Notes under the pieces: model-generated
Told to the model about the DNA's origin: nothing
Database searches by the model: none
What the model saw: only the letters and a program-made list of their open reading frames with translations
Made by a program: the position numbers and the translations under genes
From: Thiorhodococcus drewsii AZ1
GTDB taxonomy: Bacteria > Pseudomonadota > Gammaproteobacteria > Chromatiales > Chromatiaceae
Direction: 5' to 3'
NCBI RefSeq assembly: GCF_000224065.1
Contig: NZ_AFWT01000003.1
Span: 1 to 64,000 of the forward strand
Length of the DNA: 64,000 nt
Shown here: piece by piece, positions 1 to 64,000 of the stretch
Layout of the letters: each line of letters begins with the position of its first letter
Position numbering within the stretch: the stretch's first letter is position 1

Positions 1-1
1 C

Positions 2-274
2 CGGCCCGCCTGCGCCGGGCTGACCGGCGAGGACTGGCTCGGCTGGCTGGCGGAGCAGGATCCCAACGGCTTTCCCTGGCGCGAGCGCGGCCGGTCGCTG
101 CTGGTCGCGCCCTATGCGCCATCCGGGGCGATGGCCGCCGGGCTGGAGGAACTGATCGATGCCGCCGACGGCTGGGTGAGCGCCCCCAAGCCCAAGTCGG
201 GCTCGGGTCGTCGGCTTCGACTGCCGGGCCGGCGTCGTGCCGTCTCGCCGACGGGGGAGGGCGGTCATGTTTGA
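2..274 (+). CDS. DUF4381 domain protein, C-terminal part (5' end outside window)
   Basis: The second reading frame is open from the window edge to a TGA at 272-274 and gives about 90 residues. It contains a Trp-rich stretch (CAGLTGEDWLGWLAEQD) and a basic tail rich in Gly and Arg. The Trp-rich stretch resembles the C-terminal end of DUF4381 membrane proteins, which normally lie just upstream of the von Willebrand A genes in MoxR/Bat-type operons. Its stop overlaps the ATG of the next gene at 267, which suggests translational coupling. The membrane-spanning N-terminus, and the MoxR ATPase and DUF58 genes expected before it, would lie outside the window. The family call rests on a short fragment plus context. 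Confidence 0.6.
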   Translation, partial: RPACAGLTGEDWLGWLAEQDPNGFPWRERGRSLLVAPYAPSGAMAAGLEELIDAADGWVSAPKPKSGSGRRLRLPGRRRAVSPTGEGGHV

Positions 275-1307
275 GTTCCAATGGCCCTGGGCCGCCCTGC
301 TGCTTCCGCTGCCCTTGCTGATCGCCCGCTTCTGGCCCGATCGGCGCGTCCAGCCGGAGGGGGGGCTGGAAGGGCGCCGCGACACCTTGCTGCATCCGGC
401 GCTGGAGGAGCTGCGAACCGCCTTCAACGCGCGCCGTCCGCGTCTGCAGCTCGCCGGCTGGTTGCATCGCGCACTCCTCTATCTGTTGTGGCTCGGTCTG
501 GTCCTGGCCCTGATGGGTCCTCAGTGGCTGACCCCCTACACCGAGATCAGCACGCCCGGCTACGACCTCATGATCGCGGTCGACGCCTCGCATTCGATGG
601 AGGCGCTCGACTTCAGCGTCGAGGGCCGTCAGGTCAACCGCATGGCGGTGGTCAAGGGCGTCATGGGGCGCTTCATCGACGCGCGTGATGGCGACCGGGT
701 CGGGCTCATCCTCTTCGGCAGCCAGGCGTTCATCCTCTCGCCGCTGAGTCTCGACCGGCATGCGGTGCGTCAGCTGCTCGACGGCGTGGTGCCCGGCATC
801 GCCGGTCCGGCGACCGCGCTGGGCGACGCCATCGCGCTCGGCGTCAAGAAACTGCGCGAGCGGCCCGAGGGCTCGCGGGTCATGATCGTGATCGCCGACG
901 GCGACAACAACGCCGGCAGCTTCGCGCCCAAGGAGGCGGCCATGCTGGCCCGCGCGGCCGGGGTGCGCATCTATGTGGTGGGGGTGGGCAGCAACCAGAC
1001 CAGCATCCCCATCTTCGAGGACGGCAGCGTGCGCTACCGCGAGGATCTCACCATGGACGAGGACACCCTGCGCGAGATCGCCAACCTGACCGGCGGCGGC
1101 TATTTCCGCGCCACCGACACCCGTGCCCTGGAGGAGATCTCCTCGCGCATCGGACAGCTCGAAAAGACCGAGGCCCAGGCGCGCACCGCCTATCTGCCTC
1201 GACCACTCTACCGCTGGCCCCTGGGGATGGCGCTCCTGGCCCTGCTCGGCCTGGGGCTCTTCCCCGAGGGACGCAAGCGCTTCGTACGCAGGTTCGCCAG
1301 TGACTGA
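267..1307 (+). CDS. von Willebrand A domain membrane protein, BatA-like
   Basis: This is a 346-residue inner-membrane protein. Hydrophobic segments lie near residues 4-20 and 66-85, and another at about 315-330 anchors the C-terminus. Between them is a vWA domain with a complete metal-ion-dependent adhesion site: the DASHS motif at about 106-110, a Thr in GPATALGD, and an Asp in IADGDNN. I chose ATG 267 because GGGGGAGG precedes it and the protein then begins MFEFQWPW, as relatives do; upstream in-frame codons would give an unrelated basic leader. It overlaps the DUF4381 stop upstream and the next vWA gene downstream (GTG 1300). BatA-like proteins work with MoxR-family ATPases in envelope stress or metalloprotein maturation; the client here is unknown. 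Confidence 0.88.
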   Translation: MFEFQWPWAALLLPLPLLIARFWPDRRVQPEGGLEGRRDTLLHPALEELRTAFNARRPRLQLAGWLHRALLYLLWLGLVLALMGPQWLTPYTEISTPGYDLMIAVDASHSMEALDFSVEGRQVNRMAVVKGVMGRFIDARDGDRVGLILFGSQAFILSPLSLDRHAVRQLLDGVVPGIAGPATALGDAIALGVKKLRERPEGSRVMIVIADGDNNAGSFAPKEAAMLARAAGVRIYVVGVGSNQTSIPIFEDGSVRYREDLTMDEDTLREIANLTGGGYFRATDTRALEEISSRIGQLEKTEAQARTAYLPRPLYRWPLGMALLALLGLGLFPEGRKRFVRRFASD

Positions 1308-2361
1308 CACGGGCTTCCATTTCGACCAGCCGCTCTGGTTCCTCGGCCTGCTGCTGATCCTGCCGGTCGCCGTCTGGCTGGCCCGCAGCGCGGCCAAGGC
1401 GGCCCAGGGCGCCATCCATCGCTATGCCGATCCCCATCTGCTGCCCTATCTGACCGGCACGCGCGATCTCAAGACCTCCGAGCGCTGGGGCCGCTTTCTG
1501 CGCTGGTGTCTGCTCTGGACCCTGCTGCTGACGGCCATGGCCGGGCCGCGCTGGGACTATCGCGACATCCGCCTCTTCCATCCGGGAAACAACCTGCTGG
1601 TGCTGCTGGACATCTCGCGCTCCATGCTGGCCGAGGACGTGAGCCCGAACCGGCTCGGCCGCGCCCGCCAGGAGCTGCAGGATCTCATCGTCCAGGACCG
1701 GCAGGTACGGCTGGGGCTGATCGTCTTCGCCAGCGTGCCGCACGTGCTCTCGCCCATTACCGAGGACATCGGCAGCATCCTCAACGCCCTGCCGGCGCTC
1801 TCGGCCGATCTGGCCAGTCCCAACCTGCAGGGCAGCAGTCCGACCCGCGCGCTCACCCGCGCCGAGAGCTTGCTCGCCGGTCTGCCCGAGGACAGCGCAC
1901 GCTCCATTCTGCTCATCTCCGACGGCGACTTCGAGGAGCCGGGGCTTGCGGATCAGGTGGGGCGTCTTGCGGACCAGGGTGTGAGGCTGCACGTGCTGGG
2001 CGTCGGCACGCCTGAGGGCGCGACCGTCCCGGCGCCCCAGGGCGGCGTGGTGGTGGATCCGCGCGATCCGAACCGCGCGCCGGTGCGTTCCGCATTGAAC
2101 GAGCCGCTGCTCGAATCCCTGGCGGCGCGGGGCAAGGGGCTCTATCTGCGCGCCGATTTCCGCGACGCGGATACCCAGCAGATCCTCGAGGCCGCCGCCA
2201 CCAGCCGACTTCCGCCCGAGGCGAGCGACGCCCGCACCCGGATCTGGAACGAGCGCTATTGGCTGCCCGTGCTGCTTCTGGCCGTGCTGCTGATCCCGCA
2301 GTTCCGCAGTCTGCCGTCACGCCGACGCCGTCCGGCCCGTCAGACCGAGGATGCTCAATGA
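1300..2361 (+). CDS. von Willebrand A domain membrane protein, BatB-like
   Basis: This 353-residue vWA protein is paralogous in layout to its upstream neighbour. An N-terminal membrane segment (about 11-28) and a second (about 66-82) precede the vWA domain, which carries an intact MIDAS: DISRS at about 104-108, Thr in SSPTRAL and Asp in LISDGDFEE. A C-terminal hydrophobic helix (WLPVLLLAVLLIP) precedes a basic tail. The likely start is GTG 1300, which overlaps the previous stop at 1305-1307 in another frame; longer in-frame starts lie inside the upstream gene and give unrelated sequence. In many genomes the BatB vWA part is fused to a TPR region; here the TPR part is a separate downstream gene, overlapping by 4 bases. 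Partner and substrate are not visible from sequence. Confidence 0.88.
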   Translation: MTDTGFHFDQPLWFLGLLLILPVAVWLARSAAKAAQGAIHRYADPHLLPYLTGTRDLKTSERWGRFLRWCLLWTLLLTAMAGPRWDYRDIRLFHPGNNLLVLLDISRSMLAEDVSPNRLGRARQELQDLIVQDRQVRLGLIVFASVPHVLSPITEDIGSILNALPALSADLASPNLQGSSPTRALTRAESLLAGLPEDSARSILLISDGDFEEPGLADQVGRLADQGVRLHVLGVGTPEGATVPAPQGGVVVDPRDPNRAPVRSALNEPLLESLAARGKGLYLRADFRDADTQQILEAAATSRLPPEASDARTRIWNERYWLPVLLLAVLLIPQFRSLPSRRRRPARQTEDAQ

Positions 2362-4058
2362 TGATTCGAGCAAGAATTTTTGAACCGCAAAGGACACGAA
2401 GAGCGCAAAGGGTCTCGATGATTTGTCTTCGCGTCCTTTGCGCCTTTGCGGTTCCCGTTTTCTATCTGACGGTTTCGCCCGCGCACGCGGGCTGGTTCGA
2501 GACCGACGCGCAGCGGGCCTACGAGACCTATCGCTCAGGCGATTACGCCGAGGCCGCCGAGTCTTTCCAGGATCCCTATCGGCGTGGTGTCGCGCTCTAT
2601 CGGGCCGGGCGGTATGCCGAGGCCGAGCGTGCATTCGGCGCGGTGGATTCGGGCGCCTTCCGCGAGTCGGCCCGCTACGACCAGGGCAATGCCCGCTTCA
2701 AGCTCGGCGATTACATGGGTGCGGCCGAGGCCTACGAGGACGTGCTGGCCGGAAATCCTTCCCACGAGGATGCGGCCTTCAATCTGGCATTGACGCGCTC
2801 CATGCTGGCCAGGCTCGAACAGGAGCAGTTCCGCGACCGGACCGATACCCCCAAGAAAGAACTCAATAAGGCGGCGGACGCTCAGTCCGGCGACCGCTCG
2901 ACAGACGAGCAACGCAAGGATGCGTCCAAACAGACATCGTCCGAGGAGACGCGGTCTGAGCAGGAACGATCCCAGCAGGGCCAGAAGCAGGAGTCGGAGC
3001 AGTCGCGGGACTCCCAATCCCAGCAGCAGAAGTCCGGTCAGAAACAGGACGAGAAGCAGCAGGACAATCAGCAACAGCAGTCGGGCGATGGCGAGCCTCA
3101 GCCGTCCGATTCATCCGGATCGGAGCAGCAGGAGCAGTCCGGAGAGGGTTCATCCGGCGAGAGCGGTCAGGGAGGTGGTTCCGGGGATCAATCGGGCGGA
3201 GAGTCGACGGCCGAGCAAGGGGATTCCGGCCAGGGCGATGCGTCGAGCGGCCAGGACGGGGCCTCCAGTCGCGAGACCACCGATGGAAGCGGCGATCGGG
3301 GCGAGGATCAGGATCGGGCCAACGGTGATCGGCGGAACGCGGACCGCGATGCGCGTGGCAAGGGCGGTGAGCGTCTCGATGCGGACGGTGAGTCGGGCGA
3401 GCGTGAGTCGAGCAGCGATGCGCGCGGAGACCGTGGCGAGGATGCGAAACGGGACGCTCAGAGCCGTCGCGATGATTCGACGAGCGAGGAGTCGGGGCGC
3501 GGAGAGAAGGGCGATGAGCGCGGTCGGCGCGAGTCTTCCGAGCGCGACGCCGAGGACCAGGGCGCGGGCGGCGACGAGCCCCGCGAGCAGGGGCCGGGTA
3601 AGGGCGAGGATGGCGAGGGCTCCAAGGGCCGCTCGGATCGCGATCGGGGCGAGGAGGGCGAAGGCGGCGATCGGCCCAAGTCGGAGGAAGGCGATGGGGG
3701 ACGCTCGGACCCGAATCGTCCGGCGAGCGAGCGGCGCGGTGGCGGTCCTGGACCGGCCGGCGCTGAGAGCATGCGTCTTCCAGCGTCGCTCGACGCGCGC
3801 GATGCCAGTGCGGTCGATCGGTTCGACCAGCTCGGTCGTCAGCCCGGTGTCGATATGGACGCCCAGACCAATGAGGGCCAGATGCCCTCGCTTGAGGGGA
3901 TGCGGGCGATGGGCGGTCCGGGCATGGCGGTCATGGAACAGCGTCTCCGACAGATTCAGGGAGACTCGAGCCTTTTGATTCGCAACCAGTTCCGACTCGA
4001 TGAGATGCGCCAGATACAGGGTATGACGGGTGGCTGGCGGGAGGTGAGGCCGTGGTGA
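2358..4058 (+). CDS. TPR protein with long charged disordered region, BatC-like
   Basis: About 566 residues. A signal peptide ends near AHA|GW (about residue 44). TPR-like helices follow (about 50-150: YRSGDYAEAAESF, YRAGRYAEAERAF, FKLGDYMGAAEAY). Residues of about 172-467 form a low-complexity region, first Gln/Ser/Glu-rich, then dominated by Asp, Arg, Glu and Gly. The last 95 residues end in a conserved-looking segment (MEQRLRQIQGDSSLLIRNQF) like the end of BatC/BatB-TPR proteins. ATG 2358 has GAGG seven bases upstream and overlaps the previous stop; ATG 2418 after AAAGGG is an alternative that keeps the signal peptide. A palindromic repeat (2382-2454) lies in frame inside the signal-peptide region. 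The product is probably periplasmic and works with the flanking vWA and BatD proteins. Confidence 0.8.
   Translation: MMIRARIFEPQRTRRAQRVSMICLRVLCAFAVPVFYLTVSPAHAGWFETDAQRAYETYRSGDYAEAAESFQDPYRRGVALYRAGRYAEAERAFGAVDSGAFRESARYDQGNARFKLGDYMGAAEAYEDVLAGNPSHEDAAFNLALTRSMLARLEQEQFRDRTDTPKKELNKAADAQSGDRSTDEQRKDASKQTSSEETRSEQERSQQGQKQESEQSRDSQSQQQKSGQKQDEKQQDNQQQQSGDGEPQPSDSSGSEQQEQSGEGSSGESGQGGGSGDQSGGESTAEQGDSGQGDASSGQDGASSRETTDGSGDRGEDQDRANGDRRNADRDARGKGGERLDADGESGERESSSDARGDRGEDAKRDAQSRRDDSTSEESGRGEKGDERGRRESSERDAEDQGAGGDEPREQGPGKGEDGEGSKGRSDRDRGEEGEGGDRPKSEEGDGGRSDPNRPASERRGGGPGPAGAESMRLPASLDARDASAVDRFDQLGRQPGVDMDAQTNEGQMPSLEGMRAMGGPGMAVMEQRLRQIQGDSSLLIRNQFRLDEMRQIQGMTGGWREVRPW
2382..2454. repeat. 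Palindromic repeat inside the coding start of the TPR gene
   Basis: The ends are perfect 12-base inverted copies (GAACCGCAAAGG and CCTTTGCGGTTC). Between them lie related modules, CACGAAGAGCGCAAAG and the complement of CGCAAAGGACGCGAAG. This AACCGCAAAGG-type element is a dispersed intergenic repeat that I recognise from other bacterial genomes. Here it is translated in frame and supplies residues around EPQRTRRAQR and LRVLCAFAVP of the signal-peptide region. Confidence 0.7.
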
Positions 4059-5809
4059 GGACATCCGCCGATTCCTGGAGCGGGCGATGGCCTTGGCTGA
4101 TTGGCCTGATGTTGTGCTGTCTGTTGGGCGCTGCCCAGGCTCAGCCCTATTACGGCCAGCCCTACCCGATGCAGCCCTATCCAGGTCGGGGCTACTATGC
4201 GCCGCACTATTACGGCCAGCCGCCGGGCTATGGTCAAGCCCCCAATCCCCAAGGACAGGCACCCAGCACGGGCGCGCCCGCTCAGCCCGCGACGCCCCAG
4301 TATCGTCCCTTGTCGCCGAGCAATGCCCAGGGTGTGCCGCCGACCTATCCGCCGTCCGCACCGAGTCAGCCGTCCTATGGCGCGCCTGGTTATCCCTCGG
4401 GTTGGCCGTCGTCCTATGCTCCGCCCTCTGGGCGTTCGTCGGGTCCGGCTGCGCCCAGTTTGAGCTGGTCGCTCGTCGAATCCGCACCCTATCTCCAACA
4501 GCCGGTGGTCTTGACGCTCGAACTCGTGAGTCAGAGCAGTCCGAGCACGCTGGATCTGGAATTGCCGTCGACCAACGATGTGCTGATGAAAACGCTGGAG
4601 GGACCGACGACCGATTCGCGCCAGATCGATGGCCGGCGCGAGGTGGTCAACAGCTTCGTCGCCACACTGGTTTCGTTGCGCACGGGTGAGCTCGAATTGC
4701 CGCCGATTCGTGCGCTGGGGCGTTGGGCCAACGGCCAGCGCTTCGAGGCCGAGACCGAACGTCCGGTGCGGCTGCAGGTGCGGCCCTCCATGTCATCGGT
4801 GCAGCCCTGGTTGCCGCTGGAGTCGCTGAGTCTCAAGTCGACGCTGGATCGCGAGGGCATGCTGGAGCCGGGTCAGCCGGTGACCCTGACCCTGGACATC
4901 TCGGCTGCCGGTGCCACGGCGGTCCAGCTGCCGAGTCTTGAAAGTCAGTTGCGCGGCGAAGGCTTCCGCGTCTATCGCGAGCAGACCCTGACCGACACCC
5001 AGCTCTCCTCCGACAAACGTCGTCTGCTCGCGCGCCGCACCGAGTATTACACCCTGGTGCCCCAAACCGGCGGTCGGATCACCCTGCCCGAGATGAGCAT
5101 CGCCTGGTGGAACGTCGAGCGGGGCGTGCGCGAGGTGACGCGGTTGCCGCTCAAGACCCTGAACGTGCGCGGTGGCGGGCCGTTCGGTCTGTCCGCGGGC
5201 GCCTTCTCCGCTTCGGTTTGGCTCAAGGTCTGGCTGCCGGTCGGTGCGCTCATGCTGCTGGTGGCCGGTTATTGGGTCGGCGTGCTCTATCGCGGTCGTC
5301 CGCTCCAGGCCGGGGCGGATCTGTTGAAACTCGGGTGGCGCGGCCTGGTCGTCGGGTTGGGTCTGATCGTTGTGCTGTTACGACGCTATCTGGGCGGCTG
5401 GACGCTGGGGTCCCTGCGGGAGGCAGTGCGATCGGCCTGGTACCGGTCGATGAGCCCGAGCAGTCGCTTCCTGCATTGCGTGCGTCGCGCCAACCGGGCC
5501 GAGACAGCGGCCGAATGGTGCCGTCTGTTCGAGGCCGAGTCGCGCGTCTGTCTGTCCGCGCATGGCGATCTCACCCAATCGTCGCTGATGCGTCAGATCC
5601 GGCTCTATCGTCCAGGTGCCGATCCGGCGGTGCTGAAGCGGCTCATGGACCAGATGGACGCGGCGCGTTTCGCTCACCGGCCGCTCGACTTCGGTCGTTG
5701 GAAGCGCGAGCTGATGGGACAGGTTGGGCGTCGGGCCGCGTTGCTGCATGGCCGGCGTGCAGTCGGTCGCGTGCGCTGGGCCGCGCTGCCCGAGCTGAAT
5801 CCCCGCTAA
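4052..5809 (+). CDS. BatD-like protein with Tyr/Pro/Gln-rich N-terminal region
   Basis: This is a 585-residue membrane-anchored periplasmic protein. A signal peptide (LIGLMLCCLLGAAQA, about 16-30) is followed by a low-complexity stretch of about 100 residues (31-133) rich in Tyr, Pro, Gln and Gly. Next come two beta-rich domains of the BatD (oxygen tolerance) type: about 137-260, starting SWSLVESAPYLQQPVVLTLEL, and about 262-375, containing GQPVTLTLDISAAGA. Two hydrophobic segments near 385-450 and a basic cytoplasmic tail complete it. The start is GTG 4052, overlapping the upstream stop (4056-4058). It is the last gene of the Bat operon. BatD proteins are thought to support envelope or redox stress tolerance with vWA partners; the Tyr/Pro-rich insert is not part of the usual domain. 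Confidence 0.85.
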   Translation: MVRTSADSWSGRWPWLIGLMLCCLLGAAQAQPYYGQPYPMQPYPGRGYYAPHYYGQPPGYGQAPNPQGQAPSTGAPAQPATPQYRPLSPSNAQGVPPTYPPSAPSQPSYGAPGYPSGWPSSYAPPSGRSSGPAAPSLSWSLVESAPYLQQPVVLTLELVSQSSPSTLDLELPSTNDVLMKTLEGPTTDSRQIDGRREVVNSFVATLVSLRTGELELPPIRALGRWANGQRFEAETERPVRLQVRPSMSSVQPWLPLESLSLKSTLDREGMLEPGQPVTLTLDISAAGATAVQLPSLESQLRGEGFRVYREQTLTDTQLSSDKRRLLARRTEYYTLVPQTGGRITLPEMSIAWWNVERGVREVTRLPLKTLNVRGGGPFGLSAGAFSASVWLKVWLPVGALMLLVAGYWVGVLYRGRPLQAGADLLKLGWRGLVVGLGLIVVLLRRYLGGWTLGSLREAVRSAWYRSMSPSSRFLHCVRRANRAETAAEWCRLFEAESRVCLSAHGDLTQSSLMRQIRLYRPGADPAVLKRLMDQMDAARFAHRPLDFGRWKRELMGQVGRRAALLHGRRAVGRVRWAALPELNPR

Positions 5810-5931
5810 TCGGTTCGAACCGGGAGACGATGCGTACGACTTGAGAGGGCGCGCGGGATCGTCCATTTTCTGGTCCGTATTCGACTCGTTTCTGGAACGC
5901 CTTCCGGACCAGCCGCTATCCTTGCTCTCCC

Positions 5932-6852
5932 GTGCCAATCCATGACCCGCCCTCCGCTTGTCGCGACGGCTCCGATCCCCTGTCGGAGACCCTCGAACCT
6001 GTCGATTTGCCCGAGTCGATCGAAGGCGAGGGTGTCCCCCTGGGCGAATTGTCCACGGAGGCGGCGGTTGCCGATCCCGAGCCGGAGATGGCGTCGGACC
6101 CATTGCCCGAGCGAGGTGATGGAATCCTGGCGGGACGTCTCGGCCTCTGGGCGCGTCTATTGGTTTGGATCTGGCGTGGGGCGGTCGCGATGCTCGTGTT
6201 TCTCATGCTGTCCAGCTTGCTGCTGGTCGGCATCCTGCGCTGGGTGGATCCGCCCGCTTCGGCCTTCATGCTGCGGCATGCCTATAACGTTTGGCGCCTC
6301 GACCAGCACCCGCCCTATTACCAGCATGTCTGGATTCCATGGGAGCGTATTCCGGCCAGCATGCGTTTGGCCGCCATCGCGGGGGAGGATCAGCGTTTTC
6401 CGGATCATTTGGGGTTCGATCTGATTGAGATCCGTCATGCGGTGACCGATTATGTTCAAGGCGGTCGTCTGCGCGGCGCCAGCACCATCAGCCAGCAGAC
6501 GGTGAAGAATCTCTTTCTCTGGCCGGGCTCGGGCTGGTGGCGCAAGTTGGTGGAGACCTGGTTCACGCTGGCGGTGGAATCGCTTTGGCCGAAGGAGCGC
6601 ATCCTGGAGGTCTATCTCAACATCGCCCAGTTCAGCCCCAGTACCTACGGGATCGAGGCTACCAGCCGGCGCTATTTCCACCACTCCGCCACCGAACTCA
6701 CGCCTGAAGAGTCTGCCTTGCTGATCGGAGTGCTGCCCGCGCCCGGAATCTATCAGCTCGACCGGCCGTCGGAGCGGTTGCGATGGCGCGCCGACTGGAT
6801 TCTGGATCAGAGCCGTCGGCTGGGTGGAAAGCGCTATCTGAATCGACTGTGA
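5932..6852 (+). CDS. mtgA: Monofunctional biosynthetic peptidoglycan transglycosylase
   Basis: The protein polymerises lipid II into glycan strands at the inner membrane (glycosyltransferase family 51, no transpeptidase domain). A single N-terminal membrane helix (LVFLMLSSLLLVGILRWV) precedes the GT51 domain. The catalytic motif region is AGEDQRFPDHLGFD, with the essential Glu in GEDQ. It is followed by GASTISQQTVKNLFLW and the ERILEVYLNIAQF motif. The length (306 residues from GTG 5932) exceeds the usual of about 230-240 because of an acidic N-terminal extension of roughly 50 residues. ATG 6088 gives a protein of usual size and is a credible alternative start. It follows the Bat operon by 122 bases and probably has its own promoter. 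Confidence 0.92.
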   Translation: MPIHDPPSACRDGSDPLSETLEPVDLPESIEGEGVPLGELSTEAAVADPEPEMASDPLPERGDGILAGRLGLWARLLVWIWRGAVAMLVFLMLSSLLLVGILRWVDPPASAFMLRHAYNVWRLDQHPPYYQHVWIPWERIPASMRLAAIAGEDQRFPDHLGFDLIEIRHAVTDYVQGGRLRGASTISQQTVKNLFLWPGSGWWRKLVETWFTLAVESLWPKERILEVYLNIAQFSPSTYGIEATSRRYFHHSATELTPEESALLIGVLPAPGIYQLDRPSERLRWRADWILDQSRRLGGKRYLNRL

Positions 6853-6946
6853 CGACACCGTTCGTCGAATTCACCGCCGCGCCAGTCGGCGAGGGTGCCC
6901 GGATTGTGCTCTCGCTCCATCCGGGTTACGGGGTGGAGTCGGTCCC

Positions 6947-7420
6947 TCATTCGCAATAGCGTTCCACCAGTGCCTGGTGGTAGGCGAGTTTGTTCTGGTT
7001 GAAGTCCTTTTCGCTGCGGGTGCGGTAGCCGTTCAGCACCTTCTGGTGCCACTTCGCAACCTCGCTGCGGTGTCTGGCACACTTGGCGGCGTCGAAGCGG
7101 TTCGTGTCAGTGCGTCGAGCACGTTCCGTCTCTTCGGCGTGGCGGGCCTGTTCGCGCGCCAGGGCACGTTTTGTGCGCGCGTCGCGCATGGATTCGAGCT
7201 GTTTCCCGACCGAGTAGTCCTCGGCCAATGGGGCGTTCTTGGGGGCCTGTGTGTCGACGGAGAGGTCGGCGGATTGGGCGGTCGCCTCACAGGCCGTTTG
7301 CTGGTAGGTCGTGTGCCCGTTTGTTCCCCTGCACTTGTAAAGCTCGGCCTGAGCGGCCGTGCCGGCGAGCAGGAGTCCGATACCTACGAGGCGCAGGGCG
7401 TTACGGGGCGCATAGTGCAT
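6947..7420 (-). CDS. DUF4124 domain periplasmic protein
   Basis: 157 residues with a signal peptide (LRLVGIGLLLAGTAAQA) cut before ELYKC. The first mature residues match the DUF4124 pattern, ELYKCRGTNGHTTYQQTAC, a short beta motif with two Cys that may form a disulfide. The rest is charged and helical, with a Lys/Arg-rich centre (RALAREQARHAEETERAR) and a C-terminal helix ending in ERYCE. DUF4124 proteins are small periplasmic proteins of unknown function common in gammaproteobacteria. The gene faces mtgA across a 94-base gap. Just before its ATG lies a stem-loop (7427-7454) whose 3' arm holds the only purine-rich stretch that could serve as ribosome binding site. Confidence 0.75.
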   Translation of the reverse strand: MHYAPRNALRLVGIGLLLAGTAAQAELYKCRGTNGHTTYQQTACEATAQSADLSVDTQAPKNAPLAEDYSVGKQLESMRDARTKRALAREQARHAEETERARRTDTNRFDAAKCARHRSEVAKWHQKVLNGYRTRSEKDFNQNKLAYHQALVERYCE

Positions 7421-7426
7421 GGATTG

Positions 7427-7454
7427 GGTCCCCTTCTCAGTTCGAGAGGGGACC
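7427..7454 (-). promoter_or_regulatory. Stem-loop in the 5' leader of the DUF4124 gene
   Basis: On the minus strand GGTCCCCTCTC pairs with GAGAAGGGGACC (11 pairs, one bulged A, 5-base loop). It ends seven bases before the ATG at 7420. The AAGGGG of the 3' arm is the only candidate Shine-Dalgarno sequence, so the structure could hide it. Confidence 0.45.
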
Positions 7455-7483
7455 TTACAGCAGTAGACGAAAGGTGTTCAATA

Positions 7484-7503
7484 GGCCCCGCATTGACGGG
7501 GCC
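7484..7503 (-). terminator. Hairpin downstream of the DAHP synthase gene
   Basis: A perfect 7-pair GC-rich stem (GGCCCCG/CGGGGCC) with a 6-base loop begins six bases after the stop codon of the DAHP synthase gene. There is no run of T, so it is either a weak intrinsic terminator or a 3'-end stabilising hairpin. Confidence 0.5.
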
Positions 7504-7509
7504 GATGGA

Positions 7510-8565
7510 TTAGCAGCAGCTACGGCGTTTCGCGACCGCCTCGGCGAGTTCGTGCAGCATGGGTAGGGTGTCGTCCCAGCTGACGCAGGCGTCGGTGATG
7601 CTCTGACCGAAGATGAGGTCCGTGTTCGGCCCCACGTTCTGTCGCCCGCCGACCAGATGGCTCTCGATCATGACGCCTATGATGCGACGGTCGCCACGGC
7701 CGATCTGCCCCGAAACGTCCTGACAGATGCTGATCTGCTTCTCGGGGCGCTTGTTGCTGTTGGCGTGGCTGAAGTCGATCATGATTTTGGGCGTCAGCCC
7801 GGATTCGAGGATCTTCTCGGAGGCGATGCTGACGCTCTCGGTGTCGTAGTTCGGGCGCTGGCCACCGCGCAAGATGATGTGGGTGTCGACGTTGCCGGTG
7901 GTGTTGAAGATGGCCGACTGGCCTTCCTTGGTCACCGACATGAAGACGTGCGGACGCGCGGCGGCATGGATGGCGTCGATGGCGACGCGGACGTCGCCGT
8001 TGGTGGCGTTTTTGAATCCGATTGGGCAGGAGAGACCCGAGGTCAGTTCGCGATGGCCCTGGCTCTCGGTGGTGCGGGCGCCGATCGCGCCCCAACTCAC
8101 CTGGTCGGCGATGTATTGGGGGCTGATGAGATCCAAGAACTCGGTGCCCGCAGGGATGCCCATCTCGTTTAGATCGAGCAGCAGTTTGCGGGCGATACCG
8201 AGCCCCTTGTTGATCTCGAAGCTGCCGTCGAGGTTCGGGTCGTTGATGAGTCCCTTCCAGCCGACGGTGGTGCGCGGCTTCTCGAAATAGACGCGCATCA
8301 CCAGCAACAGGTTTTCGGCGAGCTCGGTGCGCAGCGGCAGGAGACGCCGGGCGTATTCGAGCGCGGCTTCTGGATCGTGCACGGAGCAGGGGCCGACCAC
8401 GACTAGCAGGCGGTCGTCGTTGCCGTGGAGGATGCGCTGGATTTCGTGGCGCGTATTGTAGACGGTGTCCGCTGCCTTCTCGGTGAGCTGGTATTCCTGA
8501 TGCAGTTCGTTCGGGGAGCGGACTTGGGTGATTTCGCGGATGCGCAGATCGTCGGTACGGTGCAT
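7510..8565 (-). CDS. aroG: 3-deoxy-7-phosphoheptulonate synthase, class I
   Basis: The enzyme condenses phosphoenolpyruvate and erythrose 4-phosphate, the first step of the shikimate pathway, in the cytoplasm. The 351-residue product matches class I (AroFGH-type) enzymes along its whole length. It shows GNDDRLLVVVGPCSVHDPEAA, RVYFEKPRTTVGWKGLINDP, WGAIGARTTESQGHRELTSGLS, KIMIDFSHANSNK and IIGVMIESHL. The opening DDLRI plus ARTTESQ resembles the Phe-type AroG more than AroF, but the feedback type cannot be settled by eye. The start ATG 8565 gives MHRTDDLRIREI, matching family starts; an in-frame TTG at 8598 would add 11 residues. The extreme C-terminus ends in two Cys. It lies 110 bases after the phosphatase gene on the same strand. 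Confidence 0.95.
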   Translation of the reverse strand: MHRTDDLRIREITQVRSPNELHQEYQLTEKAADTVYNTRHEIQRILHGNDDRLLVVVGPCSVHDPEAALEYARRLLPLRTELAENLLLVMRVYFEKPRTTVGWKGLINDPNLDGSFEINKGLGIARKLLLDLNEMGIPAGTEFLDLISPQYIADQVSWGAIGARTTESQGHRELTSGLSCPIGFKNATNGDVRVAIDAIHAAARPHVFMSVTKEGQSAIFNTTGNVDTHIILRGGQRPNYDTESVSIASEKILESGLTPKIMIDFSHANSNKRPEKQISICQDVSGQIGRGDRRIIGVMIESHLVGGRQNVGPNTDLIFGQSITDACVSWDDTLPMLHELAEAVAKRRSCC

Positions 8566-8597
8566 TGTGGGCGTTGCGATGATTCGGAAAACGCTCA

Positions 8598-8603
8598 AGT
8601 ATA
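8598..8603 (-). promoter_or_regulatory. Possible -10 box for the DAHP synthase gene
   Basis: On the minus strand the sequence reads TATACT, about 33 bases before the ATG at 8565. No good -35 box lies at the usual distance, so this is a weak prediction. Confidence 0.25.
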
Positions 8604-8675
8604 AACCCAGAAGTGCTCCGCAGTCGGCTCAAAGCCTTGTCCTGACGCTGTTTTCCGGTGATCTGCAGGATTGGC

Positions 8676-9272
8676 CTATAGCCGGTGGCGGTTGATGAAG
8701 TCCACGACGGGGCCGAAGCGTCCCGAGCGGACACGACTGATGCCGGCATAGTCGATGTTGATGCCGTACCAGCGTTCCGCTTCCATGTGGAGCACATGTC
8801 CGGCGACAGCCCGAGAGACCCCCGCGTGACAGACGATCAGCACATGCCGGTCGGCGTCGGTCTCCAGTAGGCGATCGAAGGCTTCGGCCACGCGCGCGCA
8901 GAAACGGTCCAGCGGCTCGGCCCCTGCTGGACGGGAGCCGACCGGGTCGCGATAAAAGGCGGCGTATGCTTCCGGTTCGCTTTCGGCGACTTCGGCATGC
9001 GCGCGGCCCTCCCAGACGCCCATGCCGACCTCGCGAAAGGCGGGCTCGATCGCGAGCGGCAGGCCATGTCGTTCGGCCAGCTCGGTTGCGAAGTGCTGGC
9101 AGCGGATCATGGGCGAGGTGATGATGCGATCCCAGGGGGCCGATTCTCCCAGTGCATCGCGCATCTGGTCCCAGCCCAATTCGGAGAGCGGATCGTCCGT
9201 TCCACCGCCGCGATAGCGTTGTCCTCCCTCGGGTTCGCCGTGACGGATGAGGTCGATCAGGGTGTCAGTCAT
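8676..9272 (-). CDS. Histidine phosphatase family protein (alpha-ribazole phosphatase-like)
   Basis: 198 residues of the histidine phosphatase (phosphoglycerate mutase-like) fold. The nucleophile is in the N-terminal RHGEPEGGQRYRGGGTDDPLS motif. The second catalytic His is in VLIVCHAGVSRAV. Supporting residues are the Arg of SPMIRCQHFA and the Glu of REVGMGVWEGR. The layout resembles CobC alpha-ribazole phosphatases of cobalamin synthesis, but no cobalamin gene is nearby and this family has many substrates, so a specific role is not assigned. The start ATG 9272 leaves a 95-base intergenic region shared with the divergent 100-residue gene. Product probably cytoplasmic. Confidence 0.85.
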   Translation of the reverse strand: MTDTLIDLIRHGEPEGGQRYRGGGTDDPLSELGWDQMRDALGESAPWDRIITSPMIRCQHFATELAERHGLPLAIEPAFREVGMGVWEGRAHAEVAESEPEAYAAFYRDPVGSRPAGAEPLDRFCARVAEAFDRLLETDADRHVLIVCHAGVSRAVAGHVLHMEAERWYGINIDYAGISRVRSGRFGPVVDFINRHRL

Positions 9273-9367
9273 GCTGGCTCCTCTTCGGAGTGCTTGGTGA
9301 AAAGGGGGATGTGCCGCGATGTAGCGGGATGGGGCGACGGGCCAGATTCAATGCGAGAGATGACATC

Positions 9368-9670
9368 ATGAAATCCAAGATCTACGAAGGCATTCATCAA
9401 CAAGAACAGGGCGGGATGACTCCAACGGCCAATATCATTCGCGACGCCTGGGTCTTCGGCCTGCTGCCCGAGGAGGAGACCTGCGAGGGCTGGACCATCC
9501 AGGGCATCGACGCACTCTACGACAAGGTGAGTGCGGCATGGGAGCCCTATGGCCATCTGGCTTCCAATCTGCCGCCGGAGTTGCGCGAGCGTCATGCGCG
9601 CATCTACGACGCGGCCATCGCCCAGGCCCGCGCGGCCGGGTGGAATCCCGAACTCGACGAGGGCGATTGA
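9368..9670 (+). CDS. Small conserved-looking protein of unknown function (100 residues)
   Basis: Begins MKSKIYEGIHQQEQGGMTPTANIIRD from ATG 9368 and is acidic and helical. I do not recognise a named domain. The segment MTPTANIIRDAWVFGLLPEEETCEGW, followed by IDALYDKVSAAWEPYGHLASNLPPELRERHARIYD, looks like a compact folded protein rather than a chance frame. There is no signal peptide or membrane helix, so it is probably cytoplasmic. The 151-residue gene starts 31 bases downstream, so the two are probably co-transcribed. In-frame codons upstream of 9368 give basic, unrelated sequence. Confidence 0.65.
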   Translation: MKSKIYEGIHQQEQGGMTPTANIIRDAWVFGLLPEEETCEGWTIQGIDALYDKVSAAWEPYGHLASNLPPELRERHARIYDAAIAQARAAGWNPELDEGD

Positions 9671-9701
9671 GGCGCCTGGCGTCCCAGCGCTGGAGGGGTT
9701 C

Positions 9702-10157
9702 ATGTCCAGCTATTTCGTGCGCGAGACCTTCTTTCGACCCGATCGCGAGGTCGCCCGCGAGCAGACCCGTATTCCGGCCAGTCTCTATGGCGCGCTGGCA
9801 TCGCTGCGTCGGGATGCGGGTGACAAGGGCGTCTTCGTGCCTATTCGTTCGATGCAGTATCTGGCCGTCATCGATCGCGACGAGGTGGTCTTCGTCGACG
9901 CTGTCGGGGGTTATGCCCATCGCAATGGTGAGGGCGGGCGATTGATTCGGATCGCCTGGCGTCCGGTCGTCCGACGGGACTTGCTTTCCACTCCCGTTTC
10001 CTGCGAAGTGATCTACTATTTTAGTGGCCTAAAGGACATTCAGCGGCGACTCTTGTCCGACCTGGCATCGGAGGTCGCTAAGACGCTTGAGCGGCGGCTC
10101 GTGGAAGAGGGCGGGGTTTGGGAAGGGCGGATCCTGCCTTTTCCTGTTGCTCGCTGA
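9702..10157 (+). CDS. Protein of unknown function (151 residues)
   Basis: Starts at ATG 9702 behind GGAGGGG. The sequence is MSSYFVRETFFRPDREVAREQTRIP, then a mixed alpha/beta segment (VFVPIRSMQYLAVIDRDEVVFVDAVGGYAH) and a C-terminal part with VIYYFSGLKDIQRRLLSDLASEVAKTLERRLVEEG. I do not recognise the family. There is no signal peptide, membrane helix or metal motif. It follows the 100-residue gene by 31 bases, suggesting a two-gene unit. A function cannot be inferred from the neighbours (phosphatase upstream, bacteriohemerythrin downstream). Confidence 0.6.
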   Translation: MSSYFVRETFFRPDREVAREQTRIPASLYGALASLRRDAGDKGVFVPIRSMQYLAVIDRDEVVFVDAVGGYAHRNGEGGRLIRIAWRPVVRRDLLSTPVSCEVIYYFSGLKDIQRRLLSDLASEVAKTLERRLVEEGGVWEGRILPFPVAR

Positions 10158-10205
10158 AGACTCGGCGAAGTCACTGCGATCGCTCAAGCAAGACAGGGAG
10201 CCGTT

Positions 10206-10224
10206 TGGGACGTCCGCCGTCCCA
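10206..10224 (+). terminator. Hairpin between the unknown gene pair and the bacteriohemerythrin gene
   Basis: A perfect 7-pair stem, TGGGACG/CGTCCCA, with a 5-base loop, lies 49 bases after the stop of the 151-residue gene. No T-run follows, so it is a weak terminator candidate. Confidence 0.35.
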
Positions 10225-10298
10225 GAAGCCACGTCAGTTCGGCGCTTCGGCGCCATCTATAACGATCGGGTCGACCGGCCCGAGAGATGGAGGATTCT

Positions 10299-10814
10299 AT
10301 GTCAAAACTTTTAACCTGGCGCGATGAGTGGTCACTGCACATCGATGTCCTGGATAAAGACCATCGCGCCCTGATCGAAAGGCTGAGCGATATCTGCGTG
10401 CGATTCTGTCCCGAGGCCTCGGCCGGACGTTCCGGCGATGCGATGGCATTGCTGGATGCCTTGAGCCAACTGGGCGACGAGATGCGTCAGCATCTGCAGC
10501 GCGAGGAAGAGTTCATGCGCGCGTTCGACTACGAGGGTGTTGGCGAACATCAGAGCGAGCATGCCCTGTTGTTGGCCGAGTTCACCGCCTTGCTGCGGGA
10601 ATGGCGGGCGGAGGGGCTGCACGTCTTCGACGAGTCGATCCAGTGCATTCTTTCCGATTGGCTGCTCGCACATATTCTTGGCGCCGACCGGGAGTTCGCT
10701 GACGTCTATTTTCGTCTGTGTGGCAAGGATGTCTCGAACGATCAGGAGCCACGGGCGCTGAGACAGCTGCAATCCAGCTACCGCTCCGGTCTTCGCTCAA
10801 CCTTGGCCAAATAG
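10299..10814 (+). CDS. Bacteriohemerythrin
   Basis: A 171-residue four-helix protein with a non-heme di-iron, oxygen-binding site. The ligand pattern is visible: His14 (W-x3-H), His22 in DKDH, His65 and Glu69 in HLQREEE, His84 and His88 in HQSEH, and His125 with Asp130 in HILGAD. Such single-domain proteins bind O2 reversibly and may store, deliver or sense oxygen in microaerophiles. About 35 residues follow the domain, more than the usual of about 130-140 in total. ATG 10299 is preferred because GGAGG lies five bases before it; an in-frame ATG at 10287 would add MEDS. Its 3' end overlaps the converging sdhB gene by 18 bases. Confidence 0.9.
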   Translation: MSKLLTWRDEWSLHIDVLDKDHRALIERLSDICVRFCPEASAGRSGDAMALLDALSQLGDEMRQHLQREEEFMRAFDYEGVGEHQSEHALLLAEFTALLREWRAEGLHVFDESIQCILSDWLLAHILGADREFADVYFRLCGKDVSNDQEPRALRQLQSSYRSGLRSTLAK

Positions 10815-11549
10815 GTCCTTCAACGACTGAAGCGTGGTCTGACGACCCAATTCGCCGATTGCAGTCGTCAGAGGGATCTCCTTGGGGCAAACCCTCACGC
10901 AATTCTGGGCGTTGCCGCAATCGCTCAGTCCGCCTGAGGCCATGATGCGATGCAGCCGTTCGGTCTTGTCGTAGCGACCGGTGGGATGGGCGTTCATGAG
11001 TCGGACCTGGGCTAGAGGCGCGGGTCCGATGAAATCCGATTGGGGGCCGAATTGAGGGCAGGCCGCCATGCAACAGCCGCAGCTCATGCAGCGGCTGTAG
11101 AGATAGCTGGCGGACCATTCGGCCGGCGAGATACGGGGCGCGCCCTCATGGATGTCCCAGATGCCGTCGATCTCGATCCATGCCTTCACCCGGCGCAGTC
11201 CTGCATCCATGCGCGCGCGGTCCACCAGCAGATCGCGCACCACCGGGAACTTGGGTAGCGGCTCCAGCACGATGGGCTGCTCCAGATCGTCGATCAGCGC
11301 CGAGCAGGACGGGCGCGGCACCCCGTTGATCGACATGGCGCAGGACCCGCACACCTCCTCCATGCAGTTGTGATCCCAGGCCACCGGTTCGACCTGGCGG
11401 CCGTCGGTCGTCATCGGATTCTCTCGCAGACACATCAGTACCGAGACGACATTCTGGTCTGGCGCATAGGGCAGCCTGAACGTCTGCCAATAGGGTGGCG
11501 TTTCGGGTCCATCCTGGCGGCGGATTCTGAGATGTATCCACTCCTTCAT
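10797..11549 (-). CDS. sdhB: Succinate dehydrogenase/fumarate reductase iron-sulfur subunit
   Basis: 250 residues. The N-terminal plant-type ferredoxin domain holds the [2Fe-2S] cluster (CMEEVCGSCAM, then PRPSC). The C-terminal domain binds the [4Fe-4S] and [3Fe-4S] clusters through CMSCGCCMAACP and CGNAQNCVRVCPKEIPL. It passes electrons between the flavoprotein and the di-heme cytochrome b. The sequence style (NCVRVCPKEIPLT) matches the B-type complexes of Bacillus and epsilonproteobacteria, which use menaquinone, more than the E. coli sdh type. It is the last gene of a C-A-B operon, starting 8 bases after the sdhA stop. Whether the complex works as Sdh or Frd cannot be decided from this subunit. 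Confidence 0.92.
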   Translation of the reverse strand: MKEWIHLRIRRQDGPETPPYWQTFRLPYAPDQNVVSVLMCLRENPMTTDGRQVEPVAWDHNCMEEVCGSCAMSINGVPRPSCSALIDDLEQPIVLEPLPKFPVVRDLLVDRARMDAGLRRVKAWIEIDGIWDIHEGAPRISPAEWSASYLYSRCMSCGCCMAACPQFGPQSDFIGPAPLAQVRLMNAHPTGRYDKTERLHRIMASGGLSDCGNAQNCVRVCPKEIPLTTAIGELGRQTTLQSLKDLFGQG

Positions 11550-11557
11550 CTTGGGCC

Positions 11558-13444
11558 TCACCGATAGTCGCGTGGATCCGTTGGCGGATAGACGCTGAGA
11601 TCCACCTCCTCGTAGCGGATTCTGGGGCCGTCCGGAGTCCATTCCGCAACGCTCGTCTTCAGCCAGCGATCGTTGTTCGTCTTCCAGCGCATCCGATAGT
11701 CCTCGTACTCCGGGTCGCCGGGAAACGTGCCGTCCGGGATCGGGATCTTGAACGCGGCCTTGTAATGGGCGCCCCGGCATTCGTCGCGTTCCAAGGCGCT
11801 GCGGGCGACCGCCATGGCCAGCTCGATCATGTCGCGCAATTGGCGGGTGAATGCGAGTGTCTGATTGGCCCAGGTCCGACTGTCTCCAAGGTGCACCGAT
11901 CTCAGCCGTTCGCGCAGCCTCTGCAGCTCTTCGAGCGCCATCTCCAGGTCGGGATTGGTGCGTACCACACCGACCTTGGACGTCATGAGTTCGCCCAACT
12001 CGCGGTGGAGACGGTAGGGGTTTTCTGGTCCATCCGATTCCATGAATGCCTGGTTGATAGCGGTCTGACGCTCGACTTCGGCACGCAGCATCCTTTCGCT
12101 CGGCACCGCCGAGTCGCGCACTAACCCTTTCAGATAGCTGACCGCCGACTCGCCGGCGACCCGGCCTGAGAAGCTCGCCGACAGGAGCGAGTTGGCGCCC
12201 AGGCGGTTGGCGCCATGGTAGGCATAGTCGCATTCTCCGCAGGCGTAGAGTCCGGGAATGTTGGTGGCCTGATTGCTCGGACTGCCTGGGCGCATGCCGC
12301 CCGATGCGTCGCGCTCGAAGTCGACCCAGAGACCGCCCATGGGATAGTGGGCGGCAGGGAAGATTTCCATCGGTGCGTTCAGCGGATCGGTTCCGGCGAA
12401 TTTGCGATAAATATCGAGGATGGCGCCCAGACGTTTCGAGACGAACCCGCGATCGAGATGGGTCAGGTCCAGATAGACCCGGTCCGAGCCGCCGATGCCG
12501 AGCCCCATCTGGCGGGTGACGCGCCAGATGGCGCGCGCCGCCTCGTCACGGGCGACCGTGTTGCCGTAGGCGGGGAAAAACTCCTCCAGGAAATAGAAGC
12601 GCTCGCCCTCGGGGATCGAGCGCGGTGGACGATGCTCGCCCGGATTGCGCGGCACCCAGATGCGTCCACCCTCGCCGCGTGCGGCCTCGCTCATGAGCCG
12701 GGTCTTGTCGTTGCCGAGCATTGCCGTCGGGTGGAATTGGAAGAACTCGGCGTTGGCGAATCGGGCACCCTGCTGATAGCAGCGGCTCGCGGCGGCGCCG
12801 GTGCAGTTGGTCGAGGTCGTGGTCTTGGGGGCGTAGAGTTGGCCGAAACCGCCAGTTGCCAGGACGACCACCTCGGCGGGGAAGGCCCGCACCTCCAGGC
12901 TTCGAAGATCCATGGCGACGATACCGCGACAGGTTCCGTCGGCGTCCTGGAGCAGCGAGAGAAACTCCCACCACTCGAATTTTTCGATTCGTCCCAGCGA
13001 TTCCAGCCGTCGAACCTGTTGATCGACCCCGTACAGAAGCTGCTGACCGGTGCTGGCGCCCGCGAAACAGGTGCGTCTGTTCTTGACTCCGCCGAAGAGA
13101 CGCTGATCGAGAATGCCTTCCGAGGTGCGTGAAAAGGTGACGCCCATGCGCTCGAAGGTTCGGATCAGTCCAGGGGCGTGCTCGCACAGGCTCTTGATCG
13201 GGGGCTGATTGGCGAGATACTCGCCGCCCTTGATGGTGTCGATGATGTGCTGGCGGACCGAGTCGCGTTCGCCCTTGGTGTCGAGCACCGCGTTGATACC
13301 GCCCTGGGCGCACACCGAGTGGCTGCGCTTGACCTCGAACAGCGAGAACAGCTGCAGCGGGAATCCGGCGTCGGCGATTCGCAGTGCGGCCCAGAGTCCA
13401 CCGAGCCCGCCCCCGATGACGATGGCCTGTAGTGGGATCTTCAT
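11558..13444 (-). CDS. sdhA: Succinate dehydrogenase/fumarate reductase flavoprotein subunit
   Basis: The 628-residue catalytic subunit interconverts succinate and fumarate at the membrane surface. The N-terminal FAD-binding fold has IVIGGGLGGLWAALR. His42 in RSHSVCAQGGINA is the expected covalent FAD attachment site. The substrate region shows QFHPTAM, RLMSEAARGEGG and HYPMGG. The C-terminal FAD contact is ACGECDYAYHGANRLGANSLL. The start ATG 13444 overlaps the sdhC stop by 4 bases, so the in-frame extension beyond it is not coding. The type-B architecture with a single di-heme cytochrome b is the one found in reversible or fumarate-reducing enzymes, but many act as succinate dehydrogenases. 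Confidence 0.95.
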   Translation of the reverse strand: MKIPLQAIVIGGGLGGLWAALRIADAGFPLQLFSLFEVKRSHSVCAQGGINAVLDTKGERDSVRQHIIDTIKGGEYLANQPPIKSLCEHAPGLIRTFERMGVTFSRTSEGILDQRLFGGVKNRRTCFAGASTGQQLLYGVDQQVRRLESLGRIEKFEWWEFLSLLQDADGTCRGIVAMDLRSLEVRAFPAEVVVLATGGFGQLYAPKTTTSTNCTGAAASRCYQQGARFANAEFFQFHPTAMLGNDKTRLMSEAARGEGGRIWVPRNPGEHRPPRSIPEGERFYFLEEFFPAYGNTVARDEAARAIWRVTRQMGLGIGGSDRVYLDLTHLDRGFVSKRLGAILDIYRKFAGTDPLNAPMEIFPAAHYPMGGLWVDFERDASGGMRPGSPSNQATNIPGLYACGECDYAYHGANRLGANSLLSASFSGRVAGESAVSYLKGLVRDSAVPSERMLRAEVERQTAINQAFMESDGPENPYRLHRELGELMTSKVGVVRTNPDLEMALEELQRLRERLRSVHLGDSRTWANQTLAFTRQLRDMIELAMAVARSALERDECRGAHYKAAFKIPIPDGTFPGDPEYEDYRMRWKTNNDRWLKTSVAEWTPDGPRIRYEEVDLSVYPPTDPRDYR

Positions 13445-14073
13445 GGCAGGAAGCCTAGCAGCCCGTGGATGCCGATCGCCCCGAGCAGAAGACCCAAGCC
13501 GATGCAGAGATAGCCGAACAACCGCTGTGCCTGGGCCGAGGTGGTCAGACCCCAGACGATTGCCATGGTCGAGAGGCCGTTGACCAGATGAAAGACCGAC
13601 AGTAGCAGGCCCAGCGTATAGAGTCCGAAGACCAGCGGGTCGGTCAGCAGAGTCTGCATGTGTCCGTAGAGATCGTCCCGGACGGCTGGCTGCCAGAGTC
13701 CCTGGATGCGTGTCGTGCCGACATGGAACAGCAGAAAGGCGAGAATGCCGATTCCCGAGATGCGCTGCAGCCAATAGAAACGGTTGCGTGCATAGGGATA
13801 GCGAGAGAGTTCGGCCCGCATTTGGCCGCTGATGGCCAGGCCATAGGCGGCGTGCAAGAGTAGGGGCAGTGCGATGACGAAGAGTTCGATGAAGGGGAGG
13901 TAGTTCATCTCCTGTAGCGCGGAGACGACCTCAAGGTTGTAATGATCGGCACCGAAGCGGGATTGGGAGTTCTCCCAGAGATGGAAGGTCAGGAAGGCCC
14001 CGATCGGGATCAATCCGAACAGCGAATGGAGCCGTCGCAGCAGAAAATGGATATGATCGAGCGAGGCGTTCAT
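13441..14073 (-). CDS. sdhC: Succinate dehydrogenase/fumarate reductase di-heme cytochrome b subunit
   Basis: A 210-residue integral membrane protein with five predicted helices that anchors the complex and exchanges electrons with quinone. The His residues expected to bind the two hemes are in RRLHSLFG, LTFHLWEN, LLHAAYG, LLFHVGTTR and SVFHLVNG, one or two per helix as in Bacillus SdhC. It is the first gene of the operon (C-A-B). Translation starts at ATG 14073. An FNR/CRP-like palindrome lies 116-140 bases upstream. Low-potential menaquinone is the usual partner of this type; ubiE further along the window serves both menaquinone and ubiquinone synthesis. Confidence 0.9.
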   Translation of the reverse strand: MNASLDHIHFLLRRLHSLFGLIPIGAFLTFHLWENSQSRFGADHYNLEVVSALQEMNYLPFIELFVIALPLLLHAAYGLAISGQMRAELSRYPYARNRFYWLQRISGIGILAFLLFHVGTTRIQGLWQPAVRDDLYGHMQTLLTDPLVFGLYTLGLLLSVFHLVNGLSTMAIVWGLTTSAQAQRLFGYLCIGLGLLLGAIGIHGLLGFLP

Positions 14074-14362
14074 GGCTGACCCGAATAGCTGGTTTCGGCG
14101 TCAAGCATAGGTTTGCTCGATGCGACTGGCACTGATCGGGCGCATTTCGAGGCGAAAGCCACCGATACGCTGCCTGGCCCGTGACGATCAGTTGATTCGC
14201 GTCAACTGACGCGAACCCGTGAAAGGGATAATTGTCTGAAATCTATATCGCTTCCATGTCTGGGTGTTTTTCGTCCTAGGCAATGGGGTGATGCGGTCTC
14301 GAATCGAGTCGTCGAATATCATTTGCGTTCAATGTCTTGGAACGCCTTTTGGGTAATCAGCA
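14074..14362. promoter_or_regulatory. Divergent intergenic region between sdhC and the PilZ-like gene
   Basis: 289 bases that must hold the promoters of both genes. The clear features are the overlapping palindromes at 14189-14213. I see no ORF with protein-like composition and no strong sigma-70 pair; AT-rich stretches near 14228-14255 could hold the + strand promoter. Confidence 0.5.
14189..14213. promoter_or_regulatory. FNR/CRP-like operator with overlapping palindrome
   Basis: CAGTTGA-N6-TCAACTG is a perfect 7-base inverted repeat. Its core TTGATTCGCGTCAA matches the FNR consensus TTGAT-N4-ATCAA at nine of ten positions. A second palindrome, CGCGTCA-AC-TGACGCG (14198-14213), overlaps its right half. 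The site is about 116-140 bases upstream of the sdhC ATG, a plausible place for oxygen-responsive control of a fumarate reductase or succinate dehydrogenase. Confidence 0.55.
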
Positions 14363-15016
14363 GTGTCTTCATCCGACCAGGATATTCTGTCATCCGACGA
14401 ACTGGAGTACATCCGCCAGCTCTATGCCGATTCGGAATCGGACGAAGAGGTGGGTGGTTGGCTGCGTGTTCCAAAGGACGCAGCCGGTCTCTTGGATGCG
14501 TTTTCGGAGAGCCCGCGTATCGAGCTGCAAGCCGGCTGGAAGGGGCATCGTCTGCGGTTTCCGCTCAAATTGGGCAACCGCGTCGGAAATGGCGAGTTGA
14601 CGTTGGATATCGGCGTCCCCGAGATTCTGGAGGGCGGCGAGCGTTCGCGCAGCTGGCGTGTTCCTCCAAGCGAGGAGATACGGATTCGCGACAGCAGCGG
14701 TCTTCTGGATCAGCCGCGCGTGGTCAATCTGTCCTATACGGGGATGGCGATCGAACAGCGCGCGGATCAATTGCCGAGCATCGAGGGGCAGCTGAAGGGT
14801 CTTGAGCTCATTCTGCCCGGGCAGGTCGAATACGTGCGTCTGCTCGGCTACGTGGTGCGCCATAGCCAGCTCGATGACGAACACGTCCAGTTGGGGATTC
14901 GTTTCGATCCATTGGAAGAGAACGCGCGCGAGTTGCTCGGACGTTACATCTTGAGTCGCCATAAGGAATTGCAGGAGGCGGACGACGGCGAGACGGTCGG
15001 CTGCGAGGTCGATTGA
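14363..15016 (+). CDS. PilZ-like domain protein, degenerate
   Basis: 217 residues, soluble, with no signal peptide. Around residues 95-190 the sequence resembles a PilZ domain: RSWRVPPSEEIRI is followed by VVNLSYTGMAIEQRADQLP, where NLSYTG corresponds to the (D/N)-x-S-x-x-G motif, and then beta strands (VRLLGYVVRHSQLDDEHVQLGIRFDPL). The N-terminal RxxxR c-di-GMP motif is poor, so binding of c-di-GMP is uncertain. The start is GTG 14363. The gene converges with the kinase gene with only 6 bases between stops. The function is inferred from weak motif similarity only. Confidence 0.6.
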   Translation: MSSSDQDILSSDELEYIRQLYADSESDEEVGGWLRVPKDAAGLLDAFSESPRIELQAGWKGHRLRFPLKLGNRVGNGELTLDIGVPEILEGGERSRSWRVPPSEEIRIRDSSGLLDQPRVVNLSYTGMAIEQRADQLPSIEGQLKGLELILPGQVEYVRLLGYVVRHSQLDDEHVQLGIRFDPLEENARELLGRYILSRHKELQEADDGETVGCEVD

Positions 15017-15022
15017 GGGGGC

Positions 15023-16165
15023 TCAGCCGAATGCCTCCTCGATCGCGGCGCGGATCTCGCGTTCCTGTCGCTCGATGCTGCGCACCAGCGCGAATTGCAC
15101 CTGCGCCTTGAGCAGATTCCGTCCCGGTTCATCCACGCGAAAATAGCGATCCCCTTCCAGGTGATCAGTCAGAAAGCGTAGACCCAGCTCGAACGGTACC
15201 AGTCGGACGGCCTCATACAGCAGGCCCACCTCTTCCCGCCGCAACAGAGGTCCAGATCCCTCGGCATAGCCGGCCAGGATTCGCGCACAGATTCCTAGAT
15301 CGAATTCGGCCGTCTCCGCCTCGCGTATTCCCTCGCCGTGTCGGTTGCAGCATGAGCGCAGACAGTCGCCCAGATCGTGAAGGACCAGGCCCGGTTGGAC
15401 CGTGTCCAGGTCGATCAGTGCGACGGACGCGCGTTCGTCGGCCGAGAAAAGGATGTTGTCGAGCTTGGGATCGCCGTGCGTGATGCGCGTCGGCAGACGC
15501 CCCTGATCGCGCGCCCGCTCTAGAACATTGGCCAACGTATGCCGTGCCGCGACGAAGCTGTACGCCTCTTCGAGATCGGCGTCGAGAGGGATGTCGCGCC
15601 GCCGGTCCGAGATCTCCGTGAAGCGTTTCAGATAACCCGGTGTGTCATGGAAGCCGGGGAGCGAGATGCCGAGCCGCTCCGTTGGTAGTTCGGACAGGGT
15701 GCCGTGGAAGCCGCCAAGAATGCGCCCGACCTCGGAGGCCTGATCTGGATGCGCAATCCGGCTCAATGTGCGTGTCCCAGCGATGAATTCCATCAGCCGC
15801 CAGACATGGCCGTCCCCATCCCGGACGAAGGGCCGTCCATCTCGGGCGAGGATGAGTGTGGGCAAGCGTGGCTCTGTGGTTCCGCGCTTGCGCAGGAACT
15901 CGGAGAGCGTCAGCAGATTCGCCATGATCTGCTCGGGTTGCGGGAATACGGCACCATTGATGCGTTGCAGGATGTAGCTCAGTCCGCCCGTATCGAGCCG
16001 AAAGGTGTCGTTGATGAGTCCTTGGCCCAAGCGCCCGAGGGTGTCGATAGGGCCTGAAACGTCGAACTTGGCGGCGATGGCGCGCAGTGACGTCCCGTCG
16101 TGGCGGATCGCGTCCCGATTCTCCGACTGACTCTGCATGGTCGATCGTCCCGATTGGGTGGACAT
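15023..16165 (-). CDS. Phosphotransferase family small-molecule kinase (APH fold)
   Basis: About 380 residues with the aminoglycoside phosphotransferase/choline kinase fold. The nucleotide loop contains LGQGLINDTFRL, then YILQRINGAVFPQPEQIM. The catalytic loop is ITHGDPKLDNILF (His230, Asp232, Asn237), and the metal-binding Asp is in LIDLDTVQPG. The INDTF and YILQRIN motifs resemble the NahK group of N-acetylhexosamine 1-kinases and related sugar kinases, so a sugar or amino-sugar substrate is the best guess. ATG 16138 (MQSQSEN) is an alternative start nine codons shorter. It lies 34 bases after relA on the same strand, so it may be read from the same transcript. Confidence 0.75.
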   Translation of the reverse strand: MSTQSGRSTMQSQSENRDAIRHDGTSLRAIAAKFDVSGPIDTLGRLGQGLINDTFRLDTGGLSYILQRINGAVFPQPEQIMANLLTLSEFLRKRGTTEPRLPTLILARDGRPFVRDGDGHVWRLMEFIAGTRTLSRIAHPDQASEVGRILGGFHGTLSELPTERLGISLPGFHDTPGYLKRFTEISDRRRDIPLDADLEEAYSFVAARHTLANVLERARDQGRLPTRITHGDPKLDNILFSADERASVALIDLDTVQPGLVLHDLGDCLRSCCNRHGEGIREAETAEFDLGICARILAGYAEGSGPLLRREEVGLLYEAVRLVPFELGLRFLTDHLEGDRYFRVDEPGRNLLKAQVQFALVRSIERQEREIRAAIEEAFG

Positions 16166-16199
16166 GAGGTATTGGCGCCCGGCGCGTCCCTTCTTGGCG

Positions 16200-18416
16200 T
16201 CAATAGGAACGACGGACCTCCAGCACCTCTGGGATCTGCTGGAGCTTGGCGATCAGGCGGTCCAATTGCCCCACGTCCTGGATCTCGGCCGTGAAGCGCA
16301 TGGAGGCGGTGTCGGTGCTCCGCTCCGAATGGGTGTTGACCCCGATGACGTCGATGTCCGCGTCGGAGAAGGTCGATGAGATGTCGCGCAGCAGCCCCTT
16401 GCGGTCGCCCGCAATGACGAGTAGATCGACCGGATAGGCGACCTTGGCGGGTTGGTCCGCCCAGCGGACCTGGATGAGTCGCTCGGCCTCGTCGGTGGGC
16501 AGATGGCGTATGTTGGAACAGCTCCGGCGATGGATGGTGACGCCCCGGCCACGGGTGACGAAGCCCACGATCTCGTCGTAGGGCACCGGCTTGCAGCATT
16601 GGGCCATCTGGGTCATGAGGTCGTCGACCCCCTCCACAACGACCGCACTACTGGATTGGGTCGTCTTGTGCTTCGGCGGCGCCTTGATCTTGGGTTCGCT
16701 GTCCTTGGGCTCTTCCGCCTTGGGTTCGCCGACCTGGCGTGCCACCTGCCCGACCGCGAGATCGCCGCGTCCGATCGCGGCCAGCAGATCCTCGCCGCGC
16801 TTGAAGTTGAATTTGGGCGCGAGATCGTCCGGATGCGGCTTCTCGACGATTCCCAGCCGAGCGATCTCGCGCTCCAGGGCGATGCGACCCTCGTGCAGGT
16901 CGTGCTCCAGGTTCTGCTGCTTGAACCACTGGCGCACCCGGTTGCGCGCCCGGGCCGTGGTGAGATACCCATGGTGCGGGCTCAGCCAGTCGCGGCTGGG
17001 GACGGCATTTTTCTGGGTCAGGATCTCGACCGTGTCGCCGCTGTTGAGTGCCTGATTGAGCGGAACGATGCGCTCGTTGACCCGTGCCCCTCGGCAGCGG
17101 TTGCCGACCTCGGAATGGATGGCATAGGCGAAGTCGAGCGCCGTCGCGCCCCTGGGCAGCTCGATTACCTTGGCTTGAGGTGTGAGCACATAGATGTGCA
17201 CCGGTTCGAACTCGGCCTTGAAGCGCTCCAGAAAATCGCTGGAGTCGTCGCTTTCGTTCTTGAGCTCCAGCCAGTTGCGCATCCAGACCAGACGGCGCTG
17301 GAACTCGGCGTCATGCCCTTTGGCCTCCTTGTAGGCCCAGTGCGCGGCGACACCGAACTCGGAGTGACGGTGCATCTCGTAGGTGCGGATCTGCACCTCC
17401 AGCGACTTGTCCTCCGGGCCGATCACCGCCGTATGCAGCGAGCGGTACATGTTGCCCTTGGGTGTGGCGATGTAGTCGTCGAACTCCTTGGGGATGTGCC
17501 TCCAGAGTCCGTGCACCAGGCCGAGCGCGGCGTAGCAGTCGGCGACCGTCTCCACCATGATGCGCACCGCGCGCAGATCGAAGATCTCCGCGATATCCAC
17601 GCCCTTGCGCCGCATCTTCTTCCAGATGCTGTAGATGTGCTTGGGACGGCCCGTGATCTCGGCCTTGATACCCGCTTGCTCGAAGGCCTCGCGCAGGGTT
17701 TGCATGACCGTCGCGATGTACTGTTCGCGCTCCTCGCGCCGTTCGGCGATCAGTTTGGCGATGCGTTTGTATTCGTCCGGCTGCAGATAGCGCAGCGAGA
17801 GGTCCTCGAGCTCCCACTTGATCTGCCAGATGCCGAGACGGTTGGCCAACGGTGCGTAGACCCGTTGGGTGTCGCGGGCGATCTTGGTGCGGCGTTCGGG
17901 CTCCAGGTCCTTGATGGCACGCATCAGATGGACGCGCTCGGCCAGCACCACCAGCACCACGCGCACGTCCTCGGCGATGCCGAGCAGGAGTCGGCGCAGA
18001 TTCTCCTCGTGCTGGGGCTGATCCTTGGCGGCGATGATGGCGTTTACGTTGGCGATCTGTCCGATCCGCGCCAGATCGCCGACCATGTGGGCGACGTTGT
18101 GGCCGAATTGCTCCTGCATCTGGGCTTCGGTCAGGCCGGTCTGGTTGAGACACCCGTTGAGGAGGGCGGCGACCAGCGTCTCGTAGTCCATGCGCAGCCC
18201 GGCCAGGATGTCGGCCGTCGAGAGGACGTGCCTGACCTGGGTCTCGCCGGTCTCGATGCGGTGATCGCCTCGGTAACGTGCGAGCGCCTCGCAGGCTCGT
18301 GCGATCTGTGCGTGCTCTTCGCCTGGATAATGTTGTGTCAGGGTGTCGAGCCAATGCCGCATTGCCGTTGCGTCATCGGTATTCGAATCGGGAAGGTTGT
18401 AGACGGGTTTGACCAT
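16200..18416 (-). CDS. relA: (p)ppGpp synthetase RelA
   Basis: 738 residues, close to E. coli RelA (744). The order is a pseudo-hydrolase domain, synthetase, TGS, a middle helical region and a C-terminal ACT domain. The hydrolase domain has ALLNGCLNQTG where active enzymes have an HD-type metal site, so hydrolysis is expected to be lost. The synthetase shows GRPKHIYSIWKKM, EIFDLRAVRIMV and PKGNMYRSLHTAVIGP. The acidic EFDD motif before it is typical of monofunctional RelA rather than SpoT (RxKD). TGS begins near VHIYVLTPQAKVIELPRGAT; the ACT domain is at the end (LLVIAGDRKGLLRDISSTFSDADIDV). It binds stalled ribosomes and makes the stringent-response alarmone. A purine-rich ribosome site (GGAGG) precedes the ATG. 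Confidence 0.95.
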   Translation of the reverse strand: MVKPVYNLPDSNTDDATAMRHWLDTLTQHYPGEEHAQIARACEALARYRGDHRIETGETQVRHVLSTADILAGLRMDYETLVAALLNGCLNQTGLTEAQMQEQFGHNVAHMVGDLARIGQIANVNAIIAAKDQPQHEENLRRLLLGIAEDVRVVLVVLAERVHLMRAIKDLEPERRTKIARDTQRVYAPLANRLGIWQIKWELEDLSLRYLQPDEYKRIAKLIAERREEREQYIATVMQTLREAFEQAGIKAEITGRPKHIYSIWKKMRRKGVDIAEIFDLRAVRIMVETVADCYAALGLVHGLWRHIPKEFDDYIATPKGNMYRSLHTAVIGPEDKSLEVQIRTYEMHRHSEFGVAAHWAYKEAKGHDAEFQRRLVWMRNWLELKNESDDSSDFLERFKAEFEPVHIYVLTPQAKVIELPRGATALDFAYAIHSEVGNRCRGARVNERIVPLNQALNSGDTVEILTQKNAVPSRDWLSPHHGYLTTARARNRVRQWFKQQNLEHDLHEGRIALEREIARLGIVEKPHPDDLAPKFNFKRGEDLLAAIGRGDLAVGQVARQVGEPKAEEPKDSEPKIKAPPKHKTTQSSSAVVVEGVDDLMTQMAQCCKPVPYDEIVGFVTRGRGVTIHRRSCSNIRHLPTDEAERLIQVRWADQPAKVAYPVDLLVIAGDRKGLLRDISSTFSDADIDVIGVNTHSERSTDTASMRFTAEIQDVGQLDRLIAKLQQIPEVLEVRRSY

Positions 18417-18440
18417 GATGGATCGCCTCCATAGGCGCGG

Positions 18441-18468
18441 CCCGCGCCGGAATGATGTCGTGCGCGGG
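18441..18468 (-). terminator. GC-rich hairpin between the DUF1015 gene and relA
   Basis: CCCGCGC pairs with GCGCGGG (7 pairs, 14-base loop) in the 79-base gap after the DUF1015 stop and before relA, both on the minus strand. It has no T-run; weak evidence. Confidence 0.25.
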
Positions 18469-18495
18469 TCCTTGTCCGTGTGCGAAAGGGGCGGT

Positions 18496-19707
18496 TCAGT
18501 CCAGAACGAGGCTAACCAGTCCGTCCGCGAGCTTGGGCTCGAACCAGGTGGATTTGGGCGGCATCACATGGCCCGCATCGGCCACCGCCATGAGGTCGTC
18601 CATGCTGGTTGGGTGGAGCGCAAGTGCGATCGCCATTTCGCCCGAATCGACGCGTTTGACCAGCTCGCCCAGTCCTCGGATCCCACCGACGAATTCGATG
18701 CGGTCGTCGCGTCGCGGATCCTGGATGCCGAGCATGGGGCCGATCAGATGGTTCTGCAGCAGGCTGACGTCGAGTCGAGCGACCGGGTCGTCGCTTGGGA
18801 TCAGGTTCGGGTCGAGCGTCAGACGATACCAGCGGCTGTCCATGTACAGGCCGAATTCGCCAGGTCGGGCCGGTTTGACCGGCTCGGCGCTCGGCTCGAC
18901 CTGGAAGCTCGCGGCGAGCCGCTCCAGGAGGTCTTCCGGCCCCTGTCCGTTGAGATCGCGGATCACGCGGTTGTAGTCCAGGATCCGCATCTGATCGTGC
19001 GGGAAGATGACCGACAAAAAGCCCGTGTCCGAGGAGCGTGATGCGGCGACGCGTGCGGCGGCGGCCGAGCGGTGGTGGCCGTCGGCGATGTAGAGCGCGT
19101 CGAGCGCCTCGAAGGCCTCGGTCAGTTGTGCGATGCGTGCCGGGTCGGTCAGGGTCCAGAGCTCGTGACGTACCCCATCGGTGGCGGTGACATCCACCTC
19201 GGGCCGGGTGGCCCCGACCTCGGCGAGCAGGTCGTCGATGACCGACGTCGCCCGATAGACGAGAAAAACCGGTCCGGTCTGTGCCGACAGTGCCTCGATC
19301 TGACGCACCCGGTCGTCCTCCTTGGCCGGGCGGGTGAACTCGTGCCTCTTGATGCGTCCGGCGTCGTAGGCGGCGACCGAAGCCGAGGCGACCAGTCCGA
19401 TCTGGCGATGCTCACCCATGGTGAGCCGATAGACGGAATAGCAGGGCACCGTGTCGCGCATGAGCACTCCGGCGTCGAGCATGCGGTCGAGATTCTCGCG
19501 GGCCTTGGCGTAGACCTCGGGCGCATAGGGATCCGTGCCCTCGGGCAGGTCCACCTCGGCGCGCGAGATGTGCAGGAAGCTCCAGGGTCGGCCCTCTACC
19601 ATGCGTCGTGCCTCGGGCGTGCTCATGACGTCGTAGGGCGGGGCGGCAACCTCGGCGGCATGTTCGGGTGCGGGTCTCAGGCCGGCGAAGGGTGTAATCA
19701 GTGACAT
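18496..19707 (-). CDS. DUF1015 family protein
   Basis: 403 residues, soluble. Family hallmarks are visible: the start LITPFAGLRPAPEHAAEVAAPPYDVM, then FLHISRAEVDLPEG, RIKRHEFTRPAKEDDRVRQIEAL, the highly conserved ALYIADGHHRSAAAARVA, and a C-terminal GHVMPPKSTWFEPKLADGLV. The GHHR segment and fold resemble ParB/SerK-like nucleotide-using proteins, so a kinase-like activity is possible, but the reaction is not established for this family to my knowledge. The gene is divergent from the Sel1-like gene and lies upstream of relA on the same strand, with 79 bases between. Confidence 0.88.
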   Translation of the reverse strand: MSLITPFAGLRPAPEHAAEVAAPPYDVMSTPEARRMVEGRPWSFLHISRAEVDLPEGTDPYAPEVYAKARENLDRMLDAGVLMRDTVPCYSVYRLTMGEHRQIGLVASASVAAYDAGRIKRHEFTRPAKEDDRVRQIEALSAQTGPVFLVYRATSVIDDLLAEVGATRPEVDVTATDGVRHELWTLTDPARIAQLTEAFEALDALYIADGHHRSAAAARVAASRSSDTGFLSVIFPHDQMRILDYNRVIRDLNGQGPEDLLERLAASFQVEPSAEPVKPARPGEFGLYMDSRWYRLTLDPNLIPSDDPVARLDVSLLQNHLIGPMLGIQDPRRDDRIEFVGGIRGLGELVKRVDSGEMAIALALHPTSMDDLMAVADAGHVMPPKSTWFEPKLADGLVSLVLD

Positions 19708-19864
19708 GAGCGGTCTCGCTGGGTGGGTGGCTGCGGACTGGGCTGAGTGCTGTCGTGGAGCTTACGGGGCACGGGAGTGCCGGTTTCGGCAGGGGCGCCG
19801 AGCGCATTCATGGTAGCAGCAAGGCCGAAACCGTGCGAAACCCAGTAACGCTATCCATTGACCC

Positions 19865-19870
19865 TATACT
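19865..19870 (+). promoter_or_regulatory. Possible -10 box for the Sel1-like gene and topB
   Basis: TATACT lies 38 bases before ATG 19908 in the 200-base divergent region. A clear -35 box is not seen at the right distance, so confidence is low. Confidence 0.25.
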
Positions 19871-19907
19871 GTCCCCATTTACCCCCATCGAGTTCCCGGT
19901 TTCCCTG

Positions 19908-20231
19908 ATGAGCGACAACAGCTATCTGAAGGATCTGATCCTATTGCGTAACGATCCGTCCAAGGTCGAGACCATCCGTGCAGCGGCCGAGCGCGGCGAG
20001 CTGGATGCACTCTACGCCATGGGGCTGATCTGCGCCGAGGGACGTGGGGTGAGCGTCGATCTGGCTCAGGCGCACTACTGGCTGTCCCTGGCGATCGAGC
20101 GCGGCGATCGGGATGCCGTGCGGCTGCGCGAGATCGTCGGCAGCCAGATGAGCGATGAGGAATATGCCGTGGCCAAGCGGTTGCGAGCGGCAGGCACCTT
20201 GGGGATGCTGTCGTCCGATCGGCGGCATTGA
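19908..20231 (+). CDS. Small Sel1-like repeat protein
   Basis: 107 residues starting MSDNSYLKDLILLRNDPSKVETIR. The centre, ELDALYAMGLICAEGRGVSVDLAQAHYWLSLAIERGDRDA, is one clear Sel1-like repeat (helix-turn-helix, TPR-like), usually a protein-protein interaction module. The remainder is helical, ending in LRAAGTLGMLSSDRRH. Longer in-frame starts exist up to 19755, but ATG 19908 begins the conserved-looking part. It is 22 bases upstream of topB and probably co-transcribed with it. Confidence 0.7.
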   Translation: MSDNSYLKDLILLRNDPSKVETIRAAAERGELDALYAMGLICAEGRGVSVDLAQAHYWLSLAIERGDRDAVRLREIVGSQMSDEEYAVAKRLRAAGTLGMLSSDRRH

Positions 20232-20253
20232 GGGCTAGATCGATGGGGAGCGT

Positions 20254-22803
20254 ATGACCAAACTCGTTGTGGCCGAGAAGCCCAGCGTCGCCCGCGACAT
20301 CGCGCGGGTCCTCGGTGCCAGTCGCAAGGGCGATGGGTTCCTCGAAGGCAACGGCTATCGGGTGACCTGGGCCTTGGGCCATCTGATCCAGTTCGCCGAG
20401 CCGGATGCCTATGGCGATGTCTGGTCCGGACGCTGGTCGCTGGATCAGCTGCCGATGATCCCGGAGCGCTGGAGGCTGAAGGTCGGCACGTCGACGGCCA
20501 AACATTTCAAACTGGTCAAATCGCTGATCAATGCACCCGAGACCGAGCGCATCGTCTGCGCGACCGATGCCGGGCGCGAGGGCGAGCATATCTTCCGGCT
20601 CATCTACGAGCATGCGCGCTGTCGCAAGCCGTTCGACCGGCTCTGGGTCTCCAGCCTGACCGACGAGGCGATCCGCGCCGGGTTCGCGGGGCTCCAGCCG
20701 GGTTCAGCATTCGATCCGCTCGCCGCCGCCGCGCGTGCCCGCGCCCAGGCGGACTGGCTCGTGGGCATGAACCTGACCCGTGCCTACACGGTGCACAACC
20801 GGGTGCTCTGTACCATCGGTCGAGTCCAGACCCCGACCCTGGCCATGATCGTGGCGCGCGACGCCGAGATTGCCAGCTTCACCAAGGCCTATTTCTACGA
20901 ACTGGTCGCCCATTTCGCCGAGGGTTTCGATGCCCGCTATGCCGAACAGGGCGAGACCCGAATTGACGAGAAGGAACGGGCCGAGCGACTGCTGCGCGAG
21001 CTGAGCCCGCACGAGACCGGGACCGTCAGCAAGGTCGAGAAGAAGGTCCGGCGCAACCGTCCGCCGCCGCTCTATGACCTGACCAATCTACAGCGCGACG
21101 CCAACCGCCGCTTCGGTTTAACTGCCGCCCAGGTCCTGGAGCACGCCCAATCGCTCTACGAGACCCACAAGCTCATCAGCTATCCGCGCACCGAGAGCCG
21201 TCATATCTCGGAGGACATGCTGCCGCAGTTGCCCGGAATCCTGCGCAATCTGGAGCACCCGCTGGCCGCCGAGGCGCTCCAGCGGCTGGAATCGGGCCAT
21301 CAGCTTGGCAAGGCCTATGTGGATCGCACCAAACTGACCGATCATCACGCCATCCTGCCGACCGGCAGGGTGCCGCCCGCGACCCTGCCGGCGCACCTGC
21401 GGCGGATCTACGATCTGGTCGCGACCCGTTTCGTCGCGGTCTTCCTGCCCGATCAGCAGGTGGAGGAGACTCGGGTCGAGATTCTCATTGGCGATGCGAC
21501 CTTTCTCGCGCGCGGCTCGCTGGTCCTGGATCCGGGATGGAAGCGGGCGGAACTGAGACCGGAGCGTCACACGCGGACCAAGTCGGCGGAGGGCGACTCC
21601 AAGGTGGACGGGACCAAGGCCCCCCTTCCGCCGCTGGAGCCCGGGCAGGTGCTACGCGTACGCGGTTTGGAGGTGGTCGAGAAGGAGACCAAGCCGCCGA
21701 AGCCGTTCGATGACGCTACCCTGCTGGTATCGATGAAGAACGCCGGGCGGACGATCGAGGACGACGCACTGGCCTCGGTCATGGCGGACTCCGGTCTGGG
21801 AACCCCGGCGACCCGAGCCGAGACCATCGAGAAGCTCATCCGTGCCGGCTATGTGGAGCGCCAGCGCAAACAGATCCGCGCCACGCCCAAGGGCCAGGCG
21901 CTGATGCCCCTGATCGCCGCCCAGTTGCGCAGTCCCGAGCTGACCGCCGAATGGGAGCGGCGCCTCAAGGAGATCGAGTTGGGCCGGGAGGCGGCGAGCG
22001 ACTTCGGCCGCGACATCGAGTCCTTCGTGCGCGAACTGGTTCCGGCGATCGGTCAGGGGCCGGCGCTGAGTCCGGAACAGAGGGATGCGGTGCGTCAGGG
22101 GATACCGTCGCGCCAGCGTGGAGGTCGTCGCGGCGCAAAGGGCGGCGTCAAGACTGCTCAGTCGCGCTCGGCCGGGTTGGGCTCGTGCCCGATCTGCAAG
22201 CAAGGCGAAATCACCGAGAGCGCGCGTGCCTATGGCTGCAGCCGCTATCGCTCGGGCTGCGGCTTCACCATCTGGCGGCAGGTGGCGGGCGTGACCCTGT
22301 CCGAGGACCAGGCGCGCGCCCTGATCGAGCGCGGCTTTACGGATCGGATCGATGGGTTTCGTTCCAAGGCCGGACGATCTTTTGCCGCCGTGCTGCGTCT
22401 CGACGGCACTGGCAAGGTGGTCATGGACTTCGAAACCGCGAAGTCGGCCGTCCCCGACGCCGCGCACGATCTCTCGGGGGTGGCGGCCGAGTCCGGGCCG
22501 ACCGCGCCAGATCTGCGTCGGCATCCCTTGCTCTGTCCCAAATGTGGCCAGGGCCAGATCATCGAGGGGCGACGCGGCTATGGATGCAATCGCTATCGCG
22601 AGGGCTGCGACTTCGTGGTCTGGAAACGGATCGAGGATCTGGTGCTGTCCGAGCCTATGCTGCGTGAACTGGTCTCTCGTGGCGAGACGGCGCCGATTGT
22701 CCTGCCGTGTGACGCGGAGGTTGGCGGTCACCGCATGGTGCGGCTGAAGCTCGATGAGCAGTGGGGGACCCTGGTCGAACCGGTTGCGGATCGGGTGCCC
22801 TGA
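20254..22803 (+). CDS. topB: DNA topoisomerase III
   Basis: An 849-residue type IA topoisomerase that passes single strands and decatenates recombination or replication intermediates. The N-terminal TOPRIM domain has LVVAEKPSVARDIA (Glu8) and CATDAGREGEHIF with the metal-binding acidic residues. The active-site Tyr is Tyr310 in KLISYPRTESRHIS. The long C-terminal tail holds two zinc-finger-like repeats of the pattern CPxCKQG...YGCSRYRSGCGF and CPKCGQG...YGCNRYREGCDF. Each has four Cys, and they are linked by segments ending in RALIERGFTD and RELVSRGETA. An ATG start 14 bases after a GGGGAG ribosome site is consistent. Confidence 0.94.
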   Translation: MTKLVVAEKPSVARDIARVLGASRKGDGFLEGNGYRVTWALGHLIQFAEPDAYGDVWSGRWSLDQLPMIPERWRLKVGTSTAKHFKLVKSLINAPETERIVCATDAGREGEHIFRLIYEHARCRKPFDRLWVSSLTDEAIRAGFAGLQPGSAFDPLAAAARARAQADWLVGMNLTRAYTVHNRVLCTIGRVQTPTLAMIVARDAEIASFTKAYFYELVAHFAEGFDARYAEQGETRIDEKERAERLLRELSPHETGTVSKVEKKVRRNRPPPLYDLTNLQRDANRRFGLTAAQVLEHAQSLYETHKLISYPRTESRHISEDMLPQLPGILRNLEHPLAAEALQRLESGHQLGKAYVDRTKLTDHHAILPTGRVPPATLPAHLRRIYDLVATRFVAVFLPDQQVEETRVEILIGDATFLARGSLVLDPGWKRAELRPERHTRTKSAEGDSKVDGTKAPLPPLEPGQVLRVRGLEVVEKETKPPKPFDDATLLVSMKNAGRTIEDDALASVMADSGLGTPATRAETIEKLIRAGYVERQRKQIRATPKGQALMPLIAAQLRSPELTAEWERRLKEIELGREAASDFGRDIESFVRELVPAIGQGPALSPEQRDAVRQGIPSRQRGGRRGAKGGVKTAQSRSAGLGSCPICKQGEITESARAYGCSRYRSGCGFTIWRQVAGVTLSEDQARALIERGFTDRIDGFRSKAGRSFAAVLRLDGTGKVVMDFETAKSAVPDAAHDLSGVAAESGPTAPDLRRHPLLCPKCGQGQIIEGRRGYGCNRYREGCDFVVWKRIEDLVLSEPMLRELVSRGETAPIVLPCDAEVGGHRMVRLKLDEQWGTLVEPVADRVP

Positions 22804-22846
22804 GGGATGAGCTCCGGACGACCTCGCCCTGGGCTGCACCGGCGTT

Positions 22847-25084
22847 TCAGACGCTCGCTCGACTCTGCACGGTCGCGAGCGCCTGACGGTAAACCTCTGC
22901 GTACATCTGGATCACGCGGTCGAGATCGAAGCGCGGACGGATCTTCAGTGCGATGGCGCGCTTGCGCGCCTGGAGTGCGTCGTCGCTGGCCAACGCGGCG
23001 ATCTGGCGCGCGGTTGCGCCGACGGGAATCCGTCCATCCGAGATGTCGACCAGCGCTCCGGCGACTTCGCCCTGTTCGTCGGTGAGCATCTCGGCGATCT
23101 CGCCGATGTCGCTTGCGATCATGGGGCGTCCGGTCATGAGACATTCGATCAGGGTCAGCGGAAAGCTCTCGCCTCCGAAGGTCGTCAGGAGCAGTCCGGC
23201 GTCGGCCGAGGCATAGTAGTCCACGGCGTTTTTGACGAATCCCAACAGATGCACGAACTCGGGCAGTGACTCATGCCGGAGGCTGTCGTGGAGCGGGCCG
23301 TCGCCGAGCAGCAGCAGATGGATATCCCGACCGGAGATGGAGCGCGCCTCGGTCACGGCCTGGATGGACTCGTGCCAGCCCTTCTCGGGGATGGCTCGAC
23401 TCGCGACACAGAGAACGAACGCCGCCTCGTCGATGCCGAGCGCGCGGCGAGAGACGGGCCGAATCTCTGGCACGGCCATGCCGTTGGGAATCTTGAAGAA
23501 GCGGTCGTTTCGATAGAAACCCCGCGTCCTGAAGGGCGCGACGTTCTTGTTCGAGATATAGACCCAGGCCGCGACCTCTGAGTCTAGGCCATCGAGCGCG
23601 TTCTCGAACATGTTGGGTTGCATGAGGTCATACATGCCGTGCATGGTGACGACGTGCGCCGCAGAGTCGCCGGGACGCTTCTGCGACACGAAGAACTGAT
23701 CGACGATCGCATGGTGGGTGTGAACCACCTCGATCCCGAATGCCTCGACGATGTCCTCACTCTCCAGAAAGCGGTTGCTCAATTCGACGACGGGAATGCC
23801 TGGTCCGAGCATCTCACGAACCAGCGCGTTCGGGGGCTCGCCCCGGAAGTCGAAGAAGGTGACCGCGTATCCCCGATCCGCCAGTGCATTGGCGAGTCGA
23901 ATCGGGAAGATCTCCCCGCCGCCGGAGGCGAAGGCGAATGCGGCGATCAGAACGTTGGGCAGCCGCCTGCTAGCGGCGGTCCACACCTCCTTGAGGTCAT
24001 AGAAATGGCGCAGTTCCTTTCCCTGGGCGGCGAGCGTCTTCGCCTGCTGGGCAAAGAAGCGTTCGATGTAGGCGTGATGCGCCTCCAGTGTTTCCCGGGG
24101 TACCTTATAGAGACGCGCGATTTCGTGTGCGACCTGGGCATGCTCTTCGTAATAGGCGGGCGTGTCGTAGGTGCGCGCCGACGAATTGCCGGTGTGGAAG
24201 CGATAGTAGTTCCGCACGTCGGCCGAATAGGCGACCTTCCCCCCGCGAATGGCATGGAGATAGAAGATCCAGTCCCCGCAGACCCGCATGGCTAGCCAGT
24301 CGTTTTCCGCGAGCATTCCATTGAGATCGAATTTTCGAAATACCGCAGAGCTGACGTTCGGAATGCTGTTCTTGCGTCCGAGGAAATCGGCGACCTCGCG
24401 ATGTGCCGTCTCCACGTAGTTGAATTTCCAGCGGGTTCGCGAAAGTTCGTCGAGATAGTCGTCGAAGCGGAAGTCGTGGGGGGTTCCATTTTCGGTGACG
24501 AAGACGGAATGGGCGTAGGCTAGCTTGACCGCGTCGTCCATGAAATAGGGGATCAGGGTCTCCAGGAAGTCGGGTTCGCAATAGTCGTCGCTTTCGGCGA
24601 TCCAGATGAGGTCCGTGTCGGCCGTTTCGATCGCACGCTTCCATTGGCGAAAGACGCTTCCAGAATTGATTCTATTGAAGATCCTGGTGGTGATCTTCGG
24701 ATAGCGCTCGGCGTATTCGTTCAGAATGGTCAGGCTATCGTCGGTGGAGGCGTCGTCGAGGAGAATGACCTGGAAGTGACGATAGGTCTGGCGATAGATG
24801 CTATCCAGTCGCCGGCGCAAGAAAGAGGCATGATTGTAATTGGGAACTGCGATGGTGACCTTGGGCGTGAATTCGGCTGCATTGGATAGATGGCGTGTTG
24901 TTGGCTGAAATGCGATCTGATTGTTGCGATGAAAGAGTCGATAGCCATCCGCCATCCGATCGAGAATGAAACGCCTGAGTCGCTGCTTGGCGGGGAAGGC
25001 GAGCGGTAGAATGCGCCAGGCGCGTCGGGTTATGCGCGCAATGCCGCCATGTCTTCCAAAGACTGAGTTCATGGACTGATTCAT
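22847..25084 (-). CDS. Two-domain glycosyltransferase (GT2 + GT4)
   Basis: 745 residues, cytoplasmic or membrane-associated. The N-terminal GT2 domain (about 74-330) starts KVTIAVPNYNHASFLRRRLDSIYRQT. It has LLDDASTDDS and the metal-binding WIAESDDY, with an acceptor-side CGDWIFYLH motif. The C-terminal GT4 domain (about 375-735) shows NVLIAAFAFASGGGEIFPIRLANAL, VHTHHAI, the EKGWHESIQAV donor-site region and EXXXXXXE-like GGESFPLTLIECLMTGRP. Carrying two transferases in one chain suggests it adds two successive sugars of a surface polysaccharide. ATG 25072 is an alternative start. It is divergent from the large transferase gene. Confidence 0.9.
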   Translation of the reverse strand: MNQSMNSVFGRHGGIARITRRAWRILPLAFPAKQRLRRFILDRMADGYRLFHRNNQIAFQPTTRHLSNAAEFTPKVTIAVPNYNHASFLRRRLDSIYRQTYRHFQVILLDDASTDDSLTILNEYAERYPKITTRIFNRINSGSVFRQWKRAIETADTDLIWIAESDDYCEPDFLETLIPYFMDDAVKLAYAHSVFVTENGTPHDFRFDDYLDELSRTRWKFNYVETAHREVADFLGRKNSIPNVSSAVFRKFDLNGMLAENDWLAMRVCGDWIFYLHAIRGGKVAYSADVRNYYRFHTGNSSARTYDTPAYYEEHAQVAHEIARLYKVPRETLEAHHAYIERFFAQQAKTLAAQGKELRHFYDLKEVWTAASRRLPNVLIAAFAFASGGGEIFPIRLANALADRGYAVTFFDFRGEPPNALVREMLGPGIPVVELSNRFLESEDIVEAFGIEVVHTHHAIVDQFFVSQKRPGDSAAHVVTMHGMYDLMQPNMFENALDGLDSEVAAWVYISNKNVAPFRTRGFYRNDRFFKIPNGMAVPEIRPVSRRALGIDEAAFVLCVASRAIPEKGWHESIQAVTEARSISGRDIHLLLLGDGPLHDSLRHESLPEFVHLLGFVKNAVDYYASADAGLLLTTFGGESFPLTLIECLMTGRPMIASDIGEIAEMLTDEQGEVAGALVDISDGRIPVGATARQIAALASDDALQARKRAIALKIRPRFDLDRVIQMYAEVYRQALATVQSRASV

Positions 25085-25581
25085 ACGGATGGATTCAGGG
25101 CGATAGGGCCATTCGGTTCGCGCAAGCCCGTCGATGCGAAAAATTAGACGATTGATCCATGTTGGTCATGGCTGGCGGTTTGGGATGGTTTATCTGAAAG
25201 TGGATGCGCGTCATGGTCTTTCACTGGCCGGAGAGCCGTGAAGATGAATAGATCGAGACAATCCGCATGCTGACAATCCAAAACCTTTCATTTCGGTGGC
25301 GAATCCGGTATGGGCTGGCGTAGTCGGCGCTCGAGGGCGATGCATGAGACACCAGGCTGTCGCATTGTTCGGCTTTAGAACACCAAAATTCCTATCAAAG
25401 GCACATGGTATAGTGCCTGGCCCTTGGTTCCTTCGTTCGTTGTGAGGCGAATGGCAAACCGTTCGTGGGGCGTTCGCGAGCACTCGCGGGTTGGAGCGAA
25501 AGGTTCGCCATCGCGCGAAGGGTATCAGAAAACCTGCTGCAATCCGTGCGCGGGACCTATAACGAGATGATTGGTTGAACA
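25085..25581. promoter_or_regulatory. Divergent intergenic region of the polysaccharide cluster
   Basis: 497 bases without a convincing ORF, locally less GC-rich than the genes. GGTATAGTGC (25407-25416) contains a -10-like TATAGT and would give a leader of about 160 bases for the large transferase gene. That leader can fold: GGCGAA (25446-25451) with TTCGCC (25504-25509) outside, and CGCGAG/CTCGCG inside. TATCAGAAAACC (25523-25534) follows. Both GGTATAGTGC and TATCAGAAAACC recur in front of the ABC transporter genes (32292-32301 and 32308-32319). Confidence 0.45.
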
Positions 25582-28500
25582 ATGCACAGTGAGTACGCCA
25601 TGGAACCGCCATCGAGAGTCGAACGCATCGGGGCGGGTCGGGCATTGGTCGTAGTGCGATGTCTCGGAGAGGAGACCATCGGATGCGCTGGCGCCATTCT
25701 TGCCCATATGGGGCAGGGCGACGCGGTTTCGGTTCTTGCTGCCGAGTCCGGGACTGCGGGCGTGGAAAGGGGCGGCGCTCTAGGTGTGCTCGGAACGGGT
25801 CTTCCTCGGCTTCTGGGCCTGTCCCATGAGGCGATCTTCTACTCCGAGACGCTCATCAAGCGCATCCGGGAGCGGATCCAAGATATTGGGGCCGAGTTCG
25901 TTTACGTGTGCTCGCCTGCCGAACCCGCCTTCGCGGCGCGTCAGCTGTCGCTCGCCGTCACTGAGGCGGTGCGTCGCTGCGGGCATGAGTGCCGGCTGGT
26001 CTATTTCGAGCTGGAGGCCGAGCTGAGGCCCAATCGCTTGCTGGAGATCGGGTCCTTCGTCGACGCCATCGCTTCGGCCCGCGACGCACTCGACGGCGCT
26101 GGCGATCGCGCGCGACAGATGGATCTCGTTCGGGCGCGCGAGAACTATCGCAAACGGTTGGCGGATGGCGCCGATGTCGAGGGCTATCGCCTCATCGAGG
26201 GCGAGGAGCTGCGGGCCTTGCGGCCGGGCGGGCCGATCGCTCCGCTGGTCTCGGTCCTGTCCGGTCCAGATGCCTTGGAACAGCCGCTGTCGCCGCCTCT
26301 GATTTCGATCATCGTGCGCACCACCGGGCGGCCTGAGCTGGCCGACGCGCTCAATGCGATTGCGGTCCAGACCTATCCGAATCTGGAGGTCGTGGTGGTT
26401 CAGGCCAATGCAGGGGCGCCCTTGAGGCTCCCCGAGCGGGTTGGTGCGGCCGAGCTGCGACTGGCGCGCACGGGTGAGGCCCTGCACCGCAGTCGTGCCG
26501 CCAATCTGGGGCTGAGCGAGGCCCGTGGAACCTATCTCGCCTTCCTCGACGACGACGACTGGTGGCTGCCCGAGCATCTGTCCTTGCTGGCGCGGCGGTT
26601 GGATGGGGTTCCCGAACGGGCGGCCTATTCCGGCGTGCGTTGCGTGCGGCCCGATGGCGATGGCTGGGAGGAGAGTCATCTCTTCAACGATCCCTTCGAC
26701 GCGAATCGTCTGTTGGTCGACAACTTCGTCCCCATCCACGCGGTGCTCTTCCATCGCTCGCTGTTCGAGGAGGGCTGCCGCTTCGACGAGGATCTGGATG
26801 TCTACGAGGACTGGGACTTCTGGGTGCAGGTCTGCCGTCTCACCCCCATGCTGCATGAGCCGAGTCTGTCCGCCGTCTATCGGTTGGCCGCCGGAACCGG
26901 GTTCGGTGTCTCGGCCGCCCAGGCGGAGGTTGAATCGGGGCTTGCGCGCTTCTTTGCCAAATGGCGCCGCCATTGGACCGACGATGAATGGATGCGGGTG
27001 GTCGAGCGGGCGCGCTCGGCCCAGGGCATCGCCGTGATGCAGCGCCAGGTGCGTCTGACCGAAGGCCAGAGGGACCAGCTCGGCGACTACAATCGAACGC
27101 TGAATGCGCGCCTGGCCGAGTCCAACGATCAGCTGGGACGACTGCACGAGCGCAAGCAGGTTCTGGAGGCGCAGCTTCTGACGGCCGAGACCCGGGTCCG
27201 CGACGAGATGCAGGCCCATTTCGCTGAACGTCAGTGTCACTACGAGCAGCGAATCGGCGAGGTGTCGATCGAGCGCGATCTGCTGCGACAGCGGCTCGAC
27301 GAGCTCCATGCCTCCACCTCCTGGCGTCTGACCGTTCCAGTCCGGGCGTTGCGGCGGGCGATCGGTGCGACACGGTGCTGGGTGGGTGCTGTCTATCGGT
27401 CGGGGTTGCGCCTGGCGCGTCTGATCTATCGCGGCGTCCTGCCGCTGGCCGTGCGTCGGCATCTGACGCCCGCCCTGTCCCAGGTCGTGTCGCGGCCGCA
27501 GGCGGTCTCTGAGGAGACGCCGCGCGTTCCTCCCTTCGAGAGCGGCACGCCCTTCAATGCGAGCCTGCTGTCCATTCTGCGTCTCTCGCCGAAACGCCTG
27601 ATGTCCAGTGCCGAGACACTGGTCCTGCCGACCTCCGAGTCGCCCCGGGTCTCGGTGGTGATGCCGGTCTTCAAGCAGCCGGCCTACACCCTGGAGTGTC
27701 TCAGCTCGATCGTTCAGTATCCGCCGCTCGTCGCCTTCGAGCTGATCCTGATCGACGACGGCTCGGACCCGGAGACCCGCGCACTGCTGCGCGCGGTGCG
27801 CGGGATCCGGCTGATCGAGAACGAGACCAATCTCGGATTTCTGCGTTCCTGCAACAAGGCGGCCATGACCGCTCGTGGCCGTTACTTGCTGTTCCTCAAC
27901 AACGACACCCAGGTGCGTCCGGGTTGGTTGGATCGGTTGTTGGAACCCTTCGCCGATTCCAGTATCGGCATGACGGGATCCAAGCTGCTCTATCCGAGCG
28001 GCCATCTGCAGGAGGCGGGTGTCAGCATGAAATCGGACGGCTCGGCTCGGCTGGTGGGGCTGAACGGCGATCCGTCAGCGCCCGAGTTCAACCAGCCGCG
28101 CGAGGTCGATTATTGCTCCGGCGCCTCTTTCATGATCGACCGCGACCTGTTCGAGCGTGTCGGCGGCTTCGACGACCGCTATGCGCCGGCCTATTTCGAG
28201 GACGCCGACCTGGCCTTCCAGGTGCGCGGACTCGGACGCCGTATCCTCTATCAGCCGGCCTCCGAGGTCGTCCACCATCTGAGCGTCACCACCGGGGCCG
28301 CTGGCGACAAGTTGGCCCGGATCGAGGCCAATCGCGCCAAGTTCGTCGACAAATGGCACGAGCAACTGTCCGAGTTGGACCAGGTGCGGCTCATCGCCTT
28401 CTATCTGCCCCAATTCCATCCGATCCCGGAGAACGATGCCTGGTGGGGCAGGGGCTTCACCGAGTGGACCAACGTCACCCGTGCCCGTCCCAACTTTGCG

Positions 28501-29445
28501 GGGCACTATCAGCCGCATCTGCCGGGCGAACTGGGCTTCTACGACCTGCGGCTCGCCGAGACGCGTCGCAGACAGGCCGAACTGGCGCGCGAGCACGGCA
28601 TCCACGGCTTCTGCTATTACTACTACTGGTTCAACGGTCGGCGACTGCTGCACCGTCCTCTCGACGAGGTGGTGGCGAGCGGCGAGCCGGACTTCCCCTT
28701 CTGCGTCTGCTGGGCGAACGAAAACTGGTCGCGGCGCTGGGACGGGCGCGAGCAGGATCTGCTCATGGAACAGCAGTATTCGCCCGAGGACGACGTCGAT
28801 TTCATCCGCGCGCTCTTCCCGACGCTATCCGATCCGCGCTATATCCGCATCGGCGGACGGCCGCTGCTCCTCGTCTACCGCGCCAGTCTGCTGCCCGATT
28901 CGCGCGCGACCACCGATCGCTGGCGCGAGGAATGCGTTCGTGCCGGTCTGCCCGAGCCTTATTTGGCCTGTGTCCACAGTTTCCGCGAGGGCGAGGCCGC
29001 GCCGGCCGGTTTCGAGGCGGCGGTCGAATTTCCGCCGCACGGTCGCTCGGTGCAGACCGTGAATCCAGAGGGTATGTTCAACCCGGATTTTCAGGGGCGC
29101 TTCTACGACTATGCCGCCACGGCCCGCACCTTCGCCGAGCTGAATTATCTCGATCGCAAGGTCTTCCGGGGCGTCATGCCGGGTTGGGACAATACGGCGC
29201 GTCGCCAGGACGCAGGCGACATCTTCCTCGGCGCCTCGCCCGAGATCTACGAATCCTGGTTGACCCGAGTCATCGCCGAGACGCGCGATCTCAAGTTCGG
29301 CGACGAGCGTCTGGTCTTCGTCAACGCCTGGAACGAGTGGGCCGAGGGCAATCATCTGGAGCCCGATAGCCAGTTCGGCAACGCGTATCTCGAAGCGACT
29401 CGGCGCGCGCTCGATGCCGTCGTCGCCCCGAGACCCAGAGGTTGA
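25582..29445 (+). CDS. Giant glycosyltransferase: degenerate PIG-L + GT2 + GT2 + WbsX
   Basis: 1287 residues. Residues of about 15-210 resemble a PIG-L/LmbE deacetylase, but the PHPDDE metal motif is replaced by RCLGEE before TIGCAGAIL, so catalysis is unlikely. A first GT2 domain (about 240-445) has ISIIVRTTGRPELADAL, FLDDDDWW and YEDWDFWVQ. Residues 485-575 are a predicted coiled coil. A second GT2 domain (about 688-925) of the rhamnosyltransferase type has VSVVMPVFKQ, LIDDGSD and FLNNDTQV. From about 934 the chain is a WbsX (GH99-like) domain: RLIAFYLPQFHPIPENDAWW, GFTEWTNV, CWANENWSRRWDG, NAWNEWAEGNHLEPD. It probably makes or modifies a surface polysaccharide exported by the nearby ABC transporter. 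I chose ATG 25582; ATG 25600 is possible. Confidence 0.88.
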   Translation: MHSEYAMEPPSRVERIGAGRALVVVRCLGEETIGCAGAILAHMGQGDAVSVLAAESGTAGVERGGALGVLGTGLPRLLGLSHEAIFYSETLIKRIRERIQDIGAEFVYVCSPAEPAFAARQLSLAVTEAVRRCGHECRLVYFELEAELRPNRLLEIGSFVDAIASARDALDGAGDRARQMDLVRARENYRKRLADGADVEGYRLIEGEELRALRPGGPIAPLVSVLSGPDALEQPLSPPLISIIVRTTGRPELADALNAIAVQTYPNLEVVVVQANAGAPLRLPERVGAAELRLARTGEALHRSRAANLGLSEARGTYLAFLDDDDWWLPEHLSLLARRLDGVPERAAYSGVRCVRPDGDGWEESHLFNDPFDANRLLVDNFVPIHAVLFHRSLFEEGCRFDEDLDVYEDWDFWVQVCRLTPMLHEPSLSAVYRLAAGTGFGVSAAQAEVESGLARFFAKWRRHWTDDEWMRVVERARSAQGIAVMQRQVRLTEGQRDQLGDYNRTLNARLAESNDQLGRLHERKQVLEAQLLTAETRVRDEMQAHFAERQCHYEQRIGEVSIERDLLRQRLDELHASTSWRLTVPVRALRRAIGATRCWVGAVYRSGLRLARLIYRGVLPLAVRRHLTPALSQVVSRPQAVSEETPRVPPFESGTPFNASLLSILRLSPKRLMSSAETLVLPTSESPRVSVVMPVFKQPAYTLECLSSIVQYPPLVAFELILIDDGSDPETRALLRAVRGIRLIENETNLGFLRSCNKAAMTARGRYLLFLNNDTQVRPGWLDRLLEPFADSSIGMTGSKLLYPSGHLQEAGVSMKSDGSARLVGLNGDPSAPEFNQPREVDYCSGASFMIDRDLFERVGGFDDRYAPAYFEDADLAFQVRGLGRRILYQPASEVVHHLSVTTGAAGDKLARIEANRAKFVDKWHEQLSELDQVRLIAFYLPQFHPIPENDAWWGRGFTEWTNVTRARPNFAGHYQPHLPGELGFYDLRLAETRRRQAELAREHGIHGFCYYYYWFNGRRLLHRPLDEVVASGEPDFPFCVCWANENWSRRWDGREQDLLMEQQYSPEDDVDFIRALFPTLSDPRYIRIGGRPLLLVYRASLLPDSRATTDRWREECVRAGLPEPYLACVHSFREGEAAPAGFEAAVEFPPHGRSVQTVNPEGMFNPDFQGRFYDYAATARTFAELNYLDRKVFRGVMPGWDNTARRQDAGDIFLGASPEIYESWLTRVIAETRDLKFGDERLVFVNAWNEWAEGNHLEPDSQFGNAYLEATRRALDAVVAPRPRG

Positions 29446-29504
29446 CCCGACGTTCATCGAGCAGGTATCGAAAATCCGTTGCTTGGCATCCCTGAGGTAA
29501 AGAA

Positions 29505-30860
29505 GTGACTCGATCCATTCCCTCATTGGTCTCCCGCATCCGCGATGCGCGTCGTCGTCACGGCGGTCTGCGTCCGCTGGTCAAGGCGGTCTGGCGCTTC
29601 GCGCGCGAGCGCGGTGCGGGCGCGCTGTTGCGGCGCCTTGGTGCGCGTCCCGGAGTCGAAGCGCCTCCAGCCAGCTCGGTGCCCGAGAGCCCGGTTCCGC
29701 TGCTGAGCGAGACGCCGCCGCGCGACCCTGTCTGGCTGCAACAGCCGCCGGGTGTATTGCTCGTGGGGCATCCCTATCTGATCTCGGGGCGCGGGGAGGA
29801 CGTGCGTATGGCAGCGAACGCCTTGGCTGCGACCGGCATCCCTTTCCATATCCGCAACACCTTCGATGCCGGCGAGGAGAATCGCCCTCGGCTCGCGCGC
29901 TTTGCCCATTTCGATCGTCTGAGCCGCACGGCGCACCATCGCGCCAGTCTCTTTGTACTCAATGCCGACGAGATGATCCCGGCCCGCAATCATCTGGGGT
30001 CGGAGTTCTTCGACGCCGGTTATCGTATCGGCTACTGGGCCTGGGAGCTGAGTCGGTTCCCGGATGCCTGGTCGCCGGCACTCGATCTGGTCGACGAGAT
30101 CTGGGCACCCTCGCGTTTCATTCAGCAGGCAGTCGCCGAGAAGACCGGACGTCCGGTCATCCGCATGCCACTGGTGGTGGATCCCGAGCCGAGCGATATG
30201 CCCCGATCCCATTTCGGTCTTCCCGAGGATCGCTTCCTGTTCCTCTTCTTCTTCGACTTCAGCTCGTTCGTCGCGCGCAAGAATCCCTGGGCGGCGATCG
30301 AGGCATTCGAGCGCGCCTTCCCCGAGGCCGAACGCGATGGCGTCGGTCTGGTGATCAAGCTCAACGGCGGACAGCTGCGACCCGACGACTATCGCGACTT
30401 TCTGGAGCAGGCGTCGATTCGGCGTCCTGGTGTTTGGGTCATCGACCAGGTCCTGAGCGATCTGGAGATTCGGGGCTTGATGAGCAGGTGCGACGCCTTC
30501 GTGTCGCTGCATCGCTCGGAGGGATTCGGGCGCGGACCGGCCGAGGCCATGTATTACGGCAAGCCGGTCATCGTCACCGGCTATTCGGGCAACCTCGATT
30601 TCTGCAACGAGCTGAACGCCTGTGTGGTCGACCACACCTTGGTCGCGGTCGGCGAGGGGGAGTATCCGCACGGCGAGGGCCAGATCTGGGCCGAGGCCGA
30701 TGTCGATCAGGCGAGCTGGTACATGCGGCGTCTGGTTTCGGATCGGGCGTTCGCGGAGCGAATCGCGGGCGCGGGGGCGTGCTCTATCCGAGAATTCAAC
30801 AGCGCCGCCGCCGTCGGTCGGCGTTATGCGGCGCGGCTGGGAGTGCTCGACTTGATCTGA
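29505..30860 (+). CDS. GT4-type glycosyltransferase
   Basis: 451 residues beginning at GTG 29505, eight bases after GAGG. The first 80 residues are basic and Pro-rich. The N-terminal Rossmann half starts about PPGVLLVGHPYLISGRGEDVRMAANAL. The C-terminal half has FLFFFDFSSFVARKNPWAAIEAF, then VIKLNGGQLRPDDY, and the donor-binding motif SLHRSEGFGRGPAEAMYYGKPVIVTGYSGN typical of GT4 enzymes. It belongs to the polysaccharide cluster, 59 bases after the giant transferase. Its last 37 bases overlap the 3' end of the convergent WbsX gene. The sugar donor is unknown. Confidence 0.88.
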   Translation: MTRSIPSLVSRIRDARRRHGGLRPLVKAVWRFARERGAGALLRRLGARPGVEAPPASSVPESPVPLLSETPPRDPVWLQQPPGVLLVGHPYLISGRGEDVRMAANALAATGIPFHIRNTFDAGEENRPRLARFAHFDRLSRTAHHRASLFVLNADEMIPARNHLGSEFFDAGYRIGYWAWELSRFPDAWSPALDLVDEIWAPSRFIQQAVAEKTGRPVIRMPLVVDPEPSDMPRSHFGLPEDRFLFLFFFDFSSFVARKNPWAAIEAFERAFPEAERDGVGLVIKLNGGQLRPDDYRDFLEQASIRRPGVWVIDQVLSDLEIRGLMSRCDAFVSLHRSEGFGRGPAEAMYYGKPVIVTGYSGNLDFCNELNACVVDHTLVAVGEGEYPHGEGQIWAEADVDQASWYMRRLVSDRAFAERIAGAGACSIREFNSAAAVGRRYAARLGVLDLI

Positions 30861-32194
30861 GCGTCCAGACGGATGCCTGAGCCGGATCTTGTCTCGGCGA
30901 CATTCTGGGCCGTGCGCTCCAGCGCATCGCGGGTCGCCTGGAGATAGGCATAGCCATGTCGCTGGTCGGGCTCCAGGTGGGCGCCCTCGGCCCATTCGTT
31001 CCAGGCATTGATGAAGACGAGCCGCTCGCTCGGTTCCTCGAAACGCTTCACCGTGTCATGGATGGCGTTCTCCAGCCATTCGCGGTAACCGGCGGGACTG
31101 GATCCCAGGAAGACGGCCCCGCGCCCAGGGCGGCGGGCCTCGTTGTCCCAGGACGGATTTACGCCGCGAAAGAGAGGGTAGTCGCAGGGACCGTAATGAC
31201 GGCTTTGCTCCAAGTAGACCGTCCAGTCGTAGATCATGCCTCTGAAGTCGCGGTTGCGGCGCTCGATTCGCCGGGTGATGGCGACCGGGTGCGAGTTGTT
31301 GGGCGGGAACTCGATGGCGGCGTCGAATCCGTAGCGTGCCGGATCGACCGATTCGAACGATTGGGTGTAGGCCAGATAGAGATCGCCCACGCCGTTGCGC
31401 AGACACCATTCCCGCCAACGCTCCGCAGTCTCGATCGGGTTGGGGAAGAGTTCGGGCCGGTAGATCAGCAGCAGCGGCCGCCCCTGGACACGGATGTATC
31501 TGGGGTCGCGCAGATAGTCGGCGGTGGCGGCAATGAAGGCGATGTCGTCCTCGGGCGTGTGCTCCTGAGCGATCAGGATCTCGTTGGCCCGTCCGTCCCA
31601 GCGTCGGCTCCAGCTTTCGTTCGCCCAGCAGATGCAGAATGGGAGATCGATACTGCTCCGTAGATAGGACTCGATCGGACGTTCGAGCAGACGCCGGCCG
31701 TTGAACCAGTAGTGATAAAAGGCGAAGCCGCCGATGCCGTAGAGTCTGGCCAGCTCGACCTGTCGCTCCATGACCTCGGGGACCCGCAGGTCGTAGAAAC
31801 CGAGTTCGTCCGGCAGATGGGGCTGGTAGTGTCCGGGGAACTGGGGGCGTCCTCGGACCACGTTGGTCCATTCGGTGAAGCCCTTGCCCCACCAGGCGTC
31901 GTTCTCCGCGATGGGGTGGAACTGAGGCAGATAGAAGGCGATGAGCCGCGCTGGTGGATCGACCGGTGGCTCGGCGTCGAGCAGTTCGACCCTGCGCTCC
32001 TCCTGACAACCACCGATCAGGCGCGCCCTGATCGATTGGAGCGCGCCGCGCTGTGTATGGCGATAGGCCTTGAGCCCAGGGTGCGACCTGAAAAAAAAGG
32101 GGGCGGCACGAAAGAGCTGTTGCTGGATGCGCTGCCGCATCGGGATATCGAGCGGCAGAAGACGCCATAGTGGACGCAACAGATCGACGATCAT
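30824..32194 (-). CDS. Stand-alone WbsX (GH99-like) glycan protein
   Basis: 456 residues from ATG 32194, which has GAGGGGAAC immediately before it; an in-frame start at 32224 lacks this. After a basic N-terminal region, residues of about 80 onward are a full WbsX domain: ARLIAFYLPQFHPIAENDAWWGKGFTEWTNV, GGFAFYHYWFNGRRLLERP, CWANESWSRRWDGR, VFINAWNEWAEGAHLEPD. This is clearly paralogous to the C-terminal domain of the giant transferase upstream. WbsX proteins are found in O-antigen and capsule clusters and resemble glycoside hydrolase family 99 endo-mannosidases; whether they cut, transfer or only bind glycan is not settled. Read opposite to the flanking genes. Confidence 0.88.
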   Translation of the reverse strand: MIVDLLRPLWRLLPLDIPMRQRIQQQLFRAAPFFFRSHPGLKAYRHTQRGALQSIRARLIGGCQEERRVELLDAEPPVDPPARLIAFYLPQFHPIAENDAWWGKGFTEWTNVVRGRPQFPGHYQPHLPDELGFYDLRVPEVMERQVELARLYGIGGFAFYHYWFNGRRLLERPIESYLRSSIDLPFCICWANESWSRRWDGRANEILIAQEHTPEDDIAFIAATADYLRDPRYIRVQGRPLLLIYRPELFPNPIETAERWREWCLRNGVGDLYLAYTQSFESVDPARYGFDAAIEFPPNNSHPVAITRRIERRNRDFRGMIYDWTVYLEQSRHYGPCDYPLFRGVNPSWDNEARRPGRGAVFLGSSPAGYREWLENAIHDTVKRFEEPSERLVFINAWNEWAEGAHLEPDQRHGYAYLQATRDALERTAQNVAETRSGSGIRLDAQIKSSTPSRAA

Positions 32195-32494
32195 GTTCCC
32201 CTCAGTGGATTCTGTTGGCCGCATCCCCCGTATTCCGCTGTGCGGGGGATGACACCTATCCTGGTTGTCATCGCGTTACGGGAGGCAAGACGGTATAGTG
32301 CGCAGCCTATCAGAAAACCGCCTGTCGGCCTTGATTGGAAACCGCCTGTGGGCCGAGTTTTTCTGGGCTTGGCTTCATGAGGGGTGTCTCGGATGCGTTC
32401 TTCGATGTCGAAGGCTGGAATGAACCGATCAGGATTCCGCCATGGGCGTATCGACCCCCGACACCTGATCGCCGTTTTTTCTCGGAAGGGTTAG
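32195..32494. promoter_or_regulatory. Divergent region upstream of the ABC exporter genes
   Basis: 300 bases without a convincing ORF. GGTATAGTGC (32292-32301, -10-like TATAGT) is followed by TATCAGAAAACC (32308-32319). A direct repeat AAACCGCCTGT(C/G)GGCC occurs at 32315-32330 and 32339-32354, a spacing of 24 bases, which could be an operator. The first two motifs are shared with the region before the giant transferase gene. Confidence 0.45.
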
Positions 32495-33349
32495 ATGTCA
32501 ACCACTGCTCCCCACGGAGGCGAATCGCCTCTTCTGCTCCAATTTCGACACGGTTTGCGACGCGATCAGTTCGACAAGGCCATTCGCGACATTCGCGATG
32601 GATGGGCGCGTCGCGAGCTTTGGATGACCCTGGCGTTCCAGGACATTCGTCGCCGTTATCGACGCTCCAAGCTGGGGCCCTTCTGGATCACCATCTCCAT
32701 GGGTATCATGGTGATGGCATTGGGCCTGCTCTACGGTCAGATCTTCCGCCAAGATCTGCACGAATATCTACCCTTCCTGGCGGCCGGATTCGTCATCTGG
32801 GGTCTGGTCTCGACCATGATCATCGATGGCTGTGAGGCATTCATCGTTTCGGACGGCATGATTCGGCAGCTCAATGCGCCCATTTCCATCTATGCCTACA
32901 AGTGTATCTGGTCTAACCTCATCATCTTCGCCCACAACATCTGGATCTTCTTCGGCGTTGCGCTCTGGTATGGCATCGATCTGAATTGGAATCTGTTGTG
33001 GGTTCCAGTCGCGCTTCTGGTGCTGGTCGCAAACGGTCTCTGGATGTCGCTCTTCTTCGGTCTGCTCAGCGCGCGATTCAGGGATGTCCCGCTCATCATC
33101 GGCAGTGTGGTGCAGGTGTTTTTCTTCATCACTCCGGTCATCTGGCACCCCGCGATGCTGCCTGATCGCGCCTTGCTGCTCGACCTCAATCCCTTCTATC
33201 ACATGGTCGAGATCGTTCGTGCGCCTATGTTGGGGCAGCCCCCCGGTCTGGAGCACTGGCTGGCCGTGTTGCTGCTCGGCTTGGTCGGATGGGCCGTCAC
33301 CCTGTTCTTCTATTCCGCCTATCGTTGGCGTATCGCCTACTGGGTCTGA
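32495..33349 (+). CDS. Polysaccharide ABC exporter, permease subunit (Wzm-type)
   Basis: 284 residues with six predicted membrane helices, of the ABC-2 polysaccharide export family. The cytoplasmic N-terminus ends in ELWMTLAFQDIRRRYRRSKLGPFWITISMGI, a family hallmark. The motif TPVIWHPAMLPDRALLLDLNPFYHMVEIVRAP lies before the last two helices. It would carry undecaprenyl-linked O-antigen or capsule-like glycan across the inner membrane with the ATPase encoded 11 bases downstream. ATG 32495 has GAAGGG upstream. The nearby transferases fit a supplier role. Confidence 0.93.
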   Translation: MSTTAPHGGESPLLLQFRHGLRRDQFDKAIRDIRDGWARRELWMTLAFQDIRRRYRRSKLGPFWITISMGIMVMALGLLYGQIFRQDLHEYLPFLAAGFVIWGLVSTMIIDGCEAFIVSDGMIRQLNAPISIYAYKCIWSNLIIFAHNIWIFFGVALWYGIDLNWNLLWVPVALLVLVANGLWMSLFFGLLSARFRDVPLIIGSVVQVFFFITPVIWHPAMLPDRALLLDLNPFYHMVEIVRAPMLGQPPGLEHWLAVLLLGLVGWAVTLFFYSAYRWRIAYWV

Positions 33350-33360
33350 GGGGCGCACAC

Positions 33361-34146
33361 ATGGCATTCATCCAGCTGGAAAACGTCTCCGTTTCCTTTC
33401 CGGTCTACAGCGCCTCCAACCGTTCGCTTAAGAATCGGCTCATCCAGAGTGCGACCGGGGGTCAGATTCGGGCCGATACGGTCTCGCAGCGTATCTCGGT
33501 GGTCGAGGCGTTGCAGGACATCAATCTGAAGCTCGAAAACGGCGATCGGCTGGGATTGGTTGGACACAACGGTGCCGGCAAGACCACCCTGTTGCGCGTG
33601 CTCGGCGGTATCTACGAGCCCAACTGCGGTCAAGTCAACGTCGAGGGGGCCACCGTGCCGCTGTTCGACATCGCGCTCGGCATGGACCAGGAGAGCACGG
33701 GCTATGAGAACATCGTCCTGCGCGGACTCTTTCTCGGTCTCACACGTCGTCAGATCAAGGAGCGCATAGACGATATCGCCGAGTTCACCGAGCTCGGAGA
33801 CTTCCTCAATTTGCCGATCCGCACCTATTCGGCCGGCATGCAGATGCGCCTCGCCTTTGCCGTGTCCACCTCGGTGGTGCCTGACATCCTGCTGCTCGAC
33901 GAGGGCATCGGTGCCGGCGATGCCTCGTTTCTCGACAAGGCCCGCGCCCGTTTGCACCGCTTCACCGAGCAGGTCTCCATCATCGTCCTCTCGTCCCATG
34001 CGAACGATCTCGTTCGCAACATGTGCAACAAGGCGATCCTGATGGAGCATGGCCGCATCGTCGAATGCGGACCGACGGAGGAGGTGTTGCAGGTGTATGA
34101 GGCGCAGCGCGAAAACGCGAAAGACCGATCCAAACAGGCCCCATAA
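33361..34146 (+). CDS. Polysaccharide ABC exporter, ATPase subunit (Wzt-type)
   Basis: 261 residues. Walker A is GHNGAGKTT, the Q-loop region lies near FDIALGMDQESTGYEN, the signature is the short YSAGM, and Walker B is ILLLDEGIGAGD with the switch His in LSSHAND. The atypical signature and GYENI segment are characteristic of KpsT/Wzt-type polysaccharide exporters. It lacks the C-terminal carbohydrate-binding domain that larger Wzt proteins use to recognise capped O-antigen ends, so it resembles the capsule-type or short Wzt group. It starts 11 bases after the permease stop. Confidence 0.94.
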   Translation: MAFIQLENVSVSFPVYSASNRSLKNRLIQSATGGQIRADTVSQRISVVEALQDINLKLENGDRLGLVGHNGAGKTTLLRVLGGIYEPNCGQVNVEGATVPLFDIALGMDQESTGYENIVLRGLFLGLTRRQIKERIDDIAEFTELGDFLNLPIRTYSAGMQMRLAFAVSTSVVPDILLLDEGIGAGDASFLDKARARLHRFTEQVSIIVLSSHANDLVRNMCNKAILMEHGRIVECGPTEEVLQVYEAQRENAKDRSKQAP

Positions 34147-34186
34147 CGACTGAATATCCTGCGCGTTCCAGTTGACGGAGACTGTC

Positions 34187-35239
34187 ATGAGCATCAAGAC
34201 CACTCACCTGATCCGGATTCTACGCGAGCGCTTTCATGCCTTTCCCGGCATCTCGGAACGCGCACTGCTCGAATCCCTGCAGATCTTCCGTCTGTTCGAG
34301 CTGCACGAGGGTGAGCGTTTGCAGCTCACCGGCAGCGAACTGCCAGACCGGCTCTATGTCGCCGTTGGCCGCGTGGCGATCATCGGGGTCGATGGAGATC
34401 GCAAGGAGATTGCCGCAGACGATCTGGGGTATGTCTTGCTGCCGACCTTGCCCGCGACGCTCGGGGTGGAGGCATTGGAGGACGCCTATCTCTGTCACAT
34501 CGACACCGCGCTCGCCGATTATCTCCTCACGCTGGAGGAGGTCGCCGAGAGTCTCGCCGCGCCCGATTCCAATCGCGACCACCATCTTCGTCTGGTGCGC
34601 GACACGGCGACTTTCCGCCGTATTCCGCTGGAGAACGCCGAGCGCGCCCTGACCAGCCTGCGTGAGCGTCGGGTTCAGGCGGGTGAGGAGATCGTGCGCA
34701 TGGGCAAGGAGACCGATGCCTTCTACGTCCTGGTCGCCGGTCGTGCCGAGCTGTGGCAGATCGACGATGAGGAGGGGATTCCGATGAAGGCGGCCGAACT
34801 GGAGCGCGGCGACGCCTTCGGCGAGGAGAGCCTGTTGACCGGCAAGACCAGCTCGGTGACCGTGCGTATGCTGGAGGACGGCGTCTTGCTTCAACTGCTC
34901 CGCGACGACTTCTCCTCGCTTATGGCCCAGCCGCTGGTGCGCGAGGTCGATGTTCCCGTAGCGAAGGCCATGATCGAGCACGACTATGTCGCACTGGACG
35001 TGCGTTTGGAGGAGGAGTTCGACGAGGGGCACATTCCGGGTTCACTGCTCATACCACTCTCGCAACTGCGCAAGCGTGTCGAGGAACTCGATCGCGCCGC
35101 CCGTTACGTCGCCTATTGCCGCAGCGGCCGGCGCAGCTCCGTGGCCGCCTTCCAGTTGAGTCAGCTCGGTTTCGACGTGGTCAGCATGGCCGGCGGCGTC
35201 CTCGCCTGGAGCGATCCGCTGACCGAACCGGTGGAGTGA
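34187..35239 (+). CDS. Tandem cNMP-binding-like domains fused to rhodanese
   Basis: 350 residues, soluble. A first cyclic-nucleotide-binding-like beta roll (about 35-110) is degenerate. The second (about 140-240) is more typical: EIVRMGKETDAFYVLVAGRAELW, then ELERGDAFGEESLLTGKTSSVTVRML. A rhodanese domain follows (about 255-345: YVALDVRLEEEFDEGHIPGSLLIPL, AYCRSGRRSS), with the catalytic Cys at about residue 311. There is no DNA-binding domain. The protein may couple nucleotide sensing to sulfane-sulfur transfer, or use rhodanese as a redox or sulfur sensor. ATG 34187 with GGAG upstream is preferred to TTG 34172. It lies 40 bases after the exporter ATPase and may be co-transcribed. Confidence 0.85.
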   Translation: MSIKTTHLIRILRERFHAFPGISERALLESLQIFRLFELHEGERLQLTGSELPDRLYVAVGRVAIIGVDGDRKEIAADDLGYVLLPTLPATLGVEALEDAYLCHIDTALADYLLTLEEVAESLAAPDSNRDHHLRLVRDTATFRRIPLENAERALTSLRERRVQAGEEIVRMGKETDAFYVLVAGRAELWQIDDEEGIPMKAAELERGDAFGEESLLTGKTSSVTVRMLEDGVLLQLLRDDFSSLMAQPLVREVDVPVAKAMIEHDYVALDVRLEEEFDEGHIPGSLLIPLSQLRKRVEELDRAARYVAYCRSGRRSSVAAFQLSQLGFDVVSMAGGVLAWSDPLTEPVE

Positions 35240-35326
35240 TTGGGGAGAGTCAGCTGCCAGCTTTCAGCTGAGAGTGTCCGGGAGTCCCGCGCACTTGGAC
35301 ATGGGCTGGCTTGTGCAGGCATGTCT

Positions 35327-35356
35327 CTACGACCTGGCGTCGCGTCCAGGTCGTAG
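35327..35356. terminator. Bidirectional terminator between the rhodanese gene and ubiB
   Basis: CTACGACCTGG pairs perfectly with CCAGGTCGTAG (11 pairs, 8-base loop) midway between two convergent genes. There is no T-run on either side, but position and stem strength fit a shared transcript end. Confidence 0.6.
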
Positions 35357-35374
35357 GGCGCATTCATTCGCACA

Positions 35375-37030
35375 TCAGGCGCCGCTACGCGCTGCGGAGA
35401 CGAACAGCCAGGCCCCGATCAGGTAGCTGAAGGCGACCAGTGCCGCTCCGACCGAGTCTTGCAACCATTGTCCCGGCCCCAGCAGCAGCACCAATGTGCC
35501 GCAGACGAGCAGGGTGGCCCCACCGATCAGCCGGGCCGATCCAGACGCGCCGAGGGATTGGCTCTCGTGCGAAGGTTGGTGACTTCGGTACGCATGCTCG
35601 GCGGCTCGCAGACGCTTGTCGTAGGTCATCAGCATGCGATAGGCGATCAGCGGTAGCTCGGGTGCCTGGTCGGCGACCGAATAGAGGTTGCGCTTGGTGC
35701 GGTCGAACAGCCCCTTGAGACCGACCTGATCCTTCATCCAGCGCTCCATGTAGGGCTTGGCCGTGGTCCAGAGATCCAGTTCGGGATAGAGCTGACGTCC
35801 CAGTCCCTCGATATTGAGCAGGGTCTTCTCCAGCAGCACCAGCTGCGGCTGGATCTCCATGTTGAAGCGCCGTGCGGTCTGGAACAGCCGGACTAGGAAA
35901 TGTCCGAACGAGATCTCGGCCAGCGGCTTCTCGAAGATGGGCTCGCTGACGGTGCGGATGGCCGACTCGAACTCGTCGACCCGGGTGCCGGGCGGGACCC
36001 AGCCGGACTCGACGTGCAGCTCGGCCACGCGGCGGTAGTCGCGCTCGAAGAAGGCGAGCAGGTTCTCGGCCAGATAGCGCTGGTCCTCGGTCGTCAGGGT
36101 GCCGACGATGCCGAAGTCGATCGAGATGTAGCGCCCGGAGGGTTCGACGAAGATGTTGCCCGGATGCATGTCGGCATGGAAGAAGTTGTCGCGGAACACC
36201 TGAGTGAAGAATATCTCCACCCCGCGTTCGCCGAGCTGCTTCATGCTCACGCCCTGGGCCTTGAGGGTTTCGACGTCGCTCACCGGGGTGCCGTAGACGC
36301 GCTCCATCACCATGACGTTGGAGCGGGTCCAGTCCCAGTAGACCTCCGGGATGTAGAGCATCTCGCTGTTGATCCAGTTGCGGCGGATCTGCGAGGCGTT
36401 GGCGGCCTCGCGCTGTAGGTCGAGCTCGTCGTAGATAGTCTTTTCGTACTCGCGCACCACCTCGATCGGACGCAGCCGGCGGCCGTCTTTCCAGTAACGG
36501 TCGGCCAGATGGGCGACGGTGTACATGAGCCCCAAGTCCTGTCGAATGGTGCGCTCGATGCCGGGGCGCAGCACCTTGACCACGACCTCGGTGCCGTCCT
36601 TGAGACGACCGGTGTGGACCTGGGCGATGGAGGCCGAGGCCAAGGGAATCGGGTCGAACTGGTCCAGTACCTCGTCGACCGAGCAGCCCCAGGCCTTTTC
36701 GATCAGCGCTCGCGCCTCGGCGCCGCCGAAGGGCGGGACCCGGTCCTGGAGCTTGGCGAGCTCGACCGCCAGGTTGTCCGGCAGCAGATCGCGTCGGGTC
36801 GAGAGAATCTGGCCGAACTTGACGAAGATCGGCCCCAGGTCCTCCAGCGCCATACGCACCCGCGCCGGATAGGACGGCAAGTCGCGCTTCACCCAGTGCC
36901 AGGGCAGGAAATATTTGACCCAGCGCAGCGGTCGGAACAGATGGGTCGCGAGGACGACTTCGTCGAGGCCGTGACGCAGCAGAACCCAGTTGATGCGCAG
37001 AAGGCGCAGTGCCTGACGGGGACCGATCAT
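35375..37030 (-). CDS. ubiB: Ubiquinone biosynthesis accessory kinase-like protein UbiB
   Basis: 551 residues of the ABC1/UbiB atypical kinase family. The hallmark KxGQ motif appears as [19 protein letters not shown]. The A-rich nucleotide loop is [13 protein letters not shown], the catalytic-loop region [11 protein letters not shown], and the metal motif ISIDFGIVG. Two C-terminal hydrophobic helices ([20 protein letters not shown] and [16 protein letters not shown]) anchor it in the membrane. UbiB ATPase activity is needed for ubiquinone synthesis, probably by extracting or presenting the hydrophobic precursors. It is the last gene of the ubiE-ubiJ-ubiB run and overlaps ubiJ by 4 bases. Confidence 0.96.
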
Positions 37031-37668
37031 GGCTGGTTGCCGGACTCCGTGGTATTCGGGGCGAGCCGTTCGATGCGGGCGGCGAGCCGCTCCACGTCAT
37101 CGCGCAGACTGTCGACCTGGCTCAGGAAGGCATCGACCTCGTAGCGGGTCGGCAGCAGCCGGCGCTCTTCCTGCAGATACTCGCGCAAATTGTCGGTCAT
37201 GGAGTCCGAGGTCCGCTGACCCCAGCGTTCGGCAGAGCGCACCTGGTTGCCGACCTGACGGGCGAAGGGGTCGCCGATGACGCGGGCGAGCTGCTCCTCC
37301 CAGTCGATCTGGAGTGCGGCGAGTGCGGCGCTGAAGTCCTGCGCGAGCGCCGTGTCGCCCTCGATCACGACCTCGCCCGAGATCAGCTGGGTCTCCTTGC
37401 GTTCGGCCATGCCCATGCGGGCGAGCCCGAGTAGCGAGCCGCGAATGAGACAGTCCGGTTCGGACTCGTAGGTTCCGAATACCTGTAGACGGCGCGCGCT
37501 GGGGATGACGGTCACCCGGGTGCCGAACCCCTTGAGTTCGATCCCGATGATGCGTCCGGCGAGCGCGGCGAAGGCGGCGGAGCCCTCCGGGTCCAGTTCG
37601 ATGTAGCGGTTGAGCGCCTGCTCGACGACCGCCAGCAAGGCATCGGGGATCTGAATGCCCTCGCTCAC
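37027..37668 (-). CDS. ubiJ: Ubiquinone biosynthesis accessory factor UbiJ (SCP2 domain)
   Basis: 213 residues. The N-terminal SCP2 lipid-binding domain (about 10-115) contains [33 protein letters not shown] and the segment [22 protein letters not shown]. The C-terminus is a predicted coiled coil ([35 protein letters not shown]), as in E. coli UbiJ. It is an accessory factor of the soluble Ubi complex, binding hydrophobic ubiquinone intermediates. It overlaps ubiE upstream and ubiB downstream by 4 bases each, the conserved gammaproteobacterial order. Confidence 0.93.
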
Positions 37669-38414
37669 AGCTTGTAACCTCGGTGGATGGCGACGATGCC
37701 GCCCGTGTGATTGAAGTATTCGCAGCGCTCGAAGCCTGCCGTCTCCATCATGGAGCGCAGCGTTTCCTGGTCTGGATGCATACGGATGGATTCGGCCAGA
37801 TAGCGATAACTACCCGAGTCGTTGACGATCAGCTTGCCAAGCGTCGGCAGCACCGAGAATGAATAGACGTCGTAAGCCTTGCTCAACGGTTTGGTGAGCG
37901 GGTGCGAGAACTCCAGGATCAGCGCCTTGCCGCCCGGACGCAGGACGCGGAACATCTCGTTCAGGGCCGCCTGCTTGTCGGTGACGTTGCGCAGGCCGAA
38001 GCTGATGGTGACGCAGTCGAAGCGATCCTCGCCGAAGGGGATCTTCTCGGCGTTGATGAGGCTGTATTGCAGGTTGCCGACGCGACCGCGATCGAGCATG
38101 CGCTCGCGTCCTTCGCCGAGCATGGCGGCATTGATGTCGGACATCACGACCAGACCGTCGGGGCCGACGATCCCGGCGAAACGGTCGGCGAGGTCGCCGG
38201 TTCCGGAGGCGAGATCCAGCACCTGCTGTCCGCGCCGTACGCCGGCCAGCTCGATGGCGTGACGCTTCCAGAGACGATGGATACCGAGCGACATCAGGTC
38301 GTTCATCAGGTCGTAACGGGACGCGACCGAGTCGAAGACCTCGCGCACTCGCGCGGCCTTTTCGCCGACCGGTACCTGTCGGTAGCCGAAATGGGTGGTT
38401 TTCTGGTCTGACAT
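37665..38414 (-). CDS. ubiE: Ubiquinone/menaquinone biosynthesis C-methyltransferase
   Basis: 249 residues. An S-adenosylmethionine-dependent methyltransferase with motif [17 protein letters not shown] and the family signatures [17 protein letters not shown] and [15 protein letters not shown]. It also has [16 protein letters not shown] and a C-terminal [17 protein letters not shown]. It methylates 2-polyprenyl-6-methoxy-benzoquinol and demethylmenaquinol, so it serves both quinone pools. The type-B succinate/fumarate complex in this window would typically use menaquinone. The ATG at 38414 lies 79 bases after the DUF971 gene. Confidence 0.96.
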
Positions 38415-38493
38415 GCTGTGGGCCTGATAGCGGAAATGAGGGCGGGGCGCCTTCTGGCGCCCGGCGCGTGACAGCTTAGTTTACATCAATGCG

Positions 38494-38859
38494 TCAGGAC
38501 GACCGCGACTTGCGCTGGTAGCCCGTCTGTTCCAGATGGTCCAGATAGGTCTGCCAAAGCTGCTCCTGCTGGGTGCAGAGCCGGTACAGATGGTCCCAGG
38601 AATAGATCCCGGTATTGTGCTCGTCGTCGAAATGCAAACAGACCGCATAATTGCCGACGGGTTCGATGCGGTCGATGCCCACGTCCTCCTTGCCGACCTG
38701 GAGGACCTCCTGTCCCGGGCCGTGACCCTGGACCTCGGCCGAGGGCGAATAGACGCGCAGATACTCGCAGGGCAGCGAATAGCGGCTGCCGTCCGGGTAG
38801 GCGATTTCCAGCACGCGCGACTGGCGGTGCAGATTCAGTTCGGTGGGTACTGTCGTCAT
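38494..38859 (-). CDS. DUF971 protein (gamma-butyrobetaine hydroxylase-like N-terminal domain)
   Basis: 121 residues. The pattern is PTELNLHRQSRVLEIAYPDGSRYSLPCEYLRVYSPSAEVQGHG, then VGIDRIEPVGNYAVCLHFDDEHNTGIYSWDHLYRL. This matches the small DUF971 domain found at the N-terminus of gamma-butyrobetaine dioxygenases and as free proteins. The free form is commonly encoded between hslU and ubiE in gammaproteobacteria, exactly as here. The role is not firmly established; links to iron-sulfur cluster assembly or quinone synthesis have been suggested for related proteins. Confidence 0.88.
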   Translation of the reverse strand: MTTVPTELNLHRQSRVLEIAYPDGSRYSLPCEYLRVYSPSAEVQGHGPGQEVLQVGKEDVGIDRIEPVGNYAVCLHFDDEHNTGIYSWDHLYRLCTQQEQLWQTYLDHLEQTGYQRKSRSS

Positions 38860-38944
38860 GATGGTCAGAATCGGCGATGGTCGTTAGAGGTTTGAGATGT
38901 GTGTTCCCCAGCCCGAACGATGAGCTGGTTGCTCTCGGGTCGGG

Positions 38945-39028
38945 TAACGGCTGGCTGGGGACGCCGTAAATACATCCCTGTAGGCTTGATGACAGCATCC
39001 CTGCTGTCGACACCCCTGCCAGCCGTCA
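38945..39028. repeat. REP/BIME-like palindromic element between hslU and the DUF971 gene
   Basis: Outer arms TAACGGCTGGCTGGGG (38945-38960) and CCCCTGCCAGCCGTCA (39013-39028) are inverted copies with 14 of 16 positions matching. Inside are two hairpins that share the loop TCCC: TACA-TCCC-TGTA (38971-38982) and GACAGCA-TCCC-TGCTGTC (38991-39008). The internal motifs look like a dispersed intergenic repeat of gammaproteobacteria. It may separate hslVU from the downstream ubi genes or stabilise the hslU 3' end. Confidence 0.65.
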
Positions 39029-39086
39029 CGCGACCCTCTCGTTGTCCAGGTCGAGCATCCTCGGTGGCTGGATTCGCTGGTGACAC

Positions 39087-40418
39087 TCAAAGGATGTAGC
39101 GCGACAGATCCTCGTCCGCCGCGAGGCCGGCCATGTTCTGGTCGACATAGTTGGCGTTGATGGTCACGGTCACCCGGTCCAGTTCGGAGGCGTTATAGGA
39201 GATGTCCTCCAGCAGGCGCTCCATCACGGTATGCAGACGACGCGCGCCGATGTTCTCGGTACGCTCGTTGACCTGCCAGGCGATCTCGGCGATGCGGCTG
39301 ATGCCGTCCTCGGTGAACTCCAGGCTCACGCCCTCGGTCGCCAGCAGCTCGCGGTACTGGTCGGTTAGCGAGGCGTCGGGCTCGGTGAGAATGCGCACGA
39401 AGTCCTCGGTGGTCAGTGCCTTCAGCTCGACGCGGATCGGCAGACGGCCCTGGAGCTCGGGAATCAGGTCTGAGGGCTTGGACAGGTGGAAGGCGCCCGA
39501 GGCGATGAAGAGGATGTGATCGGTGCGCACCACGCCATGCTTGGTCGAGACCGTGCTGCCCTCGACCAGCGGCAGCAGGTCGCGCTGTACGCCCTCGCGC
39601 GAGACGTCCGCGCCCGCCATGCCCTCGCCGCGCTTGGCGACCTTATCCAGTTCGTCGATGAAGACGATGCCGTTCTGCTCGACGTTTTCGATCGCGCGCA
39701 GCTTGAGTTCCTCGTCGTTGACCCGCTTCGCGGCCTCTTCCTCCTTGAGGATCTGGCGTGCGTCGCGGATGTGCAGTTTGCGTCGCTTGGTGCGATCCTG
39801 GCCGAGGTTCTTGAACAACCCCTGGAGCTGGCTGGACATCTCTTCCATGCCGGGCGGGGCCATGATCTCGACGCCGAGCGGGCTCGTGGAGACCTGGATC
39901 TCGATCTCGCGGTCGTCGAGTTCGCCCGAGCGCAGCTTCTCGCGCAGCTTCTCGCGGGTGGCCTTGCTGGCGGTCGAACGACTCTCCTCCTCGAAGCCGC
40001 CAGGCGGTGGCAGCAGCGCGTCGAGGATGCGTTCCTCGGCGGCCGCCTCGGCCTGGTCGGTCTGCTTATCCATCTCCTGCTCGCGCGCCATCTTGACGGC
40101 GATGTCGGCCAGGTCGCGGACGATCGACTCGACGTCGCGCCCGACGTAGCCGACCTCGGTGAACTTGGTCGCCTCGATCTTGAGGAAGGGCGCGTTGGCC
40201 AGCTTAGCCAGGCGGCGTGCGATCTCGGTCTTGCCGACGCCGGTCGGGCCGATCATGAGGATATTTTTGGGTGTGATCTCCGAGCGCATCGGTTCGGGGA
40301 TCTGCGCGCGGCGCCAGCGGTTGCGCAGTGCGATCGCCACGGCGCGCTTGGCATCGTGCTGACCGACGATGTGCTTGTCGAGCTCGGCGACGATACGTAG
40401 GGGGGTGATTTCAGACAT
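39087..40418 (-). CDS. hslU: ATP-dependent protease ATPase subunit HslU
   Basis: 443 residues. The AAA+ ATPase unfolds substrates for the HslV peptidase. Walker A is [17 protein letters not shown] and Walker B is [12 protein letters not shown]. The substrate-pore motif is in [18 protein letters not shown]. The intermediate domain runs from about 110 to 240, and sensor 2 lies in [19 protein letters not shown]. The extreme C-terminus (DLSRYIL) matches the tail that docks into HslV and activates it. It lies 128 bases downstream of hslV on the same strand. Confidence 0.97.
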
Positions 40419-40546
40419 GATGACTGTCCGTCGAATGGGCCGCCCACGACGGGCGGCGGGGGAACCTAGCTCAATAGATTGGGCGCCGTAAGGCGGTAGC
40501 TGCGGTTGGCGCGCCGTTTCTGCAAGGTGGCGGGTCGGCGGGTCTC

Positions 40547-41092
40547 TCAGGACTCCGCGTCCAGCTCCTCGATGATCAGATTGTGATTGGTGTAGATACA
40601 GATGTCGGCAGCGATGTGCAAACCCTTCTCGACAATCTGGTGCGCGTCGAGTTCGGTGTTCTCGAACAATGCGCGTGCGGCCGAGAGTGCGAACGAGCCG
40701 CCCGAGCCGATCGCCATCAGGTCCTGCTCCGGCTCGACCACGTCGCCCGTGCCCGAGATCATCAGCGAGGTTTTGGCGTCGGCGATGCAGAGCAGCGCTT
40801 CGAGCCGGCGCAGCATGCGGTCTGTTCGCCAGTCCTTCGCCAGCTCGACGGCCGAGCGTGTCAGGTGGCCCTGATGCTTTTCAAGTTTGCCCTCGAAGCG
40901 TTCGAACAGGGTGAATGCATCGGCCGTCGCGCCCGCGAATCCGGCCAGCACCTGCCCCTTGTAGAGACGGCGCACCTTGCGCGCGTTGCCCTTCATCACT
41001 GTCGAGCCCAGCGAGACCTGACCGTCGCCGCCGATTACGACCTTGCCATTGCGTCGGACCGAGAGGATCGTCGTGCCGCGAAAGTTTTCCAT
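40547..41092 (-). CDS. hslV: ATP-dependent protease peptidase subunit HslV
   Basis: 181 residues, a proteasome beta-like subunit. The N-terminus is [14 protein letters not shown]; processing would expose the first Thr of TTILSV as the nucleophile. Typical proteasome-fold motifs are [45 protein letters not shown] and [16 protein letters not shown]. It forms a double hexamer capped by HslU. It is the first gene of the hslVU run. The leader (minus strand before 41092) contains TATAGAAT, a possible sigma-70 -10; I do not see a clear heat-shock sigma-32 promoter. Confidence 0.97.
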
Positions 41093-41202
41093 GATCAGAC
41101 TTCGTTAGCGATTGTAGAAGGGGGATTCTATAACGATCCGCAGGTCTTGACTCGTCAGGGAGGTCGTCTGGACCGGGGATGCGATGGATTCGAGCGGTGG
41201 GA

Positions 41203-41230
41203 GCCCTCTCCCCATTGAGAGGGAGAGGGC
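41203..41230 (-). terminator. Strong hairpin downstream of the porin gene
   Basis: A perfect 10-pair stem (GCCCTCTCCC/GGGAGAGGGC) with an 8-base loop, 47 bases after the porin stop and before the hslV leader. Without a T-run it may be a CCCTCTCCC-type dispersed palindrome acting as a transcript end. Confidence 0.55.
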
Positions 41231-41276
41231 CGGGAGAGGCGCGGAGTTGCTCTCCCTAGGGATGGGAACCTTCAGA

Positions 41277-42719
41277 TCAGAAGTAGTAGCCGAGATTCAG
41301 ATTGAGCCGGTAATTCCACTCATCGTTGCCGTTGGCACCGAAATCGCCCACGCCATAGATGCTGCCATAGTCGTCGGCGCTGCCATGCGGGCCCTCGTTG
41401 CCGACGAAGTAGTTGCCGTTGGAATAGGCGAGATCGCTGTAGATGTACCAGCCGCCGCTCGCCCAGGCCGCGCCGACCACGAACATGTCGCTGTTGTTGA
41501 AGTCGTCCTCGTCCTTGACGATGCTGCTGTACTCCACATAGGGCAGGACGTAGTCGAGCCAGGCGATCTTGGGCGTCTCGTATTTGTAGCTGAGCGAGAC
41601 GGCCGGGATCCAGGCCTTGGCGGCAACCGGCCAGGCGAAGTCGTAGGCGCCCATGGGCACCAGGGTGTCCGTGCCCCAGGGATTGTCGCTATCGATGTCG
41701 TACTCGTAGCGCGTCAGCTGGGTCGCCAGGGTCCAGTTGTCGTAACGGTTGATCATGTGCGCCGAGGCGGCCCAATGGCTGCCGTCGTCCGTGCGCTGTC
41801 CCTTGAGCTGGCCGTACTGCAGCGAGACGCCGACATCGGTCGGAACGGCTACGTCCTCGAAGCTGTAGATGGCGCGGACGTTGAACTGATTGCGTTCATC
41901 GTAGCCGTTGTGCGCACCGCCGTAGATGACGTTGCCGTTCTCGTCCACGGACTCGGTCCAGCGCACCGCGTCGTAGCTGTAGCGCGCGCTGTTCAGGCTG
42001 CGTCCCAGATAGCTGCCCTCGCTGGCGGCGTAATAGCCGAAGTCGAACGTCCAGTTGTCGATGGAGGTGGTGTATTTGATACCCAGATCCATGTCGTCGG
42101 AGAGGCCCACGTAGTAATGCTGATCGAAGAACCAGCTCTGCGAGACTCCGTAGGCTGTGGGACCGAAGGGCACGCGGTTGACGCCGACTTGGACCTGGCT
42201 GTCGTCCGCGAAGCGGTAGCCGAGCCAGGCGGTGTGCAGGAAGCTGTAGTTGGTCCCGTTGCCGGCCGGATACCAGCGGTAGTCGAGCGCGCCGATGATG
42301 TTGTTGTAATCGAGCGCCAGTCTGAGACTGAGCGTGTCCAGCTCCACGTTGCCGCCGTTGCCGCCACGGTTCGGGCCGTTGTCGTAGCCCTCGTAGCTGC
42401 CGAGGACATAGTTGGCGCGAATGGTGCCGTTGATCTGCACCGGGCCGACATGGAAGCCGCTATCCTCTTCGGCCTCTGCGCTGGCCGTTTCCGTTTCCTG
42501 CGGGGCGTCCGCCACTGGAGCCGGCTCGGCTTGCATGGGCAGTCCTTTGGACTGGGCCAACGCCTGTTCGGCCTCGGCGAGCTGGCGTTTGAGGTTGGCG
42601 ACCCGCTGCTCCAGGTCGCTGGTGGTCGCGGCTGCAGCCAAGCCTGGCAGCATGGCGATGGCCCCCATGAGGACGAGGGCGGAGGTCTTGTTTACGTGAG
42701 ACGGTGGGTTCAGGGTCAT
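41277..42719 (-). CDS. Outer-membrane porin-like protein linked to the betaine transporter
   Basis: 480 residues. A signal peptide (LVLMGAIAMLPGLAAAA) is followed by a short coiled coil (DLEQRVANLKRQLAEAEQALAQ) and an acidic linker. The remainder has alternating hydrophobic/polar beta strands and ends in Phe (LNLNLGYYF), the usual outer-membrane barrel signature. The substrate class is unknown; the coiled coil plus barrel resembles phosphate- or anion-selective trimeric porins. It is 26 bases after proX on the same strand, so it may be the fourth gene of proVWX. GTG 42731 is an alternative start four codons upstream. Confidence 0.75.
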   Translation of the reverse strand: MTLNPPSHVNKTSALVLMGAIAMLPGLAAAATTSDLEQRVANLKRQLAEAEQALAQSKGLPMQAEPAPVADAPQETETASAEAEEDSGFHVGPVQINGTIRANYVLGSYEGYDNGPNRGGNGGNVELDTLSLRLALDYNNIIGALDYRWYPAGNGTNYSFLHTAWLGYRFADDSQVQVGVNRVPFGPTAYGVSQSWFFDQHYYVGLSDDMDLGIKYTTSIDNWTFDFGYYAASEGSYLGRSLNSARYSYDAVRWTESVDENGNVIYGGAHNGYDERNQFNVRAIYSFEDVAVPTDVGVSLQYGQLKGQRTDDGSHWAASAHMINRYDNWTLATQLTRYEYDIDSDNPWGTDTLVPMGAYDFAWPVAAKAWIPAVSLSYKYETPKIAWLDYVLPYVEYSSIVKDEDDFNNSDMFVVGAAWASGGWYIYSDLAYSNGNYFVGNEGPHGSADDYGSIYGVGDFGANGNDEWNYRLNLNLGYYF

Positions 42720-42757
42720 GCGCTTACTCACTTGCTTGATGCGACGTTAGACGTCGG

Positions 42758-43606
42758 TCAGGGCTTCCAGGACGACACAGTGTCGGCGTGCTCTTTCACC
42801 CAGCGCTGAGCGTTGGCGTAGGGATCGGCGTGCTTCTCCTGGTTCCAGATCATCAGCTCGGCCATCTGGTCGGGCGTCCAGCTGAAGTTGTCGAGCACCT
42901 TGTAGACCTCCGGCATGTCCTCCTTCAGCCCCTTGCGCACCACGGTGTGGATCTGTTCCTCGCCGCCATAGACGCCCTTGGGGTCGTCCAGATATTTGAG
43001 ATCCCACTTGGCGAACATCCAGTGCGGGGTCCAGCCGGTGACCACGACCCATTCCTTATCCTCGATGGCGTCGCCCAGGACGGCGGTCATGATGGGGCCG
43101 GTGCCCTCGACCAGCTTCATGTCGTCCAGTCCGTAGTCCTTGATGACCTGTTCGGTCTTGCTCATGAGGCCGGCGCCCGGATCGATGCCGATGATCTTGT
43201 CGTCGAACTTGTCCGCGGCGGCGTTCAGCTGTTCGATGGAGTCGATCTCGACATAGTCCGGAACCACCAGACCGATGCGGGTGCCGTCCAGGTTCGGACC
43301 CAGATCTTCGACCTTGTCGGCGACCTTCTCCAGATAGTGTTTGTGGGTGGTCGGCAGCCAGGCGGCGACGATGCCATCGACGTCGCCTGTGCCGACCGCC
43401 TGCCACATGGCGGCGGCCGAGACCGCGGTGATCTTGACGTCGTAGCCCATGTCCTCCAGCACCGCCTTGACGACGTTGGTGCTGGCGACCTCGCTCGACC
43501 ATTCGACATAGGCTAGCTCCACCTCGCCCTTGTCGGCGGCGAGCGCGGTGGAGCCGATGGACAGCATGGCTGTTGCGGCGATTGCTATGGCGGTTTTCTG
43601 CATCAT
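42758..43606 (-). CDS. proX: Glycine betaine/choline-type ABC transporter substrate-binding protein
   Basis: 282 residues. A Sec signal peptide (IAIAATAMLSIGSTALAA) precedes an OpuAC/ProX-type domain. The mature protein begins ELAYVEWSSEVASTNVVKAVLEDMGYDV, then AAMWQAVGTGDVDGIVAAWLPTTHKHYLEK and WVVVTGWTPHWMFAKWDLKYLDDPK, which hold the Trp and Tyr residues expected to form an aromatic cage for a quaternary ammonium. It binds a compatible solute such as glycine betaine, choline or proline betaine in the periplasm. It follows proW after a 151-base gap that contains a hairpin, which could raise ProX relative to ProVW. Confidence 0.92.
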   Translation of the reverse strand: MMQKTAIAIAATAMLSIGSTALAADKGEVELAYVEWSSEVASTNVVKAVLEDMGYDVKITAVSAAAMWQAVGTGDVDGIVAAWLPTTHKHYLEKVADKVEDLGPNLDGTRIGLVVPDYVEIDSIEQLNAAADKFDDKIIGIDPGAGLMSKTEQVIKDYGLDDMKLVEGTGPIMTAVLGDAIEDKEWVVVTGWTPHWMFAKWDLKYLDDPKGVYGGEEQIHTVVRKGLKEDMPEVYKVLDNFSWTPDQMAELMIWNQEKHADPYANAQRWVKEHADTVSSWKP

Positions 43607-43682
43607 GACGATGAGTTCCTCTGAGATGTGGCGTTCGACCTCGCGCGTCCGGATGACGCGGTTCGGCCTTGCTTCAAGGGAG

Positions 43683-43705
43683 TCGGCCCATGCGGGGCGG
43701 GCCGA
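43683..43705 (-). promoter_or_regulatory. Intercistronic hairpin between proW and proX
   Basis: TCGGCCC pairs with GGGCCGA (7 pairs, 9-base loop) in the gap between proW and proX. It might stabilise the proX transcript or attenuate read-through; no T-run. Confidence 0.4.
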
Positions 43706-43757
43706 AAAGTCACCCTCGCCGCCCGCAGGGCAAAACGAGGGGGATGGACTGCAGGAA

Positions 43758-44603
43758 TCAGTTTGCGGGGCTGCGTCGATTGCGGATGATGCCCTGGGTG
43801 ATGCGATCCAGGACCATGGCGAGTACCACCACGGCGAGGCCGGCCTCGAATCCCATGCCGGCCTCGTTGCGCTGGATCGCGCGCCAGACCTCGCCGCCGA
43901 GACCCTGCGCGCCGATCATGGCAGCGATTACGACCATCGAGAGCGCAAGCATGATGGTTTGGTTGATGCCGGCCATGATAGTCGGGATCGCCAGCGGCAG
44001 CTGGACCTTCACCAGCTTCTGCCACTTGGTCGAGCCGAAGGCGTCGGCAGCCTCGACCAGATCGGCCGGCACCTGCCGGATGCCGAGCGTGGTGAGCCGG
44101 ATCGCCGGAGGCATGGCGAAGATGACGGTCGAAAAGACCGCCGCCACCGGACCCAGGCCGAAGAATGGGATGGCCGGAATCAGATAGACGAAGGCGGGCA
44201 TCGTCTGCATGAAATCGAGGATCGGGAACAGTACCCGATAGACCCCGCCCGAGATGGCCGCGAGAATGCCCAAGGGGGCACCGATGGCCACCGCCACCAG
44301 GGTTGCGATGAGGACCAGGACCAGGGTCTGGAGGGTCGGTTCCCAGAGACCGAGATTCCACAGCAGAGCGAATCCGAACAGCGACAGCAGCGCCGTGCGT
44401 CGTCCGGCCAGGCGCCAGGCGAGCGCGCTGACGAGCAGGATGGTCAACCAGGGCGGCAGCCACATGAGTCCGTCGACCGCGCTCTCGATCCCGGTCTCCA
44501 CGAGATCGGAGACCAGCTTGGTGGCGGGCGCGAACTGGTCGGTCAGTGCGTCGAGTCCTTCGTCGATCCAGTCGGCGAGCGGTAGGCGTGGGATATCGAT
44601 CAT
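43758..44603 (-). CDS. proW: Betaine/choline ABC transporter permease
   Basis: 281 residues with about six membrane helices. After an N-terminal segment (PLADWIDEGLDALTDQF) come helices and the permease EAA loop, DLVEAADAFGSTKWQKLVKVQLPLAIPTIMAGINQTIMLALSMVVIAAMIGAQGLG, highly typical of ProW/OpuAB. It forms the channel with ProV on the cytoplasmic side. It overlaps proV by 4 bases. Confidence 0.95.
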   Translation of the reverse strand: MIDIPRLPLADWIDEGLDALTDQFAPATKLVSDLVETGIESAVDGLMWLPPWLTILLVSALAWRLAGRRTALLSLFGFALLWNLGLWEPTLQTLVLVLIATLVAVAIGAPLGILAAISGGVYRVLFPILDFMQTMPAFVYLIPAIPFFGLGPVAAVFSTVIFAMPPAIRLTTLGIRQVPADLVEAADAFGSTKWQKLVKVQLPLAIPTIMAGINQTIMLALSMVVIAAMIGAQGLGGEVWRAIQRNEAGMGFEAGLAVVVLAMVLDRITQGIIRNRRSPAN

Positions 44604-45823
44604 GCGGCTTCCTCAGTGGTCGTGGCGCTGCTCTGGTCGGCCAGCCCTTGCAGGAGCGAGGCGCGGACCACCATTCCCTTGAGCCTGCCCGCGTCGTCGA
44701 CGACCGGCGCCGGCATGCTGCTCTCTGACAGCGGGGCGAAGAGCTCGCGCACTGGGGTATCGATTCCGACCGGCTCGATGCTGGTTTCGATGATCTCCTG
44801 GATACCGCGCTCACCGCGCTGCACTGCCTTGAGCGCGGCATCGTCTCGTACGACCCCGCGCAGCGTGAAGTCGGATTCGACGACGAACAACAGATTCAGA
44901 TCCTCGTCCTCCATCTTGCGCAACACGGTGCGTGGGCCGTCGTTGACGAAGGCGACCGTGCGCGTCTTGCGCATCACGGCACCGGCCGTCAGCAACTTGG
45001 TCTTGTCGACCTCGGCCACGAAACGCTCGACATAGGTGGTTGCGGGGTTGGAGAGGATGTCTTCGGCGGTGCCGACCTGCTCGATGCGGGCGTCCTTCAT
45101 GAGGATGATGCGATTACCGAGAAAGAGCGCCTCGTCGAGGTCGTGCGTGATGAAGACGATGGTCTTGCGCATTCGGCTCTGCAGCGCGATCAGCTCTTGC
45201 TGCATATCGCGGCGGATCAGCGGGTCCAGCGCCGAGAACGCCTCGTCCATCAGCAGTACGTCCGGCTCGACGGCCAGTGCCCGGGCGAGCCCGACGCGCT
45301 GCTGCATGCCACCGGAGAGTTGATCGGGATAGGAGTCGACCGAGCTCTCCAGGCCGACCTGACTCAGGGCGGTCAACGCCTTCTCGGCCCGTTCCTCCGG
45401 GGCAACGCCCTGGATCTCCAGTCCGTACTCGACGTTCTGCTGGATCGTGCGGTGGGGAAAGAGCGCGAAATGCTGGAACACCATGCCGAACTTGCGGCGC
45501 CGCACCTGGAGCAGATCGCGGTGTTTCAGTCCGACGATGTCCTGGCCGTCGATCAGGATCTCGCCCGAGGTCGGTTCGTTGAGCCGATTGAGACAGCGGA
45601 TCAGGCTCGACTTGCCGCTCCCCGAGAGCCCCATGACCACCAGGATCTCGCCCTCGTAGACGTCGAAGTTGGCATCGGCTACACCGACCGTCTGTCCGGT
45701 GCGCTCAAAGATGGTTTGCTTGGTTTCGCCCTTGTGTAGGAGGTCCAGGGCATCCTCGGGCGCATCGCCGAAGATTTTGGTCAAGCCGCGAACGGCGATC
45801 TTTACGGATTGTATTTCGGACAT
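44600..45823 (-). CDS. proV: Betaine/choline ABC transporter ATPase with CBS domains
   Basis: 407 residues. Typical ProV: GLTKIFGDAPEDALDLL at the start, Walker A GLSGSGKSS, Q-loop FQHFALFPHRT, signature LSGGMQQRV, Walker B VLLMDEAFSALDP and switch THDLDE. C-terminal tandem CBS domains (about 270-390) may sense ionic strength, as in osmoregulated relatives. ATG 45823 (MSEIQSVKIAV) is preferred; upstream in-frame sequence is not ProV-like. It is the first gene of the transporter operon and probably responds to osmotic stress, although no promoter element was recognised. Confidence 0.95.
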   Translation of the reverse strand: MSEIQSVKIAVRGLTKIFGDAPEDALDLLHKGETKQTIFERTGQTVGVADANFDVYEGEILVVMGLSGSGKSSLIRCLNRLNEPTSGEILIDGQDIVGLKHRDLLQVRRRKFGMVFQHFALFPHRTIQQNVEYGLEIQGVAPEERAEKALTALSQVGLESSVDSYPDQLSGGMQQRVGLARALAVEPDVLLMDEAFSALDPLIRRDMQQELIALQSRMRKTIVFITHDLDEALFLGNRIILMKDARIEQVGTAEDILSNPATTYVERFVAEVDKTKLLTAGAVMRKTRTVAFVNDGPRTVLRKMEDEDLNLLFVVESDFTLRGVVRDDAALKAVQRGERGIQEIIETSIEPVGIDTPVRELFAPLSESSMPAPVVDDAGRLKGMVVRASLLQGLADQSSATTTEEAA

Positions 45824-46308
45824 GACCCCAACGATTTCTTGCGGAAGAATTCGGTCGCATGGCGCGCTCGTGCGGTGTCGAACGTCCACAGCGTGATTTG
45901 CAGCCAGGAAGGCTGCTGCGTATTCCGACCGACCGGCGGGAGTGCCCCGGAGATCCGGCGGGCGTCGGAATGAGTAAAGGCGTGTCGGTGGCCAAGCGGG
46001 TGCGGTGTGCCAGACACTTCCTTTTTAACCTTAACGGGGCGTGAACGATATCGCAAGGCGCTGGCGTCGCGGTTGCGATCAAGGGGCGACGCTTTTCTCC
46101 GGAATCCAGCTTTATAGAGACGGCCAGCTTCGCTGTGGATCGGGTGCCGAGTGCGTGCTTTCGCTTCCGTCGCTGGGTGGCGGACGAGACATGCGAGCCG
46201 CTTTTATTTCCATGTTCACCGAGAACTTGGGATAAAATACGCGGTTTTTTACGCCTTGGCGGAAAGGATCCCCGCCTTCCCTTCACCTCCCTGAACCAAG
46301 GCCCATCC
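45824..46308. promoter_or_regulatory. Divergent region between proV and the Aer-like receptor gene
   Basis: 485 bases with no convincing ORF. It is locally AT-richer near 46018-46034 (CTTTTTAACCTTAA) and 46231-46260. GATAAAAT at about 46231-46238 is a possible -10 element for the receptor gene, with no clear -35 and only a poor match to sigma-28. I could not identify the proV promoter. Confidence 0.4.
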
Positions 46309-47880
46309 ATGAAGCTCAATTTGCCGGTCACTAACCGCGAAAACGACTACCCCGATTCGCTGGTTATTGTGTCCACCACGAACACGAAGGGAATCATTAC
46401 CTACTGCAACAAACCCTTCATCGAGATCAGCGGTTTCGATGAGAGCGAGTTGATCGGCGTGAGTCACAACGTCGTTCGCCATCCTGACATGCCACCTGCA
46501 GCCTTCAAGGATCTCTGGAGTACGGTCAAGAACGGCAAGCCCTGGCGTGGCCTCGTCAAGAATCGCTGCAAGAACGGGGACCATTACTGGGTGGATGCCT
46601 ATGTCACCCCGGTCTACGAGGGCGAGACCCTGGTCGGTTTCCAGTCGGTGCGGACCAAGCCGACGCGCGCGCAGATCGAGGCCGCCGAGCGGCTCTATGC
46701 GAAGGTGCGCGACAAGCAGCTCGAAGACCTGCCCCGTCCCTTGGTGCCCGAGTTCAGCCATCGTTTCTGGCTGACGGCCGCCTTCGTCATGGTCGGATCG
46801 GGTGCCGTCGCTGCCGGCTGGTCGGGCAGCGTTTGGGTCGGTCTGGGGTCGCTACTGCTGGGCCTCGTGTTGGCGCAGATCAGTTCCACGACCATCTTCA
46901 AACATATCGAAGAGAGCGTGCGCGTGGCCAAGCGGATCGCCGCTGGCGATCTCACCTCGCCGATCCATGTCTCGGGCAATAACGAGACGACCGAGGTGCT
47001 GCAGGCGATCAAGATGCTCCAGTCGCGTCTGGCGACGGTCATGGGGCACATCCAGGAGTCGGCGGCGGGGGTGGCCTCGGCGGCCGAGCAGCTGTCCCAC
47101 GCGACCAATTCCACCCACCATCTTATGGAGGGGCAGCATCAGGAAACCGACATGGTGGCCACCGCCATGAACGAGATGTCCGCGACGGTGACCGAGGTCG
47201 CGGGCAATACGGCAGCCGCAGCCGGTGCAGCCGATCAAGCGAGTCGCAATGCACGCGAGGGGCGGATGGTCGTGCAGGCCAGCATGACGGGGATCCATCA
47301 GCTGGCCGATCAGGTCGGCGAGGCGGCCGAGACCATCGCGCGGTTGGAGGCCGATTCGGAGAACATCGGCAAGATCCTCGACGTCATTCGAGGCATCGCC
47401 GGCCAGACCAATCTGCTCGCGCTCAATGCCGCCATTGAGGCAGCCCGGGCCGGAGAGCAGGGACGCGGTTTCGCCGTGGTTGCCGACGAGGTACGGGCGT
47501 TGGCCCAACGCACCCAGGAGTCGACCCAGGAGATCCAGGGGATGATCTCGCGGCTGCAAGAGGGTGCGCGCAGCGCCGTAGCCACCATGCAGCTGGGCCG
47601 CGAACAGGCCGATCAGAGCGTCGAGACGGCCAACGAGACCGATCGTTCGCTCGATTCCATCTCACACTCGGTCGAGCGGATCAACGACATGAACGCCCAG
47701 ATCGCGACGGCTGCGGAAGAGCAAACCGCTGTGGTCGAGGAGATGAACCGCAACATCGAGAGCATTCGCGGGCTCTCGATGCAGACCCTGCAGAGCACGG
47801 ATGACGTGGTGGGTGCGACGGGCCATCTGGAGGATCTGGCCGGTCGACTGATGGGGCTGGTGAATCAGTACAAGGTTTGA
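46309..47880 (+). CDS. aer: Aer-like PAS methyl-accepting energy-taxis receptor
   Basis: 523 residues. The N-terminal PAS domain (about 15-125) closely follows Aer: [33 protein letters not shown] and [22 protein letters not shown], expected to bind FAD and sense redox state. Two hydrophobic segments follow (about 155-195), then a HAMP-like region and a long MCP signalling domain with the conserved hairpin tip [38 protein letters not shown]. No periplasmic sensor domain is present. It would signal to CheA/CheW in energy taxis. The start ATG 46309 gives the Aer-type MKLNLPV N-terminus; longer starts are unlikely. Confidence 0.92.
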
Positions 47881-47887
47881 GTCGAGT

Positions 47888-47921
47888 GCCCGGCGTGCGG
47901 GATATTTCCCGGACGTCGGGC
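47888..47921. terminator. Terminator-like stem between the Aer-like and TIR genes
   Basis: GCCCGGCGTGCGGGA pairs with TCCCGGACGTCGGGC (13 of 15 pairs) around a TATT loop. It lies 7 bases after the receptor stop and between two convergent genes, so it can serve both directions. Confidence 0.65.
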
Positions 47922-47986
47922 CGCGTCTTCGGGCGATCGAATGCGACAGAATTCAGGTGCACGTTCCGGGATGAGCGGGAGCCGCA

Positions 47987-48610
47987 TTAGGATGCAGCCT
48001 TGCGGCGTGGTGGTGCGACCGGTTTGTTCTGCTGATTGGTGGTCTTGAGCGCGTCTCGGAGGCTGAAATAGCCATCGTCGAAAGACTCTCTGAAATCGGC
48101 GAACATGATCTCCTGGAGTTCTTCCGGAAGCTCTGAGTCATCGATTAGGACCGGAAGGATTCGCTTGTTCTGATTGCGGGCCGTTTCTAGCGACATCTTG
48201 GTCTCCTCTGAGTCCACGCTGTGCTTGGAAATGACGAATATGAAATCGTCGCTTTCATTCTGCATTTGCTCCAGCGTTTCGATGACGTTATCTCCGACCT
48301 TGATTTCCTTTCTGTCCCAAAGAATCCTGTATGGCGTCACCTTGAGCGCTTTGTATAGCTTTGAAACAAAATCCAGGTCTTCTTCAGAATAGAGAATAAA
48401 GACTCGACGAGGTTTTTTCCTGCGTCTTGTGTCGGAGAATGCCGATAGGATAATCAGTCCAATCAATGCGGCCAGTATTCCGATAACGCCTTGGATGAGG
48501 TCCGCATAATTGGTCCCGGAAAGAAAAACGAGTGCCGCGTAGAAGAACGCCATCAAGATCATCAGGGTGATGATCGAGTCGATCGCCTTTAACGGCTTGC
48601 TCTTTTTCAT
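47987..48610 (-). CDS. Membrane-anchored TIR domain protein
   Basis: 207 residues. Two predicted membrane helices (about 12-31 and 38-58) are followed by a basic linker (RRRKKPRR) and a TIR domain (about 68-190). Box 1 is RRVFILYSEEDLDFVSKLYKAL. Then come ILWDRKEIKVGDNVIETLEQMQ and DDFIFVISKHSVDSEETKMSLETARNQNKRILPVLID, with Glu142 at the position of the NADase catalytic Glu. The domain faces the cytoplasm by the positive-inside rule. TIR proteins can cleave NAD+ or make signalling nucleotides in phage defence, but may also be scaffolds. The coding region is markedly less GC-rich than its neighbours, consistent with transfer. No partner gene is adjacent. Confidence 0.8.
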   Translation of the reverse strand: MKKSKPLKAIDSIITLMILMAFFYAALVFLSGTNYADLIQGVIGILAALIGLIILSAFSDTRRRKKPRRVFILYSEEDLDFVSKLYKALKVTPYRILWDRKEIKVGDNVIETLEQMQNESDDFIFVISKHSVDSEETKMSLETARNQNKRILPVLIDDSELPEELQEIMFADFRESFDDGYFSLRDALKTTNQQNKPVAPPRRKAAS

Positions 48611-48669
48611 ATGGTTTGGTTGGCGTTCCGGAAAATGCAGCGTGTTGAGTCGAATGCGTCGATGCGCTC

Positions 48670-48675
48670 ATTATA
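48670..48675 (-). promoter_or_regulatory. Perfect -10 box for the TIR gene
   Basis: On the minus strand the sequence is TATAAT, about 60 bases before the ATG at 48610. The -35 region is poor. It suggests that the TIR gene has its own promoter rather than depending on the asparagine synthase transcript. A 6-pair hairpin at 48705-48720 lies between asnB and this site. Confidence 0.4.
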
Positions 48676-48787
48676 CCTGTCTGGTGCCGCTGCTTGGCCT
48701 CTCATGCGCTATGCAGCGCACAGCGGTCCGTCCTTTTGATATCAAGGATCCTTGCGTCCATTTAAGAGGACAGGTTGCCTCAGCGCC

Positions 48788-50605
48788 TCAGATCCAGTCC
48801 AACGGATTCTCGTTCGGGGTGGGACGTGCGCCTGGTTGTTCGATGAAGAGCCGGTGCCAGATGGCGAACTGCATGAGCCCGAAGAGTTCGCGGCTGCCGC
48901 CCTGTCCGCGTTGGCGTGCTGCGACCAGCGCGGGGATCGACTCGGTGCGGAACCAGTCGCGCACGCCCTGGTTGCGAACCAGGCGTTCGCCGACTTGGGC
49001 CGCGACATCTCGGGTGAGCCAGTCGCCGACCGGGACGTGGAAGCCGCGCTTGCGCCTGTCCAGATGACCCGGCGGCAGGCGCGGCTCGGCCCAGCGTTTG
49101 AGCAGCCATTTGCCCTGGTGTCCCTGCACCTTGAGTGCGTCCGGCAGGGAAAGACCGAATTCGACGATGCGGTGATCCAGGAACGGCACCCGTCCCTCCA
49201 GTGCGAATCCCATCAGCATACGGTCGGTTTTGACCAGCAGATTGTCGGGCAGGGCTGTGACCAGGTCGGTGTACTGGCGGCGCTGCATGTCGGACCAGTG
49301 CTTCGGGGTCTCGCGCCAGGCGCGCAGGAAGGGCGCACGGTCGAGTGCCTCAACCGCCCGTAGCTCGGGGCCGAGGAGCGCCTTCGTCCAGTGTCTCGAC
49401 CATTGCCCACGGGTGCGGAATCCGCCGCTGCCGGGATGGAGGATGGATTTGATCCAGCGTTCGGCCGGCGGAGGCCGATAGCGGCCATAGCCGGCGAAGA
49501 CCTCGTCGCCACCCTCGCCGGAGAACACCACCTTCAGCGCGTGGCCGGCGGTTTCGGCCAGGATGGAGGTCGGCAGGCAAGCGTAATCGCGCATCAGCTC
49601 GTCGGCGCACCAGATGCTGTGCGGGATGCGGCCGAAGACCTGATCCAGTTCCAGCTCCAGCGGCTGGTGGTCGAATCCGAAGTGCTCGGCAACCCGCGCG
49701 GCCTCGTCCAGCTCGTGGGCCATGCGCGTGCCGCGATAGCCGACCGAGAAGCTTTTGATTCGGCCCGCACCCTGCTCATGGAGCATGGCGGCGAGGACCG
49801 CCGAATCGACCCCGCCGGAGAGAAAGAGACCGAAGGGGACGTCGGCGCGCATGTGCTCGCGCATGGCCTCGTGCATCAGTGCGTCGAGTTCGGCGCGGGC
49901 CTCCTCGAATCCGATGGCGCGCGGGGTTACGTCGAGCGCGGACCAGTAGCGATGGCGCTCGATCCGCAGCTGGGCGTCGATCACCAGCGCCTCGCCCGGG
50001 AGCACGCGCTGGATGCCCGCGATCGGCGTCTGCTCGCCGCTCGCGAACTGGTTTTGCAGGAACTGGCGCAGCGCGCTTGGGACCAGTTGGGGTCGCCCCG
50101 GCAGCAGGGGTAGCAGGGCCTTGATCTCGGAGGCGAAGGCGATGCGGTCGGGTAGGCGCACGTAGAAGAGCGGCTTGATGCCGAGCCGGTCGCGTCCGAG
50201 GATGAGACGACCGCGCTCGGCGTCGTGCAGGGCGAAGGCGTACATGCCGCGTAGTCGGGGTAGGAATCCGAGTCCATGCATCGCATAGGCGTGGAGAATG
50301 GTCTCGGAGTCGGAGTCGGTTTGGAGCGTTCGACCCTGGGCGCGCAGCTCGGCGTTCAGTTCGATGTAGTTGTAGACCTCGCCGTTGGCGGCGAGCGCGA
50401 GCCGACCGTCCGCCGACACCATGGGTTGATGCCCGGTGGCTAGACCGATGATGGAGAGCCGCGTCTGGGCCAGTCCGACCGGGCCGGCGCAATGAATGCC
50501 CTGGTCGTCGGGGCCGCGATGGGACAGACGTTCGCCCATGAGGGCGAGCGTCTCGGGCTCCGGGCGTCGCCCCTCGCGCAGGATGAATCCGGCGATGCCG
50601 CACAT
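48788..50605 (-). CDS. asnB: Asparagine synthase (glutamine-hydrolysing)
   Basis: 605 residues. Cys2 (MCGIAGF) is the N-terminal glutaminase nucleophile. Supporting motifs are RLSHRGPDDQG, RLSIIGL and ANGEVYNYIEL. The C-terminal synthetase has the PP-loop LSGGVDSAVLAAM (263-268) and SGEGGDEVFAGYGRY. It transfers ammonia from glutamine to aspartate or, in biosynthetic clusters, amidates a sugar acid or lipid-linked intermediate. The gene stands 19 bases downstream of the PAP2 gene, suggesting co-transcription; a polysaccharide or envelope role is possible. No adjacent gene supports a specific substrate. Confidence 0.93.
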   Translation of the reverse strand: MCGIAGFILREGRRPEPETLALMGERLSHRGPDDQGIHCAGPVGLAQTRLSIIGLATGHQPMVSADGRLALAANGEVYNYIELNAELRAQGRTLQTDSDSETILHAYAMHGLGFLPRLRGMYAFALHDAERGRLILGRDRLGIKPLFYVRLPDRIAFASEIKALLPLLPGRPQLVPSALRQFLQNQFASGEQTPIAGIQRVLPGEALVIDAQLRIERHRYWSALDVTPRAIGFEEARAELDALMHEAMREHMRADVPFGLFLSGGVDSAVLAAMLHEQGAGRIKSFSVGYRGTRMAHELDEAARVAEHFGFDHQPLELELDQVFGRIPHSIWCADELMRDYACLPTSILAETAGHALKVVFSGEGGDEVFAGYGRYRPPPAERWIKSILHPGSGGFRTRGQWSRHWTKALLGPELRAVEALDRAPFLRAWRETPKHWSDMQRRQYTDLVTALPDNLLVKTDRMLMGFALEGRVPFLDHRIVEFGLSLPDALKVQGHQGKWLLKRWAEPRLPPGHLDRRKRGFHVPVGDWLTRDVAAQVGERLVRNQGVRDWFRTESIPALVAARQRGQGGSRELFGLMQFAIWHRLFIEQPGARPTPNENPLDWI

Positions 50606-50624
50606 GGCTCAGTTCTCCGTGAAA

Positions 50625-51857
50625 TCAGTCTGCATCGCGTCTGATCTGCCCGTCCCTGGTCTGTAGATCGAGCTTGGGTGCGTCTGGGGGCTGCGGATAG
50701 ATGCGGATATTTCCGGCTTTCGTTTGGACCTCGACGCGATCCCAGTCCTTTGCTACCAGACCGACGATTAGTCTGGTGTCCTTCTCGGTGAAGACGCCCT
50801 GGTGTTCGACCTTGAAGGTCAGAACGCCGTCCTTCTCGGTCATTCGATCCTGCACCTGCGTGCCGGGTAGACCGAACCCGCGTCCCTTCAGCAGGATGAG
50901 CGCCGAATGGTCCGACCAGTGGTGCCAGGTGATCTGGATCTGTGCCGTATCGGCGATCAGCCGCAGCGTGCGTGGCGGCGGGTCGTAATCGCCCGGCACG
51001 ACCATCTGCGAATGGTTCTGATGGACCGGAGTCGACAGCAGCACACCGGCGAGCAGGCCGGTGGCGGTCACGCAATAGGCGGTTCCAATGGCGATCGGGT
51101 GACGTCGGATCGGACTGTCCTGCTGGACGCTCGGCGTCTTCGGCGCTGCGTTTTCGGCGTCCTCGCGTTGGGGGATGCGCAATAGGCCGTAATAGAGCAG
51201 GAGCGAGGTGCCGTGGACGATGACCGCCGACCAGATGATGTCCGAGAGGAAATGATCGCCGGCCGTCATGCGTCCGATCCCGAGCATGATCCCCAAGGCG
51301 ACGGATCCCGCCAGCGCCAGGGCGGCGAGGCGTGGCCGGCGTCTCAGCCAGATGATGAAGAAGGCGCTGAACAGGAAGCCGGCCGAGCTGTGTCCGCAGG
51401 GGAAGGATTTGCCTTTGCCGGCCTCTCCCATGACCAGCGGTGGCAGATACTGTTGGGTGCCGCCGAGTTCGACCGTTTGGTGCGGACGTGGCCGGCCCCA
51501 ATGGTCCTTGAGCAGTCCGTTGACGATGAGTCCGGGTCCGATCACGGCGGTCGCGATCAGAAACACCGCGTAGAGCCGGAATCGTCTGTAGCGCGGCCAG
51601 AGGCTGCCGGCGCCCAGCACCGCCAGGCTGATCAGGGCTACCAGACCAACCAGCAAGGGCGCGATCTGATAGAAGAACAGCCAGATGTCTTGACGCGATT
51701 CGGGCCAGGGGTCGTTTGCGTTTGGATGGAAGAAGAGCGCCGCAGTGCGGGTGTCCAGGTCGCTCAACCAGAATGGCAGGGTTCCGAGCAGGGCGAGCAG
51801 AATCAGGGCGATGAGCTGCGGAAGCCAGTAGCGGCGATTGGTTGGAGCGGTTTGCAC
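50625..51857 (-). CDS. PAP2-family membrane phosphatase with C-terminal soluble domain
   Basis: 410 residues. Six membrane helices with the three PAP2 phosphatase motifs: KDHWGRPRP (from Lys117), SFPCGHSSAGF (His156) and GRMTAGDHFLSD (His202). These enzymes remove phosphate from lipids such as undecaprenyl pyrophosphate or lipid A. After the core an extra membrane helix (AYCVTATGLLAGVLL) leads to a beta-rich soluble domain of about 130 residues (about 280-410) containing WDRVEVQTKAGNIRIYP, which I do not recognise. Such an extension is not part of the usual PAP2 length of about 200-250. The gene is between the xox operon and asnB on the same strand. Confidence 0.85.
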   Translation of the reverse strand: MQTAPTNRRYWLPQLIALILLALLGTLPFWLSDLDTRTAALFFHPNANDPWPESRQDIWLFFYQIAPLLVGLVALISLAVLGAGSLWPRYRRFRLYAVFLIATAVIGPGLIVNGLLKDHWGRPRPHQTVELGGTQQYLPPLVMGEAGKGKSFPCGHSSAGFLFSAFFIIWLRRRPRLAALALAGSVALGIMLGIGRMTAGDHFLSDIIWSAVIVHGTSLLLYYGLLRIPQREDAENAAPKTPSVQQDSPIRRHPIAIGTAYCVTATGLLAGVLLSTPVHQNHSQMVVPGDYDPPPRTLRLIADTAQIQITWHHWSDHSALILLKGRGFGLPGTQVQDRMTEKDGVLTFKVEHQGVFTEKDTRLIVGLVAKDWDRVEVQTKAGNIRIYPQPPDAPKLDLQTRDGQIRRDAD

Positions 51858-51928
51858 CAGGTGGGCTCTGCGGGCGGATTCAGGGAGGCGTGAGGGTAAC
51901 GATTCGTGACGCCGATCTCAATCGATGT

Positions 51929-52543
51929 CTATTCGAGCGGGCGATTGCCTTCGGGTGGGGGGGCTAATGGAACGGGCTGGCTGGGTCTGAGCGGTAGACC
52001 GAGCGCGGTCCAGCCGTCGGTGCCGCGTGGATACCAGCGTACCTGTCGATAGCCGTAGGCGGCGGCCCGTTTGGCGGCGTTCCAGGACATCCAGCAGTCC
52101 GCCTTGCAGTAGAAGATGAGCGCCCGGTCGGGATTTTCCTCGGTGAGACGGTCGAGCTGCTCTCTGAAATAGGTCTCCAGGCGCGGCGAGAGTCGACCGT
52201 AGCCGACGTTGGCGAGCCAGACGGAGCCCGGAATATTGGAGTGGGGCGGCGGCAGCCAGAGCGCATCATCCGGCAGGTTCGCCGGTCGCTCGGGACTCGG
52301 CAGGACGTCGATCGCAACCGCCCGGCCGGTCGAGAGCATCCGCGCGGCCGCTTCCGTGGTGAGCCGTGTGGCGCCGGGTGGTGTCTCGGGAACCGGGGCC
52401 TGGAATCGGGCGATGCGGTATCCGTCCGCGTCGAAGAGATCCTGGGTGCTCGGATTGTCCTGGCCACCTGGATCGGCCAAGGCCGTTGCGGTCAGCAGCA
52501 GTGCGCAGAGCCCGAGGCCCATGCGTTTCGGTGCTCGGCGCAT
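51929..52543 (-). CDS. PQQ-dependent catabolism-associated CXXCW-type rhodanese-like protein
   Basis: 204 residues with a signal peptide (LGLCALLLTATALA). The mature part is rhodanese-like and ends with the family hallmark LIFYCKADCWMSWNAAKRAAAYGY (split here as CKADCW at Cys146 to Trp151). Proteins of this group are found next to PQQ-dependent alcohol dehydrogenases and are exported; they may act in maturation or sulfur/redox chemistry of the quinoprotein. It begins 3 bases after the xoxJ stop, confirming membership of the xox operon. ATG 52522 (MGLGLC) is an alternative start. Confidence 0.88.
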   Translation of the reverse strand: MRRAPKRMGLGLCALLLTATALADPGGQDNPSTQDLFDADGYRIARFQAPVPETPPGATRLTTEAAARMLSTGRAVAIDVLPSPERPANLPDDALWLPPPHSNIPGSVWLANVGYGRLSPRLETYFREQLDRLTEENPDRALIFYCKADCWMSWNAAKRAAAYGYRQVRWYPRGTDGWTALGLPLRPSQPVPLAPPPEGNRPLE

Positions 52544-52546
52544 GGT

Positions 52547-53392
52547 TCAGTCGGCCTGGATCGGACGGTCGGATTGGTCCAAGAGCGGCACGCCATAGCT
52601 CAGCAGAATCTCCTGGATCTGGGGTTGCAGATGGTCGAGCGTCTGGTTGATCTGGTGCTTCCAGGTCGTTTCGCGATGACGGATGCCCATGGAGACGTTG
52701 AAGGCCATGGTAACCCCGTCGATCTGGGCCGGCAGTGGCATCAGGGTCAGCGGCGTCTCCTGGCGCTCGGCGTAATAGCCGGCGATGGGTCCCCAGATGA
52801 TGGCGAGATCCGTCTCGCCCCGAGCCACGTCACGCACCGCGTCGCGAGCCGGGGCATAGAGACGGGTGTCGACCGTGCGTTCGTAGGAGTGCATGTGGTC
52901 GAGCAGGCCGAGCCGGGTCAGCAGCGTGACCGGTGGTGTGCCGGCCACCACGCCGATCCGCAGACCGGACAGGGTCGGGTCTCCCGCCGTGAGGGTCTTG
53001 AGCTTCAGGTTCGAATCGGCACGGTAGACGAGGCTGTAGACCGATCGGTAATAGGGATTGGTGTTCTGTACCAGTTCGCTGACCGAGCTGATTCCGGTGA
53101 TCAGGTCGCAGAGTCGGGTGCGCAGCGTGTTGCGGACAAACCCGATGGTCTGCGGCCACCAGCGATAGTGGATGGGGCGCCCGAGATCCTGAGCGATCAG
53201 CTCGGCAATCCGGTTCTCGAAGCCCTCGCCTCGGTCGTTGGAGAAGGGCAGGCTATTGGGATCCGCGCAGACGGTCAGGTAGCGACCGCTGCGCGCCTCA
53301 TGGCCCTGTTCCGCCAGGGCCGCGCCGCTGCCGCCGAACGTCAGGAGACAGAGGGCGATCAGCGCCCCTTTAGTTCGTCGCGGCTTGGGCAT
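52547..53392 (-). CDS. xoxJ: Quinoprotein-associated periplasmic solute-binding-like protein XoxJ
   Basis: 281 residues, with a signal peptide (IALCLLTFGGSGAALA). The fold is a family-3 solute-binding protein: LTVCADPNSLPFSNDRGEGFENRIAELIAQDLGRPIHYRWWPQ, LCDLITGISS and LKTLTAGDPTLSGLRIGVVAGTPP. This is the MxaJ/XoxJ group that accompanies methanol dehydrogenases. It is thought to assist assembly or activation of XoxF in the periplasm rather than to serve transport. It overlaps the 3' end of the cytochrome gene by 23 bases. Confidence 0.9.
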   Translation of the reverse strand: MPKPRRTKGALIALCLLTFGGSGAALAEQGHEARSGRYLTVCADPNSLPFSNDRGEGFENRIAELIAQDLGRPIHYRWWPQTIGFVRNTLRTRLCDLITGISSVSELVQNTNPYYRSVYSLVYRADSNLKLKTLTAGDPTLSGLRIGVVAGTPPVTLLTRLGLLDHMHSYERTVDTRLYAPARDAVRDVARGETDLAIIWGPIAGYYAERQETPLTLMPLPAQIDGVTMAFNVSMGIRHRETTWKHQINQTLDHLQPQIQEILLSYGVPLLDQSDRPIQAD

Positions 53393-53849
53393 TTTTCGTA
53401 ACCTTGGGGAATTTGTCCGGTCTGGCCGTGCCGATGACCCCGTCGGCGCGCGCCTTGAGATAGGCGTAGATGTCGCTGATGTAGGGCAGCACGTTCATGT
53501 TCGAGGCGAAGGAGGGCATGACGCGTTCGTCGAGTCCGGTGCGTCCGTGGATGACCACGTCGACGAACTGGTTGAAGGTCAGGACCTGCATCGATTTCAT
53601 CAGTGCGGGGGCGTAGGAGCTGCCCAGTCCCGCCGGGCCATGGCAGACGTGGCACTCCGAGTGATAACGGCGGAATCCGTTGTAGGTGCCGAAGTCGACC
53701 TTGCCGTCTTCAAAATAATAGGGTGTCTCGGGCGAGAACTTGAAGCTGAGGTAGCCGTCCGCTGTGGTGGCGGCGAATCCGGGCAGGGCGGTTCCGATCA
53801 GCAGGGTGGCCGCGAGCAGGTGCGGACCGAGTGGCTTGCTGTTGCGCAT
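53370..53849 (-). CDS. xoxG: Cytochrome c partner of XoxF (XoxG-type)
   Basis: 159 residues. A signal peptide (LLAATLLIGTALPGFAA) precedes a mono-heme cytochrome c domain with CHVCH at 66-70. The likely axial Met is Met111 in RVMPSFAS. The N-terminal mature segment GYLSFKFSPETPYYFEDGKVDFGTYNGFRRYHSEC is characteristic of methanol-oxidation cytochromes. It would accept electrons from the PQQ of XoxF in the periplasm and pass them to the respiratory chain. A 12-pair hairpin (53881-53912) separates it from xoxF, and it overlaps xoxJ downstream. Confidence 0.9.
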   Translation of the reverse strand: MRNSKPLGPHLLAATLLIGTALPGFAATTADGYLSFKFSPETPYYFEDGKVDFGTYNGFRRYHSECHVCHGPAGLGSSYAPALMKSMQVLTFNQFVDVVIHGRTGLDERVMPSFASNMNVLPYISDIYAYLKARADGVIGTARPDKFPKVTKNAQAATN

Positions 53850-53880
53850 GGCGTCTCTCGTGTTCGGTGGGCGTTGCGAT

Positions 53881-53912
53881 GGGGCACGCGGACCCAGATG
53901 TCCGCGTGCCCC
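53881..53912 (-). promoter_or_regulatory. Strong hairpin between xoxF and the cytochrome gene
   Basis: GGGGCACGCGGA pairs perfectly with TCCGCGTGCCCC (12 pairs, 8-base loop) within the 71-base gap after the xoxF stop. It may stop most transcripts or protect the xoxF 3' end, favouring XoxF over its partners. Confidence 0.65.
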
Positions 53913-53920
53913 GGCCGGGA

Positions 53921-55876
53921 TCAGTCGGGCAGTTCGAAGACGGTCAACTGTCCGCCCAGCTGGGAGTAGTCGCTGAGCGAGGCGTAGGCGCCGACCGCGC
54001 CGAGACCGGCGTTCGGTTCGGTCAGACCCGCCGCCATGCCGATGCCGGCCCAGCCGCCGAGACCCGAGAGGACGGCGATGTACTGCTTACCCTTGTGGGT
54101 GTAGGTGTTGACGTTGCCGATGATCCCGGAGGGCGTCTTGAAGCGGTACAGCTCCTTGCCCGTCTTGGCGTCGACTGCCTTGAGATAACCCTCCAGGGTG
54201 CCGTAGAAAACCACGTCTCCGGCCGTCGCCAGCGCGCCGCTCCACACCGAGAACTGCTCGGGGACGGACCAGACGATCTTGCCCTCCTGCGCGTCCCAGG
54301 CGATGAAGTTGCCCAGATTGGTGCCGCCTGGCGCCGGATACATGCTGACCGTGGCGCCGACATAGGGTTGGCCGGCCGCATAGGCGATCTGGAAGGGCTC
54401 GTAGTCCATGCAGACGTGATTGGTCGGCACGTAGAAGAGGCCGGTGCGTGGCGAGAAGGATGAGGGTTGCTGATCCTTGGTGCCGAGGGCGGCGGGACAG
54501 ACGCCGGTGGTGTTGACGTCCTCGCCGTTCTGGTCGGTGGAATACTTGGAGACGACCTGCGGACGTCCGGTCTTCATGTCGATATGGGTTGCCCAGTTGA
54601 CGGCGGGGTCGAACTTCTCCGCGACCAGCAGCTCGCCCGTGACGCGGTCGAGCGTGTAGCCGAATCCGTTGCGGTCCATGTGGACCAGGAGTTTGCGGAC
54701 GTTGTTCGCGGGTTCCTCGGCCGCTGCAGTCTGTGCCTCAGCCGGATCGGCCGCCGCCGGCTTGCCTGGGATGAGCGAGCGCCATTTGAAGCCCTTTTCG
54801 GGCTTGGCCTCTGTCGTGTCCGCCGTTGCCGCCGTGGTCTGGGCGGTCGACCCCGCAGCCGAGCCGGGGAAGGGGAGGTCGACCAGGATCATCTCGTTGA
54901 CGCCGTCGTAGTCCCATTCGTCGTGCGGGGTCATCTGGAACAGCCATTTGGCGACGCCCGTGTCGGCGTCGCGTGCGAAGATGGTCATGGACCAGCGGTT
55001 GTCGCCTGGACGCTGCGAGGGGTTCCAGGTGCTCGGGTTACCGGTGCCGTAATAGATGAGGTTCAGCTCGGGATCGTAGGAATACCAGCCCCAGGTGGTG
55101 CCGCCGCCGATCTTCCACTGGTCGCCTTCCCAGGTGGCGATGCCCGAGTCCTTGCCGACCGGTTTGCCGAGATGGGTGGTCTTTTCGGGATCGATCAGGG
55201 TGTCGGCGTCAGGCCCCATCGAATAGGCGCGCCACACCTGCTTGCCAGTCTTGGTGTCGTAGGCGGTCAGATAACCGCGCACACCGAACTCGCCGCCACT
55301 GATGCCGACATAGACCTTGTCCTTGACGACCATGGGGGCCGAGGTGCCGGTGCCTCCCTTGGAGGGGTCGCCGTTGACCACCGACCAGAGCTTTTCGCCG
55401 GTCTTGGCGTCGAGCGCGACCAGCGTGGTGTCGGCCTGATAGAGGAAGATCTTGCCGTCCCCGTAGGCCACGCCACGGTTGACCGTATCGCAACACATCA
55501 CCGGGATGACGCTGGTGTCCTGGCGCGGCTCGTACTTCCAGATGATTCGACCCTGGTCGTTGAGGTCGAGCGCGAACACCTTGTTGGGGAAGGGGGTGTG
55601 GATGTACATGATGTCGCCGATCACCAGCGGGCCACCCTCGTGACCGCGCAGCACTCCGGTCGAGAAGGTCCAGGCGACACGCAGATTCTTGACGTTGTCG
55701 GCGTTGATCTGATCGAGCTCGCTGTATCGGGTGCTGGCGTAGTCGCCGTTCTGCATGACCCAGAGATTCGGGTCCTGCTGCAGTTCCAAGAGCTCTTCGT
55801 TCGAAAAGCTGCTAGCGCTGAAGGCGAGCGCGGCGGATGCGCAGGCGATCAGCAATGAGTTCTTTGGGGTTGGCAT
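53921..55876 (-). CDS. xoxF: Lanthanide-dependent PQQ methanol dehydrogenase XoxF
   Basis: 651 residues, signal peptide ([17 protein letters not shown]) and an eight-bladed propeller. The vicinal disulfide is Cys128-Cys129 ([10 protein letters not shown]). Expected metal ligands are Glu196, Asn280 and catalytic Asp322. Asp324 in [11 protein letters not shown] is the extra Asp that marks lanthanide-using XoxF (MxaF has Ala). It oxidises methanol or related alcohols in the periplasm. The C-terminal repeats ([30 protein letters not shown]) are typical. Residues of about 336-393 are an Ala/Thr/Pro-rich insertion that other XoxF proteins I know lack; it accounts for about 50 residues over the usual length of about 600. 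The ATG 55876 lies 11 bases after GAGGAGG. Confidence 0.95.
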
Positions 55877-56479
55877 CGTTCTCGGAACCTCCTCGATGGA
55901 ATATGAAGATGAGCCCAAGGAACAGGCGTGTCATGTGCGTTACCTGCTTGCCCCGCAGCTCATGAAGCAGACTCACTCGGCGTGTCTGAGGGATGTCCGC
56001 CAGCACGCGACGTTGCCTGAGTTCTGCTTCTGCGCTCTGTTGTCGCCTCGATTTTGCAAATGCTGGCAAACCCCATCAGCAAACCCTGTGCCATGGGGCA
56101 CCACATACCGGTGTGAGGCGTCGATACGCTGTTTGCGGTGCCTGCGGGGGGAGATGCACGGCGTAGGGGCGTCAGATGGCGGGAGTTGTTTCGGTCTGCC
56201 ACGCCGCTCCGGCAGGAGGGTGGCCGCGATGCCTTTGCGGTCAACCTGCGTGTTCGCCGGCTCGGTTGCTGGTGGTGAAGGGGCGGTGTTGGATTGCGAG
56301 CGGTTAAAGGGGCGATGCGCTTGCGATGTTCTGTACCTGGGCTGCCCGTCATGTGTCAGACGAGGGACAGTCCGCCCGTTACAGACGTCGTCTGTGATTC
56401 CGTGCGTCGTTTCGGGGGATGCCGAGAGTGGCTTCGGCCACCGCCCATGCCTCGGTCACGACTCAGGCGAGGTGGTTCG
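55877..56479. other. Long non-coding stretch upstream of xoxF
   Basis: About 600 bases with no ORF of protein-like composition in either direction, holding the xoxF promoter. GAGGAGG at about 55888-55894 is the xoxF ribosome site. I could not pick a promoter or a known operator. Together with the adjacent gene remnant (56480-56587) and 203 further unannotated bases (56588-56790), the gap of over 900 bases looks like a site of past deletion or rearrangement. Confidence 0.4.
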
Positions 56480-56587
56480 ATGCCTTCACTCGATCCTCCG
56501 ATCGAGCCCTTTCGGACACAGTATCTGGCGGTTGGTGGCGGTCATCTGCTTGCTGTTGAGGCGTGCGGCCTGTCGGACGGTTGTTGA
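56480..56587 (+). pseudogene. 5' remnant of a prolyl aminopeptidase gene
   Basis: 35 codons after a GAGGTGG ribosome site. The sequence MPSLDPPIEPFRTQYLAVGG, followed by GHLLAVEACG, matches the N-terminus of proline iminopeptidases (L-x-PPIEP-[FY]-R, G-H-L, E-x-CG). It then meets a stop after LSDGC. No HGGPG oxyanion-hole motif or later part of the gene is found in any frame downstream, so this is a truncated remnant. The assignment rests on a short segment. Confidence 0.5.
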
Positions 56588-56790
56588 CCGCCTCTTCAGT
56601 GTCTCGACGCAGATCCCCCGCGCTTGTCATTCGGATGGAGCGCGAGCGCAATCTGCTCCCCTTGCGGATTGGTTCGGCGCTGAATTCTGGTGTCGTTCCT
56701 GGGTCGCGCTGCGCTTCCCCCAGGCGGCTTTGGTGCTTGGGTGGGCTTGGCGGTTGCCAAGTGTCTGTTTGGTGCGCAAGATGGCGCGCC

Positions 56791-58536
56791 ATGCTGTTTC
56801 GCAGATTTTTCCACCATCGGCCGCGCCTGAATCTGGAGGCGCTTCGGCTGCGTCTCTCGCGGCCGGACGCGCTCTTCTGGCATGCCCTGCTGGGACTGAT
56901 CGCGGGGTTGGCGACCGGGGTCCTGATCGTCGGTTTCCGGCTCTCGGTCGAAGGGCTCCAGGCGGTCATGCTGCCGCTGCATGGCGAGAACTACGAGGCG
57001 TTGTCGCTCGGGATGCGTCTGCTGCTGCCCCTGGCCGGGGCGCTGGCCATCGGTGTGATCTTCGTTCGCTTCGCCCAGGGGATCCCGGTGCTCGGCGTGG
57101 CGCGCGTCATGGAGCGCATGGAATATCACCAGGGGCATCTCAGAGCGCGCGGGCTGGTGCTCCAGTTCGTCGGAGCGGCGATCGCCATCGTCAGCGGTCA
57201 CTCGGTCGGGCGCGAGGGACCGCACGTCTATCTGGGCGCGGCCAGCGGCAGTCTGATCGGACAGGGGCTCACCCTGCCCAACAACAGTATCCGCAACATG
57301 GCGGCCTGTGGCACGGCGGCTGGGATCGCGGCCTCCTTCAACACCCCGCTGGCCGGCGTCATCTTCGCGCTCGAGGTGCTGGCGCTGGAATACAGCATCG
57401 CCGGTTTCATCCCCATCATCCTGGCCGCAGTCAGTGCCAACGCGGTGTCGGTCGCCGTGTTCGGCAGCGCGCCCGTCTTTCGGGTGCATCCCTTTCTGCT
57501 GACGTCGCTCTCCGATCTGCTGCCGGTGGCGGTGCTGGGGTTGGCTGCGGGCGCGATGTCCGCCGCCTACATTCAGGCGTTGCAGAGCTGCGCGCAATTC
57601 GGCAAGCGGTTCCCCTATTTCTGGCGAATCGCTCTCGCCGGGTTGGCCGCCGGGCTGTGCGGGATGCTGGTTCCGGAGGTGATGGGGCTGGGTTACGACA
57701 CCCTGGACCGCCTGCTGGTCGGTCAATTGCCCTGGGCGTTTCTGCTGGTTCTGCTGCTGCTCAAGCTGATTGCGACCTCGACCAGCGTGGGGTTCGGCAT
57801 TCCGGGTGGAACCATCGGTCCGGCGCTGTTCATGGGGGCGGTGATCGGCAATCTCGTGGCGGGCCTGGCCGGTCTATGGGTGCCCATCGATGCGAGCCAT
57901 GCCAGCTACTATGCCTTGCTCGGCATGGGGGCGATGATGGGCGCAAGCCTGCAGGCGCCGCTGGCCGCTCTGACCGCCATCGTGGAGCTGGCGCACAGCC
58001 CTGGCGTCATGATGCCGGGGATGCTGGCGATCATTCTGGCGGTCGTCACGACCAGCCAGCTGTTCCGCAAGGATTCGCTCTTTCTCGGCGTGCTGCGGGC
58101 CAACGGACTGGATTACCGCGCCAATCCGGTGGTCTCACTGCTGCGGCGCAGCGGGGTGGGCGGGGCGATGAATACCAATTTCAGACGTCAGGCGGCTCTC
58201 ATGACCCGGGATGCGGCAGAGCGCCTGATGGCTGAGGGGCCTGAATGGATCATCATCGAGACGGCCAGGGGGCCTTCGCTGCTGATGCCGGGGATCGCGA
58301 TCGCCAGCCATCTCGCCCAAGACCCGGAGGCACAGGAGATCGATCTGCTCGCGATTCCGGCCGAGCGGCTCGAACTGGCAGCTGTCCATCTGCAGGCGAC
58401 GCTCCAGGAGGCGCTCGACATCCTGCGTTCGCGGGGCGTGGAGGCGCTCTATGTCCAGCGCCCGATCGCCCCTGGAATCGATCATATCTACGGCGTTCTG
58501 ACCAAAGGCCGGATCGAGTCGGCCTATCGCTACTGA
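56791..58536 (+). CDS. CLC-family chloride channel/transporter with CBS domains
   Basis: 581 residues, about 10-12 membrane segments. The CLC selectivity motifs are present: GIPVLGV (about 97), GHSVGREGPHV with the gating Glu at about 142, and GIPGGTIGPALFMGAVIG (about 330-349). The C-terminal part after about 460 resembles a pair of CBS domains (MTRDAAERLMAEGPEWIIIE; LDILRSRGVEALYVQ). It moves chloride or another small anion, by channel or proton-coupled exchange; the sequence alone does not settle which. ATG 56791 starts the conserved region; GTG 56761 would add ten residues. Confidence 0.9.
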   Translation: MLFRRFFHHRPRLNLEALRLRLSRPDALFWHALLGLIAGLATGVLIVGFRLSVEGLQAVMLPLHGENYEALSLGMRLLLPLAGALAIGVIFVRFAQGIPVLGVARVMERMEYHQGHLRARGLVLQFVGAAIAIVSGHSVGREGPHVYLGAASGSLIGQGLTLPNNSIRNMAACGTAAGIAASFNTPLAGVIFALEVLALEYSIAGFIPIILAAVSANAVSVAVFGSAPVFRVHPFLLTSLSDLLPVAVLGLAAGAMSAAYIQALQSCAQFGKRFPYFWRIALAGLAAGLCGMLVPEVMGLGYDTLDRLLVGQLPWAFLLVLLLLKLIATSTSVGFGIPGGTIGPALFMGAVIGNLVAGLAGLWVPIDASHASYYALLGMGAMMGASLQAPLAALTAIVELAHSPGVMMPGMLAIILAVVTTSQLFRKDSLFLGVLRANGLDYRANPVVSLLRRSGVGGAMNTNFRRQAALMTRDAAERLMAEGPEWIIIETARGPSLLMPGIAIASHLAQDPEAQEIDLLAIPAERLELAAVHLQATLQEALDILRSRGVEALYVQRPIAPGIDHIYGVLTKGRIESAYRY

Positions 58537-58622
58537 CCCGCGCTGGATACCTGGTCACCGGCGCGGCTGATTGATCCGAGCGTTGCCACCGATTCCCGAT
58601 TTCCTCGTGATGGATCACCCTG

Positions 58623-60389
58623 ATGCATATGCCCGTCTTATCGCGCGACCTTCGACCGCATTACCTCACCTGGCCTTTCCTCGCCCTGGCGGTGCTCTTC
58701 GTCTCCCTGGCGGTGATCGGCGGCTTTCGGAGCTACACGCCGACACCCTTCTGGGATTCCTGGGGCATCTACCAGTTCGTCGAACAGGTCTCCAGCGGAG
58801 ATCTGTCGGCCTGGTGGACGCTGCACAACGAGCATCGCATCCTGCTCACCCGCGTGCTGCAGTGGCTGGACATCCGGCTCTTCGACGGCTCCATGGTCTT
58901 TCTGGTGGCGATCAACTACGCCATGGCGAGCGCGATCTGTCTGATCTTTCTGCGCGCGCTCGCGGATGCCATCCCCGTCGGCAAATCGTCCGGCATGCGT
59001 TTGATCCTCGCCTGCCTGATCTGCGCGCTGAGCTTTTCGTGGCTGCAGATGGAGAACTTCACCTGGGACTACCAGAGCCAGTTCTTCGGCGCACAGCTCT
59101 TTCCGCTGCTTGGGTTCTATGCGCTCTATCGCGCGCGTCGTGCCTCGCCGTTCAGCGATGGCCTGTTCATCACCGCTGTTCTCGTCGGCATCCTCAGCGT
59201 GGGCACCATGGCGAACGGTATCCTGGCGCTTCCCGCCTTCGCCGTCCTGGCCTGGATCTATGGTGCCGGCCGGGTCCGGGTCGGCGCGCTCGTTGCGGTA
59301 TCGATCCTCATGGCTGGACTCTATCTGTTCGGCTACCACACGCCCGGAGGGCAACACGCCTCGCTGTTCGCCGCCCTGATCGAGCATCCCGTCCTGCTCG
59401 CGAATCACACGCTCATCTATCTGGGCGGACCGATCTACCATCTGCTGGGCATGCGCCACCCCGGACTCGCCCTGGCCGTCGGGCTGTTCGTCGTCCTGAG
59501 CGCGCTGTTTCTGGCGATTCGATCGCTGCGCGATCCGCGCCAGCACGCGCTCGAACTGGCGCTGCTCGCCTTCGTTGCCTATGTGATCGGAACGGCGGTC
59601 ATCACCTCCGCAGGCCGCATCCATTTCTTTGGGGATCGGCCTTATCTGCCAAGCCGGTATATGACCCCGGTCCTGATGGCCTGGTCGGCCTTGCTGATCG
59701 CCTTCGCCGCCAGGTTCGCTCACCGACTCGACGATCGGCGTCTGCGTCCGACCCTGGTCGGGGCCGCGTTGGCGTTCCTGCTCCTGCTGACGCCCTTCCA
59801 ATTTCTTGCATTGCAGACGCATGACGACAGGATCTTCCTGCTGTATGCGTCGGATCTTGGGTCGCCGAGGTCGCACGAGGAGCAGAACTTCTCGCGCGCG
59901 ATCGCCGCGCTGGCATTGGAATTGGGCGTTCGGGATTCGGCGCGGATTAGCGCGACCTTTCCGGAGGTCGATCTGGCACTGGCCTTGGCGCGTCCGGCGA
60001 TCAGGAACGGTTGGTCGGCGTTCGGCGATCCACTGCTCGCGGACGCGGGCGCCCGGCTCGGCACCCGCATCGGCGAGGTTCCGGATCGCGTCTGTCTCGG
60101 GCATCTGGACGGGATCGCTCCGGTCGACGGCGATGCGCGCTATCTCCGCTTCTCGGGCTGGATCTACGCGCGACACGAGAAGTCGGTTCCGAGATCCGTC
60201 CTGCTCGTCGGCCGGGACCGTCGGATTCTCGGCTATGCCCTGACCGGTCGGCCGCGCCCGGACGTCGAGCGCGCCGTCGGCGGGGCTGCGGCGCTGTCCG
60301 GCTTCGAGGGCTTTCTACCGGCCGGCTCGTCGTATGCAAAGGCACTGCTCGTCGGGTCGGATCCCGATTGCTACCTGGCGCTGCCCTGA
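58623..60389 (+). CDS. Polytopic membrane protein, GT-C-like
   Basis: 588 residues with about ten to eleven membrane helices in the first 400. The first periplasmic loop, GFRSYTPTPFWDSWGIYQFVEQV, holds an acidic residue in the position used by GT-C glycosyltransferases, and DYQSQFF and HNEHRILL follow. After the last helix a soluble part of about 175 residues (about 415-588), including CLGHLDGIAPVDGDARYLRFSGWIYARHEKS, looks beta-rich. I do not recognise a named family; a lipid-linked sugar transferase is the best guess. ATG 58629 is an alternative start. Confidence 0.65.
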   Translation: MHMPVLSRDLRPHYLTWPFLALAVLFVSLAVIGGFRSYTPTPFWDSWGIYQFVEQVSSGDLSAWWTLHNEHRILLTRVLQWLDIRLFDGSMVFLVAINYAMASAICLIFLRALADAIPVGKSSGMRLILACLICALSFSWLQMENFTWDYQSQFFGAQLFPLLGFYALYRARRASPFSDGLFITAVLVGILSVGTMANGILALPAFAVLAWIYGAGRVRVGALVAVSILMAGLYLFGYHTPGGQHASLFAALIEHPVLLANHTLIYLGGPIYHLLGMRHPGLALAVGLFVVLSALFLAIRSLRDPRQHALELALLAFVAYVIGTAVITSAGRIHFFGDRPYLPSRYMTPVLMAWSALLIAFAARFAHRLDDRRLRPTLVGAALAFLLLLTPFQFLALQTHDDRIFLLYASDLGSPRSHEEQNFSRAIAALALELGVRDSARISATFPEVDLALALARPAIRNGWSAFGDPLLADAGARLGTRIGEVPDRVCLGHLDGIAPVDGDARYLRFSGWIYARHEKSVPRSVLLVGRDRRILGYALTGRPRPDVERAVGGAAALSGFEGFLPAGSSYAKALLVGSDPDCYLALP

Positions 60390-60493
60390 TCGGTCACGCC
60401 GGTTCGCCAAGCCGGTTGATTCGCGGCGGGGCTCTGGATCTTCAGGCGCGGGGCGGGCAGTATGTCCGCCTGATTCGCTGACGACGTCTCTCG

Positions 60494-61447
60494 ATGCACG
60501 GCTTGCTTACCAATCTCGAATTCGCCCTTTCCGTCACCGGCCCCATCATGCTCGTCCTTGCGCTTGGGGTCTGGCTCACGCAGCGCGGTCTGCTGACGGA
60601 CGCCTTTGCCGATGTCGGCTCCAGGCTGGTCTTCAATGTGACCCTGCCGATCCTGCTCTTCATCACCATCAGTCAGACCCATTACACCCAGGCGGCGAAT
60701 CTGCGCTTATTGGCGGTGGGCTTGATGGGAACGCTGGTGAGCTATCTGCTCTTCGAGCTGATTGCGGCGGTGACGGTGGCGCCGCGTCGGGATCGGGGCG
60801 TGGTGGTGCAGGGCGCCTTTCGCGCCAACATGGGCATCGTGGGGCTGGCCTATTGCGTCAACGCCTATGGAGACGTGGCGATGGCGACGGCCGCGCTCTA
60901 TCTCGGCGTGGTCACGCTCTTCTTCAACGTGCTGGCGGTCATCACGCTCAACCGCTCGCTCAGCGAGCATCGGTCGCTCGTACCCATCCTCAAGGACATT
61001 GCCCGCAATCCGCTGATCATCGCCATCCTCTCGGCGTTGCCTTTCGCCTATTTCGAGGTGCGGCTGCCGGATCTGCTGCTGCAGACGGGCGAGTATTTCG
61101 CCCAGATGACCCTGCCGCTCGCCCTGCTCTGCACCGGCGGATCCATGAGCCTGCGGGCGCTGCATCTGGATTCGCGCAACGCCCTCATCGGCGCCTTCGG
61201 CAAGGTGGTCGTCACGCCGCTGGTGGTGACCGGGATGGGCTATCTGGCTGGATTGCGGGGCATAGAACTCGGCATCCTCTTCCTCATGTCATCGGCGCCG
61301 ACCGCCGCTGCCAGTTATGTGATGGCGCGCGCCATGGGCGGTAACGCCGCGCTTGCGGCCAACATCATCGTGTTGAGCACCATCGGTTCCATGGCCTTCA
61401 CCAGCCTGGGTATTACACTGCTCCATACGTTTGGGCTCATCCGGTAA
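60494..61447 (+). CDS. AEC-family membrane transporter
   Basis: 317 residues with about ten membrane helices in two inverted halves, as in auxin efflux carrier (AEC) proteins. Typical motifs are [38 protein letters not shown] and, in the second half, [16 protein letters not shown] and [19 protein letters not shown]. The substrate could be an organic acid or amino acid; context does not tell. The 3' end overlaps the 3' end of pqqE by 11 bases, on opposite strands. Confidence 0.88.
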
Positions 61448-62621
61448 CGATCGTTCGGTCGACGTGCCTGGTTGGTGCGGCATCGGTCTCCGGCAGACCT
61501 ATGTGTCGCTTGGAATTGCGCATGTTGCGGAAGATGAGCGGGGCCTCCAACTGTGCGGGCTGTTCGGTCGTGATCTGGACCTGACGGCGCAGCTCCGCGT
61601 GGTGCGGCGACTTGGAGCAGACCGGATCGGCGTTGGCGGGATCGCCGGTGAGCAGATAGGCCTGGCAGCGACAGCCACCGTAATCCTTGGTCTTCTCGTC
61701 GCAGGAGCGACAGGGTTCCTTCATCCAGCCGTCGCCGCGAAAGCGGTTGAAGTCGGGCGAGTCGTTCCAGATCCAGTCGAGATCGTGCTCGCGGACGTTG
61801 GGAAAGCTCAGTCCCGGCAGCGAGCCGGCGGCATGGCAGGGCAGGGCGGTCCCGTCCGGGGCGACGGTGAGGAAGATCGCGCCCCAACCGCTCATGCAGG
61901 CCTTGGGGCGCTCCTCGTGATAGTCCGGGACCACGTAGAAGATCTTCATCTGACCCTTGAGTCGTTCCTGGTATTCATGGGCGACAGCCTCGGCCTGCCG
62001 CACCTGCTCGCGCGTCGGCAGGAGTTGGTCGCGGTTGAGCATGGCCCAGCCGTAATACTGGGTGGTCGCCAGTTCGACATAGTCCGCCTGCAGCGCGTGC
62101 GCCATGTCGAGGATCTGGGCGACCTCGCCCGTGTTGTGCCGATGGAGGACGAAGCAGAGCACCATGGGGTAGTCGTACTGCTTCACCAGTCGGGCCATCT
62201 CCAGCTTGTGCTGGAAGGAGTCGTTGCCGGCGATGAAGTCGTTCAGCTCGGCGCCGCTGGCCTGGAAGCTGATCTGGATGTGGTCGAGCCCCGCCTCCTT
62301 GAAGGCACGGATGCGACGCTCGTCCATGCCGATGCCGGAGGTCAGCAGGTTGGTATAGAAGCCGAGCCGATGCGCCTCGGCGATCAGCTCCTCCAGGTCC
62401 TTGCGCACCAGGGCCTCGCCGCCCGAGAGCCCGAGCTGGACGGCACCCATGGCGCGCGCCTCGCGAAAGACCCGGAACCAGTCCTCGGTCGAGAGCTCAT
62501 CGGCGTACTTGGCCATGTCCAGCGGATTGGAGCAGTAGGGACACTGGAGCGGACAGCGATAGGTCAGCTCGGCCAGCAGCCAGAGCGGCTTAGGCGTCGA
62601 ATTGGATCCATTGGTTGTCAT
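61437..62621 (-). CDS. pqqE: PQQ biosynthesis radical SAM enzyme PqqE
   Basis: 394 residues. The radical SAM cluster motif is [13 protein letters not shown] (Cys23, Cys27, Cys30). The C-terminal SPASM part has [25 protein letters not shown] and [21 protein letters not shown], for auxiliary iron-sulfur clusters. It cross-links Glu and Tyr of the PqqA peptide, the first chemical step of PQQ formation. The end [33 protein letters not shown] has about 20 residues beyond the family's usual ending. It overlaps pqqD by 32 bases. Confidence 0.96.
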
Positions 62622-62874
62622 GGGCGGTACTCAGGAAGGTGTAGACGTCGTCCCGCAGACTGGGGGCCTCGGCGAACTGGGTTTCGAGGTCGGCGACGAT
62701 GCCGTCGATCGAGCGCTCGCCGTCGCAGCGCTTGAGGATCTCGCCGGCCGGACCGTTGAGCTTCACCATGCCCTCCGGGTAGAGGAGCACGTGACAGCCC
62801 TGGGCCTCCTCCCATTGCAGCCGGAACTGCGTTCTGATGCGCGGGACGCTGGTCGGCTCGATCTCGGTGCTCAT
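62590..62874 (-). CDS. pqqD: PQQ biosynthesis peptide chaperone PqqD
   Basis: 94 residues, of a RiPP-recognition-like fold. [51 protein letters not shown] is the PqqD pattern. It binds the PqqA precursor and delivers it to PqqE. It overlaps pqqC by 4 bases and pqqE by 32, a tight co-translation unit. It is a free protein here, not fused to PqqC. Confidence 0.95.
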
Positions 62875-63605
62875 GGTCGGCCTCCCAGGTTGTGATAGGG
62901 CGGACGCTTGGCGATATAGGCCATCCAGATGCAGTCGAGCATGGTCCAGAGGACGTCGAGCTTGAACTGCAGCACCTCCAGCATGCGTTCCTGCTGCTCG
63001 CGGGTGCGGTAGTAGTCCAGGGTGATGGCGAGTCCGTGCTCGACGTCGCGGCGCGCCTCGCTCAGACGTTTGCGGAAATAGGCGTAGCCCTGAGGTTCGA
63101 TCCAGGGATAGTGCGCCGGCCAGCTATCCAGTCTGGACTGATGGATGGTCGGGGCGAACAGCTCGGTGAGCGAGGAGCTGGCCGCGACCTCCCAGGGCTG
63201 GCGCCGGGCGAAGTCGACATAGGCGTCGACCGCGAACTTGACGCCGGGCAGCAGGTGCTTCTGGCTCCAGAGATCCTCGCGCGACAGACCGACCGCCTCG
63301 CCCAGTTGCAGCCAGGCCTCGATCCCGCCTTCCTCGTCCGGTGTACCGTCGTGATCGATGATGCGCTGGATCCAATGCCGGCGTACCTCGGGGCTCGGGC
63401 AGTTGGACAGGATGGCGGCATCCTTCAGCGGGATGGACGTCTGATAGTAGAAACGGTTGGCGACCCAGCCCTGTATCACCGGCTTGTCCACCTGACCGCT
63501 GTGCATGAGCTGATGCAGCTCGTGATGGATGTGGTAGTAGCGTTCCTTCTCGCGCAGCTTCTGTTCGAACTCGGCGCGAGACCAGGGCGGTGTGTCGTTC
63601 TCCAT
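62871..63605 (-). CDS. pqqC: Pyrroloquinoline-quinone synthase PqqC
   Basis: 244 residues, all helical, cofactor-free oxidase of the heme-oxygenase-like fold. Conserved motifs are [47 protein letters not shown] and [17 protein letters not shown]. It catalyses the last ring closure and eight-electron oxidation giving PQQ. ATG 63605 is 65 bases after the pqqB stop. Confidence 0.97.
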
Positions 63606-63670
63606 AGGACTCCTCGGTGCATGCGGGTGTGACGAGCGATGCCTTCTGATCGATTCGACGTCCGATCCGG

Positions 63671-64000
63671 TTACACCTTGATCTCCATCCCGTCGTAGGC
63701 GACCTCGATGCCGACCCGTTCCAGGGCGCGGTGTTCGGGCGAGTCCTCGTCCAGGATGGGGTTGGTGTTGTTGATATGGATGAGGATCTTGCGTGGTCCC
63801 TTCAGTGCGCTCAGCGTCTCGACGATGCCGCCTCGCCCGGACTGATCCAGATGACCCATCTCCTGTCCGCGCTTCTCGCCGATGCCGGCGCGGATCATCT
63901 CGTCATCGGTCCAGAGCGTGCCGTCGACCAGGATGCAGTCGGCCTCGCGCATGTAGCCCCGCACCTCCTCGTCGAACGCGCCCAGGCCCGGGGCATAGAA
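63671..64000 (-). CDS. pqqB: PQQ biosynthesis protein PqqB, C-terminal part (5' end outside window)
   Basis: The 110 C-terminal residues of a beta-lactamase-fold hydroxylase. Reading continues in frame to the window edge ([17 protein letters not shown]), followed by [32 protein letters not shown] and [24 protein letters not shown], which is the typical PqqB end with a metal-site His. PqqB helps hydroxylate the PqqE product. The internal ATGs at 63964 and 63952 are not true starts. pqqA would be expected beyond the right edge. Confidence 0.95.

Follow-up and report, generated by a model that had tools for sequence, protein, structure and literature searches.

A rare insertion at a surface turn of the XoxF methanol dehydrogenase of Thiorhodococcus drewsii AZ1

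Introduction

In PMC8546591, the aspartate pair of XoxF2 is given as Asp299/Asp301, a role is assigned to the extra Asp, and an Asp preceding the metal-binding Glu is described as diagnostic of the XoxF1 clade. Within the family of Thiorhodococcus drewsii AZ1, XoxF has been reported in Thiodiazotropha symbionts, for which methanol is a possible energy source (PMC11171427 and PMC8307296). XoxF in phototrophs seems little studied. Xox homologues are reportedly also able to act in tetrathionate oxidation, and tetrathionate may be a substrate to bear in mind for a sulfur bacterium, although the XoxF described here has a full metal site and xoxGJ partners. To our knowledge, it is not settled how the soluble XoxF stays near XoxG and the membrane, and we know of no other tether in a XoxF than the candidate discussed here. 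The literature searched contained no description of a tether in any XoxF and no published account of a XoxF insertion at the turn between DEWDYD and DRNG. The window, i.e., the whole 64,000-nucleotide stretch of T. drewsii AZ1 DNA analyzed here, encodes a XoxF with such an insertion.

Results

The xoxF gene and its product

The gene has an open reading frame that translates to a XoxF of 651 residues.

53924..55876, (-) strand: xoxF, lanthanide-dependent methanol dehydrogenase, 651 aa, stop codon at 53921-53923; assigned from PDB relatives and an NCBIfam profile
54905..54913, (-) strand: D322-Y323-D324, catalytic Asp and lanthanide-specific Asp; matched by motif to Asp299/Asp301 of XoxF2 (PMC8546591)

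The nearest PDB relatives found by phmmer, 6oc5 and 6dam, are both XoxF. The protein scores 761 bits against NCBIfam profile TIGR03075 (cut-off, 480) and also matches PF01011; with a Foldseek match to 6oc5, these assign it to the PQQ alcohol dehydrogenase propellers of the methanol/ethanol family. The extra Asp two positions past the catalytic Asp is present (D322 and D324 in WDYD), and MxaF-like relatives, e.g., L147, have Ala at that position. E196, N280, D322, D324, and R402, the active-site residues as matched by motif, are all kept; this assignment follows in part the XoxF2 paper cited above. R402 is taken to be the PQQ-contacting Arg. Membership of XoxF1 was ruled out, as GGEFG has Gly ahead of E196, the metal-binding Glu by motif. 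On the question of XoxF5, the nearest PDB sequences are 6oc5 (Methylobacterium extorquens) and 6dam (Methylomicrobium buryatense), both assigned to XoxF5. The host assembly (5.5 Mb in 141 contigs) contains a single full XoxF match; its second match at an E value of ≤0.001 is an 81-residue piece with 33% identity to XoxF. By the sequence tests made here, the protein is a XoxF that is otherwise canonical, and the first-pass annotation was right in this respect, since family profile, fold, and active-site residues all fit.

Position and extent of the insertion

The insertion site is a beta-hairpin turn following [13 protein letters not shown], between two strands assigned by DSSP on the structural model.

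54872..54889, (-) strand: beta-strand 330-335, entering the turn
54704..54865, (-) strand: insertion, residues 338-391; delimited by length surveys and alignment with Thiorhodococcus minor, and absent from the other XoxF proteins examined
54677..54700, (-) strand: beta-strand 393-400, leaving the turn

F336 sits 12 residues past D324 of WDYDG, and the D333-R394 spacing is 60 residues, versus 7 in canonical relatives (e.g., KEIKGKM), a net gain of 53. An insertion of about 55 residues, as first annotated, is therefore real, given the open frame, the net gain, and a homologous loop in T. minor. Its boundaries have been narrowed: the earlier coordinates, 54697-54871, do equal residues 336-393 (plus one base), but the insertion proper covers about residues 338-391 (54704-54865). 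The earlier term “low-complexity” suits the Ala/Pro/Thr/Glu-rich linkers but not the core between them, [11 protein letters not shown], which is nonrepetitive.

Distribution of the long turn

Turn length was taken as the number of residues spanning DEWDYD to DRNG. The 202 loci yielded 152 distinct open frames, in which this span comprised 33 residues in 140 frames, 34 in 9, and 37 in 1, and the only long turns were those of T. minor (79) and the window XoxF (86). The 80 similarity-ranked loci are the best 80 of 591 by similarity to the window XoxF, and distant XoxF clades are thinly represented. Apart from the two carriers, only L137 (G329), a 780-aa frame, exceeded the usual length, and only slightly (37 versus 33). 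Ten loci lie outside the count: L064 and L093 (both 33 by separate measurement), L200 (canonical turn), L170 (a different PQQ enzyme), and the weak matches L002, L099, L115, L117, L118, and L119.

Samples of the class (369 genomes, 36 with matches) and the phylum (398 genomes, 43 with matches) provided 52 further places, which include MxaF-like and other PQQ dehydrogenases; these comprised every match in the two samples that had no locus yet, leaving aside one in G356 and the split window. Turn length was read in 43 of these and was always 29 to 34 residues (27 with 33, 13 with 34, and 3 with 29); of the remaining nine, L222, L250, L252, and L254 have short turns, and L219, L221, L224, L248, and L249 were left out. 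About half of GTDB species are represented in the genomes searched. Within the order of the host, 23 of 210 genomes match XoxF, one of which (G094, 43% identity) has another PQQ enzyme, and the insertion is carried by 2 of the 22 genomes with XoxF. Long XoxF proteins do exist, but in one of them, L211 (635 aa matched), the additional residues fall outside this turn. The same loop in many XoxF proteins, which the first-pass annotation had named as a refuting finding, was not found: 149 of the 152 frames have 33 or 34 residues, and the 43 further places have 29 to 34. A widespread loop is thus rejected within the genomes sampled by the turn length surveys, and the insertion is real and rare.

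Anatomy and divergence of the loop

The loop consists of two linkers and a core.

54794..54865, (-) strand: N-terminal linker, residues 338-361, Ala/Thr/Ser rich; 3/18 aligned residues identical to T. minor
54761..54793, (-) strand: core, residues 362-372; 8/11 identical to GFKMRSLLPGR of T. minor, net charge of +3
54704..54760, (-) strand: C-terminal linker, residues 373-391, Ala/Pro/Glu rich; 7/18 aligned residues identical to T. minor

By alignment, the loops of the two carriers are homologous: the raw score is 83, and none of 5,000 double shuffles reached it (maximum, 65). The score of the core by itself (46) was attained by shuffled loops in 122 of 5,000 trials. The core consensus of both carriers, GFK[W/M]RSL[I/L]PG[K/R], is basic-hydrophobic and 11 residues long, with three differences (W/M, I/L, and K/R). 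Identity is 8/11 in the core and 10/36 aligned residues in the linkers (Fisher P = 0.010, with the core picked post hoc), and the N-terminal linker alignment contains a six-residue gap. The core has a net charge of +3 and the linkers one of -5. Outside the insertion, 505 of 568 residues of the mature protein are identical to those of T. minor (276/309 plus 229/259), i.e., a difference of about 11%, and only 67 of 544 11-residue windows in this body have ≤8 identities, the others scoring higher. On these counts, conservation of the core is intermediate: it exceeds that of the linkers but falls short of that of most of the XoxF body. Loop divergence between the carriers is high (dS of 1.6 and dN of 0.57), the corresponding body values being about 0.5 and 0.07; around the core (residues 362-374), dN is 0.43 versus 0.07 in the body, and dS is 0.71 versus 0.47 to 0.51.

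Direct repeats within the insertion are short and imperfect only (the longest, 22 nt at 77%), and local tandem duplication was rejected as the origin of the loop. Copying from another host gene was also rejected, as the best match to the loop elsewhere in the host genome had an E value of 0.94. No Pfam match to the loop was obtained up to an E value of 1, and the best PDB match (E value of 0.39), a thylakoid phosphoprotein, is apparently compositional; a known motif or domain, or a recognized docking motif, was discarded on these grounds. When the loop with its flanks was searched against 194 genomes of the family, the matches listed were exclusively XoxF down to an E value of 0.002, and below this the matches listed were weak ones plus one more XoxF.

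Predicted structure and location of the turn

The AlphaFold2 model of the window XoxF, built with 61 aligned XoxF-family proteins, is a confident propeller (mean pLDDT of 83.8) whose best Foldseek match is 6oc5 (TM score of 0.97 by target length, rmsd of 1.6). pLDDT falls below 50 over residues 340-388 in this model and over residues 342-380 in that of T. minor XoxF (mean pLDDT of 85.1), the remainder of both proteins being well predicted; the two models were built from the same 61 sequences and hence do not count as independent. The core is not helical in either. Predicted disorder in both agrees with the first-pass description of the insertion as a surface loop.

Its placement near the active site found no support. 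In both models, D322/D324 precede strand 330-335 and R402 follows strand 393-400. Neighboring strands of a propeller blade run antiparallel, and the turn should therefore be at the other end of the blade from these residues. It should lie about one strand length (20 to 30 Å by strand rise) from D322/D324/R402, on the far face of the modeled protein.

Relationship of the carriers and gene neighborhood

In a 116-row XoxF-family tree (quick method) from which the insertion had been cut in both carriers, the carriers are sisters (SH-aLRT of 91) and are nested within same-family XoxF proteins without the loop. The simplest history, given this sister position in a loop-free tree, would be a single gain in the common ancestor of both carriers' XoxF. 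The T. minor locus (L018) and another retrieved from G121 (L003) are the same gene (164/164 sampled 30-mers in common). Compared with 17 family members, 10 body residues of XoxF are common to the carriers only, of which P335, F336, P337, V393, and M400 adjoin the turn.

The following genes accompany xoxF.

53370..53849, (-) strand: xoxG, c-type cytochrome, 159 aa; TIGR03874, 138 bits, under the cut-off of 161.75
52547..53392, (-) strand: xoxJ, periplasmic binding-protein-like, 281 aa; TIGR03871, 286 bits, cut-off of 212.15
51929-52543, (-) strand: rhodanese-like ORF, identified by eye
56563-58536, (+) strand: ClC-type chloride channel-like gene, identified by eye
61437-62621, (-) strand: pqqE-like radical SAM gene, identified by eye
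L018 2687-4432, (-) strand: ClC-type channel-like gene of T. minor, adjoining xoxF
G000:C139:102402-102875 (L205): fae, formaldehyde-activating enzyme, same contig as xoxF, at a distance of about 47 kb

xoxG and xoxJ adjoin xoxF downstream, as is expected of the neighbors of a XoxF. Lanthanide use and methanol oxidation are predicted, and fae on the same contig is compatible with this. Residues common to the carriers only number 2/159 in XoxG (G32 and L34) and 4/281 in XoxJ, in comparisons of 26 and 15 loci, respectively, some of them partial and two from one organism; cochange of these partners with the loop was judged weak and rejected. The rhodanese-like ORF follows xoxJ and has homologues in four of five loci compared (L018, L019, L021, and L023) but no match in L022; the operon may regularly include it. 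The ClC-type gene adjoins xoxF, as does its T. minor counterpart (73% identity), and was unmatched in the remaining four loci of the comparison. This pattern points to shared inheritance of the segment by the two loop carriers. Homologues of the pqqE-like gene occur near xoxF in L019, L021, and L022, and further pqq-like genes (by eye) lie beyond it, toward the end of the window. Reaction-center genes of the host are represented by two neighboring PF00124 matches on contig C138. With T. minor (G121) in its family, the host is taken to be one of the purple sulfur bacteria, within a broadly defined Chromatiaceae.

At the thresholds applied, xoxF and fae are both missing from another member of the host genus, G049, and methylotrophy genes are therefore patchily distributed; the genus may have seen the gain or loss of a methylotrophy block. 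A relative with a 7.7-Mb genome (G106, genus g36; L105 and L169) has a remnant-like xoxF (contig C3, 313101-313787) in which the open frame runs to 304 aa, an internal piece is missing, and two stop codons interrupt the match, while xoxF is whole in G126 and G167 of the same genus.

Discussion

What the loop may do

The reading placed first, tentatively and at somewhat less than an even chance, is that the loop serves as a disordered tether, specific to this lineage, that bears a short contact motif. It would have been gained once, in the ancestor of the window and T. minor XoxF, at a surface turn of one blade far from PQQ and the lanthanide, and XoxF itself would be a normal enzyme passing electrons to XoxG, as expected from its family. 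The two variable Ala/Pro/Thr/Glu linkers would present the 11-residue basic-hydrophobic core, GFKxRSLxPG+, which may weakly contact the membrane surface or another periplasmic protein as a putative partner; such contact could keep the soluble dehydrogenase close to its electron acceptors. A tether is favored because turn length is nearly fixed elsewhere and yet the insertion persists in two species about 11% apart, and because the core, with a charge of +3 within linkers of -5, is more conserved than these linkers and changes conservatively. A conserved basic-hydrophobic core is a possible fit to membrane or protein contact. This reading is weakened because the core is less conserved than most body windows and is given a helix by neither model.

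Close behind it stands tolerated padding, itself a little short of evens: replication slippage or a fortuitous in-frame insertion in the common ancestor, at a surface turn where it did no harm, would have produced a loop with no specific role, and the core would be alike merely through kinship of the two species. Rapid divergence of the linkers, including an indel, disorder in both models, a loop base away from the active site, the elevated dN around the core, and the small number of carrier-specific residues in XoxG and XoxJ are all consistent with padding. Against it, turn length barely varies among the other XoxF proteins examined, the core outdoes the linkers in conservation with conservative changes only, and the loop persists in two genera. 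With two carriers and eleven residues, padding and a tether are inseparable here; the high dN around the core and the 122 of 5,000 shuffle trials that attain the core score also keep their odds close.

Much less probable is a loop that acts as a lid or gate at the PQQ entrance, or touches the cytochrome at that site, and so alters substrate access or specificity. D322/D324 are close by in sequence, a chain of 54 residues could extend around the molecule, and G32 and L34 of XoxG are common to the two carriers only. However, strand order in both models puts the turn at the far end of the blade and disfavors an active-site lid, contrary to the earlier suggestion of restricted substrate access; the five active-site residues are all kept, and XoxG is otherwise not distinctive. 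An assembly or sequencing artifact, which the first-pass annotation had allowed for, can be virtually dismissed, as an independently sequenced isolate, T. minor DSM 11518, bears a homologous in-frame loop (net gain of 46) and the composition of the segment is like that of the remainder of the gene (GC content of 0.65 to 0.71, inside the xoxF range of 0.59 to 0.72).

Should the tether reading hold, the GFKxRSLxPG core could in the boldest version, which we regard as unlikely, be a new docking element tying some purple sulfur bacterial XoxF to the periplasm-facing membrane or to a periplasmic partner in the photosynthetic or respiratory chain, with electrons from lanthanide-dependent methanol oxidation being fed in locally. 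The insertion has a conserved core and is missing from close relatives that share the operon, which makes it a well-defined test object. A loop without function would still reveal a permissive position in the methanol dehydrogenase propeller that would be useful for tags or electrodes. The enzyme is known and the insertion itself is new, and its import is modest unless the core turns out to act in docking.

Comparison with known systems

XoxF of M. buryatense (6dam) resembles the window XoxF in fold and sequence (63% identity) but has no loop at this turn and has a separate short insertion near its own residues 468-476. M. extorquens XoxF (6oc5/6oc6) shares the fold, with the TM score and rmsd given above, and 68% identity, but it also lacks the loop, and the phmmer alignment breaks at query residues 339/394 and target residues 335/337. 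XoxF proteins of the same family, including those of Thiodictyon and “Candidatus Thiodiazotropha” (L004, L005, L006, L009, L010, L023, L108, and L111), are 79 to 85% identical, and the operon is the same in L019 and L023, the loci examined; unlike the window XoxF, these proteins have a turn of canonical length. In T. minor DSM 11518 (L018), the loop is 7 residues shorter and its linkers are largely different, but XoxF is 84% identical overall, the homologous loop occupies the same turn and has the same core, and the locus shares both the xoxFGJ order and the neighboring ClC-type channel gene.
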